From: Streptomyces sp. NBC_01267
GTDB lineage: Bacteria > Actinomycetota > Actinomycetes > Streptomycetales > Streptomycetaceae
Direction: 5' to 3'
Assembly: GCF_036241575.1 (NCBI RefSeq)
Contig: NZ_CP108455.1
Coordinates: 7,113,001 to 7,177,000 of the forward strand
Length of the DNA stretch: 64,000 nt
The notes under the pieces are model-generated. The model was not told where the DNA came from. It saw only the letters and a list, made by a program, of their open reading frames with translations, and made no database searches. The position numbers and the translations under genes were made by a program. Below are positions 1-64,000 of the stretch, one piece after another. Position 1 is the first letter of the stretch. Every line of letters begins with the position of its first letter.

Positions 1-450
1 TCTCGCGTGACGACGTTCCTCGGCGGGGCCAACGCGGTACGGTCGAAGGTCATCGGCGAGGTCGGCCCGCTCCCCGGCGAGTTCTTCTACGCGCACGAGG
101 AGACCGACCTGGCCTGGCGGGCCCTCGACGCGGGCTGGATGATCGACTACCGCGCCGACATGGTCCTCCACCACCCGACGACCGCCCCCTCCCGGCACGC
201 GGTCTACCACCGCATGGTGGCCCGCAACCGGGTCTGGCTGGCCCGCCGGAACCTTCCCGCACCACTGGTGCCGGTCTATCTGGGCGTCTGGATGCTGCTC
301 ACGCTGCTCCGCCGGCCCTCCGGGGCCGCGCTCAAGGCCTGGTTCGGGGGGTTCAAGGAGGGCTGGACGACGCCCTGCGGACCCCGTCGTCCCATGAAAT
401 GGCGTACCGTCTGGCGGCTGACCCGACTGGGTCGGCCCCCGGTGATCTGA
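1..450 (+). CDS. Glycosyltransferase family 2, C-terminal part (5' end outside window)
   Basis: The frame is open from the first base, so only the last 149 residues are present. The segment FYAHEETDLAWRALDAGW is the typical acidic motif of GT-A fold family 2 glycosyltransferases (rhamnosyltransferase-like), which carries the catalytic base. A hydrophobic stretch follows (PLVPVYLGVWMLLTLL), then a basic C-terminus. These enzymes move a sugar from a nucleotide sugar onto a growing cell-surface glycan. The polysaccharide-export ABC transporter about 100 bp downstream fits synthesis of an exported glycan or wall polymer. The acceptor and sugar cannot be read from the sequence. Confidence 0.85.
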   Translation, partial: SRVTTFLGGANAVRSKVIGEVGPLPGEFFYAHEETDLAWRALDAGWMIDYRADMVLHHPTTAPSRHAVYHRMVARNRVWLARRNLPAPLVPVYLGVWMLLTLLRRPSGAALKAWFGGFKEGWTTPCGPRRPMKWRTVWRLTRLGRPPVI

Positions 451-554
451 GAAGCTCCACCCTGAGAGCATCGGGCGTATTTTTGGGACCTGGCCCCTGC
501 GCCTCGCCTGCACCCGATTCCGGCAGCGCATCTTGAACACGAAAGTTTCAACTT

Positions 555-1484
555 GTGAGTGACACAACCCATGGCGGTGCGGTCGCGCTGAGCGACCGCC
601 CGTCTCCCGACGACGGTCTGTCCTCGGCCGAGCTGGCCGGAAAGTACGGCCTGTCGGTGAGCGGTGCCAGGCCTGGGCTCCTGGAGTACGTCCGCCAGAT
701 CTGGGGCCGACGCCACTTCATCCTGGCCTTCTCCTCCGCGAAGCTGTCGGCCCAGTACAGCCAGGCCAAGCTGGGGCAGCTGTGGCAGGTGGCCACCCCC
801 CTGCTCAACGCGGCGGTCTACTACTTCATCTTCGGCCTGCTCCTCAACACCAAGAGGGGGCTGTCGCACGACGTCTTCATCCCCTTCCTGGTGACCGGGG
901 TGTTCGTCTTCACCTTCACGCAGAGTTCGGTGATGGCCGGCGTCCGCGCGATCTCGGGCAACCTCGGGCTGGTGAGGGCGCTGCACTTCCCGCGCGCCTC
1001 GCTGCCCGTCTCGTTCGCCCTGCAGCAGCTCCAGCAGCTGCTGTACTCGATGATCGTGCTCGTGGTGGTGGCCGTCGGCTTCCACAGCTATCCGTCGCTG
1101 TCCTGGCTGCTCGTCATCCCCGTGCTCGCGCTCCAGTTCGTGTTCAACACGGGACTCGCGCTGATCATGGCGAGGCTCGGCAGCAAGACCCCCGACCTGG
1201 CGCAGCTGATGCCGTTCGTGATGCGCACCTGGATGTACGCGTCCGGCGTGATGTTCTCCATCTCGGTGATGCTCAAGGGCAAGCCGCCGTGGATCGCGCA
1301 CGTGCTCCAGTGGAATCCGGCCACGGTCTACATGGACCTGGTCCGGTTCGCCATGATCGACGGGTACGGATCCGAGAATCTGCCTCCGCACGTCTGGGTG
1401 GCCGCAGCGGGCTGGGCGGTTCTGCTGGGCGTCGTGGGCTTCGTGTACTTCTGGAAGGCTGAGGAGCGGTACGGCCGTGGCTGA
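555..1484 (+). CDS. Polysaccharide/teichoic acid-type ABC transporter permease (TagG/Wzm-like)
   Basis: 309-residue membrane protein of the ABC-2 export permease family. A hydrophilic N-terminus of about 60 residues is followed by a segment with SSAKLSAQYSQAKLGQLWQV, typical of this family before the first membrane span, and then about six hydrophobic segments. The GTG start at 555 is the first in frame. The last 8 bp overlap the ATPase gene, so the two are translationally coupled and form one exporter. Together with the upstream glycosyltransferase it probably exports a lipid-linked glycan or wall teichoic acid-like polymer; the substrate is inferred from context only. Confidence 0.88.
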   Translation: MSDTTHGGAVALSDRPSPDDGLSSAELAGKYGLSVSGARPGLLEYVRQIWGRRHFILAFSSAKLSAQYSQAKLGQLWQVATPLLNAAVYYFIFGLLLNTKRGLSHDVFIPFLVTGVFVFTFTQSSVMAGVRAISGNLGLVRALHFPRASLPVSFALQQLQQLLYSMIVLVVVAVGFHSYPSLSWLLVIPVLALQFVFNTGLALIMARLGSKTPDLAQLMPFVMRTWMYASGVMFSISVMLKGKPPWIAHVLQWNPATVYMDLVRFAMIDGYGSENLPPHVWVAAAGWAVLLGVVGFVYFWKAEERYGRG

Positions 1485-2262
1485 GGAAATGAACCAGGCG
1501 CGCATCCCCACGGTCATCGCCGACGATGTGCACATCGTGTACCGCGTCAACGCCGGTGGCGGCGGCAAGGGCGCGGCCACCGCGGCGCTCAGCCGGATCG
1601 TGGGCAAGGACAAGAGCGCGTCGCGCGGAGTCCGCAAGGTCCACGCCGTACGCGGGGTGACCTTCACGGCGTACCGGGGCGAGGCCATCGGTCTCATCGG
1701 ATCCAACGGGTCCGGCAAGTCGACCCTGCTGCGGGCCATCGCCGGACTGCTGCCGACCGAGAGCGGCAAGGTCTACACCGACGGCCAGCCCTCCCTGCTG
1801 GGGGTCAACGCCGCGCTGATGAACGACCTCACCGGCGAGCGCAACGTCATCCTCGGTGGCCTGGCCATGGGCATGTCGCGCGAGGAGATCCGCGAGCGGT
1901 ACCAGGGGATCGTCGACTTCTCCGGCATCAACGAGAAGGGCGACTTCATCACCCTGCCGATGCGGACGTACTCCTCCGGCATGGCGGCCAGGCTCAGGTT
2001 CTCCATCGCGGCGGCCAAGAACCACGACGTCCTCATGATCGACGAGGCGCTGGCGACCGGCGACCGCAAGTTCCAGATCCGTTCGGAACAGCGCATCCGC
2101 GAACTCCGCAAGGAGGCCGGCACGGTCTTCCTCGTCAGCCACAGCAACAAGTCGATCAGGGACACCTGCGACCGCGTCCTGTGGCTGGAGAAGGGCGAGC
2201 TGCTGATGGACGGTCCGACCGAAGAGGTCGTCAAGGCGTACGAGAAGGAGACCGGCAAGTAA
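1477..2262 (+). CDS. Polysaccharide-export ABC transporter ATPase (TagH/Wzt-like)
   Basis: 261-residue nucleotide-binding subunit. Walker A is GSNGSGKST at about residues 75-83. The degenerate signature YSSGMAARL and Walker B VLMIDEAL followed by ATGD are typical of the Wzt/TagH export subfamily rather than of importers. No C-terminal carbohydrate-binding extension is present, so it is the short TagH type. The start overlaps the permease by 8 bp. A strong terminator begins 14 bp after the stop, which closes this operon before the hopanoid genes. Confidence 0.9.
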   Translation: MAEEMNQARIPTVIADDVHIVYRVNAGGGGKGAATAALSRIVGKDKSASRGVRKVHAVRGVTFTAYRGEAIGLIGSNGSGKSTLLRAIAGLLPTESGKVYTDGQPSLLGVNAALMNDLTGERNVILGGLAMGMSREEIRERYQGIVDFSGINEKGDFITLPMRTYSSGMAARLRFSIAAAKNHDVLMIDEALATGDRKFQIRSEQRIRELRKEAGTVFLVSHSNKSIRDTCDRVLWLEKGELLMDGPTEEVVKAYEKETGK

Positions 2263-2275
2263 CCGGTCCACCGCA

Positions 2276-2310
2276 GAAGCCCCCCGCCGGATTTTCCGGC
2301 GGGGGGCTTC
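2276..2310 (+). terminator. Rho-independent-type terminator after the export ABC operon
   Basis: Perfect 15-bp inverted repeat GAAGCCCCCCGCCGG / CCGGCGGGGGGCTTC with a 5-base ATTTT loop, starting 14 bp after the ATPase stop codon. There is no long T-run, as is usual in Streptomyces. Confidence 0.85.
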
Positions 2311-2702
2311 TCGTCTGCGGATCGCCGGACGGACCCGCCGGCCGCGGCGGGATCCGGGCGTCCGGCGGCGCGTCACGCACTGCTCCTGATGAGTCAAGTG
2401 ATCGTCAAGTACTGTGCGCGCAGGGAAGGTTGTCGGCGATTGAAGTGTTCTTGTGATGTGCGCTGCACCCCGCCGACGTGCCAGGCGTTGTACAACGTAA
2501 GCTGTACCGGTGCTGATTCACGGCAAGTGGGGCCATAACCCCGCGTCGCCATCCCGGCGTCGCCTTGCCTGAAGGTCCGCGCGGCGTGTCCGAAATGGGA
2601 TGTATTGAGTCAGCAGTGTAGAACGGGAGATGTGACGGCAATGGCAACGGACGTGTCCCAGCTCCGAGATGTTCTCGCCGTTCCCGCGCCTGGCAGCATG
2701 CG
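2311..2702 (+). promoter_or_regulatory. Leader and presumed promoter region of the hopanoid operon
   Basis: No full-length gene lies here. Visible elements are two direct copies of GTCAAGT at 2393-2399 and 2404-2410 (11-bp period), a 12-bp perfect palindrome CGTTGTACAACG at 2486-2497, and a short reading frame at 2641-2706. No -35/-10 pair matches well enough to place the start site. The palindrome and the 11-bp-period repeat are candidate regulator sites by form only. Confidence 0.45.
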
Positions 2703-2706
2703 GTGA
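2641..2706 (+). CDS. Possible 21-residue leader peptide coupled to hpnC
   Basis: ATG at 2641 is preceded by CGGGAG at 2624-2629. It opens a 21-codon frame whose TGA (2704-2706) overlaps the GTG start of hpnC (2703-2705) as GTGA. The hpnC start has no Shine-Dalgarno of its own, so hpnC translation could depend on this frame. The peptide MATDVSQLRDVLAVPAPGSM has no recognised family. It may also simply be untranslated leader. Confidence 0.3.
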   Translation: MATDVSQLRDVLAVPAPGSMR

Positions 2707-3623
2707 CGGGCGTCCGGGACGCGGGCACCGACAGCCATGCGCGCACCACGCTCGACAAGGCCTCCGGCGAGAACTTCCCGGTGGCCCCGTTCTTCCTGCC
2801 ACGTGCCTGGCGCGACGACCTGATGGCCGTGTACGGGTACGCCCGCCTCGTCGACGACATCGGCGACGGCGACCTCGCCTCACCCGCCACCGACGCCCGC
2901 CTCCTGGGCCTCGATCCCGCGCTGGCCGACGACCGGCTCGCGATGCTCGACGCCTTCGAGGCCGACCTCCACCGGGTGTTCGGGGACGCGCAGGAACAGC
3001 CGCGCCACCCCATCCTGCGCACGCTCCGGCCGACCGTCCGCCGCTGCGCCCTGACACCCGAGCCGTTCCTCGGGCTGATCCGGGCCAACCGCCAGGACCA
3101 GACGGTGCGGCGCTACGAGACGTACGAGGACCTCCTCGCGTACTGCGAACTCTCGGCCAATCCCGTCGGCCGCCTCGTCCTGCAGATCACCGGTACCGCC
3201 AGCCCGGAACGCATCCGGCGCTCCGACGCCATCTGCACCGCGCTGCAGATCGTCGAACACCTCCAGGACGTCGCCGAGGACCTCGGCCGCGACCGCATCT
3301 ATCTCCCCGCCCTGGACATGAAGCGATTCCACGTCCGGGAAGCGGATCTGGCCGTGCCGAGCGCGGGTGCTTCCGTGCGGGCGCTCATCGCCTACGAAGC
3401 CCAACGCGCCCGGGGTCTGCTGAATGAAGGCACCCCGCTGGTGGGTAGCGTCCACGGCAGGCTCAAGCTGCTGCTCGCCGGGTTCGTCGCCGGTGGAAGC
3501 GCCGCTCTCCAGGCGGTCTCCGCCGCCGGATTCGACGTGCTTCCCGGACCGCCCAAGCCCACGAAGCTCACGCTGTTGCGCGAAGTGGGAGCCGTCTTGC
3601 GAGGAACGCGTAGAGAGGGGTGA
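2703..3623 (+). CDS. hpnC: Hydroxysqualene synthase HpnC
   Basis: 306-residue squalene/phytoene-synthase family protein. The two aspartate-rich Mg-diphosphate motifs are DDIGDGD (residues 51-57) and DVAED (189-193), the latter followed by LGRDRIYLP. In the three-enzyme bacterial squalene route HpnC converts presqualene diphosphate to hydroxysqualene. It is assigned as HpnC rather than HpnD by order (first of the pair, followed by hpnD and hpnE) and by its more divergent sequence. The GTG start overlaps a short upstream frame, and the 3' end overlaps hpnD by 4 bp (GTGA). It is the first gene of the hopanoid operon. Confidence 0.9.
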   Translation: MTGVRDAGTDSHARTTLDKASGENFPVAPFFLPRAWRDDLMAVYGYARLVDDIGDGDLASPATDARLLGLDPALADDRLAMLDAFEADLHRVFGDAQEQPRHPILRTLRPTVRRCALTPEPFLGLIRANRQDQTVRRYETYEDLLAYCELSANPVGRLVLQITGTASPERIRRSDAICTALQIVEHLQDVAEDLGRDRIYLPALDMKRFHVREADLAVPSAGASVRALIAYEAQRARGLLNEGTPLVGSVHGRLKLLLAGFVAGGSAALQAVSAAGFDVLPGPPKPTKLTLLREVGAVLRGTRREG

Positions 3624-4570
3624 GCCGGACAGTGGAGGGACACACGCTGGTCTCCGGGCCCGTAATGGCTGCATACACGTACTGCGAGGCAGTCACGGGG
3701 CAGCAGGCGCGTAATTTCGCGTACGGCATCAGGCTGCTGCCCGCAGACAAGCGGCAGGCGATGTCCGCGCTGTACGCCTTCTCGCGCCGCGTCGACGACA
3801 TCGGCGACGGCGAACTGGCACCCGACGTCAAGCAGGAGCGGCTGGAGTCGACCCGCGAACTGCTCGGACGGATCCGTGAAGGAGCCGTCGACGAGGACGA
3901 CACCGACCCGGTCGCGGTGGCCCTCGCCGACGCGGCACGACGGTTCCCGATTCCGCTCGGCGGGCTCGACGAGCTCATCGACGGCGTACTGATGGACGTG
4001 CGCGGCGAGACCTACGAGACCTGGGACGACCTGGAGGTCTACTGCCGTTGTGTGGCCGGTGCGATCGGCCGGCTCTCGCTCGGCGTCTTCGGCAGCGGCA
4101 CCGGCACGGCCGACGCCGAGCGGGCCTCCGAGTACGCCGACACGCTCGGTCTCGCCCTCCAGCTCACCAACATCCTGCGCGACGTCCGGGAGGACGCGGG
4201 CAACGGACGCACGTACCTGCCTGCCGACGACCTCGCCAAGTTCGGCTGCTCCGCGGGCTTCCACAGCGCGACGCCGCCCGAGGGCTCCGACTTCGCGGGT
4301 CTGGTGCACTTCGAAGTGCGGCGCGCCCGCGCGCTCTTCGCCGAGGGGTACCGGCTGCTGCCCTACCTCGACCGCCGCAGCGGAGCCTGTGTCGCCGCGA
4401 TGGCGGGCATCTACCGCCGTCTCCTGGACCGCATCGAAAGGGACCCCGAGGCGGTCCTGCGCGGACGTGTCTCGCTCCCCGGCCGGGAGAAGGCGTACGT
4501 CGCGGTGCGCGGCCTCTCCGGCCTCGACACCAGGCACATCTCGCGGCAGAGCGCCCGGAGGCGCGCCTGA
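3620..4570 (+). CDS. hpnD: Presqualene diphosphate synthase HpnD
   Basis: 316-residue trans-isoprenyl diphosphate synthase (squalene/phytoene synthase fold). Aspartate-rich motifs are DDIGDGE (59-65) and DVRED (188-192) followed by AGNGRTYLP. HpnD condenses two farnesyl diphosphates head-to-head to presqualene diphosphate, the first step of hopanoid squalene synthesis. The GTG start overlaps hpnC by 4 bp. A gap of 127 bp before hpnE is unusual in this otherwise overlapping operon. Confidence 0.92.
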   Translation: MSRTVEGHTLVSGPVMAAYTYCEAVTGQQARNFAYGIRLLPADKRQAMSALYAFSRRVDDIGDGELAPDVKQERLESTRELLGRIREGAVDEDDTDPVAVALADAARRFPIPLGGLDELIDGVLMDVRGETYETWDDLEVYCRCVAGAIGRLSLGVFGSGTGTADAERASEYADTLGLALQLTNILRDVREDAGNGRTYLPADDLAKFGCSAGFHSATPPEGSDFAGLVHFEVRRARALFAEGYRLLPYLDRRSGACVAAMAGIYRRLLDRIERDPEAVLRGRVSLPGREKAYVAVRGLSGLDTRHISRQSARRRA

Positions 4571-4697
4571 TGCCCCTCGACAGACCCGCTCCGCGAACCG
4601 CGGTCCGGCGGCACTCAACCTCCCGGGGGACCGGCGCGTCCCTGACTGCGATGCCCTGCTGTCCGGACCCGGCCGCCGGGGCCGAGAAGGAGGGCGT

Positions 4698-6101
4698 ATG
4701 ACAGCCGGAGGAACGCGCTCCGCGCACGCGGTGGTGATCGGCGGAGGCCTCGCCGGGGTCACGGCCGCGCTCGAACTCGCCGACGCCGGAGTGCGGGTGA
4801 CCCTGCTCGAAGGCCGGCCGCGGCTGGGCGGCCTCGCCTTCTCCTTCCAGCGCGGCGAGCTCACCGTGGACAACGGCCAGCACGTCTACCTGCGTTGCTG
4901 CACCGCCTACCGCTGGTTCCTCGACCGGGTCGACGGAACGGCCCTGGCTCCGCTGCAGGACCGGCTCGACGTTCCCGTACTCGACGTCGCACCGGCCGGT
5001 GGCCCGCGGCTGGGCCGGTTGCGCCGCAGCGCGCTGCCCGTGCCGCTGCACCTCGCCAGGAGCCTCGCGACCTATCCGCATCTCTCGCTCGCCGAGCGGG
5101 CGAGCGTCGGCCGCGCCGCGCTGGCTCTCAAGGGACTCGACCTGGCCGACCCGGCCCTCGATGCCGTCGACTTCGCGAGCTGGCTGCGCCGCCACGGCCA
5201 GTCGGACCGCACCATCGAGGCCCTCTGGGACCTGGTGGGCGTCGCCACGCTCAACGCCACCGCGCCCCACGCCTCGCTGGGACTCGCCGCGATGGTCTTC
5301 AAGACCGGGCTGCTCTCCGAGGCGGGGGCCGCCGACATCGGCTGGGCCCACGTACCGCTCGGCGAACTGCACGACACACTCGCCCGCAAGGCGCTCGACT
5401 CCGCGGGGGTGCGCACCGAACTGCGTACCCGTGTCACGGACATCTCCCGTGACGACAACTCCGGTGCGGGCGAGGAGAGTTGGCGCGTCGAGGTGGACGG
5501 CGGGACGCTCACGGCCGACGCCGTCGTGCTCGCGGTGCCGCAGCGTGAGACCCATGCCCTGCTCCCCGAAGGCGCGCTCGAAACCCCTGGGAATCTGCTG
5601 GAGATCGGAACCTCACCGATCCTCAACGTCCATGTCGTGTACGACCGCAAAGTACTCCGGAAGCCCTTCTTCGCCGCGCTCGGCACCCCCGTGCAGTGGG
5701 TCTTCGACCGCACGGACGCCTCGGGGCTGAAGGGCGGCGGGCAGTACCTGGCGCTCTCCCAGTCCGTCGCGGACGACGACATCGACCAGCCTGTGTCCGT
5801 GCTGCGGCAGCGTTATCTTCCCGAGCTGGAACGGCTGCTCCCCGCCGCGCGCGGCGCGGGTGTACGGGACTTCTTCGTCACCAGGGAACGGACCGCGACG
5901 TTCGCGCCCGCCCCGGGTGTCGGGCGACTGCGCCCGGGTGCACGTACCAGGACACCCGGGCTCTATCTGGCGGGTGCGTGGACCGCCACCGGCTGGCCGG
6001 CGACCATGGAAGGCGCAGTGCGCAGCGGCTTCAGCGCCGCTGGTGCCGCGCTCTCCGGACTCGGCCGCCCCCACGATCATCCGCTTCAGGAGGCGGCATG
6101 A
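4698..6101 (+). CDS. hpnE: Hydroxysqualene dehydroxylase HpnE (FAD-dependent)
   Basis: 467-residue FAD-dependent amine-oxidase/phytoene-desaturase family protein. The N-terminal dinucleotide motif is VVIGGGLAGVTAALELADAG, followed by LLEGRPRLGG; the C-terminal FAD-contact region LYLAGAWTATGWPATMEGAV is intact. HpnE reduces hydroxysqualene to squalene. The frame stays open far upstream (to about 4050), but there it overlaps hpnD and is arginine/serine-rich. The ATG at 4698, preceded by GAAGGAGGG, puts the FAD motif at residue 15, as is normal. The 3' end overlaps the next gene as ATGA. Confidence 0.92.
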   Translation: MTAGGTRSAHAVVIGGGLAGVTAALELADAGVRVTLLEGRPRLGGLAFSFQRGELTVDNGQHVYLRCCTAYRWFLDRVDGTALAPLQDRLDVPVLDVAPAGGPRLGRLRRSALPVPLHLARSLATYPHLSLAERASVGRAALALKGLDLADPALDAVDFASWLRRHGQSDRTIEALWDLVGVATLNATAPHASLGLAAMVFKTGLLSEAGAADIGWAHVPLGELHDTLARKALDSAGVRTELRTRVTDISRDDNSGAGEESWRVEVDGGTLTADAVVLAVPQRETHALLPEGALETPGNLLEIGTSPILNVHVVYDRKVLRKPFFAALGTPVQWVFDRTDASGLKGGGQYLALSQSVADDDIDQPVSVLRQRYLPELERLLPAARGAGVRDFFVTRERTATFAPAPGVGRLRPGARTRTPGLYLAGAWTATGWPATMEGAVRSGFSAAGAALSGLGRPHDHPLQEAA

Positions 6102-7180
6102 GCACTGTTACTGGAACAAGAGGAGAGCCTGTGACCCCGGCCGCAGACACCGTCGACATCGTCGCGCTTCTGGAGCGCGGACGGGCCCTGTCCTCACCGG
6201 TGCTGCGCGCTGCCGTTGACCGGCTCGCACCACCCATGGACACCGTCGCCGCCTACCACTTCGGCTGGATCGACGCCGAGGGCCGCCCCTCCGACGGGGA
6301 CGGCGGCAAGGCCGTGCGCCCGGCACTCGCGCTGCTCTCGGCGGAGGCCGCGGGCGCCGCGGCGGAGGTCGGCATTCCCGGCGCCGTCGCCGTGGAACTC
6401 GTCCACAACTTCTCGCTGCTGCACGACGACCTGATGGACGGGGACGAGCAGCGCCGCCACCGGGACACCGTCTGGAAGGTGCACGGCCCCGCCCAGGCGA
6501 TCCTCGTCGGCGACGCGCTCTTCGCACTGGCGAACGAGATCCTGCTGGAGCTCGGCACCGTGGAGGCCGGGCGCGCCACGCGCCGGCTCACCACCGCCAC
6601 CCGCAAGCTGATCGACGGTCAGGCCCAGGACATCTCCTACGAGCACCGCGAACGGGTCACCGTCGAGGAGTGCCTGGAGATGGAGGGCAACAAGACGGGC
6701 GCCCTGCTCGCCTGCGCCGTCTCCATCGGCGCGGTGCTCGGCGGCGCCGACGACCGGACGGCCGACACGCTGGAGGCGTACGGCTACCACCTCGGCCTGG
6801 CGTTCCAGGCCGTCGACGACCTGCTCGGCATCTGGGGCGACCCGGAGGCGACCGGCAAGCAGACCTGGAGCGACCTGCGCCAGCGCAAGAAGTCCCTGCC
6901 GGTCGTCGCGGCACTCGCGGCCGGCGGACCGGCGTCGGAACAGCTGGGCGAACTGCTCGCTGCCGACGCCAAGAGCAATGACTTCGACACCTTCTCCGAG
7001 GAGGAGTTCGCCGCACGGGCGGCTCTCATCGAAGAGGCGGGCGGCCGGGAGTGGACCTCCCAGGAAGCCCGCAGGCAGCACGCGATCGCCATCGACGCGC
7101 TCACCGGTGTCGAAATGCCGGAAAGGGTACGGGCGCAGCTCATCGCGCTCGCCGACTTCGTCGTAGTACGGAAGAGATGA
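6098..7180 (+). CDS. Polyprenyl (farnesyl/geranylgeranyl-type) diphosphate synthase
   Basis: 360-residue trans-prenyltransferase. The first aspartate-rich motif is DDLMD (110-114, context LLHDDLMDGDEQRR). The second is DDLLGIWGD (240-248), a variant common in actinobacterial enzymes. It makes a C15-C20 allylic diphosphate from IPP and DMAPP; in this operon it most likely supplies farnesyl diphosphate to HpnD, though chain length cannot be fixed by eye. The ATG at 6098 has AGGAGG just upstream and overlaps the hpnE stop by 4 bp. The frame is open upstream to 5696, but that part overlaps hpnE. Confidence 0.9.
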   Translation: MSTVTGTRGEPVTPAADTVDIVALLERGRALSSPVLRAAVDRLAPPMDTVAAYHFGWIDAEGRPSDGDGGKAVRPALALLSAEAAGAAAEVGIPGAVAVELVHNFSLLHDDLMDGDEQRRHRDTVWKVHGPAQAILVGDALFALANEILLELGTVEAGRATRRLTTATRKLIDGQAQDISYEHRERVTVEECLEMEGNKTGALLACAVSIGAVLGGADDRTADTLEAYGYHLGLAFQAVDDLLGIWGDPEATGKQTWSDLRQRKKSLPVVAALAAGGPASEQLGELLAADAKSNDFDTFSEEEFAARAALIEEAGGREWTSQEARRQHAIAIDALTGVEMPERVRAQLIALADFVVVRKR

Positions 7181-7281
7181 TCACCATCGCCACATAATTC
7201 GCAGTCGCCGGCCGGCGTCCGTGGACGCCGGCCGACGGAGACCCCAGCACAGCAGAGGAAGTACTGCACGAAGGGGAAGCC

Positions 7282-9273
7282 ATGACAGCGACGACCGACG
7301 GAAGCCCCGGAGCCATGGAGCCCCGCGCAGCCTCGGCCAGTGAAACAACCGAAACTATCCCCGTCGGCGATCCGGTACGTGACGCCGCCGAGCGGGCCGC
7401 AGCGAACTCCGTCGAGTACCTGCTCCGAGCCCAGGACGCCCAAGGCTGGTGGAAGGGCGATCTGGAAACCAACGTCACCATGGACGCCGAGGATCTGCTG
7501 CTGAGACAGTTCCTCGGAATCCAGGACGCGCGGACCACCGAGGCCGCGGGCCGGTTCATCCGGGGCGAGCAGCGCGAGGACGGCACCTGGGCCACCTTCT
7601 TCAAGGGCCCCGGTGAACTCTCCACCACCATCGAGGCGTACGTGGCCCTGCGGCTCGCCGGGGACGCACCCGACGCACCGCACATGGCACTCGCCTCCTC
7701 CTGGATCCGCGCCCACGGCGGGGTCGCCGCGAGCCGGGTGTTCACCAGGATCTGGCTCGCGCTCTTCGGCTGGTGGAAATGGGACGACCTCCCCGAGCTA
7801 CCACCTGAGATGATTTTCCTGCCGAAGTGGTTCCCGCTCAACATCTACGATTTCGGCTGCTGGGCCCGGCAGACGATCGTGCCGCTCACCGTCGTCTCGG
7901 CGAAACGCCCGGTACGCCCGGCCCCCTTCGCCCTGGACGAGCTGCACATCGACCCCGGCGACCCCAATCCGGCCAAACCGCTTGCATCCGTGTCCAGTTG
8001 GGACGGGGCGTTCCAGCGTCTCGACAAGGCGCTGCACGTCTACCACCGCATCGCACCGCGAAGATTCCGCAAGGCGGCGATGAACGCGGCGGCCCGCTGG
8101 ATCATCGAGCGGCAGGAGAACGACGGCTGCTGGGGCGGTATCCAGCCGCCCGCCGTGTACTCGGTGATCGCCCTGCACCTGCTGGGATACGACATCGACC
8201 ACCCCGTGATGCGGGCGGGCCTCGCGTCGCTGGACCGGTTCGCCATCTGGCGCGAGGACGGCGCCCGCATGATCGAGGCGTGCCAGTCCCCGGTCTGGGA
8301 CACCTGCCTGGCCACCATCGCGCTGGCGGACGCGGGGCTGAGCCCCGATCACCCGGCGCTCGTCAAGGCCGCCGAGTGGATGCTCGGCGAAGAGATCGAC
8401 CGGCCCGGCGACTGGTCCGTACGCCGTCCCGAACTGGCCCCCGGCGGCTGGGCGTTCGAGTTCCACAACGACAACTACCCCGACATCGACGACACCGCCG
8501 AGGTCGTCCTGGCCCTGCGTCGCGTTCAGGTGCCGGACCGGGGGCGCCTGGAAGGTGCCATCGCGCGGGGCGTGCGCTGGAATCTCGGTATGCAGTCCAA
8601 GGACGGCGCCTGGGGAGCCTTCGACGCCGACAACGACAGTCCGTTCCCGAACCGGCTGCCGTTCTGCGACTTCGGTGAGGTCATCGACCCGCCGTCGGCC
8701 GACGTCACCGGGCACGTCGTGGAGATGCTCGCCATCGAGGGGAAGGCCCACGACCCGCGCACCCGGCGCGGGATCGAGTGGCTCCTCGCCGAACAGGAGG
8801 CGACCGGGGCCTGGTTCGGGCGCTGGGGCGTCAACTACATCTACGGCACCGGGTCGGTGATCCCGGCACTCACCGCGGCCGGGCTGCCCACCTCCCATCC
8901 GGCCATCCGCCGTGCGGTCTCCTGGCTGGAGTCCGTACAGAACGAGGACGGCGGCTGGGGCGAGGACCTCCGCTCCTACAAGGAGGAGGAGTGGATCGGG
9001 CACGGCGCCTCGACCGCGTCGCAGACCGCCTGGGCACTGCTGGCGCTGCTCGCGGCGGGGGAGCGGGAGAACAAGGCCGTGGAGCGGGGCGTCAGCTGGC
9101 TCGCCGAGACACAGCGTCCGGACGGCGCCTGGGACGAGCCGTTCTTCACCGGCACCGGCTTCCCCTGGGACTTCTCGATCAACTACAACCTCTACCGGCA
9201 GGTCTTCCCGCTCACCGCACTGGGACGGTACGTCCACGGTGAGCCCTTCGCCGCGACCCGGCAGGGGAGCTGA
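7282..9273 (+). CDS. shc: Squalene-hopene cyclase (HpnF)
   Basis: 663 residues, normal for the family. The catalytic DXDD motif is DIDD at residues 401-404 (context NYPDIDDTAEVV). Several QW repeats are visible, for example QDAQGWW near 51, QEDGTW-like near 98, QENDGCWGG near 278, QSKDGAWG, QNEDGGWG and QRPDGAWD near the C-terminus. The protein is a monotopic membrane alpha-alpha-barrel that cyclises squalene to hopene/hopanol by protonation. It follows a 101-bp spacer, and its TGA overlaps the next ATG (TGATG). Confidence 0.97.
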   Translation: MTATTDGSPGAMEPRAASASETTETIPVGDPVRDAAERAAANSVEYLLRAQDAQGWWKGDLETNVTMDAEDLLLRQFLGIQDARTTEAAGRFIRGEQREDGTWATFFKGPGELSTTIEAYVALRLAGDAPDAPHMALASSWIRAHGGVAASRVFTRIWLALFGWWKWDDLPELPPEMIFLPKWFPLNIYDFGCWARQTIVPLTVVSAKRPVRPAPFALDELHIDPGDPNPAKPLASVSSWDGAFQRLDKALHVYHRIAPRRFRKAAMNAAARWIIERQENDGCWGGIQPPAVYSVIALHLLGYDIDHPVMRAGLASLDRFAIWREDGARMIEACQSPVWDTCLATIALADAGLSPDHPALVKAAEWMLGEEIDRPGDWSVRRPELAPGGWAFEFHNDNYPDIDDTAEVVLALRRVQVPDRGRLEGAIARGVRWNLGMQSKDGAWGAFDADNDSPFPNRLPFCDFGEVIDPPSADVTGHVVEMLAIEGKAHDPRTRRGIEWLLAEQEATGAWFGRWGVNYIYGTGSVIPALTAAGLPTSHPAIRRAVSWLESVQNEDGGWGEDLRSYKEEEWIGHGASTASQTAWALLALLAAGERENKAVERGVSWLAETQRPDGAWDEPFFTGTGFPWDFSINYNLYRQVFPLTALGRYVHGEPFAATRQGS

Positions 9274-9914
9274 TGGCGGAGGCCCCTGACAGTGCGCCGC
9301 TGCTGATCGCCTGTGCGCTCGGCATCGAGAAGTTCGCCCTGCGCACCGGCGGGCGCGGCGGCGCACCGGGTCCGGTGACCGTACTCCGTACGGGCATGGG
9401 GCCCGAGGCGGCGGCACACGCCGTCACCCGCACGCTCGGCGAGGCCCCCGCGCGGGACTCCGCCGTGATCGCCTCCGGCTTCTGCGCCGGTCTGCTGCCC
9501 GGGATGAACCCGGGCGACGTGATCGTCGCGGACGAGACCAGGCACGCCGCGGGGGTCACCCCCTGTGTGGGCACCGAACTCCTCGCCAAGGCGTTGGCCG
9601 CCACCCTGCCCGGCCGAACCGTGCACACCGGTCCGATGACCGGCTCAGACCATGTAGTACGCGGCCACGAAAGGGCCGAGCTGCGTGCCACAGGGGCGAT
9701 CGCCGTGGACATGGAATCCGCGGCGACGCTCTGGAGCGCCGTAAGGGCCGGGCCCCGCCCGGTTGCGGCCGTACGAGTGGTCGTGGACGCTCCAGAACAT
9801 GAACTCGTCCGAATCGGGACGGTACGCGGTGGAATATCGGCCTTCCGCGTTCTCCGTGCCGTCCTTCCAGCTTTCTATGAATGGCACCGTTCTTTGCTGC
9901 TCCCCAGGAGGTGA
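9273..9914 (+). CDS. hpnG: Hopanoid-associated nucleoside phosphorylase HpnG
   Basis: 213-residue member of the purine nucleoside/MTA phosphorylase superfamily. The motif VDMES at residues 145-149 is the conserved nucleoside-binding Met-Glu segment. HpnG removes adenine from adenosylhopane to give (phospho)ribosylhopane. Here it sits between the cyclase (1-bp overlap) and hpnH, its substrate producer, as in other hopanoid loci. The protein is short and soluble. Confidence 0.88.
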   Translation: MAEAPDSAPLLIACALGIEKFALRTGGRGGAPGPVTVLRTGMGPEAAAHAVTRTLGEAPARDSAVIASGFCAGLLPGMNPGDVIVADETRHAAGVTPCVGTELLAKALAATLPGRTVHTGPMTGSDHVVRGHERAELRATGAIAVDMESAATLWSAVRAGPRPVAAVRVVVDAPEHELVRIGTVRGGISAFRVLRAVLPAFYEWHRSLLLPRR

Positions 9915-9919
9915 GCTAG

Positions 9920-10942
9920 ATGGCCATGCCGCTCCGTCAGACCATCAGGGTCGGGACGTATCTCTTCGAACAGAAACTCCGCAAGCGCGAGAAGTTCCCA
10001 TTGATCGTCGAGCTGGAGCCTCTCTTCGCCTGCAACCTCGCGTGCGAGGGCTGCGGGAAGATCCAGCACCCGGCGGGAGTTCTCAAGCAGCGCATGCCGG
10101 TGGCACAGGCCGTGGGCGCGGTGCTCGAATCGGGCGCCCCGATGGTTTCCATCGCAGGTGGCGAGCCCCTGATGCACCCGCAGATCCATGAGATCGTGCG
10201 GCAGCTGGTGGCGAAGAAGAAGTACGTCTTCCTCTGCACCAACGCGATGCTGATGCGCAAGAAGATGGACAAGTTCACCCCCTCGCCCTATTTCGCGTTC
10301 ACGGTGCACATCGACGGGCTGCGCGAGCGGCACGACGAATCCGTGGCGAAGGAGGGGGTGTTCGACGAGGCCGTGGAGGCCATCAAGGAAGCCAAGAAGC
10401 GCGGATTCCGGGTCACCACCAACTCCACGTTCTTCAACACCGACACTCCGCAGAACATCATCGAGGTACTCAATTACCTCAATGACGATCTCGAAGTGGA
10501 CGAGATGATGATCTCGCCCGCCTACGCCTACGAGAAGGCACCGGACCAGGAACACTTCCTGGGTGTCGAGCAGACCCGGGAACTCTTCAAGAAGTCGTTC
10601 GCCGGCGGGAACAGGGGACGGTGGCGTCTCAACCACTCGCCGCTCTTCCTGGATTTCCTGGAAGGCAAGGTCGACTTCCCGTGCACCGCGTGGGCGATCC
10701 CCAACTACTCGCTCTTCGGCTGGCAGCGCCCCTGCTACCTGATGAACGACGGGTACGTCCCCACGTACAAGGAGCTCGTCGAGAAGACCGACTGGGACAA
10801 GTACGGACGCGGCAAGGACGACCGCTGCGCCAACTGCATGGCGCACTGCGGCTACGAGCCGACCGCCGTACTCGCCACGATGGGCTCGCTCAAGGAGACC
10901 ATCCGTGCCGCCCGCGAGACGGTCTCCGGAAACCGCGGGTGA
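9920..10942 (+). CDS. hpnH: Adenosylhopane synthase HpnH (radical SAM)
   Basis: 340-residue radical-SAM enzyme. The [4Fe-4S]-binding CxxxCxxC is CNLACEGC at residues 38-45, followed by the GGEP motif in VSIAGGEPLMHP. A C-terminal cysteine cluster (CANCMAHCGYEP) is typical of HpnH and its DUF3463 tail. It adds the adenosyl group from SAM to the hopene double bond, starting side-chain extension. AGGAGG lies just before the start, and the gene is 5 bp after hpnG. The ispG remnant begins 4 bp after its stop. Confidence 0.95.
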   Translation: MAMPLRQTIRVGTYLFEQKLRKREKFPLIVELEPLFACNLACEGCGKIQHPAGVLKQRMPVAQAVGAVLESGAPMVSIAGGEPLMHPQIHEIVRQLVAKKKYVFLCTNAMLMRKKMDKFTPSPYFAFTVHIDGLRERHDESVAKEGVFDEAVEAIKEAKKRGFRVTTNSTFFNTDTPQNIIEVLNYLNDDLEVDEMMISPAYAYEKAPDQEHFLGVEQTRELFKKSFAGGNRGRWRLNHSPLFLDFLEGKVDFPCTAWAIPNYSLFGWQRPCYLMNDGYVPTYKELVEKTDWDKYGRGKDDRCANCMAHCGYEPTAVLATMGSLKETIRAARETVSGNRG

Positions 10943-10955
10943 CGTGATGACCGGT

Positions 10956-10982
10956 GGGGAGCCGGTGACACCGGCTCTCCCC
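10956..10982 (+). terminator. Hairpin directly after hpnH
   Basis: GGGGAGCCGG, a 5-base loop TGACA, then CCGGCTC-T-CCCC: an 11-pair stem with one bulged T, starting 14 bp after the hpnH stop. It may reduce transcription into dxs-hpnO or stabilise the upstream mRNA. There is no T-run. Confidence 0.45.
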
Positions 10983-10988
10983 GCGCCG

Positions 10989-11043
10989 CCGGCCCGGCCT
11001 GTCGCGGTGCGCCGCCCCTCGCGGCGCATCCAGGCCGGGCCGG
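10989..11043 (+). repeat. Nested inverted repeat inside the ispG remnant
   Basis: The outer arms CCGGCCCGGCCTG (10989-11001) and CAGGCCGGGCCGG (11031-11043) are perfectly complementary over 13 bp. Inside them TGCGCCGC (11008-11015) pairs with GCGGCGCA (11021-11028) around a CCCTC loop. In RNA this would give a hairpin of about 21 bp with a small internal loop. Confidence 0.6.
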
Positions 11044-11108
11044 TGGCGGTCGCGCCGGGGTTCCCGACGCCGCTGTGAGCGACAAGAAATCCGAGAGGGG
11101 GCCCAAGC

Positions 11109-12989
11109 GTGTCGATCTTGGAAAATATCCGGGGGCCGCGCGACCTGAAGGCGCTGGAAGACACTGAACTCGGTGAACTGGCCGAGGAAATAAGGGAGTT
11201 CCTGATCCAGGCGGTGGCCAGGACCGGCGGACATCTGGGACCGAACCTGGGGGTCGTCGAACTCACCATCGCCCTGCACCGGGTGTTCGACTCGCCCGCC
11301 GACCGCATCCTGTGGGACACCGGCCACCAGAGCTACGTGCACAAGCTGCTCACCGGGCGGCAGGACTTCTCCAAACTGCGCAGCAAGGGGGGCCTCTCCG
11401 GCTACCCCGCCCGCGCGGAGTCGGAACACGACGTCATCGAGAACTCGCACGCCTCCACGGTCCTGGGCTGGGCCGACGGCCTCGCCAAGGCCAACGAGGT
11501 GCGGGGCAGGACCGGCCATGTGATCGCGGTGACCGGCGACGGAGCGCTCACCGGCGGGATGGCGTGGGAGGCGCTGAACAACATCGCGGCGGCCGGTGAC
11601 CGCCCGCTGATCATCGTCGTCAACGACAACGGACGGTCGTACGGGCCCACGATCGGCGGCCTGTCCCACCACTTCGCCACGCTCCGGACCACCGACGGCT
11701 ACGAGCGCTTCCTGGCCTGGGGCAAGGACGTGCTCCACCACACCCCCGTCGTGGGGCAGCCGCTCTACGAGTCGCTGCACGGCGCGAAGAAGGGGTTCAA
11801 GGACGCCTTCGCACCCCAGGGGATGTTCGAGGACCTGGGGCTCAAGTACGTCGGGCCGATCGACGGGCACGACCTGGAAGCCGTCCAGACGGCGCTGGTC
11901 CGCGCGAAACGCTTCCACGGTCCGGTGCTCGTGCACTGTCTGACCGAGAAGGGCCGCGGATACCGGCCCGCCCTGGAGGACGACGCGGACCGTTTCCACA
12001 CCGTCGGCGTCATGGACCCGCTGACCTGCGAGCCGCTCGCCGCGTCCAGCGGCCCGTCCTGGACCTCGGTGTTCGGCGCGGAGATCGCCGAGATCGGCGC
12101 CGAACGCCCCGACGTCGTGGCGGTCACCGCGGCGATGCTGCACCCGGTCGGGCTCACCGAATTCGCCGAACGGTTCCCCGACCGGGTCTGGGACGTGGGC
12201 ATCGCCGAACAGCATGCGACGGTCTCCGCCGCCGGACTCGCCACCGGCGGACTCCATCCGGTGGTCGCGGTGTACGCGACCTTCCTCAACCGGGCCTTCG
12301 ACCAGCTGCTGATGGACGTGGCGCTGCACAGGTGCGGGGTGACGTTCGTACTCGACCGGGCAGGTGTGACCGGGGTCGACGGGGCCTCGCACAACGGCAT
12401 GTGGGACATGTCCCTCCTCCAGGTCGTGCCCGGCCTCCGGATAGCCGCGCCCCGCGACGCCGACCAGCTCCGGGCCCAGCTGCGGGAAGCCGTCGACGTC
12501 GACGACGCGCCGACCGTGCTGCGCTTCCCCAAGGAATCCGTGGGCGAGCCGGTTCCGGCGATCGACCGGGTGGGCGGGATGGACGTACTGCACCGCGCCG
12601 ACCGCCCCCAGGTGCTTCTGGTGGCCGTCGGCGTACTCGCGCCGGTCTGCCTGCAGGCCGCCGAACTCCTGGAGGGCCGGGGGATCGGCTGTACGGTCGT
12701 CGACCCCCGCTGGGTCAAGCCGGTGGACGAGCAGCTGCCCCCGCTCGCCGCCGGGCACCGGCTGGTCGCGGTCGTCGAGGACAACAGCCGCAGCGGCGGT
12801 GTGGGTTCGGCCGTCGGGCAGGCGCTGCGCGACGCGGGCGTGGACGTACCGCTGCGGACCTTCGGAATCCCCGAGCAGTTCCTCCCGCACGCCAAGCGAG
12901 GCGAGGTACTGGCCGACATCGGGCTCACGCCCGTCGAGATCGCAGGACGGATCAGCGCCGCCCTGAAAGCCAAGGAGAAGACGGAATGA
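11109..12989 (+). CDS. dxs: 1-deoxy-D-xylulose-5-phosphate synthase Dxs (hopanoid-cluster copy)
   Basis: 626 residues, near full length for the family. The ThDP motif starts [16 protein letters not shown] (GDG at 143-145), and the transketolase-type pyrimidine domain has [15 protein letters not shown]. The enzyme condenses pyruvate and glyceraldehyde 3-phosphate to DXP, the entry step of the MEP isoprenoid pathway, so the operon boosts its own C5 precursor supply. GTG start with GAGAGGGGG upstream. The 3' end overlaps the aminotransferase as ATGA. Streptomyces usually also carries a housekeeping dxs. Confidence 0.95.
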
Positions 12990-14383
12990 CGGAAGGCGCG
13001 CCCAAGGGGTTCGACCTGGCGACCCTGCTGGCCGAGCGGGGCGGTGAGCGTTACGAGCTGCACGCGCGGTACCTGAACCACCAGCTGCCGCGGATGCTGC
13101 ACACCATCGGCTTCGACCGTGTCTACGAACGGGCCGAGGGAGCCCACTTCTGGGACGCGGACGGCAACGACTACCTGGACATGCTCGCGGGCTTCGGCGT
13201 GATGGGGCTCGGCCGCCACCACCCCGTCGTACGCAAGGCACTGCACGACGTGCTGGACGCCTCGCTCGCCGATCTGACGCGCTTCGACTGCCAGCCGCTG
13301 CCCGGCCTGCTCGCCGAGAAACTGCTGGAGCACTCGCCGCACCTGGACCGGGTGTTCTTCGGCAACAGCGGCACGGAAGCGGTGGAGACCGCGCTGAAGT
13401 TCGCCCGGTACGCCACCGGGAAGCCCAGGATCCTTTACTGCTCCCACGCCTTCCACGGGCTGACGACCGGCTCGCTCTCGGTCAACGGGGAGGACGGCTT
13501 CCGGGACGGATTCGCGCCGCTGCTGCCCGACACCGCGATCGCGATGGGCGATCTCGCCGCGCTGGAGCGGGAGTTGAAGCGCGGGGACGTGGCCGGTTTC
13601 GTCGTCGAGCCGATCCAGGGCAAGGGCGTCCTGGCGTCGCCGCCCGGATTCCTGCGGGCCGCCCAGGAGCTGCTGCACCGTCGCAAGGCGCTGCTGATCG
13701 CCGACGAGGTGCAGACGGGGCTCGGCCGGACCGGGGACTTCTACGCCTACCAGCACGAGGAGGGCGTCGAGCCGGACCTGGTCTGTGTGGCCAAGGCCCT
13801 CTCCGGCGGATACGTCCCCGTCAGCGCGACCCTCGGCAAGGACTGGATCTTCAAGAAGGTCTACTCGTCCATGGACCGGGTGCTCGTGCACTCGGCCAGC
13901 TTCGGATCCAACGCCCAGGCGATGGCCGCCGGGCTCGCGGTCCTCTCGGTCATGGAGGACGAGCAGACCGTCGCCAACGCCCGGGTGACGGGGGAGCTGC
14001 TGAAGTCGCGGCTGGCGGCGCTGATTCCGAAGTACGAGCTGCTGCACGACGTCCGCGGGCGCGGGCTGATGATCGGTATCGAGTTCGGCCGTCCTTCGTC
14101 GCTGAAGCTCCGCAGCAGGTGGACGATGCTCCAGGCCGCCCGCAAGGGACTCTTCGCGCAGATGGTCGTCGTACCGCTGCTGCAGAAGCACCGCATCCTC
14201 ACCCAGGTCTCCGGCGACCATCTGGAAGTGATCAAGCTCATCCCGCCGCTGACCATCGGTGAACCCGAGGTGGACCGCTTCGTCGAGGCCTTCACCGCTG
14301 TGATGGAAGACGCACACGGCGGGGGCGGTCTGATGTGGGACTTCGGGAGGACACTGGTGAAGCAGGCCGTAGCCAACCGCTGA
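12986..14383 (+). CDS. hpnO: Class III aminotransferase, HpnO-like (aminobacteriohopanetriol formation)
   Basis: 465-residue PLP-dependent fold-type I aminotransferase of the ornithine/acetylornithine class. [12 protein letters not shown] carries the PLP-binding Asp, and the predicted Schiff-base lysine is K270 in [12 protein letters not shown]. In hopanoid loci this enzyme aminates the ribosylhopane-derived aldehyde to aminobacteriohopanetriol; the role here rests on synteny. The frame is open upstream to 12332, but that part overlaps dxs. The ATG at 12986 overlaps the dxs stop (ATGA) after GGAGAAGACGGA. It is the last biosynthetic gene of the operon. Confidence 0.88.
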
Positions 14384-14408
14384 CCCGTCCTGCTGGACCC
14401 ATGGATTT

Positions 14409-14441
14409 TGCCTCAGAGGCAAGAAATTTGCCTCTGAGGCA
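14409..14441. promoter_or_regulatory. Twin palindrome upstream of the XRE-cupin gene; also a terminator-like stem-loop
   Basis: TGCCTCAGAGGCA (14409-14421) and TGCCTCTGAGGCA (14429-14441) are each palindromic around one base and are reverse complements of each other. Their centres are 20 bp apart, about two helical turns, and they end 21 bp before the ATG of the HTH-cupin gene, so this is a strong autoregulator operator candidate. Folded as RNA it gives a perfect 14-bp stem with a GAAAT loop followed by TTTT, so it could also terminate the hopanoid operon. Confidence 0.75.
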
Positions 14442-14462
14442 TTTTGCTGTCCCAATGGGTAC

Positions 14463-15029
14463 ATGAGCACTCCCGCCGAGGAACTCCCCGACGTCGCGCC
14501 GCGCCTGCGTGAACTGCGCCGCCGCGGACGTCTCACGCTGGAGGCCGCCTCCCACCGGGCCGGTCTCTCCCCGGCGCACCTCTCCAGGCTGGAGACGGGC
14601 GCGCGGCAGCCTTCACTGCCGATGCTGCTCTCCCTCGCCCGGATCTACGGCACCACCGTCTCCGAGCTGCTCGGTGAAATGCCGCCCGAGCGGGAGCCCG
14701 TCATCCGCGGCGGGAGGAGCGAGCCGGTCGAGGCCGACGGCTGGACGTACCACACGGCGGGCGGCTCCGGGCGAGCGATGCAGGCCCTGCGGGTGCAGGT
14801 CCCGTACGGGGCGCAGGGCGAGCTCGTCCGCGTCCATCCCGGCGAGGAGTGGCTGTACGTCCTCACCGGGAGGCTGCGGCTGAGCCTCGGGGACGCCGTG
14901 CACGAACTCGCCCCCGGGGACAGCGCCCATTTCGACTCGCTCACCCCGCACCGCATCGCCGCGGCCACCCGCGAAGGGGCCGAACTGCTCTTCGTGCACA
15001 CCCTGTTGCAGAGCCCGGATCTGCACTGA
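14463..15029 (+). CDS. XRE-family regulator with C-terminal cupin domain
   Basis: 188 residues. The N-terminal helix-turn-helix of about 60 residues (LRELRRRGRLTLEAASHRAG then LSPAHLSRLETGARQPS) is a classical Cro/CI type. The C-terminal half is a single cupin beta-barrel with HPGEEWLYVLTGRLRLSL and a later HFDSLTPHRI segment, probably a ligand- or metal-binding sensor. It is soluble. A twin palindrome lies just upstream, suggesting autoregulation. The following small membrane-protein gene overlaps by 1 bp if its earlier ATG is used. The effector is unknown; linkage to hopanoid genes is positional. Confidence 0.88.
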   Translation: MSTPAEELPDVAPRLRELRRRGRLTLEAASHRAGLSPAHLSRLETGARQPSLPMLLSLARIYGTTVSELLGEMPPEREPVIRGGRSEPVEADGWTYHTAGGSGRAMQALRVQVPYGAQGELVRVHPGEEWLYVLTGRLRLSLGDAVHELAPGDSAHFDSLTPHRIAAATREGAELLFVHTLLQSPDLH

Positions 15030-15067
15030 TGCCCCGCAACCAGATCAGTTCCGACGAGAGGCCTGCC

Positions 15068-15199
15068 ATGTCCGCCATGAACAACGAGGAGAAGAAGTTC
15101 CCGCGGGGACTCGTCATAAGGCTGTTCGCCTACCTGGTGGCGGGCCATCTCTTCGCCGGGTTCATCTACCTGCTGTTCACGCTGGGCGGCCAGCAGTAG
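15068..15199 (+). CDS. Small single-span membrane protein (DUF6126-like)
   Basis: 43 residues from ATG 15068, with GAGAGG 6 bp before it. An alternative ATG at 15029 overlaps the regulator stop (TGATG) and would give 56 residues. A charged N-terminus (MNNEEKKFPRG) precedes one hydrophobic helix (LVIRLFAYLVAGHLFAGFIY then LLFTLGG). It resembles the small proteins annotated DUF6126 that accompany XRE-cupin regulators in Streptomyces, recalled from memory. A regulator/membrane-peptide pair is plausible; no function is known. Confidence 0.72.
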   Translation: MSAMNNEEKKFPRGLVIRLFAYLVAGHLFAGFIYLLFTLGGQQ

Positions 15200-15241
15200 G
15201 CGCACCCGGCGGGCGGAGGCGGGGAACGGGGCGCGGTCGGC

Positions 15242-16057
15242 TCAGGACGCGTCGTCCAGCAGCCGGGCGCGCAGCTTCTCCCGCGTCTGCGGGGTGACCT
15301 TCAGCCCCTCGGCGATATAGCGGTCGGTGGTGCCCCACACCTCGTCGATGGTGGCGAATGCCCTGTCCAGGTACTCGGCGCGGGCCTCGAAGAGCGGGCT
15401 CAGCAGGCTCATCACTTCGGGGGACCGTGCGGCGGCCGACTGGTCGCCGCGCTTGACCTTGTACCGCCGGTGCGGTTCGTTCGACTTGAGGTAGTCGGCC
15501 TTGATGGCGTCCCGCTCCACGCCCACCGCGAGCAGCGAGACCGCTATGGACAGCCCGGCCCGGTCCTTGCCCGCCGCACAGTGCAGCAGGGCGGGGACAC
15601 TGTCCTCGGCGAGGGCGTGCAGAACCTGGCTGTGCTCGGCGGTACGGGTGGTGATGATGGTCCGGTACGAGTCGGCCATCCCGTCCGCGGCGCGGCCGTC
15701 CCCGAGGGCCTCCCGCAGCTTGTCGAGCTTGCCGTCGCGGACCATCTTCCAGAACTCGGAGCCGTCCGCCGGGTCGGTCAGCGGGATGTTCACGTGGCGC
15801 ACCCCGGGCAGCTCCACGTCCCGGCCGTCGAGCGCCAGATCCGCCGCGTTGCGGAAGTCGAAGATCGTGTGCAGCCCGAGCGAGGACAGGAAGGCCGCGT
15901 CCTGCTCCGTGGCGTGCGCGAGGTGACCGCTGCGGAACAGCCTTCCCTGCCGCACCCGACGCCCGTCCACGGTCGGCAGCCCGCCCACGTCACGGAAGTT
16001 GCGTACCCCGGCCAGCTCGGGTTCTGTCGACGGGACCTGCGGCAGCTGCTGTGTCAC
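15242..16057 (-). CDS. Protein tyrosine/serine phosphatase (PtpB/SIW14-type)
   Basis: 271 residues. The catalytic P-loop CX5R is HCAAGKDRAGLS with C160 and R166. The N-terminal GVRNFRDVGGLPTVDGRRVR is the signature of the secreted PtpB-like / DSP-like family (Pfam Y_phosphatase3), which may also act on phosphoinositides. No signal peptide is visible, so it is probably cytoplasmic. GTG start at 16057 with GGAGGAG about 5 bp upstream. It is divergent from the SGNH hydrolase. The substrate is unknown. Confidence 0.9.
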   Translation of the reverse strand: MTQQLPQVPSTEPELAGVRNFRDVGGLPTVDGRRVRQGRLFRSGHLAHATEQDAAFLSSLGLHTIFDFRNAADLALDGRDVELPGVRHVNIPLTDPADGSEFWKMVRDGKLDKLREALGDGRAADGMADSYRTIITTRTAEHSQVLHALAEDSVPALLHCAAGKDRAGLSIAVSLLAVGVERDAIKADYLKSNEPHRRYKVKRGDQSAAARSPEVMSLLSPLFEARAEYLDRAFATIDEVWGTTDRYIAEGLKVTPQTREKLRARLLDDAS

Positions 16058-16317
16058 GGGGGCTCCTCCGTGTCTGCCGACGAGGGCCGGTGGCCGCCGT
16101 CGGCGCGGTATGGACCTGCTGATCCGGGCCGCGTCCTACGGCCCTGCGATTTCCGACGATACGACATCGGTTCCTCATGCAACCATCTCGCCCGGTGCCG
16201 CGGGGGCGGCGGTCTTATTCCAGCTTTACCAAAACTGACCGGGTGGTCTATCTCACGGCCTGTCACCCCCCTATTACGGTCGCGTAGGTCACATCGCGCG
16301 GTGCAGGATGAGCCGTT

Positions 16318-17109
16318 GTGGCAGACGATTCGGCAACAGAAAACAGCGACATCATCGGGTCGTACGCGGCGATCGGCGACAGTTTCACCGAGGGCGTCGG
16401 CGACCCCGGCCCCGACGGAACCTTCGTGGGCTGGGCCGACCGGCTCGCCGTGCTTCTCGACGACCGCGTCCCCGAGCACACCTTCCGGTACGCGAACCTC
16501 GCCGTGCGCGGACGCCTCCTCGACCAGATCGTCGAGGAGCAGGTCCCGCGCGCCAAGGAGCTCGCCCCCGACCTGGTCAGTTTCTCCGCGGGCGGCAACG
16601 ACATCATCCGTCCGGGCTCCGACCCGGACGACGCGGCCGAGCGCTTCGAGCGGGCCCTCGCCGACCTGTGCGGTTCGGTCCGCACCGTCATGGTGACCAC
16701 CGGCTTCGACACCCGGGGCGTTCCGGTCCTGCGCCATCTGCGCGGCAAGATAGCGACGTACAACGAACACGTCCGGGTCATCGCCGCACGGCACGGCGCC
16801 CCGGTGCTCGACCTCTGGTCGCTCAAGACCATCCAGGACAGGCGGGCCTGGGACGACGACCGGCTGCACCTCTCGCCCGAGGGGCACACCCGGGTCGCGC
16901 TCCGCGCCGCCCAGGTGCTGGGACTCGACGTACCGGCGGACCCGGACCAGCCGTGGCCGCCGGAGCCGCCGCGCGGCTCGGCCGAGGTGCGCCGCGACAA
17001 CATCCACTGGGCGCGCGAGCACCTCGTCCCGTGGATCGGCCGCCGGCTGCGCGGCGAGTCCTCCGGGGACCATGTCGAGGCGAAGCGCCCCGACCTGCTG
17101 CCGCTGTGA
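16318..17109 (+). CDS. SGNH/GDSL-family hydrolase
   Basis: 263 residues. Block I is AIGDSFTEGVGDPG with nucleophile S22, block III is GGND, and block V is DRLHLSPEGH with the Asp and His of the triad. No signal peptide is seen, so it is probably a cytoplasmic esterase or lipase; the substrate cannot be predicted. GTG start. It stands alone, divergent from the phosphatase across a 260-bp spacer in which no clear operator was found. Confidence 0.9.
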   Translation: MADDSATENSDIIGSYAAIGDSFTEGVGDPGPDGTFVGWADRLAVLLDDRVPEHTFRYANLAVRGRLLDQIVEEQVPRAKELAPDLVSFSAGGNDIIRPGSDPDDAAERFERALADLCGSVRTVMVTTGFDTRGVPVLRHLRGKIATYNEHVRVIAARHGAPVLDLWSLKTIQDRRAWDDDRLHLSPEGHTRVALRAAQVLGLDVPADPDQPWPPEPPRGSAEVRRDNIHWAREHLVPWIGRRLRGESSGDHVEAKRPDLLPL

Positions 17110-17273
17110 CCGGCCTCCGGCGCGGTCCCGGCCGAGAGGTCACCCGACAGCCTCCGAGGGGCCGCGCCGGGGCGCCGACGGGCCGTCCGGTTCGGGGATC
17201 GTTCACGGGCCCGTCCCTCCTCCGTCGCGTCGTCCGCACATAATGGATCGACATCGAACACCAGGAGGTCCCT

Positions 17274-18467
17274 GTGCCCGATTCCCGTTCTCTGCGGCCA
17301 CGGCTCCGCGCACTGCGGCCGGAGGGCTTCGGTGCGGACCCGGCCGGGGAGCGAATGGCGCGCATCCGCCGCTCGCCCAACTTCGCCGACGGGGTGTTCC
17401 AGAACCCGGTGGGGGCCAGGACGCGACCGGCCGGATCCATGGGGGAGTTCGCGAAGGTCTACTTCCGCAAGGAGGAGCGGGTCCTCAGGTCTCCCGGCGG
17501 GACCGTGCCCGTACACGCCACGACCCTCGCCGACCTCGCCAAGCCGCCCGTTTCGGGGCTGCGGCTCACCTGGATGGGGCACTCCACCGTGCTCGCCGAG
17601 ATCGACGGGCGGCGGGTGCTGTTCGACCCGGTCTGGGGCGAGCGCTGCTCCCCGTTCTCCTTCGCCGGGCCGAAGCGGCTGCACCCCGTTCCGGTGCCGC
17701 TCGCCACGGTCGGGTCCGTCGACGTCGTGGTGATCTCCCACGACCACTACGACCATCTCGACCTCCCCACCATCAAGGCCCTGGCACGTACGGACACGGT
17801 CTTCGTGGTGCCGCTCGGTGTCGGCGCCCATCTGGAGCGCTGGGGCGTGACCCCGGACCGGATGCACGAGCTGGACTGGAACGAGACCGCCGAGGTGGCC
17901 GGGCTCCGGCTCACCGCCACCCCCGCCAGGCACTTCTGCGGACGTGGCCTGCGCAATCAGCAGCACACGCTCTGGGCGTCCTGGGCCGTCGCGGGTCCGG
18001 ACCACCGGATCTACCACAGCGGCGACACGGGGTATTTCCCCGGCTTCAAGGACATCGGCGCGGAGCACGGGCCGTTCGACGCCACGATGATCCAGGTCGG
18101 GGCGTACAGCGAGTACTGGCCCGACATCCACATGACCCCTGATGAGGGCATCCGTACCCACCTGGACCTGCAGGGCGGCCCGCACGGGGTGATGATGCCG
18201 ATCCACTGGGGGACGTTCAATCTGGCGTTCCACCCGTGGGCGGAACCTGCCGAGCGGACGATGCTGGCCGGACACAAGGCCGGTGTCGCCACGGCCGCGC
18301 CACGGCCGGGCGAGCCGTTCGAACCGGCGGACCGGCCGGAGGTGACGCCGTGGTGGCGGTCGGTCGCCGCGCTGCCCGAGCACGGCTGGCCCACCTGGCC
18401 CCCGGCGGAGACGGGGCGGCCCCGGCCCACCGGTACCTCCCGGCGGACCGCCGGCGCCACCGAGTGA
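17274..18467 (+). CDS. Metallo-beta-lactamase-fold hydrolase (UlaG / NAPE-PLD-like)
   Basis: 397 residues. GHSTVLAEIDGRRVLFDPVW and SHDHYDHLD (about residues 155-163) are the HxHxDH zinc motif; further metal ligands follow in TPARHFCGRG, HSGDTGYFPGF and PIHWGTFNL. This arrangement matches the UlaG/N-acylphosphatidylethanolamine phospholipase D-like subgroup. It is probably cytoplasmic with a small-ester, lactone or phosphodiester substrate. GTG start with AGGAGG upstream. It converges on the LacI gene. Confidence 0.88.
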   Translation: MPDSRSLRPRLRALRPEGFGADPAGERMARIRRSPNFADGVFQNPVGARTRPAGSMGEFAKVYFRKEERVLRSPGGTVPVHATTLADLAKPPVSGLRLTWMGHSTVLAEIDGRRVLFDPVWGERCSPFSFAGPKRLHPVPVPLATVGSVDVVVISHDHYDHLDLPTIKALARTDTVFVVPLGVGAHLERWGVTPDRMHELDWNETAEVAGLRLTATPARHFCGRGLRNQQHTLWASWAVAGPDHRIYHSGDTGYFPGFKDIGAEHGPFDATMIQVGAYSEYWPDIHMTPDEGIRTHLDLQGGPHGVMMPIHWGTFNLAFHPWAEPAERTMLAGHKAGVATAAPRPGEPFEPADRPEVTPWWRSVAALPEHGWPTWPPAETGRPRPTGTSRRTAGATE

Positions 18468-18516
18468 CGGGCGGTCCGGGTACTCCGGGCGGCTGAGGAA
18501 CGCCCCCGGCGGGAAG

Positions 18517-18568
18517 CGCGGTCCGGGGGGCGCCTTCACCGCCCGCGGTCCGGGGGCGCCTTCACCGC
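18517..18568. repeat. Tandem imperfect direct repeat covering the lacI-type stop codon
   Basis: A 26-base unit starting CGCGGTCCGGGGGG (18517-18542) is repeated with one base lost at 18544-18568. Each unit ends TTCACCGC, so on the minus strand the TGA of the regulator gene is duplicated. It looks like a local slippage duplication between two converging genes. Confidence 0.7.
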
Positions 18569-19635
18569 GATGCGACGGCCGTACTCTCCCGTTCCAGTAA
18601 CTGGGGGAGCGGTACCTGCACGGCGCGGGCGGGCCCCCCGTCGACCAGTGCGGTCAGTTCCCGGGCCGCGGCCCGGCCGAAGGCGACCGTGTCCCGGGAG
18701 AGCGCCGTCAGCCACGGATGGACCATGCGGCACAGTGCCGAGTCCTCGAAGGAGACGATGGACACGTCACGGGGAACGCCGAAGCCGAGGCCGGTCGTGA
18801 CCGCGGCCCCGGCCGCCGCCATCACGTCGTTGTCGTAGACGAGAGCGGTGGGCGGTGCGTCGCCCAGCAGGACCCGGCGGGTGACCGCAGCGCCCTCCGT
18901 GTCGGAGTAGTCCGTCGGTACCGAGCGGACCTCGGCCAGGCCCCGGCGGTCGGCCTCGGCGCGCAGCGAGCGGATGCGGCGCTCGGTGTGGGCGAGTGAG
19001 GGCAGGCCCGCGATGTGCACGATGCGCCGGTGGCCGAGTGCGTGCAGACGGCCGACGACGGAGGCCATCGCGCCTGCGTCGTCGGCCCGGATCTGCGACA
19101 GATTCGGGTGGGAACCGGGCAGTCCGCCGATGACCACCCCGGGCAGCCCGAGTTCGTCCAGCAACTCCGGGCGGGGGTCGTCGACCCGCAGATCGACGAC
19201 CAGGACGCCGTCGACGCGGCGCTCGGCCCACCAGCGCCGGTAGACCGCGCACTCGGCTGCCGTGTCCTCCACCACCTGGAACAGCAGGCCCAGGTGACGC
19301 TCCGCCAGAACTTCCTGGATGCCGGAGATCAGCTGAAGGAAGAACGAGTCGACGCCCAGCATCGCCGCGGGCCTGGCCAGCACCAGACCCACGGTCGCGG
19401 AGCCCTCGCCGGAGAGCGCGCGGGCCGCGGTGTTCGGGCGCCAGCCCAGCTGTTCGGCGACCCGGCGCACCCGGTCGCGGGTGATCTCCGAGACGCCCGG
19501 CCGGTCGTTCAGCGCGAACGAGACGGCGCTCTCCGAGACACCGGCGCGGCGGGCGATGTCCTTCATCGTCGGACGGCGTGCCGCGCTGCGTCTGGCCGGC
19601 GGAGTGCCGTCGCCCGACGGGAGGTTCGTTGTCAC
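18562..19635 (-). CDS. LacI-family regulator of the mannoside operon
   Basis: 357 residues. The N-terminal HTH is MKDIARRAGVSESAVSFALN (24-43), with the hinge-helix region RAL at ARALSGEGS, followed by a periplasmic-binding-protein-like sugar sensor of about 280 residues (VGLVLARP, later DNDVMAAAGAAVT). It is divergent from the ABC importer and glycosidase operon, which it very likely represses until a mannoside inducer binds. Perfect inverted repeats lie in the shared intergenic region. GTG start with GGAAGG upstream. Confidence 0.92.
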   Translation of the reverse strand: MTTNLPSGDGTPPARRSAARRPTMKDIARRAGVSESAVSFALNDRPGVSEITRDRVRRVAEQLGWRPNTAARALSGEGSATVGLVLARPAAMLGVDSFFLQLISGIQEVLAERHLGLLFQVVEDTAAECAVYRRWWAERRVDGVLVVDLRVDDPRPELLDELGLPGVVIGGLPGSHPNLSQIRADDAGAMASVVGRLHALGHRRIVHIAGLPSLAHTERRIRSLRAEADRRGLAEVRSVPTDYSDTEGAAVTRRVLLGDAPPTALVYDNDVMAAAGAAVTTGLGFGVPRDVSIVSFEDSALCRMVHPWLTALSRDTVAFGRAAARELTALVDGGPARAVQVPLPQLLERESTAVASR

Positions 19636-19735
19636 CCGTACTCGCCTTCCCAGCGTTCCGATTACTCCGCGTGTGCGCTCTGTCGCGCATCATACGGCCC
19701 CTGGCACGCGTCGGCCGACGCTGTTCGTTCCGTGG

Positions 19736-19882
19736 ACTAATGCGCTTGAGTGCAAGCAACCTAAAGCGCATTAGTAGTTCAGCGCAACCCTTGATGTGCA
19801 CCTGCCTGACCTGCACAGTTGGACCCGGGAGCGAGTTCGGTCGGGCGAATGTATTGACTTTTCCGCAGCAGGCATTGCAATG
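19736..19882 (+). promoter_or_regulatory. Operator and promoter region of the mannoside operon
   Basis: ACTAATGCGCTT (19736-19747) and AAGCGCATTAGT (19764-19775) form a perfect 12-bp inverted repeat. The interval between them contains GCTTG-AGTG-CAAGC, a second smaller palindrome. Further on are TTGACT (19854-19859), a possible -35, and the 10-bp palindrome CATTGCAATG (19873-19882), which overlaps a possible -10. This fits a LacI-controlled divergent promoter; actual binding is inferred. Confidence 0.65.
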
Positions 19883-19963
19883 TCTGCTGGGTGTAGACGT
19901 CCGGCGGCCTCGCAGCGTCGGCCTGCGCCTTCACGCCTGGTCCGAGCAAAGGAGCCGTTCACC

Positions 19964-21256
19964 GTGCGTATCTCCCGCAGAGCAGTCGCCGCTGCCGTCG
20001 TTCTTGCCACCGTCCTGCCGCTCAGCGCCTGTGGCGGTGGGGCCGACTCCGGCTCCGCCGACTCCTCGGGCAAGATCGAGGGCAACATCACCTTCCAGAC
20101 CTGGAACCTGCAGGCCAACTTCAAGGACTACTTCAACGGCGTCGTCGCGGACTTCGAGAAGAAGTACCCGGGCACCCATGTGAAGTGGGTCGACCGTCCG
20201 GCCGAGGGGTACCCCGACAAGATCAGCGCCGACGCCGCGGGCGGCACGCTCCCCGATGTCGTCAACGTCTCGCCCGACCTGGTGGCCCCGCTGGCCAAGG
20301 CCGGCATCGCGATGGACCTCGACAAGGACAAGACGGCGGCGAAGTACGCCAAGGAGTACCTGCCCGGCGCCTGGAAGAGCCATCAGATACCGGGCATGCA
20401 GGGCACCTACGCCTTCCCCTGGTACCTCAACACCGGGCCGCTCTTCTACAACAAGACCCTCTTCGAGGAGGCGGGCCTCGACCCCGCGAACCCGCCGAAG
20501 ACGTACGACGAGGTCTTCGCCGCAGGGCTGAAGATGGCCAAGAACAGCAAGGGCAAGATCGCGACCCTGGCGAACATCCCCACCATCGAGGACTTCGGCC
20601 GCTACGGCGGGCAGCTCATGAACAAGGCGGGCACCGGCTTCGCCTTCAACGACGCCAAGGGTGTCGAACTCCTCACCCACTACAAGGAGTTGTACGACGC
20701 GAAGGCGCTCGACCCGGAGGCGCTGACCGCTACCCCCGAGTCGACGGGCCACAAGTTCCAGACCGGGTCCGTCGCGATGAACCCGGGCAGCGCGCTCGAC
20801 CTGGACAACTTCAAGAAGCAGGCCCCGAGCCTCTACAAGAACATCGGGATCACCGACCAGGTCAGCAGCACGGGCCACGCCAACATGTACGTCATGGGCG
20901 TGATGGTGAACTCCAGGACCAAGAAGAAGCCCGCCGCCGTCGCCTTCGCCCACTTCGTGACCGACGCGACCCGGCAGATGGAGTTCGCCAAGAAGGTGGC
21001 CATCTTCCCGAGCACCGAGGGCTCCCTGGACGACCCGTACTTCACCAAGGAGGACGGCACCGACGTGACCCGGGTGCGCGTCGCCGCCGCCAAGTCGCTG
21101 AAGACGGCGGTCAATTACACGCCGGTCCTGTTCAGTGACCAGATGAAGACCGAGCTGCGCAACGCGGTGGCGCGGGCGCTGCAGGGCAAGGAGAGCCCGA
21201 AGGAAGCCCTTGACAACGCTGTCAAGGCCTGTGACCGCCTCCTGCAGCAGAGCTGA
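19964..21256 (+). CDS. Sugar ABC transporter substrate-binding lipoprotein (family 1)
   Basis: 430 residues from the GTG at 19964, chosen because AAAGGAG lies 9 bp upstream and it gives a proper lipoprotein signal: basic RISRR, hydrophobic core, lipobox LSAC with C23. The frame is open further upstream but gives no signal peptide. The mature part is a solute-binding protein family 1 (maltose-type) fold. It is anchored outside the membrane and delivers an oligosaccharide, by context a mannoside, to the permeases encoded directly downstream. Confidence 0.93.
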   Translation: MRISRRAVAAAVVLATVLPLSACGGGADSGSADSSGKIEGNITFQTWNLQANFKDYFNGVVADFEKKYPGTHVKWVDRPAEGYPDKISADAAGGTLPDVVNVSPDLVAPLAKAGIAMDLDKDKTAAKYAKEYLPGAWKSHQIPGMQGTYAFPWYLNTGPLFYNKTLFEEAGLDPANPPKTYDEVFAAGLKMAKNSKGKIATLANIPTIEDFGRYGGQLMNKAGTGFAFNDAKGVELLTHYKELYDAKALDPEALTATPESTGHKFQTGSVAMNPGSALDLDNFKKQAPSLYKNIGITDQVSSTGHANMYVMGVMVNSRTKKKPAAVAFAHFVTDATRQMEFAKKVAIFPSTEGSLDDPYFTKEDGTDVTRVRVAAAKSLKTAVNYTPVLFSDQMKTELRNAVARALQGKESPKEALDNAVKACDRLLQQS

Positions 21257-21268
21257 GCCGAGCCCGCG

Positions 21269-22240
21269 ATGAACTCCTCCACCGCCCCCGAGGTGATCTC
21301 CTCGGTCAGTACGCCGGCGGGCCCGGCCGACCGGAGCCACGGCTCCGGCGGCCGTGCGGCCCGCAGTGGCATCAGGCGCCAACTTCCCTTCAGTCCCTGG
21401 CTGTTCGCCGCGCCTGGACTGCTGGTCGTCGGCGTGTTCATCCTCTATCCGTTCTTCAGCACCCTGGTCAACGCCTTCACCGACCGCCGGACCCTCGTGC
21501 CCGGCCACTTCGTGGGGCTCGCGAACTTCCAGGAACTGCTGCACGACGACATGTTCTGGATCGGGCTGCGCAACAGCGTCCTGTACATGGTCGGTGTCGT
21601 CCCCGCACTGGTGATCCTGCCGCTGCTCCTCGCGATGCTGGTGCAGCGGCACATCCCCGGAATCGCCTTCTTCCGCGCGGCGTTCTACACCCCGGTCGTC
21701 GCGTCCATCGTCGTCGTCGGCCTGATCTGGGTGTGGATGCTCGACGACCGCGGACTGATCAACGCGCTCCTCGAAGCGGTGGGGATCGGCAAGGTCGGCT
21801 TCCTCAGCGACCAGTGGCTGCTGCTCGGCAGCGCGATGGCGGTCACGGTCTGGAAGGGGCTCGGCTACTACATGATCATTTATCTCGCCGCGCTGTCGAA
21901 CGTCCCCCGCGAACTGCACGAAGCCGCCTCGGTCGACGGAGCGGGCGCCGTACGCCGCTTCTTCGCCGTCACCGTTCCCGCGGTCCGCTCCACCATGGTG
22001 CTGGTGGCCGCGCTCGCCTCGGTCAGCTCCTTCAAGGTGTTCTCCGAGGTCTATCTGATGGCCGGACCCAGCGGGGGCCCGGCAGGCGAGGACACCACCC
22101 TGGTGATGCTCGTCCAGCGGGTGGGCACCGGACTCTCCGGCCGCGTCGGCTACGCCTCGGCCATCTCGGTCGTGGTGTTCGTCGTCACCGTCGTACTGAT
22201 GCTTCTGGTGCTCCGCGCCGACCGCAGGGAGGACGCGTGA
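21269..22240 (+). CDS. Sugar ABC transporter permease (MalF-type)
   Basis: 323 residues with six predicted membrane spans (first LFAAPGLLVVGVFILYPFF). The EAA loop that contacts the ATPase is ELHEAASVDGAGAVRRFF. It is 12 bp after the binding protein and overlaps the next permease by 4 bp (GTGA). No ATPase is encoded in this operon, as usual in Streptomyces, where a shared MsiK-type ATPase energises many sugar importers. Confidence 0.92.
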   Translation: MNSSTAPEVISSVSTPAGPADRSHGSGGRAARSGIRRQLPFSPWLFAAPGLLVVGVFILYPFFSTLVNAFTDRRTLVPGHFVGLANFQELLHDDMFWIGLRNSVLYMVGVVPALVILPLLLAMLVQRHIPGIAFFRAAFYTPVVASIVVVGLIWVWMLDDRGLINALLEAVGIGKVGFLSDQWLLLGSAMAVTVWKGLGYYMIIYLAALSNVPRELHEAASVDGAGAVRRFFAVTVPAVRSTMVLVAALASVSSFKVFSEVYLMAGPSGGPAGEDTTLVMLVQRVGTGLSGRVGYASAISVVVFVVTVVLMLLVLRADRREDA

Positions 22241-23097
22241 AGACCATGACGATCACGGACAAGGACGGGAAGCGCGTCCCCGGCTGGCAACTCGTCCTCC
22301 GCTATGTGCTGCTGCTCGCGGTGCTCGCCCTGACCGTGGGCCCGTTCGTGTGGCAGCTGTCCACCTCGCTCAAGGGCCCGACCGAGGACATCTTCAGCTC
22401 ACCGCCGAAGTTCCTGCCCAGCCACCCCACTTTCGGCAACTACACACGCGTCGCCGACACCATCCCCGTGTGGGACTACGCGCTGAACTCCGTCAAGGTC
22501 GCCGCCGCCAACGTCGTCACCAACTGCGTCGGCGCCGCACTGGCCGGCTACGCGCTGGCCCGGCTGCGCTACCGGGGGCGCAAGGCCGCCACCCTGGCGT
22601 TCATCCTCGCGATGCTCGTCCCCGTCGAGGGCATCATCATCGCCCAGTTCACGACGATGCGTGACCTCGGCCTGAACAACACCCTGATCGCCGTGCTGCT
22701 GCCCGGCAGCATCGGCGCGATGAACGTCCTCCTGATGCGCAACGCCTTCCTCAACCTCCCGCAGGAGGTGGAGGAAGCGGCCTTCGTCGACGGGGCGAAC
22801 GTCTGGCAGCGGTTCCTGCGCATCGCCCTGCCCGCGGTGAAGGGGACCCTCGCGGTCGTCGCGATCTTCGCGTTCATGGGCTCGTGGGACGACTTCCTGT
22901 GGCCCCTGATCGTCCTCAGCGATCCGGACCACTTCACCCTGACCATCGGCCTGAACTATCTGCACGGCACCTTCGCCAACGACGAACGCCTCGTCGCCGC
23001 GGGCACGATCATCGCCGTACTCCCGCTGATCATCCTCTTCGCCGGACTGCAGCGCTTCTTCTTCCGCGGGGTCGGCGAGGGCGCCGTCAAGGGCTGA
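22237..23097 (+). CDS. Sugar ABC transporter permease (MalG-type)
   Basis: 286 residues from GTG 22237, preceded by GGGAGG; the frame extends upstream but overlaps the MalF-type gene. Six membrane spans are predicted, with the EAA motif EVEEAAFVDGANVWQRFL and the characteristic short C-terminus FFRGVGEGAVKG. It partners the preceding permease and binding protein. Confidence 0.92.
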   Translation: MKTMTITDKDGKRVPGWQLVLRYVLLLAVLALTVGPFVWQLSTSLKGPTEDIFSSPPKFLPSHPTFGNYTRVADTIPVWDYALNSVKVAAANVVTNCVGAALAGYALARLRYRGRKAATLAFILAMLVPVEGIIIAQFTTMRDLGLNNTLIAVLLPGSIGAMNVLLMRNAFLNLPQEVEEAAFVDGANVWQRFLRIALPAVKGTLAVVAIFAFMGSWDDFLWPLIVLSDPDHFTLTIGLNYLHGTFANDERLVAAGTIIAVLPLIILFAGLQRFFFRGVGEGAVKG

Positions 23098-23146
23098 GCC
23101 CCACCCCATCCGTGCCGCACCACAGAACCAGGACACTTCCTCCCCC

Positions 23147-24400
23147 ATGAGCTCCTCCGTTCCGCGCTTCGGCGCCAACTACACCCCCAGCCAGGGCTGG
23201 TTCCACCACTGGCTCGACTTCGACATCGACGCCGTACGCGCCGACCTCGACGCGATCGCGGGCCTCGGCCTCGACCACATCCGGGTGTTCCCGCTCTGGC
23301 CGCTCTTCCAGCCGAACCGCACCCTGATCAGGCCACGCGCCGTCGAGCAGCTGGTGCAGCTCGCGGACGCGGCCGGGGAGCGCGGCCTCGACGTCGATGT
23401 GGACGGGCTGCAGGGCCACCTGTCGAGCTTCGACTTCCTGCCCGCCTGGACCCGGACCTGGCACCGGCGCAACATCTTCACCGACCCGGATGTCGTGTCC
23501 GGGCAGGCCGAGTACCTGCGTACGCTCGCGGCTGCCCTCGCCGACCGGCCGAACTTCATCGGCATGACCCTCGGCAACGAGATCAACCAGTTCGCGAGCG
23601 GCCCCCACCCCGATCCGGACCGCATCTCGACCGGCCAGGCGGAGAGCTGGCTGCGCCGGATGCTGGAGGCCTGCGAGGAGGGCGCGCCCGGGAAGATGCA
23701 TCTGCACGCCGAGTACGACGCCGCCTGGTACCAGAACGAGCAGCCGTTCACCCCCGCGCACTCGGCCCGCCTCGGCGCCGCCACCACCGTGCACTCCTGG
23801 GTCTTCAACGGCACCGCGCAGCGGCACGGCCGGACCGCCGTGCCCACCGAGCACCACGGCGCGTACATGATCGAGCTCTCCAAGGCGTGGGCGCTCGACC
23901 CGCACCGGCCGGTGTGGCTGCAGGAGGTCGGCGCCCCCGCCCCGCTCGTCCCGGCCGAGCACGCCGCCGCCTTCACCGAGGCGACCGTGGCGAACGCGCT
24001 GGACTGCGAGGACGTCTGGGGTGTCACCTGGTGGTGCTCCCACGACGTGTCACGCTCGCTGGCGGACTTCCCCGAACTGGAGTACAGCCTCGGCCTGTTG
24101 ACCAACGACGGGCAGATCAAGCCCGCCGGACGGTCCATCGCCCGGATCGTCGAGGAGTGGCGCGGCAAGGAGAACCGTCCCGCGCCCCGCGCCACCGCCC
24201 TCGTCGTCGACGCGGGCGACGACGAGACCGCCCCCCGGCGCTCGACCTGCGCCCCCGGCGGAGAGTTCTTCGAGGCCTTCTTCCGGCTCACGGCGGAGGG
24301 TGTCCGCCCCACCGCCGTACTCGCGAGCCTCGCCGCCGACCAGGAGCACCTGGCTGCCCGGGGCATCACCGAGGTCCTCACCCCGGACCAGGTTCGCTGA
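23147..24400 (+). CDS. GH5-like glycoside hydrolase (clan A, probable mannan/mannoside-active)
   Basis: 417 residues, TIM-barrel glycosidase. The predicted acid/base is E145 in LGNEINQF and the predicted nucleophile is E260 in VWLQEVGAP, the two-glutamate layout of clan GH-A retaining enzymes. No signal peptide is present, so it acts inside the cell on imported oligosaccharide. It lies between the importer and an alpha-mannosidase, so a beta-mannosidic or related linkage is a reasonable guess. The exact GH family is uncertain. Confidence 0.78.
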   Translation: MSSSVPRFGANYTPSQGWFHHWLDFDIDAVRADLDAIAGLGLDHIRVFPLWPLFQPNRTLIRPRAVEQLVQLADAAGERGLDVDVDGLQGHLSSFDFLPAWTRTWHRRNIFTDPDVVSGQAEYLRTLAAALADRPNFIGMTLGNEINQFASGPHPDPDRISTGQAESWLRRMLEACEEGAPGKMHLHAEYDAAWYQNEQPFTPAHSARLGAATTVHSWVFNGTAQRHGRTAVPTEHHGAYMIELSKAWALDPHRPVWLQEVGAPAPLVPAEHAAAFTEATVANALDCEDVWGVTWWCSHDVSRSLADFPELEYSLGLLTNDGQIKPAGRSIARIVEEWRGKENRPAPRATALVVDAGDDETAPRRSTCAPGGEFFEAFFRLTAEGVRPTAVLASLAADQEHLAARGITEVLTPDQVR

Positions 24401-24473
24401 CCGGTGACCTGCCCCGCCCTCGCACCACCGGTAGTACCGACCCGCACCCCCACTCACAACGGAGTACCCCCTC

Positions 24474-27400
24474 ATGCATGACGACCGCGCCCTGGTCGAA
24501 GGCCGCCTCAAGCGCGTACTCGACGAGCGCATCCGCCCCGCCGTGTACCCCGAGTCCGTACCGCTGGACGTCGCGGTGTGGAACGCACCGGGCGAGCCCG
24601 TCCCCGTCGCCGAAGGGCTTGCCGCCACGCCCGAACCGATCGCGGTCGGCGACGCGTGGGGGGCTCCCTGGGGGACCAGCTGGTTCCGCGTCACCGGCAC
24701 CGTCCCCGCCGAGTGGGCGGGGAAGAGCGTCGAGGCGATCCTCGACCTCGGCTTCGACGAGAACATGCCCGGCTTCCAGTGCGAGGGGCTCGTCTACCGC
24801 CCCGACGGCACGCCCGTGAAGGGGCTCAACCCGCGCAACCAGTGGGTCCGCATCGGGGCGCCCGTCAGCGGCGGCGAAGAGGTCCGGCTGCACATCGAGG
24901 GCGCGTCGAACCCGGTGATCCTCGACTACCACCCCTTCCTGCCGACCCGGTTGGGCGACAAGGAGACGGCGGGCACCGAACCGCAGTACAAGCTGGCCCG
25001 GATGGACCTGGCGGTCTTCGACGAGACGGTGTGGCAGCTCGTCCAGGACCTGGAGGTGCTGGGTGAGCTGATGGCGGAACTGCCCGTCGACGGCGCCCGC
25101 CGCTGGGACCTCCTGCGCGCGGTCGGCCGTGCGCTCGACGCGGTCGACCTGCAGGACGTGAACGGCACAGCCGCCGCCGCCCGCGAGCAGCTCGCCGGTG
25201 TCCTCGCGTCGCCCGCGACGCCGTCCGCCCACCGCATCAGCGCCGTGGGCCACGCCCACATCGACTCGGCCTGGCTGTGGCCGCTGCGCGAGACGGTGCG
25301 CAAGGTGGCGCGTACGACGTCGAACATGACCGCGCTCCTGGAGGACGAGCCCGAGTTCGTCTTCGCGATGTCGCAGGCGCAGCAGTTCGCCTGGATCAAG
25401 GAGCACCGGCCCGAGGTCTACGCGAAGGTCAAGGAGGCCGTCTCGGACGGGCGGTTCGTGCCGTCCGGCGGGATGTGGGTCGAGTCGGACACGAACATGC
25501 CGGGCTCGGAGGCGATGGCCCGCCAGTTCGTGCACGGCAAGCGGTTCTTCCTCGACGAGTTCGGCATCGAGAACGACGAGGCCTGGCTTCCCGACACCTT
25601 CGGCTTCGCCGCCGGGCTGCCCCAGATCATCAAGGCCGCCGGGTCCAAGTGGCTGCTCACCCAGAAGATCTCCTGGAGCCAGACCAACAAGTTCCCGCAC
25701 CACACCTTCCAGTGGGAGGGCATCGACGGCACCCGGATCTTCACGCACTTCCCGCCCGTCGACACGTACAACTGCTCGATGAAGGGCAGCGAAATCGCCC
25801 ACGCGGCGAAGAACTTCAAGGACAAGGGCGTGGCGGAGCACTCGCTCGCGCCCACCGGCTGGGGCGACGGCGGGGGCGGCACGACCCGCGAGATGATCGC
25901 GAAGGCCGCCCGGCTGCGGGACCTCGAAGGCTCCGCGACGGTGACCTGGGAGACGCCCACCGACTTCTTCACCAAGGCGGAGGCGGAGTACCCGAACGCA
26001 CCGGTCTGGGTCGGCGAGCTCTACCTGGAACTGCACCGCGCGACCCTGACCAGCCAGGCGAAGACCAAGCAGGGCAACCGGCGCAGCGAACATCTGCTCC
26101 GCGAGGCCGAACTGTGGGCGGCGACCGCGGCCGTGCGGGCCGGATTCTCCTACCCGTACGAGCAGCTGGACCGGATCTGGAAGACCGTACTGCTGCACCA
26201 GTTCCACGACATCCTGCCGGGATCGTCGATCGCCTGGGTGCACCGCGAGGCCGAGAAGACGTACGCCGCCGTCGCCGCGGAGCTGAACGGCATCATCGAC
26301 GCCGCGCAACGCGCACTCGCCGGTGACGCGTCGGCCGGCTCGGAGCTGGTCTTCAACGGCGCCCCGCACCAGCGGAACGGCGTCGCGTTCGGCGGGGCGT
26401 CGGCGCCGGTGGCCGGTCCGGCGGCCCGGCTCACCGCGCGCGAGGGCGGCGGCTTCGTGCTCGACAACGGCCTGCTGCGGATCGAGGTCGACGGCCGGGG
26501 TCTGGTCGTCTCCGCGTACGACATCGAAGCTGACCGCGAGAGCGTGGCGCCGGGCAGCGCGGCGAACCTGCTGCAGATCCACCCGGACTTCCCGAACATG
26601 TGGGACGCCTGGGACGTCGACGAGTTCTACCGGAACACCGTCACCGACCTCACGGACGCCGACGAGGTCTCCCCGGTCGAGGACGCGGGCACCGTCGCGG
26701 TGCGCGTGGTCCGCAGCTTCGGCGAGTCGAAGGTCAGCCAGCTGCTGACCCTGGCGCCCGGGGCCAAACTGCTCGACATCGCCACCGAGGTCGACTGGCA
26801 CGAGACCGAGAAGTTCCTCAAGGCCGCCTTCCCGCTGGACGTGCACGCCGAGCGGTACGCGTCGGAGACGCAGTTCGGGCACTTCTACCGTCCGACCCAC
26901 ACCAACACCAGCTGGGAGGCCGCCAAGTTCGAGGCGTGCAACCACCGCTTCGTCCACCTGGAGGAGCCGGGCTGGGGCGTCGCGCTGGTCAACGACTCGA
27001 CCTACGGTCACGACGTGACCCGCACCGTCCGCGCGGACGACGGCGGCACGACGACCACGGTGCGGGTCTCCCTGCTGCGTGCCCCGCGCTTCCCCGACCC
27101 GGAGACCGATCAGGGCGTCCACCGCTTCCGGCACGCGCTGGCGCCGGGCGCGAGCGTCACCGACGCGGTGCGTGAGGGCTACCGCGTCAACCTGCCCGAG
27201 CGGCGGGTGACCGGCGACGCCGAGGTCGCCCCGCTGGTGTCGGTCGACAACGACGCGGTGGTGGTCTCCGCGGTCAAGCTCGCCGACGACGCGAGCGGAG
27301 ACGTCGTCGTCCGTCTCTACGAGGCGGCCGGCGGCCGGGCCCGCGCCCGTGTCGCAGCGGGCTTCGAGGTCGCCGGAGCGGTCGCGACCGACCTCCTGGA

Positions 27401-27503
27401 GCGCACCCTGGAGGACGCGCCGCTGCCCGAACTGGCCGACGGCGCGGTGCGGTTGACGCTGCGGCCCTTCGAGCTGGTGACGCTGCGGCTGAAGCGCGGC
27501 TAG
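24474..27503 (+). CDS. Alpha-mannosidase (GH38)
   Basis: 1009 residues, full length. The N-terminal jelly-roll-like part is followed by the GH38 catalytic barrel with the zinc motif HAHIDSAWLWPL (from H260) and nucleophile region WLPDTFGFAAGLPQ (D374). The middle and C-terminal beta domains are typical (FYRPTHTNTSWEAAKFE is conserved in the family). It is cytoplasmic, with no signal, and releases mannose from alpha-mannosides such as N-glycan or yeast mannan fragments. It is the last gene of the operon. Confidence 0.95.
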   Translation: MHDDRALVEGRLKRVLDERIRPAVYPESVPLDVAVWNAPGEPVPVAEGLAATPEPIAVGDAWGAPWGTSWFRVTGTVPAEWAGKSVEAILDLGFDENMPGFQCEGLVYRPDGTPVKGLNPRNQWVRIGAPVSGGEEVRLHIEGASNPVILDYHPFLPTRLGDKETAGTEPQYKLARMDLAVFDETVWQLVQDLEVLGELMAELPVDGARRWDLLRAVGRALDAVDLQDVNGTAAAAREQLAGVLASPATPSAHRISAVGHAHIDSAWLWPLRETVRKVARTTSNMTALLEDEPEFVFAMSQAQQFAWIKEHRPEVYAKVKEAVSDGRFVPSGGMWVESDTNMPGSEAMARQFVHGKRFFLDEFGIENDEAWLPDTFGFAAGLPQIIKAAGSKWLLTQKISWSQTNKFPHHTFQWEGIDGTRIFTHFPPVDTYNCSMKGSEIAHAAKNFKDKGVAEHSLAPTGWGDGGGGTTREMIAKAARLRDLEGSATVTWETPTDFFTKAEAEYPNAPVWVGELYLELHRATLTSQAKTKQGNRRSEHLLREAELWAATAAVRAGFSYPYEQLDRIWKTVLLHQFHDILPGSSIAWVHREAEKTYAAVAAELNGIIDAAQRALAGDASAGSELVFNGAPHQRNGVAFGGASAPVAGPAARLTAREGGGFVLDNGLLRIEVDGRGLVVSAYDIEADRESVAPGSAANLLQIHPDFPNMWDAWDVDEFYRNTVTDLTDADEVSPVEDAGTVAVRVVRSFGESKVSQLLTLAPGAKLLDIATEVDWHETEKFLKAAFPLDVHAERYASETQFGHFYRPTHTNTSWEAAKFEACNHRFVHLEEPGWGVALVNDSTYGHDVTRTVRADDGGTTTTVRVSLLRAPRFPDPETDQGVHRFRHALAPGASVTDAVREGYRVNLPERRVTGDAEVAPLVSVDNDAVVVSAVKLADDASGDVVVRLYEAAGGRARARVAAGFEVAGAVATDLLERTLEDAPLPELADGAVRLTLRPFELVTLRLKRG

Positions 27504-27515
27504 CCCCGACCGGGC

Positions 27516-28475
27516 CTACCGGAGCCCGTGGTCCCGCCCTCTGCCCGGGGGCGGGACCACGGCGTCCGGTAGCGGCGCCGCTGCGTCAGGCGGTGCCGCG
27601 GGCGGCGCAGCGGTGGCCGGCGCGGTCCGTCGCTGGACGGTGACCAGTGCGATCCCGCCGCAGCACACCGCGAGCAGCGCGAGCTCGGCCGCCGACGGAG
27701 CGGCGGCCGAGCCGAGCGCCCAGTCCCCGAGCCGCACCGTGAACGGGACCGCGAGCTGGACGGCCGCGGTGAAGACCGGGCCGCGGAGCAGGATGAGCCG
27801 GTGCTGCACGAGGTAGGCGGGGGCGTAGACCGCCGCGCCCAGCAGCACGATGCCGCCGGTCGCGCCGAGGGACGGCGGGCGGTGCACCAGGGCGGGCAGG
27901 GACATCGGTACCAGCAGACAGGTCGCCGCGCCGAGCAGTACGGGCAGTACGGCGAGCGGCGGCAGATGTGCGAGCCGGTCGCGGTAGAGGAACCCGTACA
28001 CCGCGAAGGCGACGGTCGCCGCGCCCGCGAGCAGCAGGCCCATCGCGTCGATGTCGCCCGCGTCGGCGCCGAGCGCCGCGTACCCCGCGGCGGCTGCTGC
28101 CGCCACAGCCGCGCCGAGCACCTTGCGTACCGTCGACCGCTCCCCGAAGCAGACCGCCCCCACGGCCACCGAGGCGCACGGCATCAGCGCCACGACGAGG
28201 TTGGTGAGCGAGGTGCCGATGCGGGGGATGGCGAGGAGGGTGCCCGCCGCGTACCCGGCGAAGCCGAGCAGCCCCAACAGCCAGACGGTGCCGGGCCGGG
28301 CCACCGCCCGTCGCAGGTCGGCCCGGCCGGCGGAGGTCGAAGCGGCGACCGCGGTGAGCGCCGCGCAGCACACCGCGGTGCGGCCGACCGCGACGATCAG
28401 CGGGTCGGTCCCGGTGACCAGGGACCCGGAGAGCAGCCAGGTACCGGAGAGCAGCAGCACCAGGGCAACCGGCAT
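27516..28475 (-). CDS. EamA/DMT-superfamily transporter
   Basis: 319 residues from ATG 28475, chosen because AAAGG lies upstream and the first membrane span starts at once (MPVALVLLLSGTWLLSGSLV). Upstream codons are arginine-rich and hydrophilic. About ten hydrophobic segments in two repeats fit a drug/metabolite transporter exporting a small metabolite. The C-terminus is proline- and alanine-rich. Substrate unknown. Its last codons overlap a strong hairpin shared with the convergent mannosidase operon. Confidence 0.8.
   Translation of the reverse strand: MPVALVLLLSGTWLLSGSLVTGTDPLIVAVGRTAVCCAALTAVAASTSAGRADLRRAVARPGTVWLLGLLGFAGYAAGTLLAIPRIGTSLTNLVVALMPCASVAVGAVCFGERSTVRKVLGAAVAAAAAAGYAALGADAGDIDAMGLLLAGAATVAFAVYGFLYRDRLAHLPPLAVLPVLLGAATCLLVPMSLPALVHRPPSLGATGGIVLLGAAVYAPAYLVQHRLILLRGPVFTAAVQLAVPFTVRLGDWALGSAAAPSAAELALLAVCCGGIALVTVQRRTAPATAAPPAAPPDAAAPLPDAVVPPPGRGRDHGLR
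27526..27562. terminator. Bidirectional terminator-like hairpin between convergent genes
   Basis: CCGTGGTCCCGCCC (27526-27539) and GGGCGGGACCACGG (27549-27562) pair perfectly over 14 bp around a 9-base loop. It lies 22 bp after the mannosidase stop and inside the last codons of the DMT transporter gene. Confidence 0.7.
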
Positions 28476-28656
28476 CAGGGAGCGCCTTTCGACAGAGGTC
28501 CGCGGTCGCCGGTCACGGCCGCCCGGCCGGATTCGGCCGTGCGCCCGGCAATGCGGGTGGCAACGACGCACAGAATAGTTTCGTCACCTGGTCACACAAC
28601 AGTGCGCTGACAACGCGGCAGCTGTCCGTGCCGCGTCACCCGGAACACGCCCCGGG

Positions 28657-29544
28657 TCAGAACAGGCTGCGGTCGTCGCTCCGGGCGTCCTCACGGACGA
28701 TGTACCGGTCGTAGAGACCGGCGCGCGCCGTGCGCCGCCACGGCCTGGCCAGTGAGTTCACGATGGCGTCCGAACCGCACTCGATGTCGACGACCACCAC
28801 CGACGGCGTCCCGTCCCGCGGACACCGGACGGCCCACTCGCCGTCCGGGGCGACCACCCCGGCCGGTGCGACCGAACTCTGCTGTGCGGGCACGGAGAAG
28901 CTGGCCCAGTAGCTGTTGACCGCGGCGTGCCCCCGTACTTCGGTGGCGAAGCCCGGGGCGCCGCCCGTCGTCGAGAAGAGGACGCAGTCGACGTCGAGCC
29001 GCTCGTACTCGCCGAAGATCTCGGGGAAGTGGGCCTCCATGCCGAGCGAGCACCCGAACCGCACGGCGTCGACCTCGAAGGTGACCGGCACCGAGCCGGG
29101 CGTGTACATGTAGGAGACCTTCGTGTTCGACAGCATGCGTTCGTCGTAGCGCGTCACCACCACGCCCCGGTCGGAGATCACATACAGACTGTTGTGCGGC
29201 CGGTTCGGCCCGGTGAGCCGGTGGGCCGAGCCCAGCACGGTCCAGAGCCCGAGTTCTCCGGCCAGTTCCGCCGTCGCGGTCAGTTCCGAGCGCAGCACCG
29301 TCCACTCGAACCGGTTCCAGTCCGCGGGCCCGACCCTGTCCGGGCCGTCGACGGACATCACCCGCTTGTCGGGGAAGCAGATGGCTCCCTCGGTGAAATG
29401 TACGATCCTGGCGCCCGCCCGGTGGGCTTCCCGCATCAGACCGCGCAGTTCCCGCCCGCTTGCGCGCAGTTCGGCGCTCTCGCGGGGGTCTTCGCGGACA
29501 GTGGTCTGAGCAACGGCCAACCGCACATGCTTCGTTTCCGGCAT
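28657..29544 (-). CDS. Carbon-nitrogen hydrolase (nitrilase superfamily)
   Basis: 295 residues from ATG 29544, with GGAG about 8 bp upstream. The longer frame (to 29859) adds an unrelated basic stretch. The nitrilase-fold triad can be placed: Glu in HFTEGAICFP (E52), Lys in SNTKVSYMY, and Cys in VRFGCSLGMEAHFPE. Such enzymes hydrolyse amides or nitriles. The class (amidase, carbamoylase or nitrilase) and substrate cannot be told. No operon partner is obvious. Confidence 0.87.
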   Translation of the reverse strand: MPETKHVRLAVAQTTVREDPRESAELRASGRELRGLMREAHRAGARIVHFTEGAICFPDKRVMSVDGPDRVGPADWNRFEWTVLRSELTATAELAGELGLWTVLGSAHRLTGPNRPHNSLYVISDRGVVVTRYDERMLSNTKVSYMYTPGSVPVTFEVDAVRFGCSLGMEAHFPEIFGEYERLDVDCVLFSTTGGAPGFATEVRGHAAVNSYWASFSVPAQQSSVAPAGVVAPDGEWAVRCPRDGTPSVVVVDIECGSDAIVNSLARPWRRTARAGLYDRYIVREDARSDDRSLF

Positions 29545-30065
29545 CACGTCTCCGATGGGATTCGACCGGAAGTGCCGGAGGGCAGTGGTATAGGACTGAC
29601 CCGTTCTGGCGGCGCGGGCACGGACCCGGCGCTTGAGGTTCCTATGGGCTGTCATCTGGCCTTCCACGCCCCGAACGGGAGCCCCCCAGCGGCCACGCCC
29701 GAGACGATCGGACCAGAACAGCGACCTGAGAACAGGATTCCCTCTGCCTTCGTGGAAGACCGCGCCGGGGGCGGTCGGGGAAGGTCGGGCGTAGGCCACG
29801 CCGTGAACATGGTGCCGTCGCGGTCGGCCGCCGTCAACCCGGCGCGACCGCGACGGCAACCTGCGTCATGACAGCAGCATATTTTTCGGCCGGACGTACG
29901 AACCCTCATACCAGAGCGGGACGTCGAGCGCGCAAGTTCGGCAACTGCGCACCGGGCGTGGCGGCGTGGCGACTACTGTGAGTGGCTGCTGATCAACAGG
30001 GAGCCGCGACGGGTGAGTTGCGCCCCTGTCGGTAAGCCCTGGTATCCCACGTACCGAGGACGCTG
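29545..30065. other. Intergenic region with nothing recognised
   Basis: About 520 bp between the divergent nitrilase-family gene and the conservon. No RNA gene, convincing promoter pair, long inverted repeat or conserved reading frame was found; open frames here are unsupported. It presumably holds the promoters of both neighbours. Confidence 0.5.
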
Positions 30066-32003
30066 ATGTCTCATCTTCGCGCACCCGATGCGCGGACGGA
30101 CCGCCAAGAAGGCGGACGGCACGGACGGACGGGCACCCGCCCCGTTCCCCCGCCGGGCCCCGCCCCGGCTCCGCCCGCCGCCCGCCGTACCCGGTCCGCC
30201 CCGCCGACGCCCGAGGCCCGCATACGGCCTCAGCTGCTGCGCACCGCCATTCTCCCGACCGTCGTAGCAGCGTTGAGCGGCACGGCGGCCGTCGTCTACA
30301 CGATCCACTCCGCGGGAGTCCCCCAGGCGTCTGCGCTGCCGGCGCTGCGGGCGGTACTCGCCGGATGCGCGGCCCTCGCCGCCGCCGCCATGGCCGCAGC
30401 GGCGCTGGGCGCCGACCGGGTAGCCAGGACGGTGCTGGACCGCTGCAACGCCCTGCGCCGCTCCAGCGCGCGTGGCCAGGTCGAGCTGCGCGCCGTCGTC
30501 GAGCAGCTCGGCCGGGGGGAGGAGCCGCCCGCCCGGCGGCCTCTGCCCTCGGGGTCGGCCCGGGGCGACGCCTTCGAACTGCTCGCCCGGGAACTGGCCC
30601 GGGCCCAGGAGACCGCGGTCGCCTCCGTGGTCCAGGCGGCCCGGCTCGCCGCGCCGTCCGCCGGGACCACGGTGTCCCCCGCGGCGGCGGTGGCGACCAC
30701 GCGCGCCGGATCCCGTGCGCCGTCCGCGGACAAGGCCGACGAGCAGAAGGTCGAGGTCTTCGTCAATCTCGCCCGGCGGCTCCAGTCGCTGGTGCACCGC
30801 GAGATCCAGCTGCTCGACGAGCTGGAGAACCAGGTCGAGGACCCGGAGCTGCTCAAGGGCCTCTTCCACGTGGACCATCTGGCCACCCGTATCCGCCGGC
30901 ACGCGGAGAACCTCGCCGTGCTCGGCGGTGCCATCTCCCGGCGCCAGTGGTCCAACCCGGTCACCCTGACCGAGGTGATGCGCTCCGCCATCGCCGAGGT
31001 CGAGCAGTACCCGCGCGTCAAACTGGTACCGCCCATCGACGGCACCCTGCGCGGACACGCCGTCGCCGACGTCATCCACCTGCTGGCCGAACTGGTCGAG
31101 AACGCGACCGTGTTCTCCGCGCCGCACACCCAGGTGCTGCTGCGCGCGCAGCACGTCACCGCCGGGCTCGCCGTCGAGGTCGAGGACCGCGGACTGGGCA
31201 TGTCCGTCACCGAGGCCGACCGGATGAACGCCCTGCTCGCCGACCCCGACCAGGTCGACGTCGGCCATCTGCTCCAGGACGGGCGGATCGGGCTGTACGT
31301 CGTGGCCGCGCTCGCCCGCAGGCACCGGGTCTCGGTCCGGCTGCAGGCCAATATCTACGGCGGAGTCCAGGCCGTACTCGTCCTGCCCGCAGGGCTGTTG
31401 GGGGCCGACCAGGCCGGACTGCAGCCGTCGGGTGCTCACGGCCCCCAGCAGCTGGCCCGCCCCGAGCCGCAGCCACTGCCGCAGCCGGCCGACCGGGTGG
31501 AGGAACGGTCCGCCCCCGCCCCGTCCACGGACACCGCGCCCACGCCCGCCCCGCCCGCACCCGCTCGGTACAGCGCCGATCCGCCCACCGGCACCGCTCC
31601 CGCTGTCCACAACCCCGGACCCTCGCCGCTGCCGGTACGGGACACCCGGAGCGAGCGGCCCAATCCGGCAGCCGCGCTCCCCGGTGTCCAGCACGGTCCA
31701 CCGCCGGAGCCCGGCGCGCCGGGCCACCCCGCCCAGTACGACATCGGGACCGGCCCGAAGCTCTCCCCGGCGCTCCGCCCCGACCTGCCCAGGCGCCGCA
31801 GCCAGGAGCATCTGGTCCCGCAGCTCAAGGACATTCCCGCACCACGTGCGGACGAAGAACATCCGGCGGTCCACGACCCGGGTCTGATGGCGGCCTTCCA
31901 GCGCGGCATCAGCCTCGCCGAGGCGCAGCCCGAACGGGGGTTCGGCGACGGACCGCCGTACGACGAAGACGTTTTCAAGGAGGAGATGCACCATGGTGAG
32001 TGA
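30066..32003 (+). CDS. cvnA: Conservon sensor-like histidine-kinase-type ATPase (CvnA)
   Basis: 645 residues. A basic/proline-rich N-terminus precedes two membrane spans (about residues 60-85, TVVAALSGTAAVVYTIHSAG, and about 95-120). A HAMP-like or coiled segment follows, then an HK-type ATPase with N-box ELVENATVF and G-box VEVEDRGLGM. The last 200 residues are proline-rich and of low complexity. In conservons CvnA is a membrane sensor that assembles with CvnB-D as a GPCR-like complex. Phospho-accepting ability is uncertain. It overlaps cvnB by 11 bp. Confidence 0.9.
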   Translation: MSHLRAPDARTDRQEGGRHGRTGTRPVPPPGPAPAPPAARRTRSAPPTPEARIRPQLLRTAILPTVVAALSGTAAVVYTIHSAGVPQASALPALRAVLAGCAALAAAAMAAAALGADRVARTVLDRCNALRRSSARGQVELRAVVEQLGRGEEPPARRPLPSGSARGDAFELLARELARAQETAVASVVQAARLAAPSAGTTVSPAAAVATTRAGSRAPSADKADEQKVEVFVNLARRLQSLVHREIQLLDELENQVEDPELLKGLFHVDHLATRIRRHAENLAVLGGAISRRQWSNPVTLTEVMRSAIAEVEQYPRVKLVPPIDGTLRGHAVADVIHLLAELVENATVFSAPHTQVLLRAQHVTAGLAVEVEDRGLGMSVTEADRMNALLADPDQVDVGHLLQDGRIGLYVVAALARRHRVSVRLQANIYGGVQAVLVLPAGLLGADQAGLQPSGAHGPQQLARPEPQPLPQPADRVEERSAPAPSTDTAPTPAPPAPARYSADPPTGTAPAVHNPGPSPLPVRDTRSERPNPAAALPGVQHGPPPEPGAPGHPAQYDIGTGPKLSPALRPDLPRRRSQEHLVPQLKDIPAPRADEEHPAVHDPGLMAAFQRGISLAEAQPERGFGDGPPYDEDVFKEEMHHGE

Positions 32004-32427
32004 AGCGCCGACCGCGCACGCGTCCGATCTCGACTGGCTGTTGAGCGGGCTCGTCCAGCGCGTCCCGTTCACCCGCAACGCCGTTCTGCTGTCCGCCGAC
32101 GGTCTGGTGAAGTCGGTGCACGGCCTCGACGCCGACAGCGCCGACCACATGGCGGCCCTCGCCTCCGGCCTGTACTCGCTGGGCCGCAGCGCGGGAGCCC
32201 GCTTCGGCGACAGCAGCGAGGTACGGCAGGTCGTGGTGGAGCTCGACTCCACCCTGCTCTTCGTCTCGACGGCGGGCTCGGGCACCTGCCTCGCGGTACT
32301 GGCCGGCCGGGAGACCGACGCGGCGGTACTGGGGTACGAGATGGCGATGCTGGTGAAGAGCGTGCGTCCCTATCTGGTGACGCCGGCCCGCAGGCGGGCC
32401 GGCGCATCGAGTGCCACGGGGCGCTGA
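31993..32427 (+). CDS. cvnB: Roadblock/LC7-domain protein (CvnB)
   Basis: 144 residues, a single roadblock/LC7 domain: DLDWLLSGLVQRVPFTRNAV then LLSADGLVKSVHGL. This family modulates the GTPase partner (MglB-like). It starts inside the 3' end of cvnA and is followed after 2 bp by cvnC, the fixed conservon order. Confidence 0.93.
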   Translation: MVSEAPTAHASDLDWLLSGLVQRVPFTRNAVLLSADGLVKSVHGLDADSADHMAALASGLYSLGRSAGARFGDSSEVRQVVVELDSTLLFVSTAGSGTCLAVLAGRETDAAVLGYEMAMLVKSVRPYLVTPARRRAGASSATGR

Positions 32428-32429
32428 AC

Positions 32430-32801
32430 GTGCCGTTCCCGCAGGACAGCCCCTGGCTCGACGAGGCCGCCGGGCGGCTGATCCGCCCGTACGCCGTGAG
32501 CAACGGCCGCACGCGCCCCACCGCCGAACTCGACCTGCTGTCCCAGGTGATGGCGACCGGGGTGGTGCTGCCCGCCCACCTCGGCCCGGAACACGCGCAG
32601 ACCCTCGGGCTCTGCGAGCGGCCCACCTCGGTGGCGGAGATCGCCGCCTATCTGCGGCTGCCCGTGGTCGTCTCCAAAGTGCTGCTCTCCGACCTGATGG
32701 ACTGCGGGGCGGTCACCACGCGCGCCCCCCGCCCCGACGAAGACCCCACCGACCTTTCCTTGCTGGAGGCAGTGCTCGATGGCCTACGACGACGGCTCTG
32801 A
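32430..32801 (+). CDS. cvnC: DUF742 protein (CvnC)
   Basis: 123 residues with the DUF742 features: an N-terminal RLIRPYAVSNGRTRPTAELD motif and a C-terminal winged-helix-like part (ERPTSVAEIAAYLRLPVVVS). It is always found between the roadblock and GTPase genes of conservons; its biochemical role is unknown. GTG start. It overlaps cvnD by 23 bp. Confidence 0.93.
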   Translation: MPFPQDSPWLDEAAGRLIRPYAVSNGRTRPTAELDLLSQVMATGVVLPAHLGPEHAQTLGLCERPTSVAEIAAYLRLPVVVSKVLLSDLMDCGAVTTRAPRPDEDPTDLSLLEAVLDGLRRRL

Positions 32802-33372
32802 TCTCTTCCCCACCGCGCTGAAGATCCTCGTCGCGGGTGGCTTCGGGGTCGGCAAGACGACCTTCGTGGGAGCGGTCAGTGAGATCTCACCGCTGAGTAC
32901 GGAGGAGATGCTCACCCAGGCGGGCGAGCAGACGGACAGCCTGGAGGGGGTCGAGTCCAAGTCCACCACCACCGTGGCCATGGACTTCGGGAGGATCACC
33001 CTCGACCCGCAGCACGTGCTCTATCTCTTCGGCACACCGGGCCAGGAGCGCTTCTGGTTCATGTGGGACGAACTCTCCGCAGGCGCCCTCGGGGCCGTGG
33101 TGCTCGCCGACACCCGCCGCCTCACGGAGTGCTTCGGAGCGATCGACTTCTTCGAACAGCGGGGCATCGGATTCGTCGTCGCCGTCAACGAGTTCGACGG
33201 CGCGTTCCGCTACGGACCGGACGAGGTCCGCGCCGCGCTGGACCTCGATCCGGACATCCCCGTGGTGCTGTGCGACGCCCGTATCGCCAGTTCAGGGGTC
33301 CGGACCCTGGTCACGCTCGTGGGCCACCTGCTCGACATCACGCCCGCAACGAACCACGGAGTCCACCCATGA
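32779..33372 (+). CDS. cvnD: Small Ras-like ATP/GTP-binding protein (CvnD)
   Basis: 197 residues. The P-loop is GGFGVGKTT (20-28). The switch region GTPGQERFWFMW lacks the usual DxxG Asp, as is normal for CvnD/MglA-like proteins. The G4-like motif is NEFD. It works as the GTPase of the conservon with CvnB as regulator. It overlaps the following GAF gene by 4 bp (ATGA), so that gene belongs to the same transcript. Confidence 0.93.
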   Translation: MAYDDGSDLFPTALKILVAGGFGVGKTTFVGAVSEISPLSTEEMLTQAGEQTDSLEGVESKSTTTVAMDFGRITLDPQHVLYLFGTPGQERFWFMWDELSAGALGAVVLADTRRLTECFGAIDFFEQRGIGFVVAVNEFDGAFRYGPDEVRAALDLDPDIPVVLCDARIASSGVRTLVTLVGHLLDITPATNHGVHP

Positions 33373-33938
33373 CGTACGACCCGACAGGACGGCTCCTGCT
33401 GACCCCGGTCGACCGGGAAGGGCCCGATCGGGTCCGGCGGTTGCGCAGGCTCGGCCTGGGACAGCACCCCGACCCGGCCTTCGACGACTTCGCACGACGG
33501 CTCGCCGAGCTGACCGGAGCGCCGTACTCGATGGTCAACTTCATCGACGCGAACCGGCAGTTCTTCGCCGGGCTGCACACCCCGGCGGGCACTCACTCCG
33601 GCAGCGACCTGAGCGCGGTGGCGGCGGCCTGCGGGATCAACCGCGTCATGGCCCGCGACCACGGCTACTGCCCGCACGTGGTCGCCCGCCGCAAGGCACT
33701 CGTCCTGGAGGACGTCTGCGACTACCCGCGCTTCGCCGGGAACCCGGTGGTCGACGAGATCGGGATCCGCTCCTACCTGGGCGCGCCGCTCATCGACCGC
33801 ACGGACACCGCGCTCGGCGCGGTCTGTGTGGTCGACACGGTGCCGAGACGGTGGGGGGTGGCCGGCCTGGAGACGATCAAGGCGGCGGCGGCGGAACTCG
33901 TCGCGCAGATCCACCGCCGTGAGGACGGTGGGATCTGA
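33369..33938 (+). CDS. GAF-domain protein, fifth gene of the conservon
   Basis: 189 residues from ATG 33369. The frame is open upstream to 33063, but there it overlaps cvnD. One GAF domain spans roughly residues 35-185, with GYCPHVVARRKALVLEDV and SYLGAPLIDRTD, plus a short N-terminal extension (DREGPDRVRRLRRLGL). Some conservons carry a cytochrome P450 as fifth gene; here a small-molecule or redox sensor domain takes that place. Translational coupling argues that it feeds into the same signalling unit. Ligand unknown. Confidence 0.88.
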   Translation: MTYDPTGRLLLTPVDREGPDRVRRLRRLGLGQHPDPAFDDFARRLAELTGAPYSMVNFIDANRQFFAGLHTPAGTHSGSDLSAVAAACGINRVMARDHGYCPHVVARRKALVLEDVCDYPRFAGNPVVDEIGIRSYLGAPLIDRTDTALGAVCVVDTVPRRWGVAGLETIKAAAAELVAQIHRREDGGI

Positions 33939-33971
33939 CGGTCCGCCGCCGGCCGCCGGGGCCTCTCCCGG

Positions 33972-35840
33972 TCAGGCGCTGACGCTGGTCCCGTCCGGGA
34001 ACGTCAGCGTGACCGAATCCTCCGCGACCGCCACCGAGACGGACTCCTGGAGCGCGCGGGGGTGCACCGTGTCGCGGGAGAGCGCGACGAGAGAGACGTG
34101 CACGCTCCGCCCGCCGGGGTGCTCGGTCCGGGTCAGGCACGGCGTCGCGGAGTGCGGGCCGTACGCGTTGGCCTGGACGTCGCGGGCGACCGAGGCCTCC
34201 CCGGAGTCCCAGCCGTACAGCCCGACCAGCGCGCTGGTCAGCCCGTCCGCGGTACGGGCCAGGGCCCGGCCGGAGCCCTCCTCGGCCTGCGGGCGTTCCC
34301 GGTGCGCGACCGGGTGGCCCCCTTCCCGTACGGTCACGCCCGCCGGGGCGTCCACCCGGTGCACCCGGATCTCCCACGGGCCGTGCAGCACACTGGTGGT
34401 CTCGACCCGGGAACCGGCGTCCTCGTACCAGGAGGAGGCAGTCCGTCCCGAACAGGTCAGCGGGTGGATCCGGCGGCGGCGGGACGGTGTGCCGTCCGGG
34501 CCGATCAGCGCGAGGTGGTTGTCCACCGCCCGCTCCCGTGCATGGGGCGCCGACTCGGGGGCGGTCGCCGTGGAGTAGCCGAACGTGGCGTAGTGCGGAT
34601 CGTCCTCCCCCTCGCCCTGCGGCGGATTGTGGTCACTGCCGTGGTTGACGAGACGGACGATGCCGTCGTCCCGGGTGCCGTGCAGCAGCCATCCGGGCGC
34701 GGGCAGCGCGGTGTACTGGTCCGACTCCTCGATGGGCAGGGCCTGTTCGCGCGCCGTCCAGGTGGGGTGGTCGGCCGGCAGCAGCAGCCCGAGGAATCCC
34801 TTGGACGCCCAGTAGGGGGAGGCGGGCCCCGAGTACGGCTGGGTGGTGGGCAGGAACGTGTCGTACCAGCCGAGAGTAAGTAGCCCGCGCTCGTCGGGCA
34901 CGCCACGCTCGGCGAAGTGCCGCATGGTGCCGGACGCGAGACGGCGGGTGCGGCCGGGGGAGAGCGGTGTGCAGTCGGCCAGGGCGCCCATCCAGACCGG
35001 GGCGAGGGCCGCGTACCGGTAGGTGAGGGAGCGTCCCTGGTGGACGGGGGCGCCGTCCGTACCGAAGAAGTGCTGGTAGCCGTCGAGGAACTGGCCGAGC
35101 CGCTCCCGGTAGACCTTGGTACGGCCCGTCTCGGGATCCTCGCCCGCCATCCGGGACCAGAGCAGCGGGTACAGGTGGAGCGCCCAGCCGATGTAGTAGT
35201 CGAAGTTCCGCCCGTCGCCGTCGGTGTACCAGCCGTCGCCGACGTACCAGTCCTCGATCCTGTCGAGACCGCCGTCGATGTCCGACTGGCTGTACGGAGC
35301 GCCGACCGAGGCCAGGAACTGCTCGGACACCACCTGGAACAGCCGCCAGTTGTTGTCCCAGGTGCGGTGCCCGACGAAGCCGGAGAACCAGTCCACGACC
35401 CGCTCCTGGACCCGGGTGTCCAGCTTGTCCCATATCCAGGGGCGGGTCTCGTGCAGCGCCACGGCGACCGACGCCGCCTCGACCATCTGCTGGGAGCACT
35501 CGGTGAGCTTCGGCCATGCCTCACGCGAATCCGGATCGGTGCCCGTGGCCAGACCCTGTGCGTAGCGCTCCACCAGACGGGGATCGACGTCCCCGCCCGC
35601 ACCGGCGATCCGGAAGGCCGCGAGCAGGAACGAGCGCGCGTACCCTTCGAGACCGTCCGACACCACCCCGGACCAACTGCCGCGCCCCGGCAGCCGGTAC
35701 TGGGCGAAGCCCGGCGTCGCGTACGGCACGAGCGCGTCCAGCATCCGGTCGGCGAGGGCCTCCCAGTGGGCGCGGGTCCAGCCGGTACGCGAGGACAGCA
35801 GACGGTCGGTCGGGGGAAGGTGGAGGAAGGGCGAGGTCAT
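33972..35840 (-). CDS. DUF2264 protein (probable GH154-type glycosidase)
   Basis: 622 residues. The ATG at 35840 is preferred because AAGGAG lies 10 bp upstream; the earlier ATG at 35849 is only 1 bp from it. The segment RGSWSGVVSDGLEGYARSFL and the alpha-toroid character match DUF2264, a family now linked to GH154 with beta-glucuronidase activity (from general knowledge). No signal peptide is seen. It follows the PL8 lyase on the same strand and would process the unsaturated or uronic oligosaccharides that the lyase yields. It converges with the conservon. Confidence 0.85.
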   Translation of the reverse strand: MTSPFLHLPPTDRLLSSRTGWTRAHWEALADRMLDALVPYATPGFAQYRLPGRGSWSGVVSDGLEGYARSFLLAAFRIAGAGGDVDPRLVERYAQGLATGTDPDSREAWPKLTECSQQMVEAASVAVALHETRPWIWDKLDTRVQERVVDWFSGFVGHRTWDNNWRLFQVVSEQFLASVGAPYSQSDIDGGLDRIEDWYVGDGWYTDGDGRNFDYYIGWALHLYPLLWSRMAGEDPETGRTKVYRERLGQFLDGYQHFFGTDGAPVHQGRSLTYRYAALAPVWMGALADCTPLSPGRTRRLASGTMRHFAERGVPDERGLLTLGWYDTFLPTTQPYSGPASPYWASKGFLGLLLPADHPTWTAREQALPIEESDQYTALPAPGWLLHGTRDDGIVRLVNHGSDHNPPQGEGEDDPHYATFGYSTATAPESAPHARERAVDNHLALIGPDGTPSRRRRIHPLTCSGRTASSWYEDAGSRVETTSVLHGPWEIRVHRVDAPAGVTVREGGHPVAHRERPQAEEGSGRALARTADGLTSALVGLYGWDSGEASVARDVQANAYGPHSATPCLTRTEHPGGRSVHVSLVALSRDTVHPRALQESVSVAVAEDSVTLTFPDGTSVSA

Positions 35841-35903
35841 CCGGGTCATGCTCCTTGTGAGTCCGGCACTTGACGAATCCGACGCCGGTGCGTCGGACGG
35901 TGC

Positions 35904-35999
35904 GCCGGTGGCGACGGGCGGGTCGTGCGGTCGGAGGGCGGCGATCTCGGCGCTCTCGGCGGCGTCGAGGGGGAAGGTCCCCTCCGGTACGAAGACGTC
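35904..35999 (-). pseudogene. Fragment matching the C-terminus of the M60 peptidase
   Basis: Between the PL8 stop and the DUF2264 start an open stretch of 32 codons reads FPLDAAESAEIAALR in its core. The nearby M60 peptidase ends with FPIDATGIAEIAALR. Over 32 aligned residues 17 are identical, including PPV after the core, and the DNA is visibly similar too. There is no start codon, and the stretch follows directly on the PL8 TGA in the same frame. It is best read as the leftover 3' end of a second M60-type gene lost by deletion, or as a decayed C-terminal tail once joined to the lyase. Confidence 0.6.
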
Positions 36000-36005
36000 A
36001 CGGGA

Positions 36006-38444
36006 TCAGCCGAGTTCGGCGGTGTGCGTGTGGCCGCGCGAGCCGCCGACCGCGATCGTGAGGACCGGCCGGCGGCCGGTGGCCACGCTCACCGTGCTGT
36101 CGGCGCGGGTCACCCTCCGTACGGGGGAGGGCAGTTCGACCGTGAGCGTGCTCAGGCTGTGCCCCGGGTCGGCCACCGCGACCGAGACGCCGTGGCCGTG
36201 GCGGCGTACGAGCACGGACGCCGGGCCGTCGGCGGTGAGGCCGGCGGCGGTCCCGGCCTGCCAGAAGGTGGCCGCGGTCAGTCCGTCGCGGGGGACCTCG
36301 ACGACCTGCGCGGTGGCCGTGTTCGCCACGACACGCACCGGCCGGGAGCGCGCCCAGGACGCCGTGGCGCTCGGCGAGGCACCGGGCAGCAGGACGTAGG
36401 CGTACGACGCGCCGGTGGGGGAGAGGCCGTGATCGAGCCAGAGCGTCGCGTACCGGCGGGTGACCGGTGTCGTCGAACCGGCGGTGTCCGCACCGGTGTC
36501 CAGGTCGCTCCACTTCCCGGTGCGCTCCTCGCGCAGGGCGCGCAGCGACGTACCCGAGGACGGGAAGACGTAGCCGCCGACGCCGTCGAGATGGGCCCAG
36601 CGGGCCCTGTCGAAGCTGCCGCTCCAGCCCTGCCGGCCCGGCTGCCGCTCGCCGTCGATGAGCAGCTGGGCGGTGCCGGACGCGTGCAGATTGCGGTTCT
36701 CCACGACGGTCTCGACCCGGCGGCCGTCGGTGGCCGTGATGCCCGCGCCGAGTGCGATCACCGCGTTGTCGACGAGGAACCATGACTTACGGGCCGTCAG
36801 GCTGCTTGCCTGTGCGCGCAGTTCCATGGCCGCGGCGCCGTAGCGGCCGTCGAGCACCGCGCCGCCCGCGATGCTGTTCTCCGGCAGGTGGTACCCCCCG
36901 GCGGTGATGTCCGCGCGCCGACCGGTGTCCACCGTGGTGCCCGGCAGCCGGTAGGGATCGACCGTCGGCCAGAACCCGTCCCCGAACTGCCCGAGATCGT
37001 CACCGGTGTACAGGTAGGTCATACCGTCGCCGGTGTACCAGCCGTGCAGGTTCTCGCCGTTGCCCGCCTCGTAGGCGGCGATCCGCTTCGACGAGAGCGA
37101 GAGCGCCAGGGACCAGCCGGGCCGCCGGTGCACCACCCGGTCCATGTCCGCGAAGACATGGTGCCCGGTCAGCCGGTCCGCGGCCACGACGCCCCGGTCC
37201 GTGAGCAGCGCCTTGGCGAGTGCGATCTGCGGAATCCCGACGAGTCCGAGATACGGGTCGGTGCGATTGCGCTGGATCCAGCCCTTGACGGTCGCCCGCC
37301 ACCCCGCGGACCGGTCGGCGGGCGCGGAGCTCGCCAGCAGCAGGATGTTCGACACGGCGGTGGCGCCGTCCGTGTGGTCCACGGCCCGCTCACGCGATAT
37401 GGCCCGCCCGCGCAGCGCGTCCATCATCAGCCCGTCGAAGATCACCGGCGAGAAGGTCCGGTCGACCGCGTCGTACATCACGGAGATCTGCGGATCGCTG
37501 ATCGCCCAGGGGGAGTCGGCGAGCAGGGCGGACAGGTAGGCGGCCCCGCCGAGCAGCACCACTCCGTACGACCCGGTGTAGGCGACCGCGTCGTGCTGGA
37601 CGAACGAACCGTCCGCGTAGAAGCCGTCGCCCGAAGTGACGTACTGGAAGAGGCTGTTGCGTCCGTCGTCCCGCACGTCCGACAAGCCGTCGCGGGCCAG
37701 CGCGACCTTCGCCGGGTCGCGGGCGAGCAGCCCGTGCAGCGCCACGATGACGGTCTTGTCGGCGCGGTTGGCACCGGTCTCGGCCAGCGTGGGGGAGTTG
37801 GTGCGGCGGTCCGGGTCCGGTGCGAACCTCTCGACGGTCGCCAGCTGGGCGGTCAGCTCGTCGGCCGGGATGCGGGTCCGCAGGAGCACACAGGAGTCCA
37901 GCAGCGCGCGCGGCGCGCCGATCTCCCAGAACCACCAGTTGCCGCTCTCGTGCTTGTCCTGGTTGTACGCCGTCTCCCGCAGGAAGCGCAGCGCGGACAC
38001 CAGTGCGTCCGCCACCTCGGCGCTGCCGCTGAGGCCGGTGCCGGGGGTGGCCCAGGCGGTGGCGACCGTGCGCAGCCGGGTGTAGCTCTGGCCGAACATT
38101 CCCGGGTCGGTGACGGGCGTGTACTCCGCCCAGAGCGTGGTGCGACCGGCGCTGCGGTCCAGCTGGTTCCAGAAGCCGGTCGCCGAGGAGTCCAGGGCGG
38201 CCAGCGCGGTGGCGAAGTCGGGGTCGGCCGGGTCGAAGTCGCCCCCGGTGATGAGCTGTTCGGACCGCGCCAGCAGGGTCTCGTACACATCGGTGGCGTC
38301 GGCAGCGGCAGCGGCCCTGGCGGAGGTCCCGGCGGTCCGCGCGGCTCCGGGGCTCGCGGCCCCGGTGAGGGCCGGAACGACGGCCGAGGCCGCGCCGGCT
38401 GCCAGCAGAGTTCTCCGGCTGAGGGCGGAGCGTGGCAGATCCAT
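36006..38444 (-). CDS. Secreted polysaccharide lyase family 8 (hyaluronate/chondroitin/xanthan lyase-like)
   Basis: 812 residues, the usual PL8 size. The N-terminus has a Tat signal, SRRTLLAAGAASAVV. The alpha-toroid domain carries the catalytic set: N226 in ETGANR, H284 in FVQHDAVAY and Y293 in GSYG, with the His-Tyr spacing of nine seen in bacterial hyaluronate lyases. Aromatic patch residues (NWWFWEIGAPR) are also present. Beta-sandwich domains follow. It cleaves uronic-acid-containing polymers outside the cell by beta-elimination; which polymer is not decidable here. It is the second gene after the M60 peptidase (37-bp gap). Confidence 0.92.
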   Translation of the reverse strand: MDLPRSALSRRTLLAAGAASAVVPALTGAASPGAARTAGTSARAAAAADATDVYETLLARSEQLITGGDFDPADPDFATALAALDSSATGFWNQLDRSAGRTTLWAEYTPVTDPGMFGQSYTRLRTVATAWATPGTGLSGSAEVADALVSALRFLRETAYNQDKHESGNWWFWEIGAPRALLDSCVLLRTRIPADELTAQLATVERFAPDPDRRTNSPTLAETGANRADKTVIVALHGLLARDPAKVALARDGLSDVRDDGRNSLFQYVTSGDGFYADGSFVQHDAVAYTGSYGVVLLGGAAYLSALLADSPWAISDPQISVMYDAVDRTFSPVIFDGLMMDALRGRAISRERAVDHTDGATAVSNILLLASSAPADRSAGWRATVKGWIQRNRTDPYLGLVGIPQIALAKALLTDRGVVAADRLTGHHVFADMDRVVHRRPGWSLALSLSSKRIAAYEAGNGENLHGWYTGDGMTYLYTGDDLGQFGDGFWPTVDPYRLPGTTVDTGRRADITAGGYHLPENSIAGGAVLDGRYGAAAMELRAQASSLTARKSWFLVDNAVIALGAGITATDGRRVETVVENRNLHASGTAQLLIDGERQPGRQGWSGSFDRARWAHLDGVGGYVFPSSGTSLRALREERTGKWSDLDTGADTAGSTTPVTRRYATLWLDHGLSPTGASYAYVLLPGASPSATASWARSRPVRVVANTATAQVVEVPRDGLTAATFWQAGTAAGLTADGPASVLVRRHGHGVSVAVADPGHSLSTLTVELPSPVRRVTRADSTVSVATGRRPVLTIAVGGSRGHTHTAELG

Positions 38445-38481
38445 GGCTGTTCCTTTCCGTTCGGCAGGCGGTGCGCGGGCG

Positions 38482-39909
38482 TCAGTCGCTGAGCGTGCTG
38501 GGGTCGACGGGCGGCGCGGGCAGCCGGAGCGCGGCGATCTCCGCGATCCCGGTGGCGTCGATGGGGAAGGCCCACTTGTTCACGAAGAAGTCGGTCAGGT
38601 CGTGGCCCGCGACCCGGCTCGCGTAGGTGGAGAGCGCCCGGTACTGCCTGGCCTCCAGGGCGGGGTCGTGGTCGTAGTCCTCGACCGGGGCGTCGTGCTG
38701 GTGCTCGGTGCGGACCAGCTTGTGCAGCTTCGGCCAGAAGTCGTCGCCGAAGGCCAGCTCCAGCTGGCGCAGTGGGACGAGCTGCTCGTACGGGCCGAAC
38801 GTCGTCTCGTACGCGATCCCGGGCGCACCGAGCTTGGGCGCCGACGACTGGAACCAGTTGAGACCGGTGGTGGCGTCCTTGGTGAGCAGGTTCGACGGCT
38901 GTCCGAGGGTGCGCTGGGCGGCCAGGGAGTAGATGTTGACGGTGACCTCGGTGAGTCCGCCCGCCTGGTAGGCGGCCTGCTGGTTGAGGTGACCGAGCTC
39001 GTGGTAGAGCCCCCAGCCCCGGGTGCGCAGTCCGGTGACGGTGCAGAGCCGGTCCATGTAGGCGCGGGGGAAGCCGTTGAAGCCGTGCCAGGCGTAGGCG
39101 CCGACCCCCTTGGGGACGATGCTCACCTCGTTGAAGTGGTAGCGGCCCGCCTTGGGGCGGTTCAGCGCCGTCGACCCGTCCAGACCGCTGATCCTGTTGT
39201 GCGAGTCGATGATGGTGTCGAAGAGCCGCAGCAGCGCGGCGTGGTCCTCGTCGCGGTAGAGCAGCGCGCCTTCCCGGGTCAGCGTGAGGATCGCGTGCTC
39301 GGTGGTCAGTTCGACCCAGGGCACCTCGGTGAGGGTGTCCAGCTGCTTCTGGAACTCGGCCTCGGTGGTGCGCCCCAGCTCGAAGCCCGCCATCCGGACC
39401 GTGCCGGAGACGAAGGTGAACTCGGCCCGCTGACCGTGACCCGCGAAGCTCAGATAGACCGGCCCGCCGTAGCTGTCGGAGACGGTGTTGCGCCCCGCGT
39501 GCAGCGGGAACGTACGCGGCGTCTTGAGCGCCACGTTCTCGTTGTAGTCGTCGAACGTGCCGATGTGCAGGACGGGGAGCACCCCGTGCGAGGGCCGGAC
39601 CTGCACCGTGACCTCGGTGCCGGGCGCCGCGTAGTGGCCGGTGGGGATGAACTCGCTGGCGCGCAGCGACCGGTCGAGCCGCAGCCGCTCGGTCTCCGCG
39701 TCGGGGAACGCCGTGAGCAGCAGCGTGTCACCGCCGGAGTGGTGAGTGGCGTGGTCCGCCGGCCCGTGGGCCGACGCGGTGCCCGCGCCGAGCAGCGTGA
39801 CCGCGCCCGCGCCCACCAGCGCGGCGAGCGCGGAGCGGCGGCTGAAGGCGGTGGGGGCGGCGGTGGGGGCGGTGACGGGGGTGGTGGCGGGCAGGTGGGC
39901 AGGGCGCAT
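38482..39909 (-). CDS. Secreted M60-family (enhancin-like) metallopeptidase
   Basis: 475 residues. The Tat-type signal is FSRRSALAALVGAGAVTLLG. The zinc site is HELGH at 303-307 (context GWGLYHELGHLNQQ), the gluzincin arrangement of peptidase M60, a family known for attacking O-glycosylated mucin-type proteins. The fold begins with a carbohydrate/galactose-binding-like beta domain. It is first gene of the minus-strand operon with the PL8 lyase and DUF2264. GGGAG precedes the ATG. The region upstream carries two copies of an operator-like element. Confidence 0.9.
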   Translation of the reverse strand: MRPAHLPATTPVTAPTAAPTAFSRRSALAALVGAGAVTLLGAGTASAHGPADHATHHSGGDTLLLTAFPDAETERLRLDRSLRASEFIPTGHYAAPGTEVTVQVRPSHGVLPVLHIGTFDDYNENVALKTPRTFPLHAGRNTVSDSYGGPVYLSFAGHGQRAEFTFVSGTVRMAGFELGRTTEAEFQKQLDTLTEVPWVELTTEHAILTLTREGALLYRDEDHAALLRLFDTIIDSHNRISGLDGSTALNRPKAGRYHFNEVSIVPKGVGAYAWHGFNGFPRAYMDRLCTVTGLRTRGWGLYHELGHLNQQAAYQAGGLTEVTVNIYSLAAQRTLGQPSNLLTKDATTGLNWFQSSAPKLGAPGIAYETTFGPYEQLVPLRQLELAFGDDFWPKLHKLVRTEHQHDAPVEDYDHDPALEARQYRALSTYASRVAGHDLTDFFVNKWAFPIDATGIAEIAALRLPAPPVDPSTLSD

Positions 39910-39964
39910 CCGGACTCCCGTGTGGCAGAGGTGGCGAAGTGGTGTGCGAACTGCGCGTCAGCAT

Positions 39965-40052
39965 GTAAGCGGTTGCTATCAACCCGCAAGAGGGTCCGAG
40001 AAGTTACTGTCTTTTACTATGGCCAACTGGGGACAGGACCGTAGTAAGCGGT
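39965..40052 (-). promoter_or_regulatory. Operator-like elements upstream of the M60-PL8-DUF2264 operon
   Basis: GTAAGCGGTT at 39965-39974 and GTAGTAAGCGGT at 40041-40052 lie between the lacI-type gene and the M60 gene. The reverse complement of the latter (ACCGCTTACTAC) recurs in the promoter of the Lpl-type importer at 42484-42495. Seen from the minus strand, the first site follows TTGCGG, a possible -35. Probable binding sites of the adjacent LacI-family regulator. Confidence 0.6.
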
Positions 40053-40062
40053 CACCCCGGAA

Positions 40063-41157
40063 TCAGGTCCGACGGCCGCGTCCGGAGGGCGGTGCCACGG
40101 AATCGCGTACGACGAGGTGCGTCCCGAGCCGGATGACCCCGGTGGTCGGCTCGCGCCAGTTGTCCTCGTCGTCGCTCGACACGGCCAGCCGTACGGCCTG
40201 CCGCCCCATCTCCTCCAGCGGGATGTGCACGGTCGTCAGCCGCGGACGCAGCTGCTGCGCCACCGGAATGTCGTCGTACCCCACGAGGGACATGTCCTGC
40301 GGCACCCGGACACCCGCCTCCTCCAGGGCCTGGGCCACACCCGTGGCGACGTTGTCGTTCGCCGCGAAGACCGCGGTGAAGTCCGGCCCGTCCTTGAGCA
40401 GTTCGGCCGTCCGGCGGTGCCCGAAGGCCCGGCTGAACGATTCGAGCTGCTCCAGTTCCGGGTCGCGCGCGATGCCCCGCTGGTGCAGTGCGCGCCGGTA
40501 CCCGGCCAGCCGGTCGCGGCTGGTCGAGAGCCCCGGAGCGCCGCCGAGATAGAGGATCCGTTCATGGCCCTGCGTCAGCAGATGGTCGGTGACGGCGAAC
40601 GCGCCGCCCTCGTTGTCGTACTCCACGGCCGCGCTCAGCGCCTGCTCGCCGAGTGCGGGCCGCCCGCACAGCACGAGTTTCGACCCGCTCGCGTCCAGCT
40701 CCTGTGCCCTGCGGGCCAGTTCGGCGGTGTACGTACGGTCGGCCACGCTGCCGCCGACGACGATCACCGCGTCGGCGCGCCGCTCGTGCATCAGCTCGAT
40801 GAAGGCCAGTTCGCGCTTCGGGTCACCCTGGGCGCAGCACACCAGACAGAGCCGGCCGCCCAGGCTGGCCTCCCGCTCCACGCCGCGGGCGATGTACGCG
40901 TAGAAGGGGTCGATGAGCTCGTTGACGATGATCCCGACGGTACGGCCGGACACCCCGGCGAGGGCGCGGGCGTGCGCGTTCACGACGTACCCCAGCTCGC
41001 GCATCGCCTCCTCGACCCGCTCACGGGTCGCCGCGGCCACCGGGTAGTTGCGGTTGAGCACCCGTGACACGGTCGCGGTCGACACGCCCGCGACCCGCGC
41101 CACGTCCGTGACGGTCGCGCGGCGACGGCTCTCCCGGGCCGAACTCTGACGGCGCAT
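40063..41157 (-). CDS. LacI-family regulator of the glycan locus
   Basis: 364 residues from ATG 41157 (the frame is open upstream to 41385 without family resemblance). The HTH is TVTDVARVAGVSTATVSRVL, with hinge HARALAGVSG, then a sugar-binding-protein-like sensor (VGIIVNELIDPFYAYIARGV, later AANDNVATGVAQALE). It lies between the lyase operon and the divergent importer, and repeated operator-like sites flank both. It probably represses both arms until an oligosaccharide is present. Confidence 0.92.
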   Translation of the reverse strand: MRRQSSARESRRRATVTDVARVAGVSTATVSRVLNRNYPVAAATRERVEEAMRELGYVVNAHARALAGVSGRTVGIIVNELIDPFYAYIARGVEREASLGGRLCLVCCAQGDPKRELAFIELMHERRADAVIVVGGSVADRTYTAELARRAQELDASGSKLVLCGRPALGEQALSAAVEYDNEGGAFAVTDHLLTQGHERILYLGGAPGLSTSRDRLAGYRRALHQRGIARDPELEQLESFSRAFGHRRTAELLKDGPDFTAVFAANDNVATGVAQALEEAGVRVPQDMSLVGYDDIPVAQQLRPRLTTVHIPLEEMGRQAVRLAVSSDDEDNWREPTTGVIRLGTHLVVRDSVAPPSGRGRRT

Positions 41158-41222
41158 CCGGCCCACCCCCTGGTTCTCGTTCAGTGCCGTCGAGTTTAGA
41201 CCGCCCGGTGAGGTGGGGATGT

Positions 41223-42293
41223 TCACGCGATCCGCTCCAAGTCCGCGAGGTGCACCGGGTGATTGAAGGGCAGTCCGCGGGCGTACCGGGACAGTTCGTC
41301 CACGGCCAGCGCGCCGAGCCGGCCGACCTCGTTGCCCTGGGCTCCGGCCATGTGCGGGGTGATGAAGACGTTCGGCAGGTCCCACAACGGATGGCCGCCG
41401 GGGAGGGGTTCGGGATCCGTCACATCGAGTACGGCGTCGAGCCGCCCGCTCACCAGGTGCCCGGTGAGCGCCTCGGTGTCCACCAGCCGTCCCCGCGCGG
41501 TGTTGACCAGCAGCGTGCCGGGACGCATCAGCCCGATCCGCCGCGCGTCCAGCAGGTGCCGGGTCGCGGGGGTGTCGGGCGCGTGCACGGTCACCACGTC
41601 GCTGGTGGCCATCAGCGTGTCGAGATCGGTGGACGTCACGCCCAGCAGCTCGGCCTCGGCCGCGCTCACGTACGGGTCGTACAGCAGGACTTCGGCGTCG
41701 AGCACCCGCAGCAGTTCGATCACCCGGCGGCCGATCCGGGACGCGCCCACGACACCGACGGTCAGCCCGTGGGTGCCGATCCAGTGCTGCCGGTCGAGGT
41801 CGGCGGAGGTGCGGTGGGTGCGGCGGGTGCGGAAGAGGTGGGCGAGCGGGAAGGCCCGTTTGGCGCCCATGATGATCGCCGCCAGGGTGAACTCGGCGAC
41901 CGGCACGGCGTTGGCCTCGGCGGCCGAGGAGACGGCGATCCCGCGTTCGTACGCCTCGGGGGCGAGGAAGGTCTTGACGGTGCCGGCGGCATGGATCACC
42001 GCGCGCAGTTCCGGCGCCCGCTCCAGCAGTGAGGCGTCGATGGGCGGGCAGCCCCAGCCGGTGAGCAGCACCTCGGCGCGGGCGAGTGCATCGACCGCCT
42101 CCGGGGAGTGGAACTCCTTGATGACATAGGGCGGGTGGAGATCGGCCGACTCCTCCAGCCGGGTCCTCACCCGTGGTGGAAAGACGTCGTCGAGCAGTCC
42201 GGGGTCCATGGCCAGTACGGTCCGAGGCCGCCGCGGGGGCGGATCGGGCATGTCCGTACCGGTCTGGGCCGGTGCCTCGTCGGTGGTTCGCAC
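41223..42293 (-). CDS. D-isomer-specific 2-hydroxyacid dehydrogenase
   Basis: 356 residues from GTG 42293, chosen because GGAGG lies 4 bp before it and because the palindrome AACGCGTT at 42311 would otherwise be inside the gene. The NAD-binding motif is VGVVGASRIGRRVIELL. Catalytic-site segments are NTARGRLVDTEAL (Arg) and ITPHMAGAQGNE (His). Substrates are unknown; reduction of a glyoxylate-, hydroxypyruvate- or sugar-derived 2-keto acid would fit the sugar-acid setting. It is encoded upstream of the LacI gene on the same strand, 65 bp apart. Confidence 0.88.
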   Translation of the reverse strand: MRTTDEAPAQTGTDMPDPPPRRPRTVLAMDPGLLDDVFPPRVRTRLEESADLHPPYVIKEFHSPEAVDALARAEVLLTGWGCPPIDASLLERAPELRAVIHAAGTVKTFLAPEAYERGIAVSSAAEANAVPVAEFTLAAIIMGAKRAFPLAHLFRTRRTHRTSADLDRQHWIGTHGLTVGVVGASRIGRRVIELLRVLDAEVLLYDPYVSAAEAELLGVTSTDLDTLMATSDVVTVHAPDTPATRHLLDARRIGLMRPGTLLVNTARGRLVDTEALTGHLVSGRLDAVLDVTDPEPLPGGHPLWDLPNVFITPHMAGAQGNEVGRLGALAVDELSRYARGLPFNHPVHLADLERIA

Positions 42294-42310
42294 CCTGCCT
42301 CCGGACAGTA

Positions 42311-42318
42311 AACGCGTT
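42311..42318. promoter_or_regulatory. AACGCGTT palindrome upstream of the hydroxyacid dehydrogenase
   Basis: An 8-bp CG-centred palindrome within TAAACGCGTTCTA, 18 bp upstream of the chosen start codon. The form is typical of a LacI-family half-site pair, but it is short and could be chance. Confidence 0.35.
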
Positions 42319-42468
42319 CTATGGATTGGCCGCACGCTAGGGATTGAACCTGCCGGACGTCAAGCGATCGGCTCGGCGATCTGCCCTGTTCAAGGGCCTA
42401 TTTGGTCATATGGCTGGTTGATCTTGCTCGTAGAAACATCGCGTAACGCAGTCGTTTCTTCCGATCTC

Positions 42469-42498
42469 TTGACGCTGGGGTTAACCGCTTACTACGTT
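42469..42498 (+). promoter_or_regulatory. Promoter with embedded operator of the Lpl-type importer operon
   Basis: TTGACG (42469-42474), an 18-bp spacer and TACGTT (42493-42498) resemble a housekeeping-sigma promoter. The spacer contains AACCGCTTAC (42483-42492), part of ACCGCTTACTAC, which is the exact reverse complement of the element at 40041-40052. This placement suits repression by the neighbouring LacI protein. The first gene starts 52 bp downstream. Confidence 0.6.
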
Positions 42499-42549
42499 GC
42501 GGCGGCAGAAGGCTCCGCTCTTCGTCATCCCGCCGAACAGGACTGCACC

Positions 42550-43551
42550 ATGGCTGAAACAGCACCTCCGCTGCCGCTGAACAAGCGGCGCCGGAAGTCC
42601 AAAGCATCGTCTCCACCCGCCGTTGCCCAGCGTCGGCTGTCCCTGTGGCAGCGGATCAAGCGCGACAAGGTGATGCTGCTGCTCACCCTGCCCGGCTTCC
42701 TGTACTTCGTGGTGTTCCACTACATTCCGCTGCTCGGCTACATGGTCGCCTTCCAGGACTACCAGCCGTATCTCGGATACATGCACAGCGCGTGGACCGG
42801 CTTCGCCAACTTCACCAACGCCTTCGCCGATCCGGCCTTCTGGTCGGCGACGGGGAACACGGTGGAGATCGCCTTCGTCCAGCTGATCTTCTTCTTCCCG
42901 GTACCGATCGCACTCGCCCTGCTGCTGAACAGCATCGTCAGTGACAAGCTCCGCCGGTTCATCCAGAGCGTGGTCTACCTGCCGCACTTCATCGGCTGGG
43001 TCATCATCGTCTCGATCTTCCAGCAAGTCCTGGGCGGAGCGGGCCTGTTGCCCGGCCTCCTCGCGGACATGGGGCTGCCCCGCTACGACATGATGAGCGA
43101 CCCGAACGCCTTCCCCTGGCTGATCGCCCTCCAGTCCATCTGGAAGGACGCGGGCTGGGGAACGATCATCATCCTCGCCGCGCTGCTGGGCATCGACAAG
43201 CAGCAGTACGAGGCCGCCGCGATCGACGGCGCGGGCCGCTGGCGCCGGCTCTGGCACGTGACGCTTCCCGGCATCGCCCCGGTGATCATCCTGTTGCTGA
43301 TCCTCAACCTGGGCCAGATCCTGTCCGTCGGCTTCGAGCAGATCCTGCTGCAGCGCGACGCGGTCGGCCCCGGCTCCGGTGAAGTCCTCGACACCTACGT
43401 CTACTACCACGGCATCAAGGACAACCAGTGGGGCATCTCGGCGGCCGTCGGCCTCGTGAAGGCCGTCGTGGGAACCGTCCTCGTCCTCGGCGCGAACAAG
43501 TTCGCCCACCGTCTCGGCCACGAAGGGGTGTACCGCGGTGCAGACAGCTGA
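42550..43551 (+). CDS. Lpl/YtcP-family sugar ABC transporter permease (LplB-type)
   Basis: 333 residues from ATG 42550; the frame is open to 42208 but that part holds the promoter. Six membrane spans are predicted, the first LLTLPGFLYFVVFHYIPLLG, a signature of the oligosaccharide (lpl/rhi-type) importer class. The EAA loop is QYEAAAIDGAGRWRRLWHVT. It overlaps the second permease by 14 bp. No ATPase gene is in the operon. Confidence 0.92.
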   Translation: MAETAPPLPLNKRRRKSKASSPPAVAQRRLSLWQRIKRDKVMLLLTLPGFLYFVVFHYIPLLGYMVAFQDYQPYLGYMHSAWTGFANFTNAFADPAFWSATGNTVEIAFVQLIFFFPVPIALALLLNSIVSDKLRRFIQSVVYLPHFIGWVIIVSIFQQVLGGAGLLPGLLADMGLPRYDMMSDPNAFPWLIALQSIWKDAGWGTIIILAALLGIDKQQYEAAAIDGAGRWRRLWHVTLPGIAPVIILLLILNLGQILSVGFEQILLQRDAVGPGSGEVLDTYVYYHGIKDNQWGISAAVGLVKAVVGTVLVLGANKFAHRLGHEGVYRGADS

Positions 43552-44497
43552 AAAATCACCGGTGAAGGCGCCCGACGCAGTCGTGCCCGCCACGGCGGCG
43601 CCCCGGATCAGGCCCTCCGACGGCCGCCCGCCGTGGATGGAGCGGCCGACCCGCCTCGGCCTCACCGGCAAGGGCATCGTGCTGGTCCTCGTGGTGGTCG
43701 CCGTCGCGTACCCGCTGCTCGGCGTGATCGGCACGAGCTTCGCCTCGCAGACCGACATCATCAAGTCCACCGGACTCGTCCTGTGGCCGAAGCACCCGAC
43801 GCTCGACGCCTACCGGACCATCTTCACCGGCGGGGTCGTCACCCGGGCCCTGCTGGTGAGCGTGGGCATCACGGTCTTCGGCACCGCCGCCAGCCTGCTG
43901 GCCACCATCGGTATGGCCTACGGGCTCTCCCGCCGCAATGTCACGGGCTCCCGCTTCATCCTGATGACGGCGCTCTTCACGATGCTCTTCAACGCGGGCA
44001 TCATCCCCAACTTCCTCCTGGTCAACCAGCTGGGCCTCTACAACACGTACGCCGCACTGGTCATCCCGACGCTGATGAGCGCGTTCAACCTGGTCGTCCT
44101 GCGGGCCTTCTTCATGAACCTGCCTGAAGAGCTGTACGACGCCGCGCGCGTCGACGGCGCCGGGGACTTCCGCATCCTGCTCCAGGTCGTCCTGCCGCTC
44201 TCCAAGGCGGTCATCGCGGTGGTCGGCCTCTTCTACGCCGTCGCGTACTGGAACGCCTTCTTCAACTCGCTGCTGTACCTCCAGGACTCCGACAAGTGGC
44301 CGCTCCCCATGGTGCTGCGCACCTTCGTCCTCCAGGGCCAGAGCCTCAGCGGCGCCGCAGCCGGTGAGAGCGTCGCCCCGCAGGAGGCCGTGCAAATGGG
44401 CGTCCTGGTGGTCGCCGTCGTACCGATCCTGCTGGTCTACCCGTTCGTCCAGCGCTACTTCACCAAGGGCGTGCTCACCGGCGCCATCAAGGGCTGA
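43538..44497 (+). CDS. Sugar ABC transporter permease (LplC/YtcP-type)
   Basis: 319 residues, GTG start inside the preceding gene. Six spans are predicted; the EAA loop is ELYDAARVDGAGDFRILL and the C-terminus QRYFTKGVLTGAIKG is typical. It partners the LplB-type permease and the lipoprotein encoded next to import complex, often uronic or pectin/glycosaminoglycan-derived, oligosaccharides. Confidence 0.92.
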   Translation: MQTAEKSPVKAPDAVVPATAAPRIRPSDGRPPWMERPTRLGLTGKGIVLVLVVVAVAYPLLGVIGTSFASQTDIIKSTGLVLWPKHPTLDAYRTIFTGGVVTRALLVSVGITVFGTAASLLATIGMAYGLSRRNVTGSRFILMTALFTMLFNAGIIPNFLLVNQLGLYNTYAALVIPTLMSAFNLVVLRAFFMNLPEELYDAARVDGAGDFRILLQVVLPLSKAVIAVVGLFYAVAYWNAFFNSLLYLQDSDKWPLPMVLRTFVLQGQSLSGAAAGESVAPQEAVQMGVLVVAVVPILLVYPFVQRYFTKGVLTGAIKG

Positions 44498-44587
44498 GAC
44501 CCGCTCCGTCACACCACCGGCCACACCCGCCACACCGCCATACCCGCCACCCCCCGGCCTTCCCTCCCTTCTCTCAAGGAGATGTCC

Positions 44588-46261
44588 GTGCCGAGCTCCA
44601 CTCCGATGAACCGCAGAACGCTCTTCCGCATGGGCGCGGGCATAGGCCTCGGCCTCGCCGCCACCCCGCTGCTCGCCGCTTGCGGCGACGGCGGTACGGC
44701 CGCGAAGGCCGAGGTCAAGAGCGCCGGCCTGTTGCCGGTCACCACGGTGCGCAACATCGGCCTCAAGCCCGACCTGCCGGGGACGGCCGCGGGCGTCCCG
44801 CAGGCCTTCTTCAAGTACCCGGCCACGCCGCTGCGCGCCACCAAGGGCAGCCCCCTCAAGGGCGCCAAGCCGATCTCGGCAGCGATGGAGACGTTCTCCC
44901 CGCCGCCCGCGGCGCGCGGCAAGAACGCGGCCTGGAAGGCGATCGAGAAGCTGCTCGGCGGGCGGGTCGACGTCACGGCGGTGCCGACCGACGACTACTC
45001 CACGAAGTTCACCACGATGGTCGCCAGCGACACGCTGCCCGACCTCTTCATGTACCCGGAGACCGGCGGCGTCGACAACAGGGCCGCGTTCTTCGAGGCC
45101 AAGTGTGCCGACCTGACGCCGTTCCTCTCCGGTGACAAGGTCAGCGACTACCCCAACCTCGCCGCGATCCCGGCGGCGGCCTGGCAGGGCGCCATCTTCG
45201 GCGGGAAGCTGTTCGGCATCCCGATCTCCCGGATGGGAACGGGCGGTGTGGGCTTCTACCGTCACGACCTCTTCGCCGAGGTCGGCATCTCCAGCCTCGA
45301 CCAGATCACCGACCTGGACAAGTTCGTCGAGGTCTGCAAGGAGCTGACCCGCCCCAAGAAGGACCAGTACGCCATCATCGCGGGCGCCAACAACCTCCTC
45401 GCCATGTCCGCGGGTGCGCCGAAGGACTGGCGCATGGACCCGAAGACCGGCAAGTTCGTGACGGACCTGGAGACCGACGAGTACCGCCTGGCCATCGAGA
45501 CGGCCCGCAAGCTCTACAAGGCGGGCTGCTACTACCCGGGCACGATCGGCATGTCGGGGGCGCAGAAGTCCCAGTACACCGACATGTTCAAGAACGGCAA
45601 GGGCGCCTACGTGTACGACGGCATGCCGTCGTACACCACCCCGAGCACCGGCTACGTCGCCGCGATGGCCGCCGTCGACAAGAAGTACGACCCGCGGCCC
45701 ATCACCCCGTTCGGCAGCAAGGCCATCGCCTGGATGGACAACGTCGCCCTGCAGAACACCCACATCAAGAAGGCGTCCGCCGACCGCGTCAAGCAACTGC
45801 TGGCGCTCGCCGACTTCGCCGCCTCGCCGTTCGGCAGCCAGGAGTACACGCTGATCAACTACGGCGTCGAGGGAACCGACTTCACCCGCGACGCCAAGGG
45901 CAACCCGGTGCTCACCAAGCAGGGCAGCCAGGACGTGACGGTCCCCTGGAAGATGTTCGCCTCGGCGGTCCCCGCGGTGTTCAGCGCGGACACCGAGACC
46001 GGCGTCCGGTACGTCCACGAGGCGTACGCCAAGATGATCCCGATCATGGAGCAGGACCCGACCCTCAAGGTCTCCTCGCCCACCTGGGACTCCAAGGGCT
46101 ACGGCAGCCTCTACACCCTCAAGCTGGACGGCCTCAAGGACATCGTGTCCGGCCGCAAGCCCATGTCGTACTACGACCAGCTGACCAAGGAACACCTGGC
46201 GAAGGGCGCCGAACAGGCCCGCCGTGAGTTCGAAGAGGCCGTTCAGAAGGGGAAGAAGTGA
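44588..46261 (+). CDS. Oligosaccharide-binding lipoprotein of the Lpl-type importer
   Basis: 557 residues. The GTG at 44588 is preferred because AAGGAG ends 6 bp upstream; the ATG at 44582 directly abuts that site, and a third candidate is ATG 44606. The signal NRRTLFRMGAGIGLGLAATP then LLAAC combines a twin-arginine motif with a lipobox, so it is a probable Tat lipoprotein. The large two-lobed binding protein (about 530 residues mature) is characteristic of LplA/YtcQ-type receptors. It overlaps the peptidase gene by 4 bp. Confidence 0.92.
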   Translation: MPSSTPMNRRTLFRMGAGIGLGLAATPLLAACGDGGTAAKAEVKSAGLLPVTTVRNIGLKPDLPGTAAGVPQAFFKYPATPLRATKGSPLKGAKPISAAMETFSPPPAARGKNAAWKAIEKLLGGRVDVTAVPTDDYSTKFTTMVASDTLPDLFMYPETGGVDNRAAFFEAKCADLTPFLSGDKVSDYPNLAAIPAAAWQGAIFGGKLFGIPISRMGTGGVGFYRHDLFAEVGISSLDQITDLDKFVEVCKELTRPKKDQYAIIAGANNLLAMSAGAPKDWRMDPKTGKFVTDLETDEYRLAIETARKLYKAGCYYPGTIGMSGAQKSQYTDMFKNGKGAYVYDGMPSYTTPSTGYVAAMAAVDKKYDPRPITPFGSKAIAWMDNVALQNTHIKKASADRVKQLLALADFAASPFGSQEYTLINYGVEGTDFTRDAKGNPVLTKQGSQDVTVPWKMFASAVPAVFSADTETGVRYVHEAYAKMIPIMEQDPTLKVSSPTWDSKGYGSLYTLKLDGLKDIVSGRKPMSYYDQLTKEHLAKGAEQARREFEEAVQKGKK

Positions 46262-47718
46262 CGACCCGACGCTCGGTCCTCCAGTTCGGCGGCGCGGCGG
46301 TCGCCGCAGCCGTCGCCGTACCCGTACTCGGCACGCCCGCCCTGGCCCGCGGTTTCGACCCGGAGCCCGGCTCGGCCGGCGTCGGCGACCCGCTGTTCCC
46401 GACCCTCGGCAACGGCGGCTACGAGGTCTCGCACTACGACCTGACCTTCGACTTCACCCCGGTCACCTACGACTTCACCGGTGTCGTGAAGATCTCGGCG
46501 AGGGCGACCCAGGACCTGTCCGCGTTCAACCTGGACACCGACGGCCACACCATCGACGCGGTCACCGTCGACGGCCACCGGGCCGGGTGGGAGCTGTCGC
46601 CCGGCAGCAGCGGCCAGGAACTGACGGTCACCCCGGCCCGGCCGCTGCACAACCACCGGCCGTTCACCGTGGAGGTCCGCTACCACGGCAACGGCAAGGC
46701 CAAGCGCCTCGGCCTCACCGGCTGGGTCTTCGGCAGCGAGGGCGGCTTCGCGTCGGCGGCCCAGTCCTCCCGCGCCGACACCTTCCTGCCCTGCAACGAC
46801 ACTCCGTCCTCCAAGGCGACCTGGGCCTTCCACATCAGCGCCCCCCAGGGCTATGTGGCCGCGGCCAACGGTGAACTGCTGCACCGGACCCCGCGCGCCG
46901 ACGGCTCGGCCGTCTGGCACTTCGCGCTGCGCGAGCGGATGCCCACCGAACTGCTCGGCATCGCGGTCGTCAAGGGCACCTACCTCTACGGCACCAGCCA
47001 CACCGGGCTCCCGCTGCGCCACATCGTGCCGCAGGGCCAGGAGGACACGTACGCGCCGGTCGTCGCCCGTACCGCCGACCATCTCGCCTGGCTGGAGGCG
47101 AAGTTCGGCCGCTTCCCGTTCTCCACCTACGGCGTCCACATCTACGACGGCTACACGGACGCCCTGGAGAACCAGACCCTCACCCTCATGGGGACCAACT
47201 GGTTCAAGCCCAACGCCACGGGCAACCCGACGTACGAGACCACCATGGTCCACGAAATGACCCACCAGTGGTTCGGCGACTCCGTCACCCCGCACGACTG
47301 GCAGCAGGCCTGGCTCAACGAAGGCCCCGCCACCTACTACGCCGCCGTGTACGGCGAGGAGCGCGGCTGGTCGGTCGTCGCGGACAAGATGAAGGCCACC
47401 TACGCGACCCTGGACGCGGTCCGCGCGGCCGACGGCCCGCCCGGTCTGCCCAAGGCCCTCGGTGGCGCGAACATCTACGACGGCGGAGCTCTCGTCCTGT
47501 ACGCACTCAACCAGCAGGTCGGGCAGCGGAAGTTCGACCGGATCATGCGCGAGTGGGTGAAGCGGTTCAAGGACTCCACGTACACCAGCGAACAGTTCAT
47601 CCGCCACGTGGTCGACGTCACGGGCGACCGCGGCCTGGACCGATTCCTGCGCGACTGGCTGTTCGGCGCCACCAACCCGCCGATGCCGGGCCACCCCGAC
47701 TGGAAGGCCAACGTATGA
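46258..47718 (+). CDS. Secreted M1-family metallopeptidase
   Basis: 486 residues. The Tat signal is TRRSVLQFGGAAVAAAVAVP. The catalytic zinc site is HEMTH (332-336), followed after 18 residues by E355 in NEGPATYY, the gluzincin pattern of M1. The exopeptidase GAMEN motif appears only as a weak ENQTLTLMG. It is shorter than aminopeptidase N because the C-terminal helical domain is missing, as in many actinobacterial secreted members. Its GTG overlaps the binding-protein stop (GTGA), placing a peptidase inside a sugar-uptake operon. Confidence 0.9.
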   Translation: MTTRRSVLQFGGAAVAAAVAVPVLGTPALARGFDPEPGSAGVGDPLFPTLGNGGYEVSHYDLTFDFTPVTYDFTGVVKISARATQDLSAFNLDTDGHTIDAVTVDGHRAGWELSPGSSGQELTVTPARPLHNHRPFTVEVRYHGNGKAKRLGLTGWVFGSEGGFASAAQSSRADTFLPCNDTPSSKATWAFHISAPQGYVAAANGELLHRTPRADGSAVWHFALRERMPTELLGIAVVKGTYLYGTSHTGLPLRHIVPQGQEDTYAPVVARTADHLAWLEAKFGRFPFSTYGVHIYDGYTDALENQTLTLMGTNWFKPNATGNPTYETTMVHEMTHQWFGDSVTPHDWQQAWLNEGPATYYAAVYGEERGWSVVADKMKATYATLDAVRAADGPPGLPKALGGANIYDGGALVLYALNQQVGQRKFDRIMREWVKRFKDSTYTSEQFIRHVVDVTGDRGLDRFLRDWLFGATNPPMPGHPDWKANV

Positions 47719-49898
47719 ACCGCCGTATCACCACCGCGTTCGCGGCCGTCGCCGCGCTGATCGCCACCGCGCCGGTCGCCCAGGCCGCGGGCCCCGCACA
47801 CCAGCACGTCCTGTACGCCGCACCGGACGGCAAGGGATCGGCCTGCACCCACAGCCGCCCCTGCTCCCTGGACGGTGCCAGGGACACGGCGCGCACCGTC
47901 CACGGCGGTGACGTGACCGTCCAGCTGGCCGGCGGTACGTACACCCGCGGCGCGGCCCTGGAACTCACCGCAGCCGACTCCGGCACCACCTGGACCGCGG
48001 CGCCCGGCGCGCACCCGGTCCTCTCCGGCGGCGTCGCGATCACCGGCTGGACCAAGGCGCGGAACGGGACCTGGACCGCCCGCGTCCCCGACGGCGTCAC
48101 CCCGCGCCAGCTCTTCGTCAACGGCGTGCGGGCCACCCCCGCCCGCGGTGAGGCCTGCACGGCAGACGTCTGTGACGCGACCAAGGACGGCATGACCGGG
48201 GCCGAGGCCACCGGGATCGCGCACTGGAAGCGGCCCACCGACGCCGAAGCCGTCATCAAGGTCCGCTGGCGCAACTACCACTGCCGGATCGCCGGGGTCA
48301 GCGGCGACAAGCTGACCTTCGCCCAGCCCTGCTGGACCAACTCCGCGAGCGGCACCGACCGCACCGGACCCGCCTGGGACACCACCACCGTGGACTCCAC
48401 GCGCTACTCGGGTGTGGCCTTCTTCGAGAACGCACCCGAACTCCTCGACCAGCCGGGCGAGTTCGTCCGCGACTCGGCCGCGCACACCGTGACGTACCTG
48501 CCGCGCAAGGGCGAGGACATGCGCCGGGCCACGGCCGTCACGCCCTCCACCGAGCAGCTGGTGACCGTCCACGGCGCGCACGACGTCCGGATCCAGGGGA
48601 TCGGCTTCGCGTACGCCGCCTACCGGCAGCCCGACACCGACGACGGATACGCCGGGATGCAGGCCGGGCTGACCCTGACCGGAGCCACCGGTCCCGTCGA
48701 CCACGCGGGCCGCTACTACACCAAGCCGTCCGCCGCGCTCACCGTCGACGGCGGTCGTCATGTCACCGTCGACCGGGCGTCGTTCACCCACCTCGGCGGG
48801 GCGGGCGTCACCCTCGAAGCCGGTACCAAGGACTCGGGGATCACCCGTTCCGACTTCACCGACCTGTCGTCCGGCGCCGCCTACATCGGCGACACCGAGC
48901 CGGTGCCCGCCCCCGCGCTGGCCGGTGAGCGGAACACCTTCTCGTACAACACGGTCACCCGGGCCGGCGTCGAGTACACCGACGCCGCCGCTGTGTGGGC
49001 GGGTTACGAAGCCGGGCTCACCGTCGACCACAACACCCTCGACCAGCTTCCGTACTCCGGCATCTCGGTGGGCTGGGGCTGGAACCAGCCCGAGTCCCAG
49101 AAGTCGGTGCTGCGCGACAACCGGATCACGGACAACCGCATCACCAACGTCATGCAGGTCAAGGACGCGCAGCACGACGGCGGCGCGATCTACACCCAGG
49201 GCGCCCAGCCCGGCTCGGTGATCTCCGGCAACTACATCAACCGCTCCGCCTACGGCAACACCGAGCGCGACGGCAACGGCATCTACCTCGACGAGCAGTC
49301 CTCGTACCTGACCGTCGAGAACAACGTGCTGACCAGGCTGGGCTACAAGTGGGTCTCCAACTGGGCCGATTACGGCATCCAGAACACCGCCCGAGGGAAC
49401 TGGACCGACACCGACACCCCGCCCATCGCCGGCACCGGTTCGACGATGACCGACAACCACACCCGCCTCGACCGGCTCCCGGCCGCGGCACTGAAGGTGG
49501 CCGCGGCAGCGGGCGCCCACGGGGGTGCGGTCGAACAGCTCAGCCCGGACCTGGCCCGCACCGGCACCGCTTCGCAGTCGTCCACGGACGGGGCGGGCAC
49601 CGCGCAGCTCGCCGTCGACGGGGACACCACGACCGACACCCGTACGCTCTCCGAGCCGGGCGCCTGGTGGCAGGTGGACCTCGGATCCGTCCGGCACGTC
49701 GGCCGGGTCGAGATCTGGAACGACGCGTCCACCACCACGGCCGGTTTCGACGTCCGTACCGACAGGAAGACGGTCCACGTCAGCGGCAAGGCGCTGCACC
49801 CGACGCTGCTGGACCTGGACACCGACACCCGGTACGTAAGGATCCAGCTCACCGGGACCGGACGGGTGGGGCTGGCCGAGGTCGCCGTCCATCCGTGA
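47715..49898 (+). CDS. Secreted right-handed beta-helix protein with C-terminal discoidin (F5/8-type) domain
   Basis: 727 residues from ATG 47715, which overlaps the peptidase stop (ATGA); the longer upstream frame is out of register with that gene. The Sec signal is MNRRITTAFAAVAALIATAP with cleavage near AQA-AG. A large parallel beta-helix domain spans about 40-590 (LYAAPDGKGSACTHSRPCSL at its start), as in glycan-active lyases and glycosidases. From about 610 a discoidin-like carbohydrate-binding domain follows (ARTGTASQSSTDGAG, GAWWQVDLGSV, VGRVEIWN). It probably binds or cleaves an extracellular polysaccharide; activity unassigned. Confidence 0.85.
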   Translation: MNRRITTAFAAVAALIATAPVAQAAGPAHQHVLYAAPDGKGSACTHSRPCSLDGARDTARTVHGGDVTVQLAGGTYTRGAALELTAADSGTTWTAAPGAHPVLSGGVAITGWTKARNGTWTARVPDGVTPRQLFVNGVRATPARGEACTADVCDATKDGMTGAEATGIAHWKRPTDAEAVIKVRWRNYHCRIAGVSGDKLTFAQPCWTNSASGTDRTGPAWDTTTVDSTRYSGVAFFENAPELLDQPGEFVRDSAAHTVTYLPRKGEDMRRATAVTPSTEQLVTVHGAHDVRIQGIGFAYAAYRQPDTDDGYAGMQAGLTLTGATGPVDHAGRYYTKPSAALTVDGGRHVTVDRASFTHLGGAGVTLEAGTKDSGITRSDFTDLSSGAAYIGDTEPVPAPALAGERNTFSYNTVTRAGVEYTDAAAVWAGYEAGLTVDHNTLDQLPYSGISVGWGWNQPESQKSVLRDNRITDNRITNVMQVKDAQHDGGAIYTQGAQPGSVISGNYINRSAYGNTERDGNGIYLDEQSSYLTVENNVLTRLGYKWVSNWADYGIQNTARGNWTDTDTPPIAGTGSTMTDNHTRLDRLPAAALKVAAAAGAHGGAVEQLSPDLARTGTASQSSTDGAGTAQLAVDGDTTTDTRTLSEPGAWWQVDLGSVRHVGRVEIWNDASTTTAGFDVRTDRKTVHVSGKALHPTLLDLDTDTRYVRIQLTGTGRVGLAEVAVHP

Positions 49899-49905
49899 CA
49901 CGAAA

Positions 49906-49953
49906 GTCCCGGGAGAAGTCCCGGGAGAAGTCCTGAAAGAAGTCCTGAAAGAA
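49906..49953 (+). repeat. Four tandem 12-bp units before the Gfo/Idh gene
   Basis: GTCCCGGGAGAA occurs twice (49906-49929), followed by GTCCTGAAAGAA twice (49930-49953), then GGAAG and the ATG at 49963. Each unit contains a purine-rich stretch resembling a ribosome-binding site. Confidence 0.85.
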
Positions 49954-49962
49954 GGAAGTGCC

Positions 49963-51153
49963 ATGTCCGACCTCCGTATCGGCGTCCTGGGCTACGGCCT
50001 GCGCGGCAGCATCGCCCGCACGGCCCACCGCCCAGGAGCGGGCTCGCGTGTCACCGCACTCGCGGACCCCGACCCGGCAGCCCGTACGGAGGCGGCCCTG
50101 GCCTTCCCCGGCGCTCTGATCTCGTCCGGCCACCGCAGGGTCATCGAGGACCCCGACATCGACGCGGTCCTGGTCCTGACCCCCGACCACACCCATGCCG
50201 ACCTCGCCTGCGAGGCGCTGCGCGCGGGCAAACCGGTCTTCGTGGAGAAGCCCCTCGACATCACCGTCGAGCGCTGCGACGAGATCCTCCGCACGGCGTA
50301 CGAGACCGGAACCCGGCTCTACATCGGCCACAACATGCGCCACATGCCGGTCGTCCGCCTCATGCGGGACCTCATCGCACGCGGCACGATCGGCGAGGTC
50401 AAGACCGTCTGGGTCCGGCACTTCGTCGGCTTCGGCGGCGACTGGTACTTCAAGGACTGGCACGCCGAGCGCAAGCACACCACCGGGCTGCTGCTCCAGA
50501 AGGCCGCCCACGACATCGACGTACTGCACTGGCTCGCGGGAGGGTACGCCCGCGACGTCCAGGCCATGGGCGACCTGATGGTCTACGGCGACAACCCGCA
50601 CCGCCGCGAGCCCGGCGAGCCCAAGGCCGCCGACTGGTACACCAAGGACGGCCACTGGCCGCCGCACACCCAGCGCGCCCTGAACCCCGTCATCGACATC
50701 GAGGACGTGTCCCTCCTCAACATGCGGCTGGACAACGGCGTACTGGCCGCCTACCAGCAGTGCCACTTCACCCCCGACTACTGGCGCAACTACACCGTGA
50801 TCGGTGACGCGGGCCGTCTGGAGAACTTCGGCGACGGCCCCGGCAGCCAGGTCAAGGTCTGGAACACCCGCCGCTCCGTCTACCGCGAGGACGCCGACGA
50901 GATCCATCCGGTCCCGGAGGCGCAGGACGAAGCGGGGCACGGCGGGGCCGACCCGCTGCTGATCGACGAGTTCGTACGGTTCGTACGCGAGGGCGGCACC
51001 ACGGACACCTCGCCGGTCGCCGCCCGGATGGCCGTCGCGGCGGGCGTCCAGGCCACGGACTCGCTCCGGGACGGCGGGACCCCGCGCCGGGTCACCCCGC
51101 TGGCGAAGGAGCTGACGGACTACTTCGAGCGCGGCCAGGAACGGTCCTCGTAA
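49963..51153 (+). CDS. Gfo/Idh/MocA-family NAD(P)-dependent oxidoreductase
   Basis: 396 residues. The Rossmann motif is RIGVLGYGLRGSIART and the family motif EKPLDIT follows at about residue 95. The C-terminal substrate domain has the long beta-sheet typical of the family. These enzymes oxidise or epimerise sugars, sugar acids or inositols, or assist NAD-dependent glycosidases. Here it ends the importer operon, so it likely acts on the imported sugar. It is preceded by a 12-bp tandem repeat and GGAAG. It converges with the split transketolase. Confidence 0.92.
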   Translation: MSDLRIGVLGYGLRGSIARTAHRPGAGSRVTALADPDPAARTEAALAFPGALISSGHRRVIEDPDIDAVLVLTPDHTHADLACEALRAGKPVFVEKPLDITVERCDEILRTAYETGTRLYIGHNMRHMPVVRLMRDLIARGTIGEVKTVWVRHFVGFGGDWYFKDWHAERKHTTGLLLQKAAHDIDVLHWLAGGYARDVQAMGDLMVYGDNPHRREPGEPKAADWYTKDGHWPPHTQRALNPVIDIEDVSLLNMRLDNGVLAAYQQCHFTPDYWRNYTVIGDAGRLENFGDGPGSQVKVWNTRRSVYREDADEIHPVPEAQDEAGHGGADPLLIDEFVRFVREGGTTDTSPVAARMAVAAGVQATDSLRDGGTPRRVTPLAKELTDYFERGQERSS

Positions 51154-51196
51154 CCCGGGTCCGCCGCGCCGGACTCCTCAGCCGCCCGGCCGGTCG

Positions 51197-52105
51197 TCAT
51201 CCCGCGGCGTGGGGCAGGAACTCCGTGATCCGCCGCCGCAGCGACGCCGCGTCCAGGCCGTGGGCGGTCAGATGGTCGTCGATCTGCCCGTAACGCCGCA
51301 GCTCACGTCGCCCGACGCCGAGCCCCAGCACCCGGTGGGGGAGGTCGGCCAGGGCGTCGTTCGCGGCGGCGGTCGAGGTACCGGCGAGGTAGGGCTCGAC
51401 GAGTACCACATCGGCCCGGTCCGGGGCGCCCGCCGCCCAGCGCAGCGCCGCGTCGTCGAAGGGCCGCACGGTCGTCGCGTACAGAACGGTGACATCGATC
51501 CCCTCCGTCGCTTCGAGGACGGCGTCCAGCATCGGGCCGACCGCGATCACGACGCCGCCGTGGCCCTCCCGCACGGTGCTGAATCCCTCCCCGGCGACCG
51601 GGCGCGGCCGGTGGTTGGCCTGCAACGACAGCCGTACGTAGACGCGATCGTCACCCGCCACGGCGTGGCGCAGCAGGGTCTCGGCCTCGTCGGGATGGCC
51701 CGGCACATGCACCGTCCAGCCGTCGAGCGTGTCGATGAGCGCCACATCGGCCGGTGACATGTGGGTGAAACCACCGGCCGGCCAGTCGTACGAGCCTCCG
51801 GCGCTCACCAGGACCGCACCGACCCCCTGATGGCCGAGATCCAGCTTGACCTGCTCGAAGGGCCGCTCGACCAGGAAGCTGGCGAAGGTGTGCACGACGG
51901 GACGCATCCCGGTGAGCGCCATCCCCGCGCCCGCACCGATCAGCAGCTGCTCCCGGATCCCGACATTGACCACCCGGTCCGGGTGCTTCTGCGCCGCCCC
52001 CGCGAATCCGTCGCTGGTGATCTCGGCCAGTACGACGGCGACCCGGGGGTCCTCGTCCAGCAGCTGCGCCGTGGTGGAGACGAACCGCTCACGCATGGTG
52101 TCCAT
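51197..52105 (-). CDS. Split transketolase, C-terminal subunit
   Basis: 302 residues covering the pyrimidine-binding and C-terminal domains of transketolase (VNVGIREQLLIGAGAGMAL includes the conserved Glu that activates ThDP; VYVRLS and VVLVEPY lie in later domains). It works as a heterodimer with the N-terminal subunit encoded 47 bp upstream. Split transketolases in sugar-acid loci often act on keto-sugar acids or apiose-type sugars; the substrate is open here. Confidence 0.92.
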   Translation of the reverse strand: MDTMRERFVSTTAQLLDEDPRVAVVLAEITSDGFAGAAQKHPDRVVNVGIREQLLIGAGAGMALTGMRPVVHTFASFLVERPFEQVKLDLGHQGVGAVLVSAGGSYDWPAGGFTHMSPADVALIDTLDGWTVHVPGHPDEAETLLRHAVAGDDRVYVRLSLQANHRPRPVAGEGFSTVREGHGGVVIAVGPMLDAVLEATEGIDVTVLYATTVRPFDDAALRWAAGAPDRADVVLVEPYLAGTSTAAANDALADLPHRVLGLGVGRRELRRYGQIDDHLTAHGLDAASLRRRITEFLPHAAG

Positions 52106-52152
52106 GACTGACTACCTCTTTCGCTTCTCGGATGCCGGGCTTCTCGGCTTGC

Positions 52153-52839
52153 TCAGGGGTTCTTCGGCTCGACCCGGGCGACCACGGCGTGCGGCCTGCC
52201 CGGATGCGGGGCGGTGAAGGCCGCGTACAGCTCCTCGTGGTCCCGCCCGTCGACCGAGCGGACCGACCACTCGGCCGCCTCGAAGCGCGCCGCGATCCCG
52301 CCCGGCCTGCCGTAGCGCGCGGAGGCGTTGTCGATCACCACGGTGTGCAGCTGTTCGAGACCCGCCGGCCCGGCGTAGGCGATGGCCTCGTGCACGGACC
52401 CCTCGTCCAGCTCGGCGTCGCCGATCAGCACCCAGACCCGCGGCCGGGTCAGCCGCTGCGCGCGCAGCCCGAGCACGGTTCCGACCCCCAGCGGCAGGCC
52501 GTGCCCCAGCGACCCGCTGCCGATCTCGGCGCCGGGCACGAGCAGCCGGTCCGGATGGTGGCCGAGAGGCGAATCGTACGAGCCGAAGCCCGCCAGCAGG
52601 TCCTCGGGGAAGAAGCCCTTCGCGGCGAGGACCGCGTAGTACGCCATCGGGCCGTGCCCCTTCGACAGCAGGAACCGGTCCCGGTCGGCGGCGTCGGACG
52701 TCTGCGGTGTCACCCGCAGCACCCGGTCGTAGAGCACCCGGAGTACGTCCAGTGTCGAGGTCGCCGCGGGGCCGTGCTTCTCGTCACCCGTCATCAGGGT
52801 CATCAGCCGGTCGAGGTCCGGCGCCATGTCTGTGGTCAT
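52153..52839 (-). CDS. Split transketolase, N-terminal (ThDP-binding) subunit
   Basis: 228 residues. Segments seen are SKGHGPMAYYAVLAAKG, GSLGHGLPLGVG and the ThDP motif GDAELDEGSVHEA ending in VVIDN. It is shorter than typical N-terminal subunits (about 270), mainly at the N-terminus. It is first gene of the two-gene operon. A palindromic element lies about 25 bp upstream of the ATG. Confidence 0.9.
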   Translation of the reverse strand: MTTDMAPDLDRLMTLMTGDEKHGPAATSTLDVLRVLYDRVLRVTPQTSDAADRDRFLLSKGHGPMAYYAVLAAKGFFPEDLLAGFGSYDSPLGHHPDRLLVPGAEIGSGSLGHGLPLGVGTVLGLRAQRLTRPRVWVLIGDAELDEGSVHEAIAYAGPAGLEQLHTVVIDNASARYGRPGGIAARFEAAEWSVRSVDGRDHEELYAAFTAPHPGRPHAVVARVEPKNP

Positions 52840-52862
52840 GCGGTCGACGATCCGACATCAAG

Positions 52863-52880
52863 TGCGCTTGAGGTCAAGCG
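52863..52880. promoter_or_regulatory. Operator-like palindrome upstream of the split transketolase
   Basis: CGCTTGA-GG-TCAAGCG is a perfect 7-bp inverted repeat (52865-52880). With its flank it reads TGCGCTTGAGGTCAAGC, which matches TGCGCTTGAGTGCAAGC at 19741-19757 in the mannoside operator region in 15 of 17 positions. Regulator unknown. Confidence 0.55.
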
Positions 52881-52966
52881 GGGGAAAGGATTCGTGACCA
52901 CCTGCCCGAGTGCGGTATTGTTTCGATGCGCGTTCAGCCAGGGAAGCTTCCTGGTCAGGCGGGCAA

Positions 52967-53040
<74 letters not shown>

Positions 53041-53056
53041 CTCGGAAGAGTCGTAG

Positions 53057-53098
53057 GTGAAGGGGCCGTTTCGGAGGATTCCGAAGCGGCCCCTTCAC
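53057..53098 (+). terminator. Terminator hairpin after tRNA-Pro
   Basis: GTGAAGGGGCCG-T-TTCGGA pairs with TCCGAA-G-CGGCCCCTTCAC around a GGAT loop: 18 pairs with one T/G mismatch. It begins 16 bp after the tRNA and is also well placed to stop the convergent reductase operon. Confidence 0.85.
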
Positions 53099-53151
53099 TG
53101 TGTGTGCTGCCGGTTGCGGGCCGAGGGGCTCCCCGCGGCAGCTCGGAGGGG

Positions 53152-54081
53152 TCAGAGGTCCAGGGTCAGCCGGCCACCTGGGGTACGGCAGCGGGAGACA
53201 CAGATCATCAACGTTTCGTCGGCGGCGCGCTCCTCCTCGGTGAGGACGGTGTCGCGGTGGTCGGCCTCGCCCGAGAGAAGGTCGGTCTCGCAGGTGCCGC
53301 AGGTGCCCTCGGTGCAGGAGTAGAGGACGGTGACGCCCGCCCGCTGGACGGTCTGCAGGATGCTCCGGTCCGCCGGGACGGTCAGCAGAAGGCCGGACCG
53401 GGCGAGTTCGACCTCGAACTCGGAGTCGCCGGAGCTGCCCGGAGTCGCCGGCGTGAAGCGTTCGAGGCGCAGCGCGGAAGCCGGGACGCGGGACTCGACC
53501 GCCTCCAGCAATGACGCCGGGCCGCAGGCGTAGACGAGTTCGCCGGGCTGGAGGCCGGCCAGGTGGGTGTCGAGGTCGAGGTGGCCGGTGGCAAGAGTGA
53601 CGCGGTCGGCGGGGTGGTGCGCGGTCACCTCCTCGGCGAAGGCCATGGAGGCGCGTGAGCGCCCGCCGTACAGCAGTGACCAGTCCGAGGACGAGGACGA
53701 GGCTGCGGCGAGCATCGGGAGGATCGGCGTGATGCCGATCCCGCCGGCGACGAAGCGGTGGCGCGGCGCCGGTTCCAGCGGGAAGTGGTTGCGCGGGCCC
53801 CGCGCCCGCACCCGGGCGCCGGGGTGGAGGGAGATGTGGACGAAGTCCGATCCGCCGCGGCCGTCCGCCTTGTGCAGGACGGCGATCCGCCACTGCGCGC
53901 TGTCGGGCGAGCCGCACAGGGAGTACTGCCGCTCCAGTCCCTCGGCCAGCAGCAGGTCCACATGCGCGCCGGGCTGCCAGCCGGGCAGGGCGCCGCCGTC
54001 GGCCCGGCGCAACGTCAGGGAGATCACGCCTACCGCCTCCTCGCGGCGGTCGGCGACGATCAGGTCGATGGTGTCGTTCAA
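53152..54081 (-). CDS. PDR/VanB-type oxidoreductase (ferredoxin reductase with C-terminal 2Fe-2S)
   Basis: 309 residues from TTG 54081, chosen because it overlaps the preceding stop as TTGA, with AAGGA upstream and a start on the domain boundary; no better ATG/GTG exists nearby. The flavin-binding barrel has RQYSLCG; the NAD domain has VAGGIGITPILPM; the plant-type [2Fe-2S] site is SCTEGTCGTCETDLLSG with the fourth Cys in LMICVSR. It passes electrons from NAD(P)H to the Rieske oxygenase encoded upstream in the same operon. Confidence 0.92.
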   Translation of the reverse strand: MNDTIDLIVADRREEAVGVISLTLRRADGGALPGWQPGAHVDLLLAEGLERQYSLCGSPDSAQWRIAVLHKADGRGGSDFVHISLHPGARVRARGPRNHFPLEPAPRHRFVAGGIGITPILPMLAAASSSSSDWSLLYGGRSRASMAFAEEVTAHHPADRVTLATGHLDLDTHLAGLQPGELVYACGPASLLEAVESRVPASALRLERFTPATPGSSGDSEFEVELARSGLLLTVPADRSILQTVQRAGVTVLYSCTEGTCGTCETDLLSGEADHRDTVLTEEERAADETLMICVSRCRTPGGRLTLDL

Positions 54082-54260
54082 CGGGGGGTGTCCTTGGGGG
54101 TGGGGTGGTCCGGGTGGGCGAGCATCCAGTCCCACATCTCGACAGGATCCTGGGACTCGTGCTCCGCGCCGCAGTGGCAGGCGCCGAGCAGCACGTCGGT
54201 CCCGGGGAGCCAGCGGATGCGGAAGACGGCGGAACTCGGGGACGGGCGCCGCACGCTCAC
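54078..54260 (-). CDS. 60-residue CHC-motif protein between oxygenase and reductase genes
   Basis: The GTG at 54260 overlaps the oxygenase stop (GTGA), and its TGA overlaps the reductase start (TTGA). The protein has an N-terminal beta-like FRIRWLPGTDVLLGACHCG, then AEHESQDPVEMWDWMLAHP. The CHC-x3-H cluster and the acidic/aromatic helix suggest a small metal- or cofactor-handling protein, or a subunit/chaperone of the oxygenase. I do not recognise a named family. Full start-stop coupling on both sides is good evidence that it is translated. Confidence 0.72.
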   Translation of the reverse strand: MSVRRPSPSSAVFRIRWLPGTDVLLGACHCGAEHESQDPVEMWDWMLAHPDHPTPKDTPR

Positions 54261-55270
54261 TCCGCGGCCAGCCCGGCCAGGATCCGCCGTGCGGCCAGGG
54301 CGCCCGTGTCGATGTTGATGCTCAGCTCCTGGTAGCCCGCGGGTTCCGTGTCCAGGGAGCGCTGCAGCAGGTTGAGCGCGTCCACGTCCTGCATGACCAC
54401 GGTGTGGTTGAACTCCCGCAGGAATGCGGTGACTTCCTCGTCCTCGACGGCGAAGTTCCGCGAGACGGCCCAGAAGTCGTAGACCTTGCCGGGCGCCGAG
54501 GGGGTGATCGCGTAGGTGATCTCGGTACGGAACAGGGGAGTGTCCTGCCACGCGGGGCTGATCCGGCTGTGCAGCAGGTAGAGGCAGGGCGCGAAGTACT
54601 CGATGTCCTGCAGCCGCTGGATGCGTCCCTCGATGCCGGTCGACCGGGCGTAGAAGGGCGGGCACTCGGCGTCGGGCATGTGCCGGGAGACGCGGACCAC
54701 CCCTGCTTCCTGGTCGACCTCGGTGGTGATGGGGGTCTCGGCGACCTCGGGCGTGCCGATGTAGCCGCCGTGCAGATAGGTCTCGTGGGAGAGGTCCATC
54801 AGGTTGTCGACCAGCAGGCCGTAGTCCCCGTCGATGGGCTCCATGCCGCTGACGGTGGTCCAGCCCTCCTCGACCAGGTGCGGGGCGCGCGGAATCGTGC
54901 CGGGGTCGGCCTGCCCGGGGTCGCCGATCCAGACCCAGACGAAGGAGTCGAGCTCGGCCACCGGGTAGGAACTCACCCGCGCGGTACGGGGGATGCGCTT
55001 CTGGCCGGGGACGTAGACGCAGGTGCCCGTGGTGTCGTAGGTGAAGCCGTGGTAGCCGCAGACCACCTTGTCGCCGTCGAGGCGGCTCTCGGAGAGCGGG
55101 AAGCGGCGGTGCACGCAGCGGTCGGCGAGGGCGACGGCCTCGCCCTCCTCGGTGCGGTACAGCGCGATCGGCTCGCCCAGGACGGTGCGGCCCAGCAGGT
55201 CGCGGCCGACCTCGGAGGACCAGGCGGCGACGTACCACTGGTTGCGGACGAAGGCGGTGTGCGTGGGCAT
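54257..55270 (-). CDS. Rieske non-haem iron oxygenase, alpha subunit (VanA / demethylase-like)
   Basis: 337 residues. The Rieske [2Fe-2S] ligands are C52 and H54 (RCVHRRFPLSES) and C71 and H74 (VVCGYHGFTYDT). The mononuclear iron site lies in DNLMDLSHETYLHGGYIG. Size and sequence fit the one-component alpha-only group that demethylates or hydroxylates small aromatics or amines (vanillate demethylase-like). The two partner genes follow with 4-bp overlaps. Substrate unknown. Confidence 0.93.
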   Translation of the reverse strand: MPTHTAFVRNQWYVAAWSSEVGRDLLGRTVLGEPIALYRTEEGEAVALADRCVHRRFPLSESRLDGDKVVCGYHGFTYDTTGTCVYVPGQKRIPRTARVSSYPVAELDSFVWVWIGDPGQADPGTIPRAPHLVEEGWTTVSGMEPIDGDYGLLVDNLMDLSHETYLHGGYIGTPEVAETPITTEVDQEAGVVRVSRHMPDAECPPFYARSTGIEGRIQRLQDIEYFAPCLYLLHSRISPAWQDTPLFRTEITYAITPSAPGKVYDFWAVSRNFAVEDEEVTAFLREFNHTVVMQDVDALNLLQRSLDTEPAGYQELSINIDTGALAARRILAGLAAE

Positions 55271-55352
55271 GGCAGGAATCCCGTCCCTGTACGGCGGAGC
55301 GCCGGTGCTCCGCGTGGAGAACAGGTTCCTGACTGGCTGCGACCCCGGACAA

Positions 55353-55379
55353 CGGGACTTCCGTCAGGCGGAAGTCCCG
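55353..55379 (-). terminator. Hairpin at the 3' end of the IclR gene
   Basis: CGGGACTTCCG (55353-55363) and CGGAAGTCCCG (55369-55379) pair perfectly over 11 bp; the TGA of the IclR gene is in the 5-base loop. It probably separates iclR transcription from the Rieske operon, whose promoter should lie in 55271-55352. Confidence 0.65.
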
Positions 55380-56146
55380 GCTCGGCCGGGTACGGGTTGC
55401 CAGCCCAGGGCCCGGGAGATGCCCAGGCCGGCCACCCGGACGGCAGGGACCAGCGCAGGTGTCTGCGCGCCCGCGACCGGGACCACGACCGAGACGGCCG
55501 CGACCACCTCCCCGCGCGGACCGCGCACCGGCGCGGCCACCGAAAGGGCGTCGTCCGTGACCTGACGGTCACTCACCACGCTGCCGCTGTGGCGTACTTC
55601 GGCCAGCACGCGGCGCAACTGGGCGGGGGCCGTGACGGTGAAGGGAGTGAATGCGGCAAGTCTCCCGGCGCAGTAGCGGTCCTGGAGCGCGGCATCTCCG
55701 TAGGCGAGCAGGACCAGTCCGACGCCAGTGGCGTGCAGCGGCCAGCGGGCGCCGACCCGGCTGCGGACGCCGACGGCGGAACGGCCGGAGATGCGCTCGG
55801 TGTAGACGACCTCCAGGCCGTCGCGCACGGCGAGTTGCACGTTCTCGTGGGTGGTCTCGTACAGGTCCTCCAGGAACGGCATCGCCGCCTGCCGCAGTCC
55901 CACTCCGCGCGGGGCCAGCGCGGCGACCTCCCACAGCCGCAGGCCCACGTGGTAGCGGCCGTCCTCGGTGCGTTCGAGCGCGCCCCAGTCGGCGAGCGCC
56001 CCGACCAGCCGGTGTGCGGTGGGCAGGGGAAGGTCGGCGCGCCGGGCGATCTGAGTCAGCGTCAGCGCGGGATGCGCCTGCTCGAACGCGCCGAGCACGT
56101 CGAGCAGGCGGTCGGCCGCCGAACGGGCGGGGGGAGAGCCGGACAT
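55364..56146 (-). CDS. IclR-family regulator
   Basis: 260 residues. The N-terminal winged HTH (LGAFEQAHPALTLTQIARRA, then LPLPTAHRLVGALADWGAL) is followed by an IclR effector domain of about 170 residues (VQLAVRDGLEVVYTERISGR). It lies between the Rieske operon and the divergent FAD-oxidoreductase gene and probably controls one or both in response to an aromatic or amine substrate. A 19-bp palindrome lies 136 bp upstream. Confidence 0.93.
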   Translation of the reverse strand: MSGSPPARSAADRLLDVLGAFEQAHPALTLTQIARRADLPLPTAHRLVGALADWGALERTEDGRYHVGLRLWEVAALAPRGVGLRQAAMPFLEDLYETTHENVQLAVRDGLEVVYTERISGRSAVGVRSRVGARWPLHATGVGLVLLAYGDAALQDRYCAGRLAAFTPFTVTAPAQLRRVLAEVRHSGSVVSDRQVTDDALSVAAPVRGPRGEVVAAVSVVVPVAGAQTPALVPAVRVAGLGISRALGWQPVPGRAGTSA

Positions 56147-56281
56147 GGGACCAGGATGCCCGGTCCGGGCCGGGGCGTTTCCGCCGCAGGTGCCGCGGGG
56201 TCGCGGACAGGACGGATCACGGCAGGTCCCGGCCGTGTCCCGGGGCCCCGGGCCCCTCTGCGACGAGGCGCCGCGGAGCTT

Positions 56282-56300
56282 ATGTCAACACCGTTGACAT
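56282..56300 (+). promoter_or_regulatory. Perfect 19-bp palindrome overlapping a -35 box (IclR operator candidate)
   Basis: ATGTCAAC-ACC-GTTGACAT, 8-bp arms with a 3-bp spacer, in the divergent region between the IclR gene and the FAD-oxidoreductase gene. The right arm contains TTGACA, a consensus -35, followed about 18 bp on by TCTGAT. Occupancy would block that promoter. Confidence 0.7.
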
Positions 56301-56372
56301 CAATTCGGCGGCTGGAGTCTGATGGCCGAAGCCATAGGCCCAGCCGCACTTCGCACCATCCGAGGAGTCCTC

Positions 56373-57767
56373 ATGGATCCCGTCCACGCTCTCCGGGACG
56401 TCAGCCCCACCCCGTTCTGGCTGGACGACCCGGGCCGGGCACAGGCCACACCCGCACTGGTCGCCGACGTCCGCTGCGATCTGCTCGTGGTGGGGGGCGG
56501 CTACAGCGGCCTGTGGACCGCGCTGATCGCCAAGGAGCGCGATCCCTCCTGTGACGTCGTTCTCATCGAGGGCGAGGAGATCGGCTGGGCCGCATCCGGG
56601 CGCAACGGCGGATTCTGCGAATCCAGCCTCACCCACGGTCTGGGCAACGGCTTCGACCGCTGGCCCGGTGAGCTCGCCGAGCTGGAACGGCTCGGTATCG
56701 AGAACCTCCGGGCGATGGAGGACACGATCAAGAAGTACGGCATCGACTGCGACTGGGAACGCACCGGTTCCCTCACCGTGGCGACCGAGCCGTACCAGAT
56801 CGACGACCTGAACGAACTCGCCGCGCTCGCCGCCCGCTACGGCTCCGGGTACACGGTGCTCGACGCCGACCAGGTCCGGGCCGAGATCAACTCACCGACC
56901 TTCCTGGGCGGGATCTGGGACGAGGACGGCACGGCGATGCTGAACCCCGCACGTCTCGCATGGGGTCTCAAGCAGGCCTGTCTGGACCTCGGCGTGCGCA
57001 TCCACGAGCACACCCGGGCAACGGCCATCGCGGAGGACGGCCCGAGGATCGCGGTCCGGACGCCGTACGGACGCATCCTGGCCAACCGGGTCGCCCTCGC
57101 GACCAACGTCTTCCCCTCGCTGATCAAGCGGCACCGCCCCTACACCGTCCCCGTGTACGACTACGCGCTGATGACGGAGCCGCTGACCGAGGAACAACTC
57201 GCCTCGGTCGGCTGGCACCACCGGCAGGGGCTCTCCGACTCCGCCAATCAGTTCCACTACGTGCGGCTCTCCACCGACAACCGCATCCTGTGGGGCGGTT
57301 ACGACACCGTGTACCACTACCGGGGGCAGGTGCGTGCCGAGCACGACCAGCGGCCGGAGACCTTCGCCACCCTGGCCCGGCACTTCTTCCGGACCTTTCC
57401 CCAGCTGGAAGGGGTGCGCTTCAGCCACGCCTGGGGCGGCGCGATCGACACGTGCAGCCGGTTCTGTGCGTTCTTCGACACCAGCTTCCGGGGCCGGGTC
57501 GCCTATGCGGCCGGATTCACCGGCCTCGGCGTGGGCGCGACCCGCTTCGGTGCCGAGGTGATGCTCGACCTCCTGGACGGTGGGAGCACCGAGCGGACCC
57601 GGCTGGAAATGGTGCGGCGCAAGCCCCTCCCCTTCCCGCCGGAGCCGGTCCGATGGGCGGGGATCCAGGCCACGAGGTGGTCGCTCGCCCGCGCGGACGA
57701 GAACCGCGGGCGCCGCAACCTCTGGCTCAAGAGCCTCGACAGGCTCGGCCTCGGGTTCGGAAGCTGA
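56373..57767 (+). CDS. FAD-dependent oxidoreductase (DAO family)
   Basis: 464 residues from ATG 56373, preceded by CGAGGAG; the earlier ATG at 56322 overlaps the predicted -10 region. The FAD motif is LLVVGGGYSGLWTALIAKE, with GWAASGRNGGFC downstream, as in glycine/sarcosine-oxidase-like and gamma-glutamylputrescine-oxidase-like flavoproteins. It probably oxidises an amine or amino acid. It is divergent from iclR and next to a Rieske system that could release N-methyl groups or amines. Confidence 0.88.
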   Translation: MDPVHALRDVSPTPFWLDDPGRAQATPALVADVRCDLLVVGGGYSGLWTALIAKERDPSCDVVLIEGEEIGWAASGRNGGFCESSLTHGLGNGFDRWPGELAELERLGIENLRAMEDTIKKYGIDCDWERTGSLTVATEPYQIDDLNELAALAARYGSGYTVLDADQVRAEINSPTFLGGIWDEDGTAMLNPARLAWGLKQACLDLGVRIHEHTRATAIAEDGPRIAVRTPYGRILANRVALATNVFPSLIKRHRPYTVPVYDYALMTEPLTEEQLASVGWHHRQGLSDSANQFHYVRLSTDNRILWGGYDTVYHYRGQVRAEHDQRPETFATLARHFFRTFPQLEGVRFSHAWGGAIDTCSRFCAFFDTSFRGRVAYAAGFTGLGVGATRFGAEVMLDLLDGGSTERTRLEMVRRKPLPFPPEPVRWAGIQATRWSLARADENRGRRNLWLKSLDRLGLGFGS

Positions 57768-57769
57768 TA

Positions 57770-57806
57770 CCCGGCCGGCCGGCGAGTTCTTCGCCGGCCG
57801 GCCGGG
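57770..57806. terminator. Bidirectional terminator between convergent oxidoreductase and ABC operons
   Basis: CCCGGCCGGCCGGCGA (57770-57785) and TCGCCGGCCGGCCGGG (57791-57806) pair perfectly over 16 bp around a GTTCT loop, 2 bp after the oxidoreductase stop and 24 bp before the ABC ATPase stop. Confidence 0.85.
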
Positions 57807-57829
57807 CACGGGGCCCGGACCGGCCGGGG

Positions 57830-58642
57830 TCAGCCGAGGGCGCGGCGGGCGTCCGCGGCGTCGGCGGGGTTCCAGCCGCGTCGCGGGACGGAGTCGAGCA
57901 GCAGGCGGGTGTACGGGTGGCGAGGCGTGCCGAGGATCTCGGCCGTACGGCCCGCCTCCACCACCTGCCCCTCCCTGAGGACCATCAGTTCGTCGGTGAT
58001 GTGCCGGACGACGGCGAGGTCGTGCGTGACGAAGAGGAAGCCGATGCCGACCTCGCGCCGGATGGTGCCCAGCAGTTCGAGGACCTGCGCCTGAATGGAC
58101 ACGTCCAGGGCCGCCACGGCCTCGTCGAGGACGAGGACGCGCGGTTCGGCGGCCAGCGCGCGGGCGATGGCCACGCGCTGGCGCTGCCCGCCGGACAGCT
58201 TGCCGGGCAGGGCGGCTGCCTCCCGTTCCCCGAGCCCCACCTGGTCGAGGAGTTCGGCGACGCGCTCCCCCCGGGCCGTCGCCTCCATCGGGAAGTGGAG
58301 GCGCAGCACCTCCTCGACGCACCGGCCGACGGGCACCCGGGGGTCGAGGGACAGGTACGGATCCTGGAAGACCATCTGTATCTCGCGTGCGCGGGCGAGC
58401 CGTTCGGCCCTGCCCCGGGCGGGTGCCGAGCGGTCGCGTCCGCCGATGTGGACGGTGCCGCCGTCGGGGCGCTCCAGACCGACGAGCATCCGTACCGTCG
58501 TGGTCTTTCCGCTGCCGGATTCACCGACGATGCCGAGCGAGGACCCGGGCGGCAGCGTGAAGGACACGTCGTCCACCGCTGTGTGGTCCCCGTACCGTTT
58601 GCGCAGCCCCCGCACGACGAGTTCCTCGGTCGCCCCGCTCAC
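57830..58642 (-). CDS. Oligopeptide/nickel-type ABC transporter ATPase (DppF/OppF-like)
   Basis: 270 residues from GTG 58642, which overlaps the preceding stop (GTGA). Walker A is GESGSGKTTT, signature LSGGQRQRVAIARAL, Walker B VLVLDEAVAALD (Ala where most have Thr/Ser) and H-loop FVTHDLAV. The C-terminus has the oligopeptide-class tail GTPRHPYTRLLLDSVP. It is the second ATPase of a five-gene importer and the last gene of the operon. Confidence 0.93.
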   Translation of the reverse strand: MSGATEELVVRGLRKRYGDHTAVDDVSFTLPPGSSLGIVGESGSGKTTTVRMLVGLERPDGGTVHIGGRDRSAPARGRAERLARAREIQMVFQDPYLSLDPRVPVGRCVEEVLRLHFPMEATARGERVAELLDQVGLGEREAAALPGKLSGGQRQRVAIARALAAEPRVLVLDEAVAALDVSIQAQVLELLGTIRREVGIGFLFVTHDLAVVRHITDELMVLREGQVVEAGRTAEILGTPRHPYTRLLLDSVPRRGWNPADAADARRALG

Positions 58643-59628
58643 AGTCTGATCCCTTCGTCGGCGCGGTGGCACGCGGCGAGTCCGTCGCCGTGGTGCGCAA
58701 GTTCGGGTGTCTCCTCGGAACAGCGCGGCTGCGCATGGGCGCAGCGCGCCGCGAAGGCGCACCCCGGTGGGGCCTCGGCGAGGGAGACGGGCCTGCCCGG
58801 GATGGGGCGTGGGGCGCCGGCTCCGGCCTCGATGCGGGGTGTGCAGGCGAGGAGCCCCGCGGTGTACGGGTGGCGTGGACGGTCGAACAGCGCGTCGGTG
58901 CCGCTGGTCTCGACGATCCGGCCCGCGTACATGACGTACACGCGGTCGCAGATCGCCGAGGCCAGTTCGAGGTCGTGCGTGACGAAGAGCATCCCGGTGC
59001 CGCGTGCGGCCTGGAGGCGCGTGAGGATCGCGATGATCTCCGCCTGGGTGGTGACATCGAGGGCCGTGGTCGGCTCGTCGGCGACCAGCAGCGCCGGCTC
59101 GCCCGCGAGAGCCGCCGCGATGACCACGCGCTGGAGCATCCCACCGGAGAACTGGTGCGGGTAGCGGCGCAGCGCGCCCCGTGGATCGCGGATGCCCACC
59201 GCGTCGAGGAGCTCCTCGGCCCGGCTCTCGGCCACGGCGGCGGGCGTGCCCGCACCGCGCAGCCCCTCGGTGAGGAAGTCGCCCACGCGGCGCAGCGGGT
59301 TCACCGACGCCCGGGGGTCCTGGAAGATCATCGAGACCTGCCCGGAGCGCAGTTCGGCCAGTTCGGCGCGCTTCATGGTCAGCACGTCGCGGCCCGCCAC
59401 CCTCACCTCCCCACTCGTGCGCGCCCCGGCCGGCAGCAGCCCGAGCACACTCCGGCACGCGACCGACTTGCCCGAACCGGACTCGCCGACCAGGCCGACC
59501 GTCTCGCCTGCGCCGACCCGCAGGGAGACGCCGTCGAGGATGGGACGGGCCGCCTGCCCACCGGACAGGCGGACGCCGAGCCCGTCGATCTCCAGCGCGG
59601 GGGTTTCGTACTCGGTCATGGCGCTCAC
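58639..59628 (-). CDS. Oligopeptide/nickel-type ABC transporter ATPase (DppD/OppD-like)
   Basis: 329 residues from GTG 59628, coupled to the DppC stop (GTGA); ATG 59619 is an alternative. Walker A is GESGSGKSVACRS, signature FSGGMLQRVVIAAAL, Walker B LLVADEPTTALDVT. The C-terminal cysteine-containing tail GCAFAARCAHAQPRCSEETP is typical of OppD/DppD subunits. It pairs with the DppF-like ATPase. Confidence 0.93.
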   Translation of the reverse strand: MSAMTEYETPALEIDGLGVRLSGGQAARPILDGVSLRVGAGETVGLVGESGSGKSVACRSVLGLLPAGARTSGEVRVAGRDVLTMKRAELAELRSGQVSMIFQDPRASVNPLRRVGDFLTEGLRGAGTPAAVAESRAEELLDAVGIRDPRGALRRYPHQFSGGMLQRVVIAAALAGEPALLVADEPTTALDVTTQAEIIAILTRLQAARGTGMLFVTHDLELASAICDRVYVMYAGRIVETSGTDALFDRPRHPYTAGLLACTPRIEAGAGAPRPIPGRPVSLAEAPPGCAFAARCAHAQPRCSEETPELAHHGDGLAACHRADEGIRL

Positions 59629-60512
59629 CGTTCCCGCTTCGCGATTCGGTCGGCGATACCTTCGCCGACGATGCCGAAGGCGACCACGGCGAGCACGATG
59701 CACGCGGACGGCGCGAGCGCGGGGAGCATCGCCCCCTGCAGGATCGCCGACTGGCCTTCGTTGATCATGGCTCCCCAGTCGGACTTGGGCGGCTGCACCC
59801 CGAACCCGAGGAAGGACAGCGCGGCCAGGTCCATCAGTACGTAGCCGAAGTTCATCGCGGACTGCGCGAGCACGGTCGGCGCGATGTTCGGCAGCAGATG
59901 ACGCAGGCAGATCGTCCAGCCCGACCAGCCCTGCACGCGGTACGACTCGATGTAGGCGCGGGCCTTCTCCTGGCGGGCGATACCCCGGACGAGGCGCCCG
60001 ACGTACGGGGTGTACGCCACGGCCATGGCGATCACGGGTGCGGTCATGCCCGCACCGAGGACGGCCACCAGGAGGATGGCCAGCAGCAGTCCGGGGATCG
60101 CGAAGGCCAGATCCATCGACCGGGACAGCAGGGAGTCGACCCAGCCCCCGCGCCAGGCGGCGACCAGACCGATGAGCATGCCCAGGACGGTCGAGACGGC
60201 GACCACGAGGAGCGGTCCGAGCAGACCGGTCCGCGCGCCGTGGATGAGCCTCGACAGGATGTCCCGGCCCGACTGGTCGGTACCGAGGAGATGGGCACCG
60301 CTGGTGCCCGTCAGGCTCGCCGACAGGTCGAGCGCGTCCGGGTCGTACGGCGCCAGCACAGGGGCGAGCAGGGCGATCAGGACGAGCACCACGAGTACGG
60401 CGACACCCGCGGTGAACAAGGGGCCCTGGCTGAGAACCCGCAGGCCGCGCAGACCCCGGCGGCGCCGCAGCGCATCGGGGGAGGGCGGCGCGGGAGATAC
60501 GGCGGTGGTCAT
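59625..60512 (-). CDS. Oligopeptide/nickel-type ABC transporter permease (DppC-like)
   Basis: 295 residues. A cytoplasmic N-terminus with RRRRGLRGLR precedes a first span (FTAGVAVLVVLVLIALLAPV). A conserved LGTDQSGRDILSRLIHGART follows, diagnostic for DppC/OppC, then five further spans. It overlaps DppB and DppD genes by 4 bp each. Confidence 0.93.
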   Translation of the reverse strand: MTTAVSPAPPSPDALRRRRGLRGLRVLSQGPLFTAGVAVLVVLVLIALLAPVLAPYDPDALDLSASLTGTSGAHLLGTDQSGRDILSRLIHGARTGLLGPLLVVAVSTVLGMLIGLVAAWRGGWVDSLLSRSMDLAFAIPGLLLAILLVAVLGAGMTAPVIAMAVAYTPYVGRLVRGIARQEKARAYIESYRVQGWSGWTICLRHLLPNIAPTVLAQSAMNFGYVLMDLAALSFLGFGVQPPKSDWGAMINEGQSAILQGAMLPALAPSACIVLAVVAFGIVGEGIADRIAKRER

Positions 60513-61462
60513 CGGGAAGCCTCCCCGTCGAGGGACAGCCGGGGATCGATGACCGGCACGAGCAGGTCGACGATCAGGTTGACAATGACGAACGCCGCCA
60601 CGCTGAGCAGGGTGATCGCCTGCACGACGGCGAAGTCCTTGGCGGTCACCGCCTGCACCAGCAGGGAGCCGATACCGGAGACGTTGAACGCGGTTTCGAC
60701 GATCGACGTGCTGATCAGCAGGCCGGCGACCATGGTGCCGCCGACGGTGACGATGGGACCCAGTGCGTTGCGCAGCACGTGCCGGCGGACCACGGCGCCT
60801 CCCGCGACACCTCGGGCGCGCGCCACTTCGACGTGCTCACGCCCGAGTTCGTCGAGCATGGCCGACCGGGTGACCCGGGCCAGCAGCCCGGCGAAGGTGA
60901 TCGCCAGGGCGAAGGCGGGCAGCGTCAGATGGTAGAGGCGGTCACCGATGCCCTCGGGTGTGCCACCGGGCCCGGGAAACCAGCCCAGTTGGACGGAGAA
61001 GAGCGACACGAGCGCGATGGCGCTGACGAACGAGGGCGTGGCCGTGGCGACGCCGGTACCGAGCAGCACGGTGCGGTCCACCGCCCCGGGGCGCAGGGCG
61101 GCCATGATGCCGCCCGCCACCCCGAGGACGGCGACCAGCAGCGCCGAGTACCCGACGAGCAGCGCGGTGCCCGGCAGACGGGAGACGATGAGGGAGCCGA
61201 CGTCCTGGTGGAACTGGGTGGAGCGGCCGAAGTCGCCCTGCAGGACGCCGCCGAGCCACTTCGCGTACTGGACGGGCAGCGGGTCGTCCAGGTGGTACTG
61301 CGTGCGCAGCGCCGCCACCGCCTCCGGGGTCGCGGGGCGGCCGTGGAGCAGGAAGGACACCGGGTCGCCCGGCGCGAGATGCACCGTGCCGAACACGATG
61401 AACGAGGTGACGAGCAGCACCGCCACCAGGCCGAGCAGGCGGCTCATCAGATAACGCGTCAT
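60509..61462 (-). CDS. Oligopeptide/nickel-type ABC transporter permease (DppB-like)
   Basis: 317 residues from ATG 61462, whose A is shared with the TAA of the binding-protein gene (TAATG). The N-terminal span is YLMSRLLGLVAVLLVTSFIV, followed by FGTVHLAPGDPVSFLL, the DppB signature. Six spans are predicted. It forms the channel with the DppC-like permease. Confidence 0.93.
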   Translation of the reverse strand: MTRYLMSRLLGLVAVLLVTSFIVFGTVHLAPGDPVSFLLHGRPATPEAVAALRTQYHLDDPLPVQYAKWLGGVLQGDFGRSTQFHQDVGSLIVSRLPGTALLVGYSALLVAVLGVAGGIMAALRPGAVDRTVLLGTGVATATPSFVSAIALVSLFSVQLGWFPGPGGTPEGIGDRLYHLTLPAFALAITFAGLLARVTRSAMLDELGREHVEVARARGVAGGAVVRRHVLRNALGPIVTVGGTMVAGLLISTSIVETAFNVSGIGSLLVQAVTAKDFAVVQAITLLSVAAFVIVNLIVDLLVPVIDPRLSLDGEASR

Positions 61463-63093
61463 TACTGCGCGGCCCCGATCGTTGCGGCCCACGGGTAGTA
61501 CAGCTGGGCGATCCCGGTTGCCGCCCCCGATATCCGGTTGCCGAGGAAGACCGAGTAAGGCGCTTCGTACAGCGGGATGATCGGCAGCTCGCGCACGGTG
61601 ATGCGCTGGAGTTCGGCGGTCAGCTCCGCGCGGCGCGCCGGGTCGGGCTCGGCGTTCGCCTTGTCGAAGAGGGCGTCGAACTCGGCGTTGGACCAGTTGC
61701 CGTAGTTGCCGAAGTCGCCGGTGCGCAGGTACTGGTAGAACTCCAGCGGGTCGGGCGTGTTGTCGTACCCGTTGGTGATGACGAGGTCCAGTCCCTTACG
61801 GGCGCCGGGGTCGACGAAGATGCTGGTGTACGCGTCCGGGGCAACGGCCTTCAGCCGGACGTCGAGGCCGATCTGCTTGCCCGCCGCCTGGACGGCATTG
61901 GCCACGACACTGATCTCCGGGGTCATCGAGCTGGTGACGACGGTGACCTTGTGACCGGTGGCACCGGCCTCGGTGATCAGCTTCTTCGCGGCGGCCACGT
62001 CGTACACGGGCTCGGGAAGTTGCTTGAAGTACTCGTCGGCCTTCTTCTTGGGCGTCAGCGCCCAGGCGCCGCGCGCGGCGGGTGCCTTCGAGGGAACGCC
62101 GATGCCGCCGGCGGCAGCTTTGATGATGTTCTTGCGGTCGATGGCCATGGAGAGCGCCTGGCGGACCTTGAGGTTGCCGAGCGTGCCCTTGAGGTTGAGC
62201 ACGGCGAGATCGGAGGCCCCCGTGTTGGGCCCGAAGTACAACTTGCCCTTCGAGCTGGTGCGCAGCTGGTTGAAGGCGGAGGAGGGCACCAGGTAGCCGC
62301 CGTCGGCCGTGCCGGACAGGAAGGCGTTGGTGCGGGCGGACGGGTCCTCGGTGAAGGTGAACTTCACGGTGCCGGTCTTGGGAGTCAGCGACCGGTCCCA
62401 GTAGGCGTTGTTCTTCTTCAGGGTGATGCTGTCGCCCTGCGCCCAGTGGTCGAGCTTGTAGGGGCCGGTGCAGTCGACGCCTCCCTTGGGACCGCCGTAT
62501 GCCTTCCCGGCCTTGGCCAGGTAGGCGGCGCTCTCGATGGTGCCGGGGGACGCGGCCATGAGTTCGTTGAGGAGCACGTCGGGCTTGCTGAGCCGGATCG
62601 TCACCTCCAGGGGACCGCTCTTCCTGATGGAGGAGACGTTCTTGAAGGTGGAGCCCCACGGGGAGCCGGTGGCCGGATTCATCTGGCGTTTGAGGGAGGC
62701 GACCACGTCGTCCGCCGTCATGGTCGAACCGTCGTGGAACTTCACACCCGGCCGCAGGGTGTACACCCAGGTCTTCGGGTCCGGGTTCGTGTACTTCACG
62801 GCCAGCCCGGGTGCGATCTTCATGTCGGGGGTGACCCGGAGCAACTGCTCACACACGTTGGCGAGCACGGTGTTCGGCGGGTAGTCGTAGGCGAGGGCGT
62901 AGTCGAGCGTGTACGGCTCGGCGTACAGCGACCAGGTGAAGGAGTCGAGAGACCCCTTCGCCGCCGGGGAGTTCGGCGTGACGGTGTAGGCGGGGGCGGC
63001 ACTGCCGCCGTTCCGCGACGTCGTCGCGCCGGAGCAGCCGGCGGCGGCCGCGATGACGGCGGAACAGGCGAGCAGCGCGGTGGTTCTGGACAT
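61462..63093 (-). CDS. ABC transporter substrate-binding lipoprotein (family 5)
   Basis: 543 residues from ATG 63093 (a TTG two codons earlier is possible). The lipoprotein signal has lipobox AAGC with C20. The family 5 signature region is VYTLRPGVKFHDGSTMTADD, giving specificity to peptides, opines, nickel or other small ligands. It is first gene of the importer operon. Twin palindromes between it and the divergent LacI-type gene suggest substrate-induced control. Confidence 0.93.
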   Translation of the reverse strand: MSRTTALLACSAVIAAAAGCSGATTSRNGGSAAPAYTVTPNSPAAKGSLDSFTWSLYAEPYTLDYALAYDYPPNTVLANVCEQLLRVTPDMKIAPGLAVKYTNPDPKTWVYTLRPGVKFHDGSTMTADDVVASLKRQMNPATGSPWGSTFKNVSSIRKSGPLEVTIRLSKPDVLLNELMAASPGTIESAAYLAKAGKAYGGPKGGVDCTGPYKLDHWAQGDSITLKKNNAYWDRSLTPKTGTVKFTFTEDPSARTNAFLSGTADGGYLVPSSAFNQLRTSSKGKLYFGPNTGASDLAVLNLKGTLGNLKVRQALSMAIDRKNIIKAAAGGIGVPSKAPAARGAWALTPKKKADEYFKQLPEPVYDVAAAKKLITEAGATGHKVTVVTSSMTPEISVVANAVQAAGKQIGLDVRLKAVAPDAYTSIFVDPGARKGLDLVITNGYDNTPDPLEFYQYLRTGDFGNYGNWSNAEFDALFDKANAEPDPARRAELTAELQRITVRELPIIPLYEAPYSVFLGNRISGAATGIAQLYYPWAATIGAAQ

Positions 63094-63158
63094 GCGCAAG
63101 AAGACCCACCCCTTTACGGGTGTAGTGACGGGCGCTGAGGGATGGGGTGAGTATTGAT

Positions 63159-63200
63159 GCGGGAACGTTCCCGCGCAAGGCTTTGCGGGAACGGTTTTGC
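63159..63200. promoter_or_regulatory. Two LacI-type operator sites between the importer operon and the regulator gene
   Basis: GCGGGAACGTTCCCGC (63159-63174) is a perfect 16-bp palindrome. GCGGGAACGGTTTTGC (63185-63200) repeats its left half exactly, with a degenerate right half. The centres are 26 bp apart. CG/GT-centred GGGAACGTTCCC sites are typical of LacI-family binding. Confidence 0.78.
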
Positions 63201-63229
63201 TGAGGTCGCGGGGGTGGCAGCATCAGCGC

Positions 63230-64000
63230 ATGACTTCAACTCCCCAACGCGGCGCCAGCACTTCACGGACCGCCCCGCCCCGTGTCCGTCTCGTTGATGT
63301 GGCCCGCGAGGCGGGCCTCTCCAAAACCACCGTCTCGGCGGCCCTCAACGGCACCGGACGGCTCTCGCCGGCCGTCCGGGAGAAGGCCAGGGAGACCGCG
63401 CGCAGGATGGGGTACCGGCCCAACGCGACCGCCCGGCAACTGCGTGCGGGGCGGGCCCGGTTGATCGGTTACGTCGTGGGGGAGTTCGCCTGGCGCCCGT
63501 GGACGTATCTGGAATCGCCGTACTTCGCCCAGCTGACCAGCGCCACGGCGGCTTCCGCACTCAGACACGGATACGCCCTGGTGATGCTGCCCGCGGGATC
63601 GCTGCACAGCGAGTGGGCCGACCTGCCTCTCGAAGCGGTGGTGGTTGCCGATCCGGTCGACCACCGGGTGGTGGACGATCTGCTTGCCGCCCGTATCCCC
63701 GTCGTCAGCGACGGCTCGGTGGACGGCAGACCGGGAGCCCACTGGGTGGACGTCGACGCCGAGGAGGCGGTCCACGGCACCCTGGAGCATCTGGCGGCGC
63801 AGGGCGCGCGGCGGACAGCGCTCGTGATGTCCGGCAGTACCACCCGCTTCCACCGGGAGGTGCTGACCGCCTACCGGGACTGGTGTGCCGCGCGTGGCTG
63901 CACGCCCCGGGTGACCGTCACCGACGACGCCGGAAACGGCCCGGCCGTCCGGGCGGTGGAGAGTGCGCTGACGGCCGCCGAGCGGCCCGACGCCCTCTTC
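63230..64000 (+). CDS. LacI-family regulator, 5' part (3' end outside window)
   Basis: 257 codons from ATG 63230 with no stop before the window ends. The HTH is RLVDVAREAGLSKTTVSAAL, with hinge ARQLRAGRARLIGYVVGEF; the sensor domain is present up to about its second lobe. It is divergent from the peptide/nickel-type importer operon, whose promoter region carries two operator-like palindromes, so it is the likely local repressor. Confidence 0.92.
   Translation, partial: MTSTPQRGASTSRTAPPRVRLVDVAREAGLSKTTVSAALNGTGRLSPAVREKARETARRMGYRPNATARQLRAGRARLIGYVVGEFAWRPWTYLESPYFAQLTSATAASALRHGYALVMLPAGSLHSEWADLPLEAVVVADPVDHRVVDDLLAARIPVVSDGSVDGRPGAHWVDVDAEEAVHGTLEHLAAQGARRTALVMSGSTTRFHREVLTAYRDWCAARGCTPRVTVTDDAGNGPAVRAVESALTAAERPDALF

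Follow-up and report, generated by a model that had tools for sequence, protein, structure and literature searches.

A scar of a second ispG gene in a Streptomyces hopanoid operon is predicted to form tandem stem-loops and may be a structured element between hpnH and dxs

In S. clavuligerus, transcript ends that are structured yet U-poor are common and make up 353 of 535 highly structured ends (PMC8269248). In S. griseus, the accessible text of a second report (PMC8914203) places a structured end inside the hopanoid operon itself, at the hopD-hopE junction before the squalene-hopene cyclase gene, and expression differs on its two sides. Hairpins can also be created and perfected by template switching, as described in the accessible text of PMC8794818. 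Judged by titles and abstract openings, the literature searched on Streptomyces hopanoid genes and on pseudogenes reused as regulatory RNA contained nothing about the hopanoid-operon ispG remnant described here.

We analysed a hopanoid operon of Streptomyces sp. NBC_01267 within a window of 64,000 nucleotides (the whole stretch of DNA under analysis). In this operon the gap between hpnH and dxs is 166 bases long and carries the remnant of an operon copy of ispG that is predicted to fold into two stem-loops. Like the U-poor ends and I-shaped terminators in the accessible text of the two reports (PMC8269248, PMC8914203), the scar has a strong GC-rich stem without a U tail, and its best 40-nt folding energy (−26.8 kcal/mol) lies beyond the −25 divide given for S. 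griseus ends (PMC8914203), where the length of the folded stretch may differ. The I-shaped terminators differ from the scar, which consists of two tandem stems derived from a gene. The S. griseus hopanoid-operon end was mapped, at hopD-hopE, whereas the stems described here are predicted, between hpnH and dxs (PMC8914203, accessible text). The scar shares with template-switch hairpins, as far as their description extends in the accessible text (PMC8794818), arms that become exact reverse complements and compensating changes between relatives; those hairpins were shown in RNA genes, the present ones lie in a protein gene that has died. The features of the locus are listed below.

9920..10942, + strand: hpnH, adenosyl-hopene transferase, the gene 5' of the scar (TIGR03470, 538 bits, curated cut-off passed)
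10947..11078, + strand: 43-codon ATG..TGA frame, remnant of the operon ispG, probably giving no working peptide
10947..11054, + strand: part that aligns with the 5' end of an intact operon copy, roughly codons 1-36 of ispG (global alignments to loci L010, L013, L030 and L122; 30-row alignment)
10956..10980, + strand: stem-loop 1, 11 pairs (one G-U), loop GAC (predicted fold)
10984..11048, + strand: stem-loop 2, outer stem of 18 pairs and inner stem of 10 pairs, over the codons of about PPARPVAVRRPSRRIQAGPVA (predicted fold)
11093..11101, + strand: probable dxs ribosome-binding site GAGAGGGGG (sequence reading; a similar stretch lies 5' of dxs in several relatives)
11109..12989, + strand: dxs, the operon's own 1-deoxyxylulose-5-phosphate synthase gene, intact (TIGR00204, 602 bits vs. 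a cut-off of 466)

The other operon members, all on the + strand, are hpnE, a polyprenyl synthase gene, shc (7282-9273), and an aminotransferase gene; an hpnG-like gene at 9273-9914 scored under the model cut-off.

The initial annotation, made from the letters alone, had read the 43-codon frame as a decayed second ispG next to a retained private dxs, and both points were confirmed. The translation of 10947-11078 (MTGGEPVTPALPAPPARPVAVRRPSRRIQAGPVAVAPGFPTPL) was compared with the N-termini encoded by the intact ispG that fills this slot at 61 loci of other species, and reached a best BLOSUM62 local score of 126 (L030), while the best score among 300 shuffled peptides against the same N-termini was 59. 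The score against the genome's own full IspG was 53; the remnant therefore derives from the operon copy and not from the other ispG. At the nucleotide level the scar aligned to the intact gene of L010 over ∼110 nt with no gaps. The hpnH-dxs distance is 170 in the window vs. 1199 in L010, i.e., ∼1.0 kb of ispG is missing, and the remnant keeps ∼36 of ∼384 codons. Compared with the Streptomyces hopanoid-operon copy of IspG/GcpE (PF04551), the remnant is alike in operon place, start position and N-terminus (GEPV.LGLP..PARP..RR.SRRIQ.GPVAV.), but it is without the barrel and the cluster-binding part, and production of the enzyme is impossible. The C-terminal cysteines of IspG bind the [4Fe-4S] cluster; the frame stops at codon 43 and contains no cysteine. 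A genome search with PF04551 matched only one full ispG, outside the operon (C1:5887822-5888841, 404-codon open frame, 4e-143), and gave no match at the frame. The genome has two dxs copies, so dxs is duplicated and ispG is not.

That the frame is a chance small ORF with no relation to ispG has a negligible probability. An NCBIfam scan of the 43-codon peptide returned no family at E 0.001 and other mechanical frames overlap the locus, as a chance ORF would allow, but the alignment score is far above that of the shuffles, place and register match the intact genes, and the alignment to L010 is gapless; the intact orthologues in the slot already refute it. The same scar recurs in L003 (identical with the named locus L033, Streptomyces sp. 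A 4/2), an independent assembly from this species, which makes an assembly artefact unlikely. A repeat element was rejected as well: the only other genome match of the scar was its own palindrome on the opposite strand. On these alignments we identify 10947-11078 as the 5' scar of a second ispG once carried by the hopanoid operon.

We then compared the slot in relatives. The 191 hpnH loci gathered came from a genus search (30 loci, the most similar among the matches listed; 392 genomes searched, 375 with hpnH), named genomes (80), fetched regions (60), and handle searches (21). Removal of 12 duplicate rows left 179 distinct loci, the third region batch and the handle searches having been partly chosen by ispG/dxs copy number. 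Intact ispG (∼384 codons) lies between hpnH and dxs at 61 of the 179 loci. An ispG pseudogene (8) or fragment (4) with dxs present was found at 12 loci, and dxs with no ispG match at 41, the window among them with a remnant too short for the search. Only a dxs fragment remains at 4 loci and neither gene at 49; at the last 12 the contig ends inside ispG and no class was assigned. The subset not chosen by copy number (142 loci, L002-L151) gave 50 loci with intact ispG and dxs, 33 with dxs and no intact ispG, 3 with a dxs fragment, 44 with neither gene, and 12 unclassed. Intact, pseudogene, scar and absent stages were all found in relatives, and no unrelated gene was seen in the slot among the 179 loci. 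S. violaceoruber (L083), which we take to be a near relative of S. coelicolor, carries a second ispG in the slot, up to the contig end. For hpnH, the best tree requires 15 changes in the intact ispG state, and well-supported branches force 9 or more of these. The internal ispG deletions in L022, L055, L068, L091, L094, L162, and L171 come from draft assemblies and may partly be assembly faults because the two ispG copies are alike. The assemblies of L117, L128, and L137 have 1, 10, and 3 contigs, respectively.

Contig breaks fall inside the operon ispG in L012, L014, L015, L037, L039, L073, L077, L083, L104, L105, L108, and L143, as though the assembler had been halted by long stretches identical to a further copy, and gene conversion is possible. 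Two full ispG genes, both far from the hopanoid operon, were seen in 9 of 14 picked genomes (L206-L214), both sister species of the window's species included. The operon dxs is itself decaying in some relatives, with fragments in L035, L070, L149, and L186 and an internal stretch deleted in L007, which was scored dxs-positive all the same.

The order of loss was examined next. Fifty-three of the 179 loci keep dxs without an intact ispG, and none of the 61 intact-ispG loci is without dxs. A targeted set of 9 genomes with at least two ispG matches and one dxs, 8 of which had hpnH, gave 8 more loci: L221 has an intact ispG and no dxs, L220 an ispG fragment and no dxs, L218 both genes, four have neither gene, and one is cut at a contig end. 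The order is not absolute: L221, the one exception found, contradicts an invariable loss of ispG ahead of dxs, and the usual loss of ispG first is only a tendency. Dxs limits flux through the pathway. The initial annotation had suggested relaxed selection on the [4Fe-4S] step. In its strict form this would confine the relaxation to IspG and require Dxs to be retained. The usual order of loss (53 loci vs. none) is what such a cause would give, but it appears unlikely with dxs absent from L221 (ispG intact) and L220 (ispG fragment), fragmentary at 4 loci and absent at 49; a relaxation specific to the IspG step was left unsupported by the 49 loci that have lost both genes. Since 49 of 179 loci (44 of the 142 unpicked) are without both, the private MEP genes are dispensable as a set.

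The frame still has a start and a stop, and the initial annotation had allowed that it may be translated as a small peptide. We weighed two roles for such a product, as a functional small protein and as a leader peptide with coupling to hpnH. The start lies 4 nt past the hpnH stop codon, as in the intact ispG of L010, and the frame is open in both strains of the species. Against this, the start is ACG and the RRxSRRI stretch is deleted in both sister species (L004 and L005). In 13 scars the start codon is ATG in 7, ACG in 4, AGG in 1, and TTG in 1, the 13 being hand-picked from the 41 loci with dxs and no ispG match, so that four further scars in this set have an altered start. Codon changes between the two strains number 1 synonymous and 2 non-synonymous in the frame (5 and 1, respectively, in dxs), and the sequence of the frame differs among scars. 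Conservation of a peptide was rejected on these codon changes and the start-codon variation; from the sequences compared, a peptide role for the remnant is unlikely, and a working protein or leader seems very improbable. The two strains are distinguished by 4 sites out of 166 in the gap, 4 out of 1023 in hpnH, and 6 out of 1881 in dxs; the gap thus changes ∼7 times faster than hpnH and dxs together (4/166 vs. 10/2904 sites, p 0.005), a weak result with so few changes. The scar of L004 carries a 159-bp insertion with inverted ends (L004:1254-1412), whose form suggests a small mobile element of the non-autonomous kind; the L004 genome (G259) has some dozen relatives of this insertion at 72-75% identity, and the window's genome has several at 72-76%.

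The folding of the scar was then estimated. For the 114 bases that follow the hpnH stop codon, the predicted folding energy is −95.3 kcal/mol (z −7.66); none of 200 shuffles was as low. Among 711 stretches of 112 bases (710 window tiles and the scar), the scar was lowest in both z (−8.5) and energy. An early hairpin search limited to the first 50 and 70 nt and to short loops missed stem-loop 2, which was revealed by folding the whole gap. Rfam 15 gave one match in 10800-11300, at 17.5 of 45 bits and under the gathering score, and no known RNA family. An ordinary U-tailed terminator was looked for at the scar and rejected, as none was found. The second most structured stretch of the window, at 2270-2370, has a long near-perfect stem followed by another and sits just 3' of a frame ending at 2262 that reads like an ABC-transporter ATPase, 5' of the hopanoid operon; by its predicted fold it is probably a terminator. 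A strong GC stem also lies at 7200-7240, in the gap 5' of shc, the junction of the mapped internal transcript end in S. griseus.

Both inverted repeats are present, in imperfect form, in the intact operon ispG. When ∼100 bases near the ispG start were compared with synonymous recodings, z was −2 or lower in 34 of 61 intact operon genes (16/30 and 18/31 in two types, of which one class (L), assigned by a text pattern, includes a few members of the other). The same level was reached by 3 of 61 internal ispG stretches and by none of 14 ispG copies outside the operon, a few of which may be extra copies and not the housekeeping gene. In the loci admitted by the core rule, the central pair of stem 1 (19-33) joins the third base of the usual Glu codon and the second base of a Gly codon. 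This pair is formed in none of 6 intact, 2 cut-off and 8 pseudogene loci, in 6 of 13 with ispG gone, and in 3 of 3 with both genes gone; the core rule admits stems that seem not to derive from ispG (L079, L024, and L082), without which the last two counts become 5/12 and 1/1. The Gly-to-Ala and Val-to-Ala differences of the window from L030 are stem-improving changes.

Stem strength was scored in the first 70 nt after hpnH. A stem score of at least 10 was found at 22 of 34 loci with dxs kept, no ispG match and a gap of at least 70, and at 14 of 22 both-gone loci with a gap of at least 110; among pseudogenes and fragments the count was 0 of 12 and among intact genes 2 of 61. Controls gave 0/17 (70 bases before dxs), 0/12 (dxs-aminotransferase gap), 1/41 (inside dxs), 1/61 (inside ispG), and 3/179 (inside hpnH). 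Over 112 nt, z was −3 or lower at 20 of the 25 loci that have lost ispG and whose gap is 112 or longer. Mean z was −4.6 for these 25 loci, −1.3 for 16 with shorter gaps, −2.9 for the 12 pseudogenes and fragments, and −2.4 and −2.2 for 41 and 32 intact or cut-off genes; the 14 outside-operon ispG copies gave −1.2, 63 internal ispG stretches −0.2, and, as a caution, a control stretch of hpnH from 500 to 388 bases before its stop codon gave −2.77, with 42 of 61 loci at −2 or lower. For the first 50 nt, mean z was −2.0 with ispG gone and −0.2 and −0.8 with ispG intact. Strong stems are commoner after ispG loss. A comparison of ispG loss with strong stems in phylogenetically independent pairs gave a median p of 1, with too little power at 9 pairs, of which 1.2 on average differ in the stem. 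The short-gap loci L133, L178-L180, and L188 keep dxs and have no strong stem. In L018 and L027, where both genes are gone, scar-like sequence (by eye) with strong stems lies between hpnH and the aminotransferase gene.

Covariation was estimated in an alignment of 30 rows (intact, cut-off, pseudogene and scar) hand-chosen for shared register; a second hand-chosen set had 38 rows. The structure pairs 85.4% of cells in the 30-row alignment vs. 36-49% when slid, an advantage expected in part as the structure was derived from the window's own fold. In shuffled alignments, which ignore relatedness, the mean was 84.3% of cells paired; none of 500 such shuffles reached the observed covariation score, paired cells or both-sides-changed cells, and 55 and 70 of the 500 reached the two other of the five measures. 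RNAalifold's own consensus had 28 pairs, only 3 of them with changes on both sides. A fixed-register count gave 6.0 of 11 pairs with ispG gone, 6.6 with ispG intact, and 8.1 in pseudogenes, but this count is weak because the stems shift register between species.

We propose, with a probability of roughly 0.6, that the ispG scar and its tandem stem-loops form a structured intra-operon element. Both repeats, still imperfect, already existed within the coding sequence near the start of the gene while it was intact, in part owing to its choice of codons. Deletion of ∼1.0 kb of the operon ispG, whose step is now presumably supplied by the sole full ispG elsewhere, left the pair of predicted stem-loops in the hpnH-dxs part of the message. 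With the coding constraint gone, the stems may then have been strengthened, for example by replacement of the mismatch that comes from the usual Glu and Gly codons. Most likely the hairpins would end, trim or protect part of the transcripts, in the manner of the structured U-poor ends known from transcripts of other Streptomyces, and hpnH and dxs would be expressed at different levels. The remnant may thus now be an RNA signal in the message rather than a small protein.

The competing explanation is a plain pseudogene scar with idle hairpins, in which inherited imperfect repeats were perfected by replication template switching and GC drift. Template switching is able to create or perfect hairpins (PMC8794818, accessible text), and in L084 the 3' arm repeats the 5' arm of stem 1 as its exact reverse complement, the outcome expected of one switch event. 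GC drift would likewise give the T to C changes by which stem 2 is perfected, the gap evolves faster than its flanks, sister L004 tolerates an insertion in its scar, and the tree-based test on 9 pairs was without significance. Idle repeats do not sit well with a structure favoured over synonymous recodings while the gene was intact, with strong stems, several of unlike sequence, at 22 of 34 loci, or with the scar sequence and stems of L018 and L027 (by eye) after both genes had gone. We regard an idle scar as possible but improbable on balance, and give the functional reading a modest lead over it. A broader version of the functional reading is that the 5' coding end of the operon ispG doubled as structured RNA whose function persists beyond the protein: many Streptomyces lineages would have deleted the gene yet retained, reinforced or rebuilt its hairpins as an element of control within the operon. 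This we offer tentatively, at somewhat below even odds; if true, the loci would be a fossil record of how a protein-coding gene becomes a regulatory RNA.

The hopanoid operons of living species hold an intact gene, a frameshifted pseudogene, a short scar and no trace as successive steps. The series allows testing how operons handle an untranslated gap after gene death, and also whether selection, or only a mutational preference, lies behind hairpins in dead genes. It is also a warning: where short remnants resembling small proteins are retained at all, RNA structure may be what is kept.
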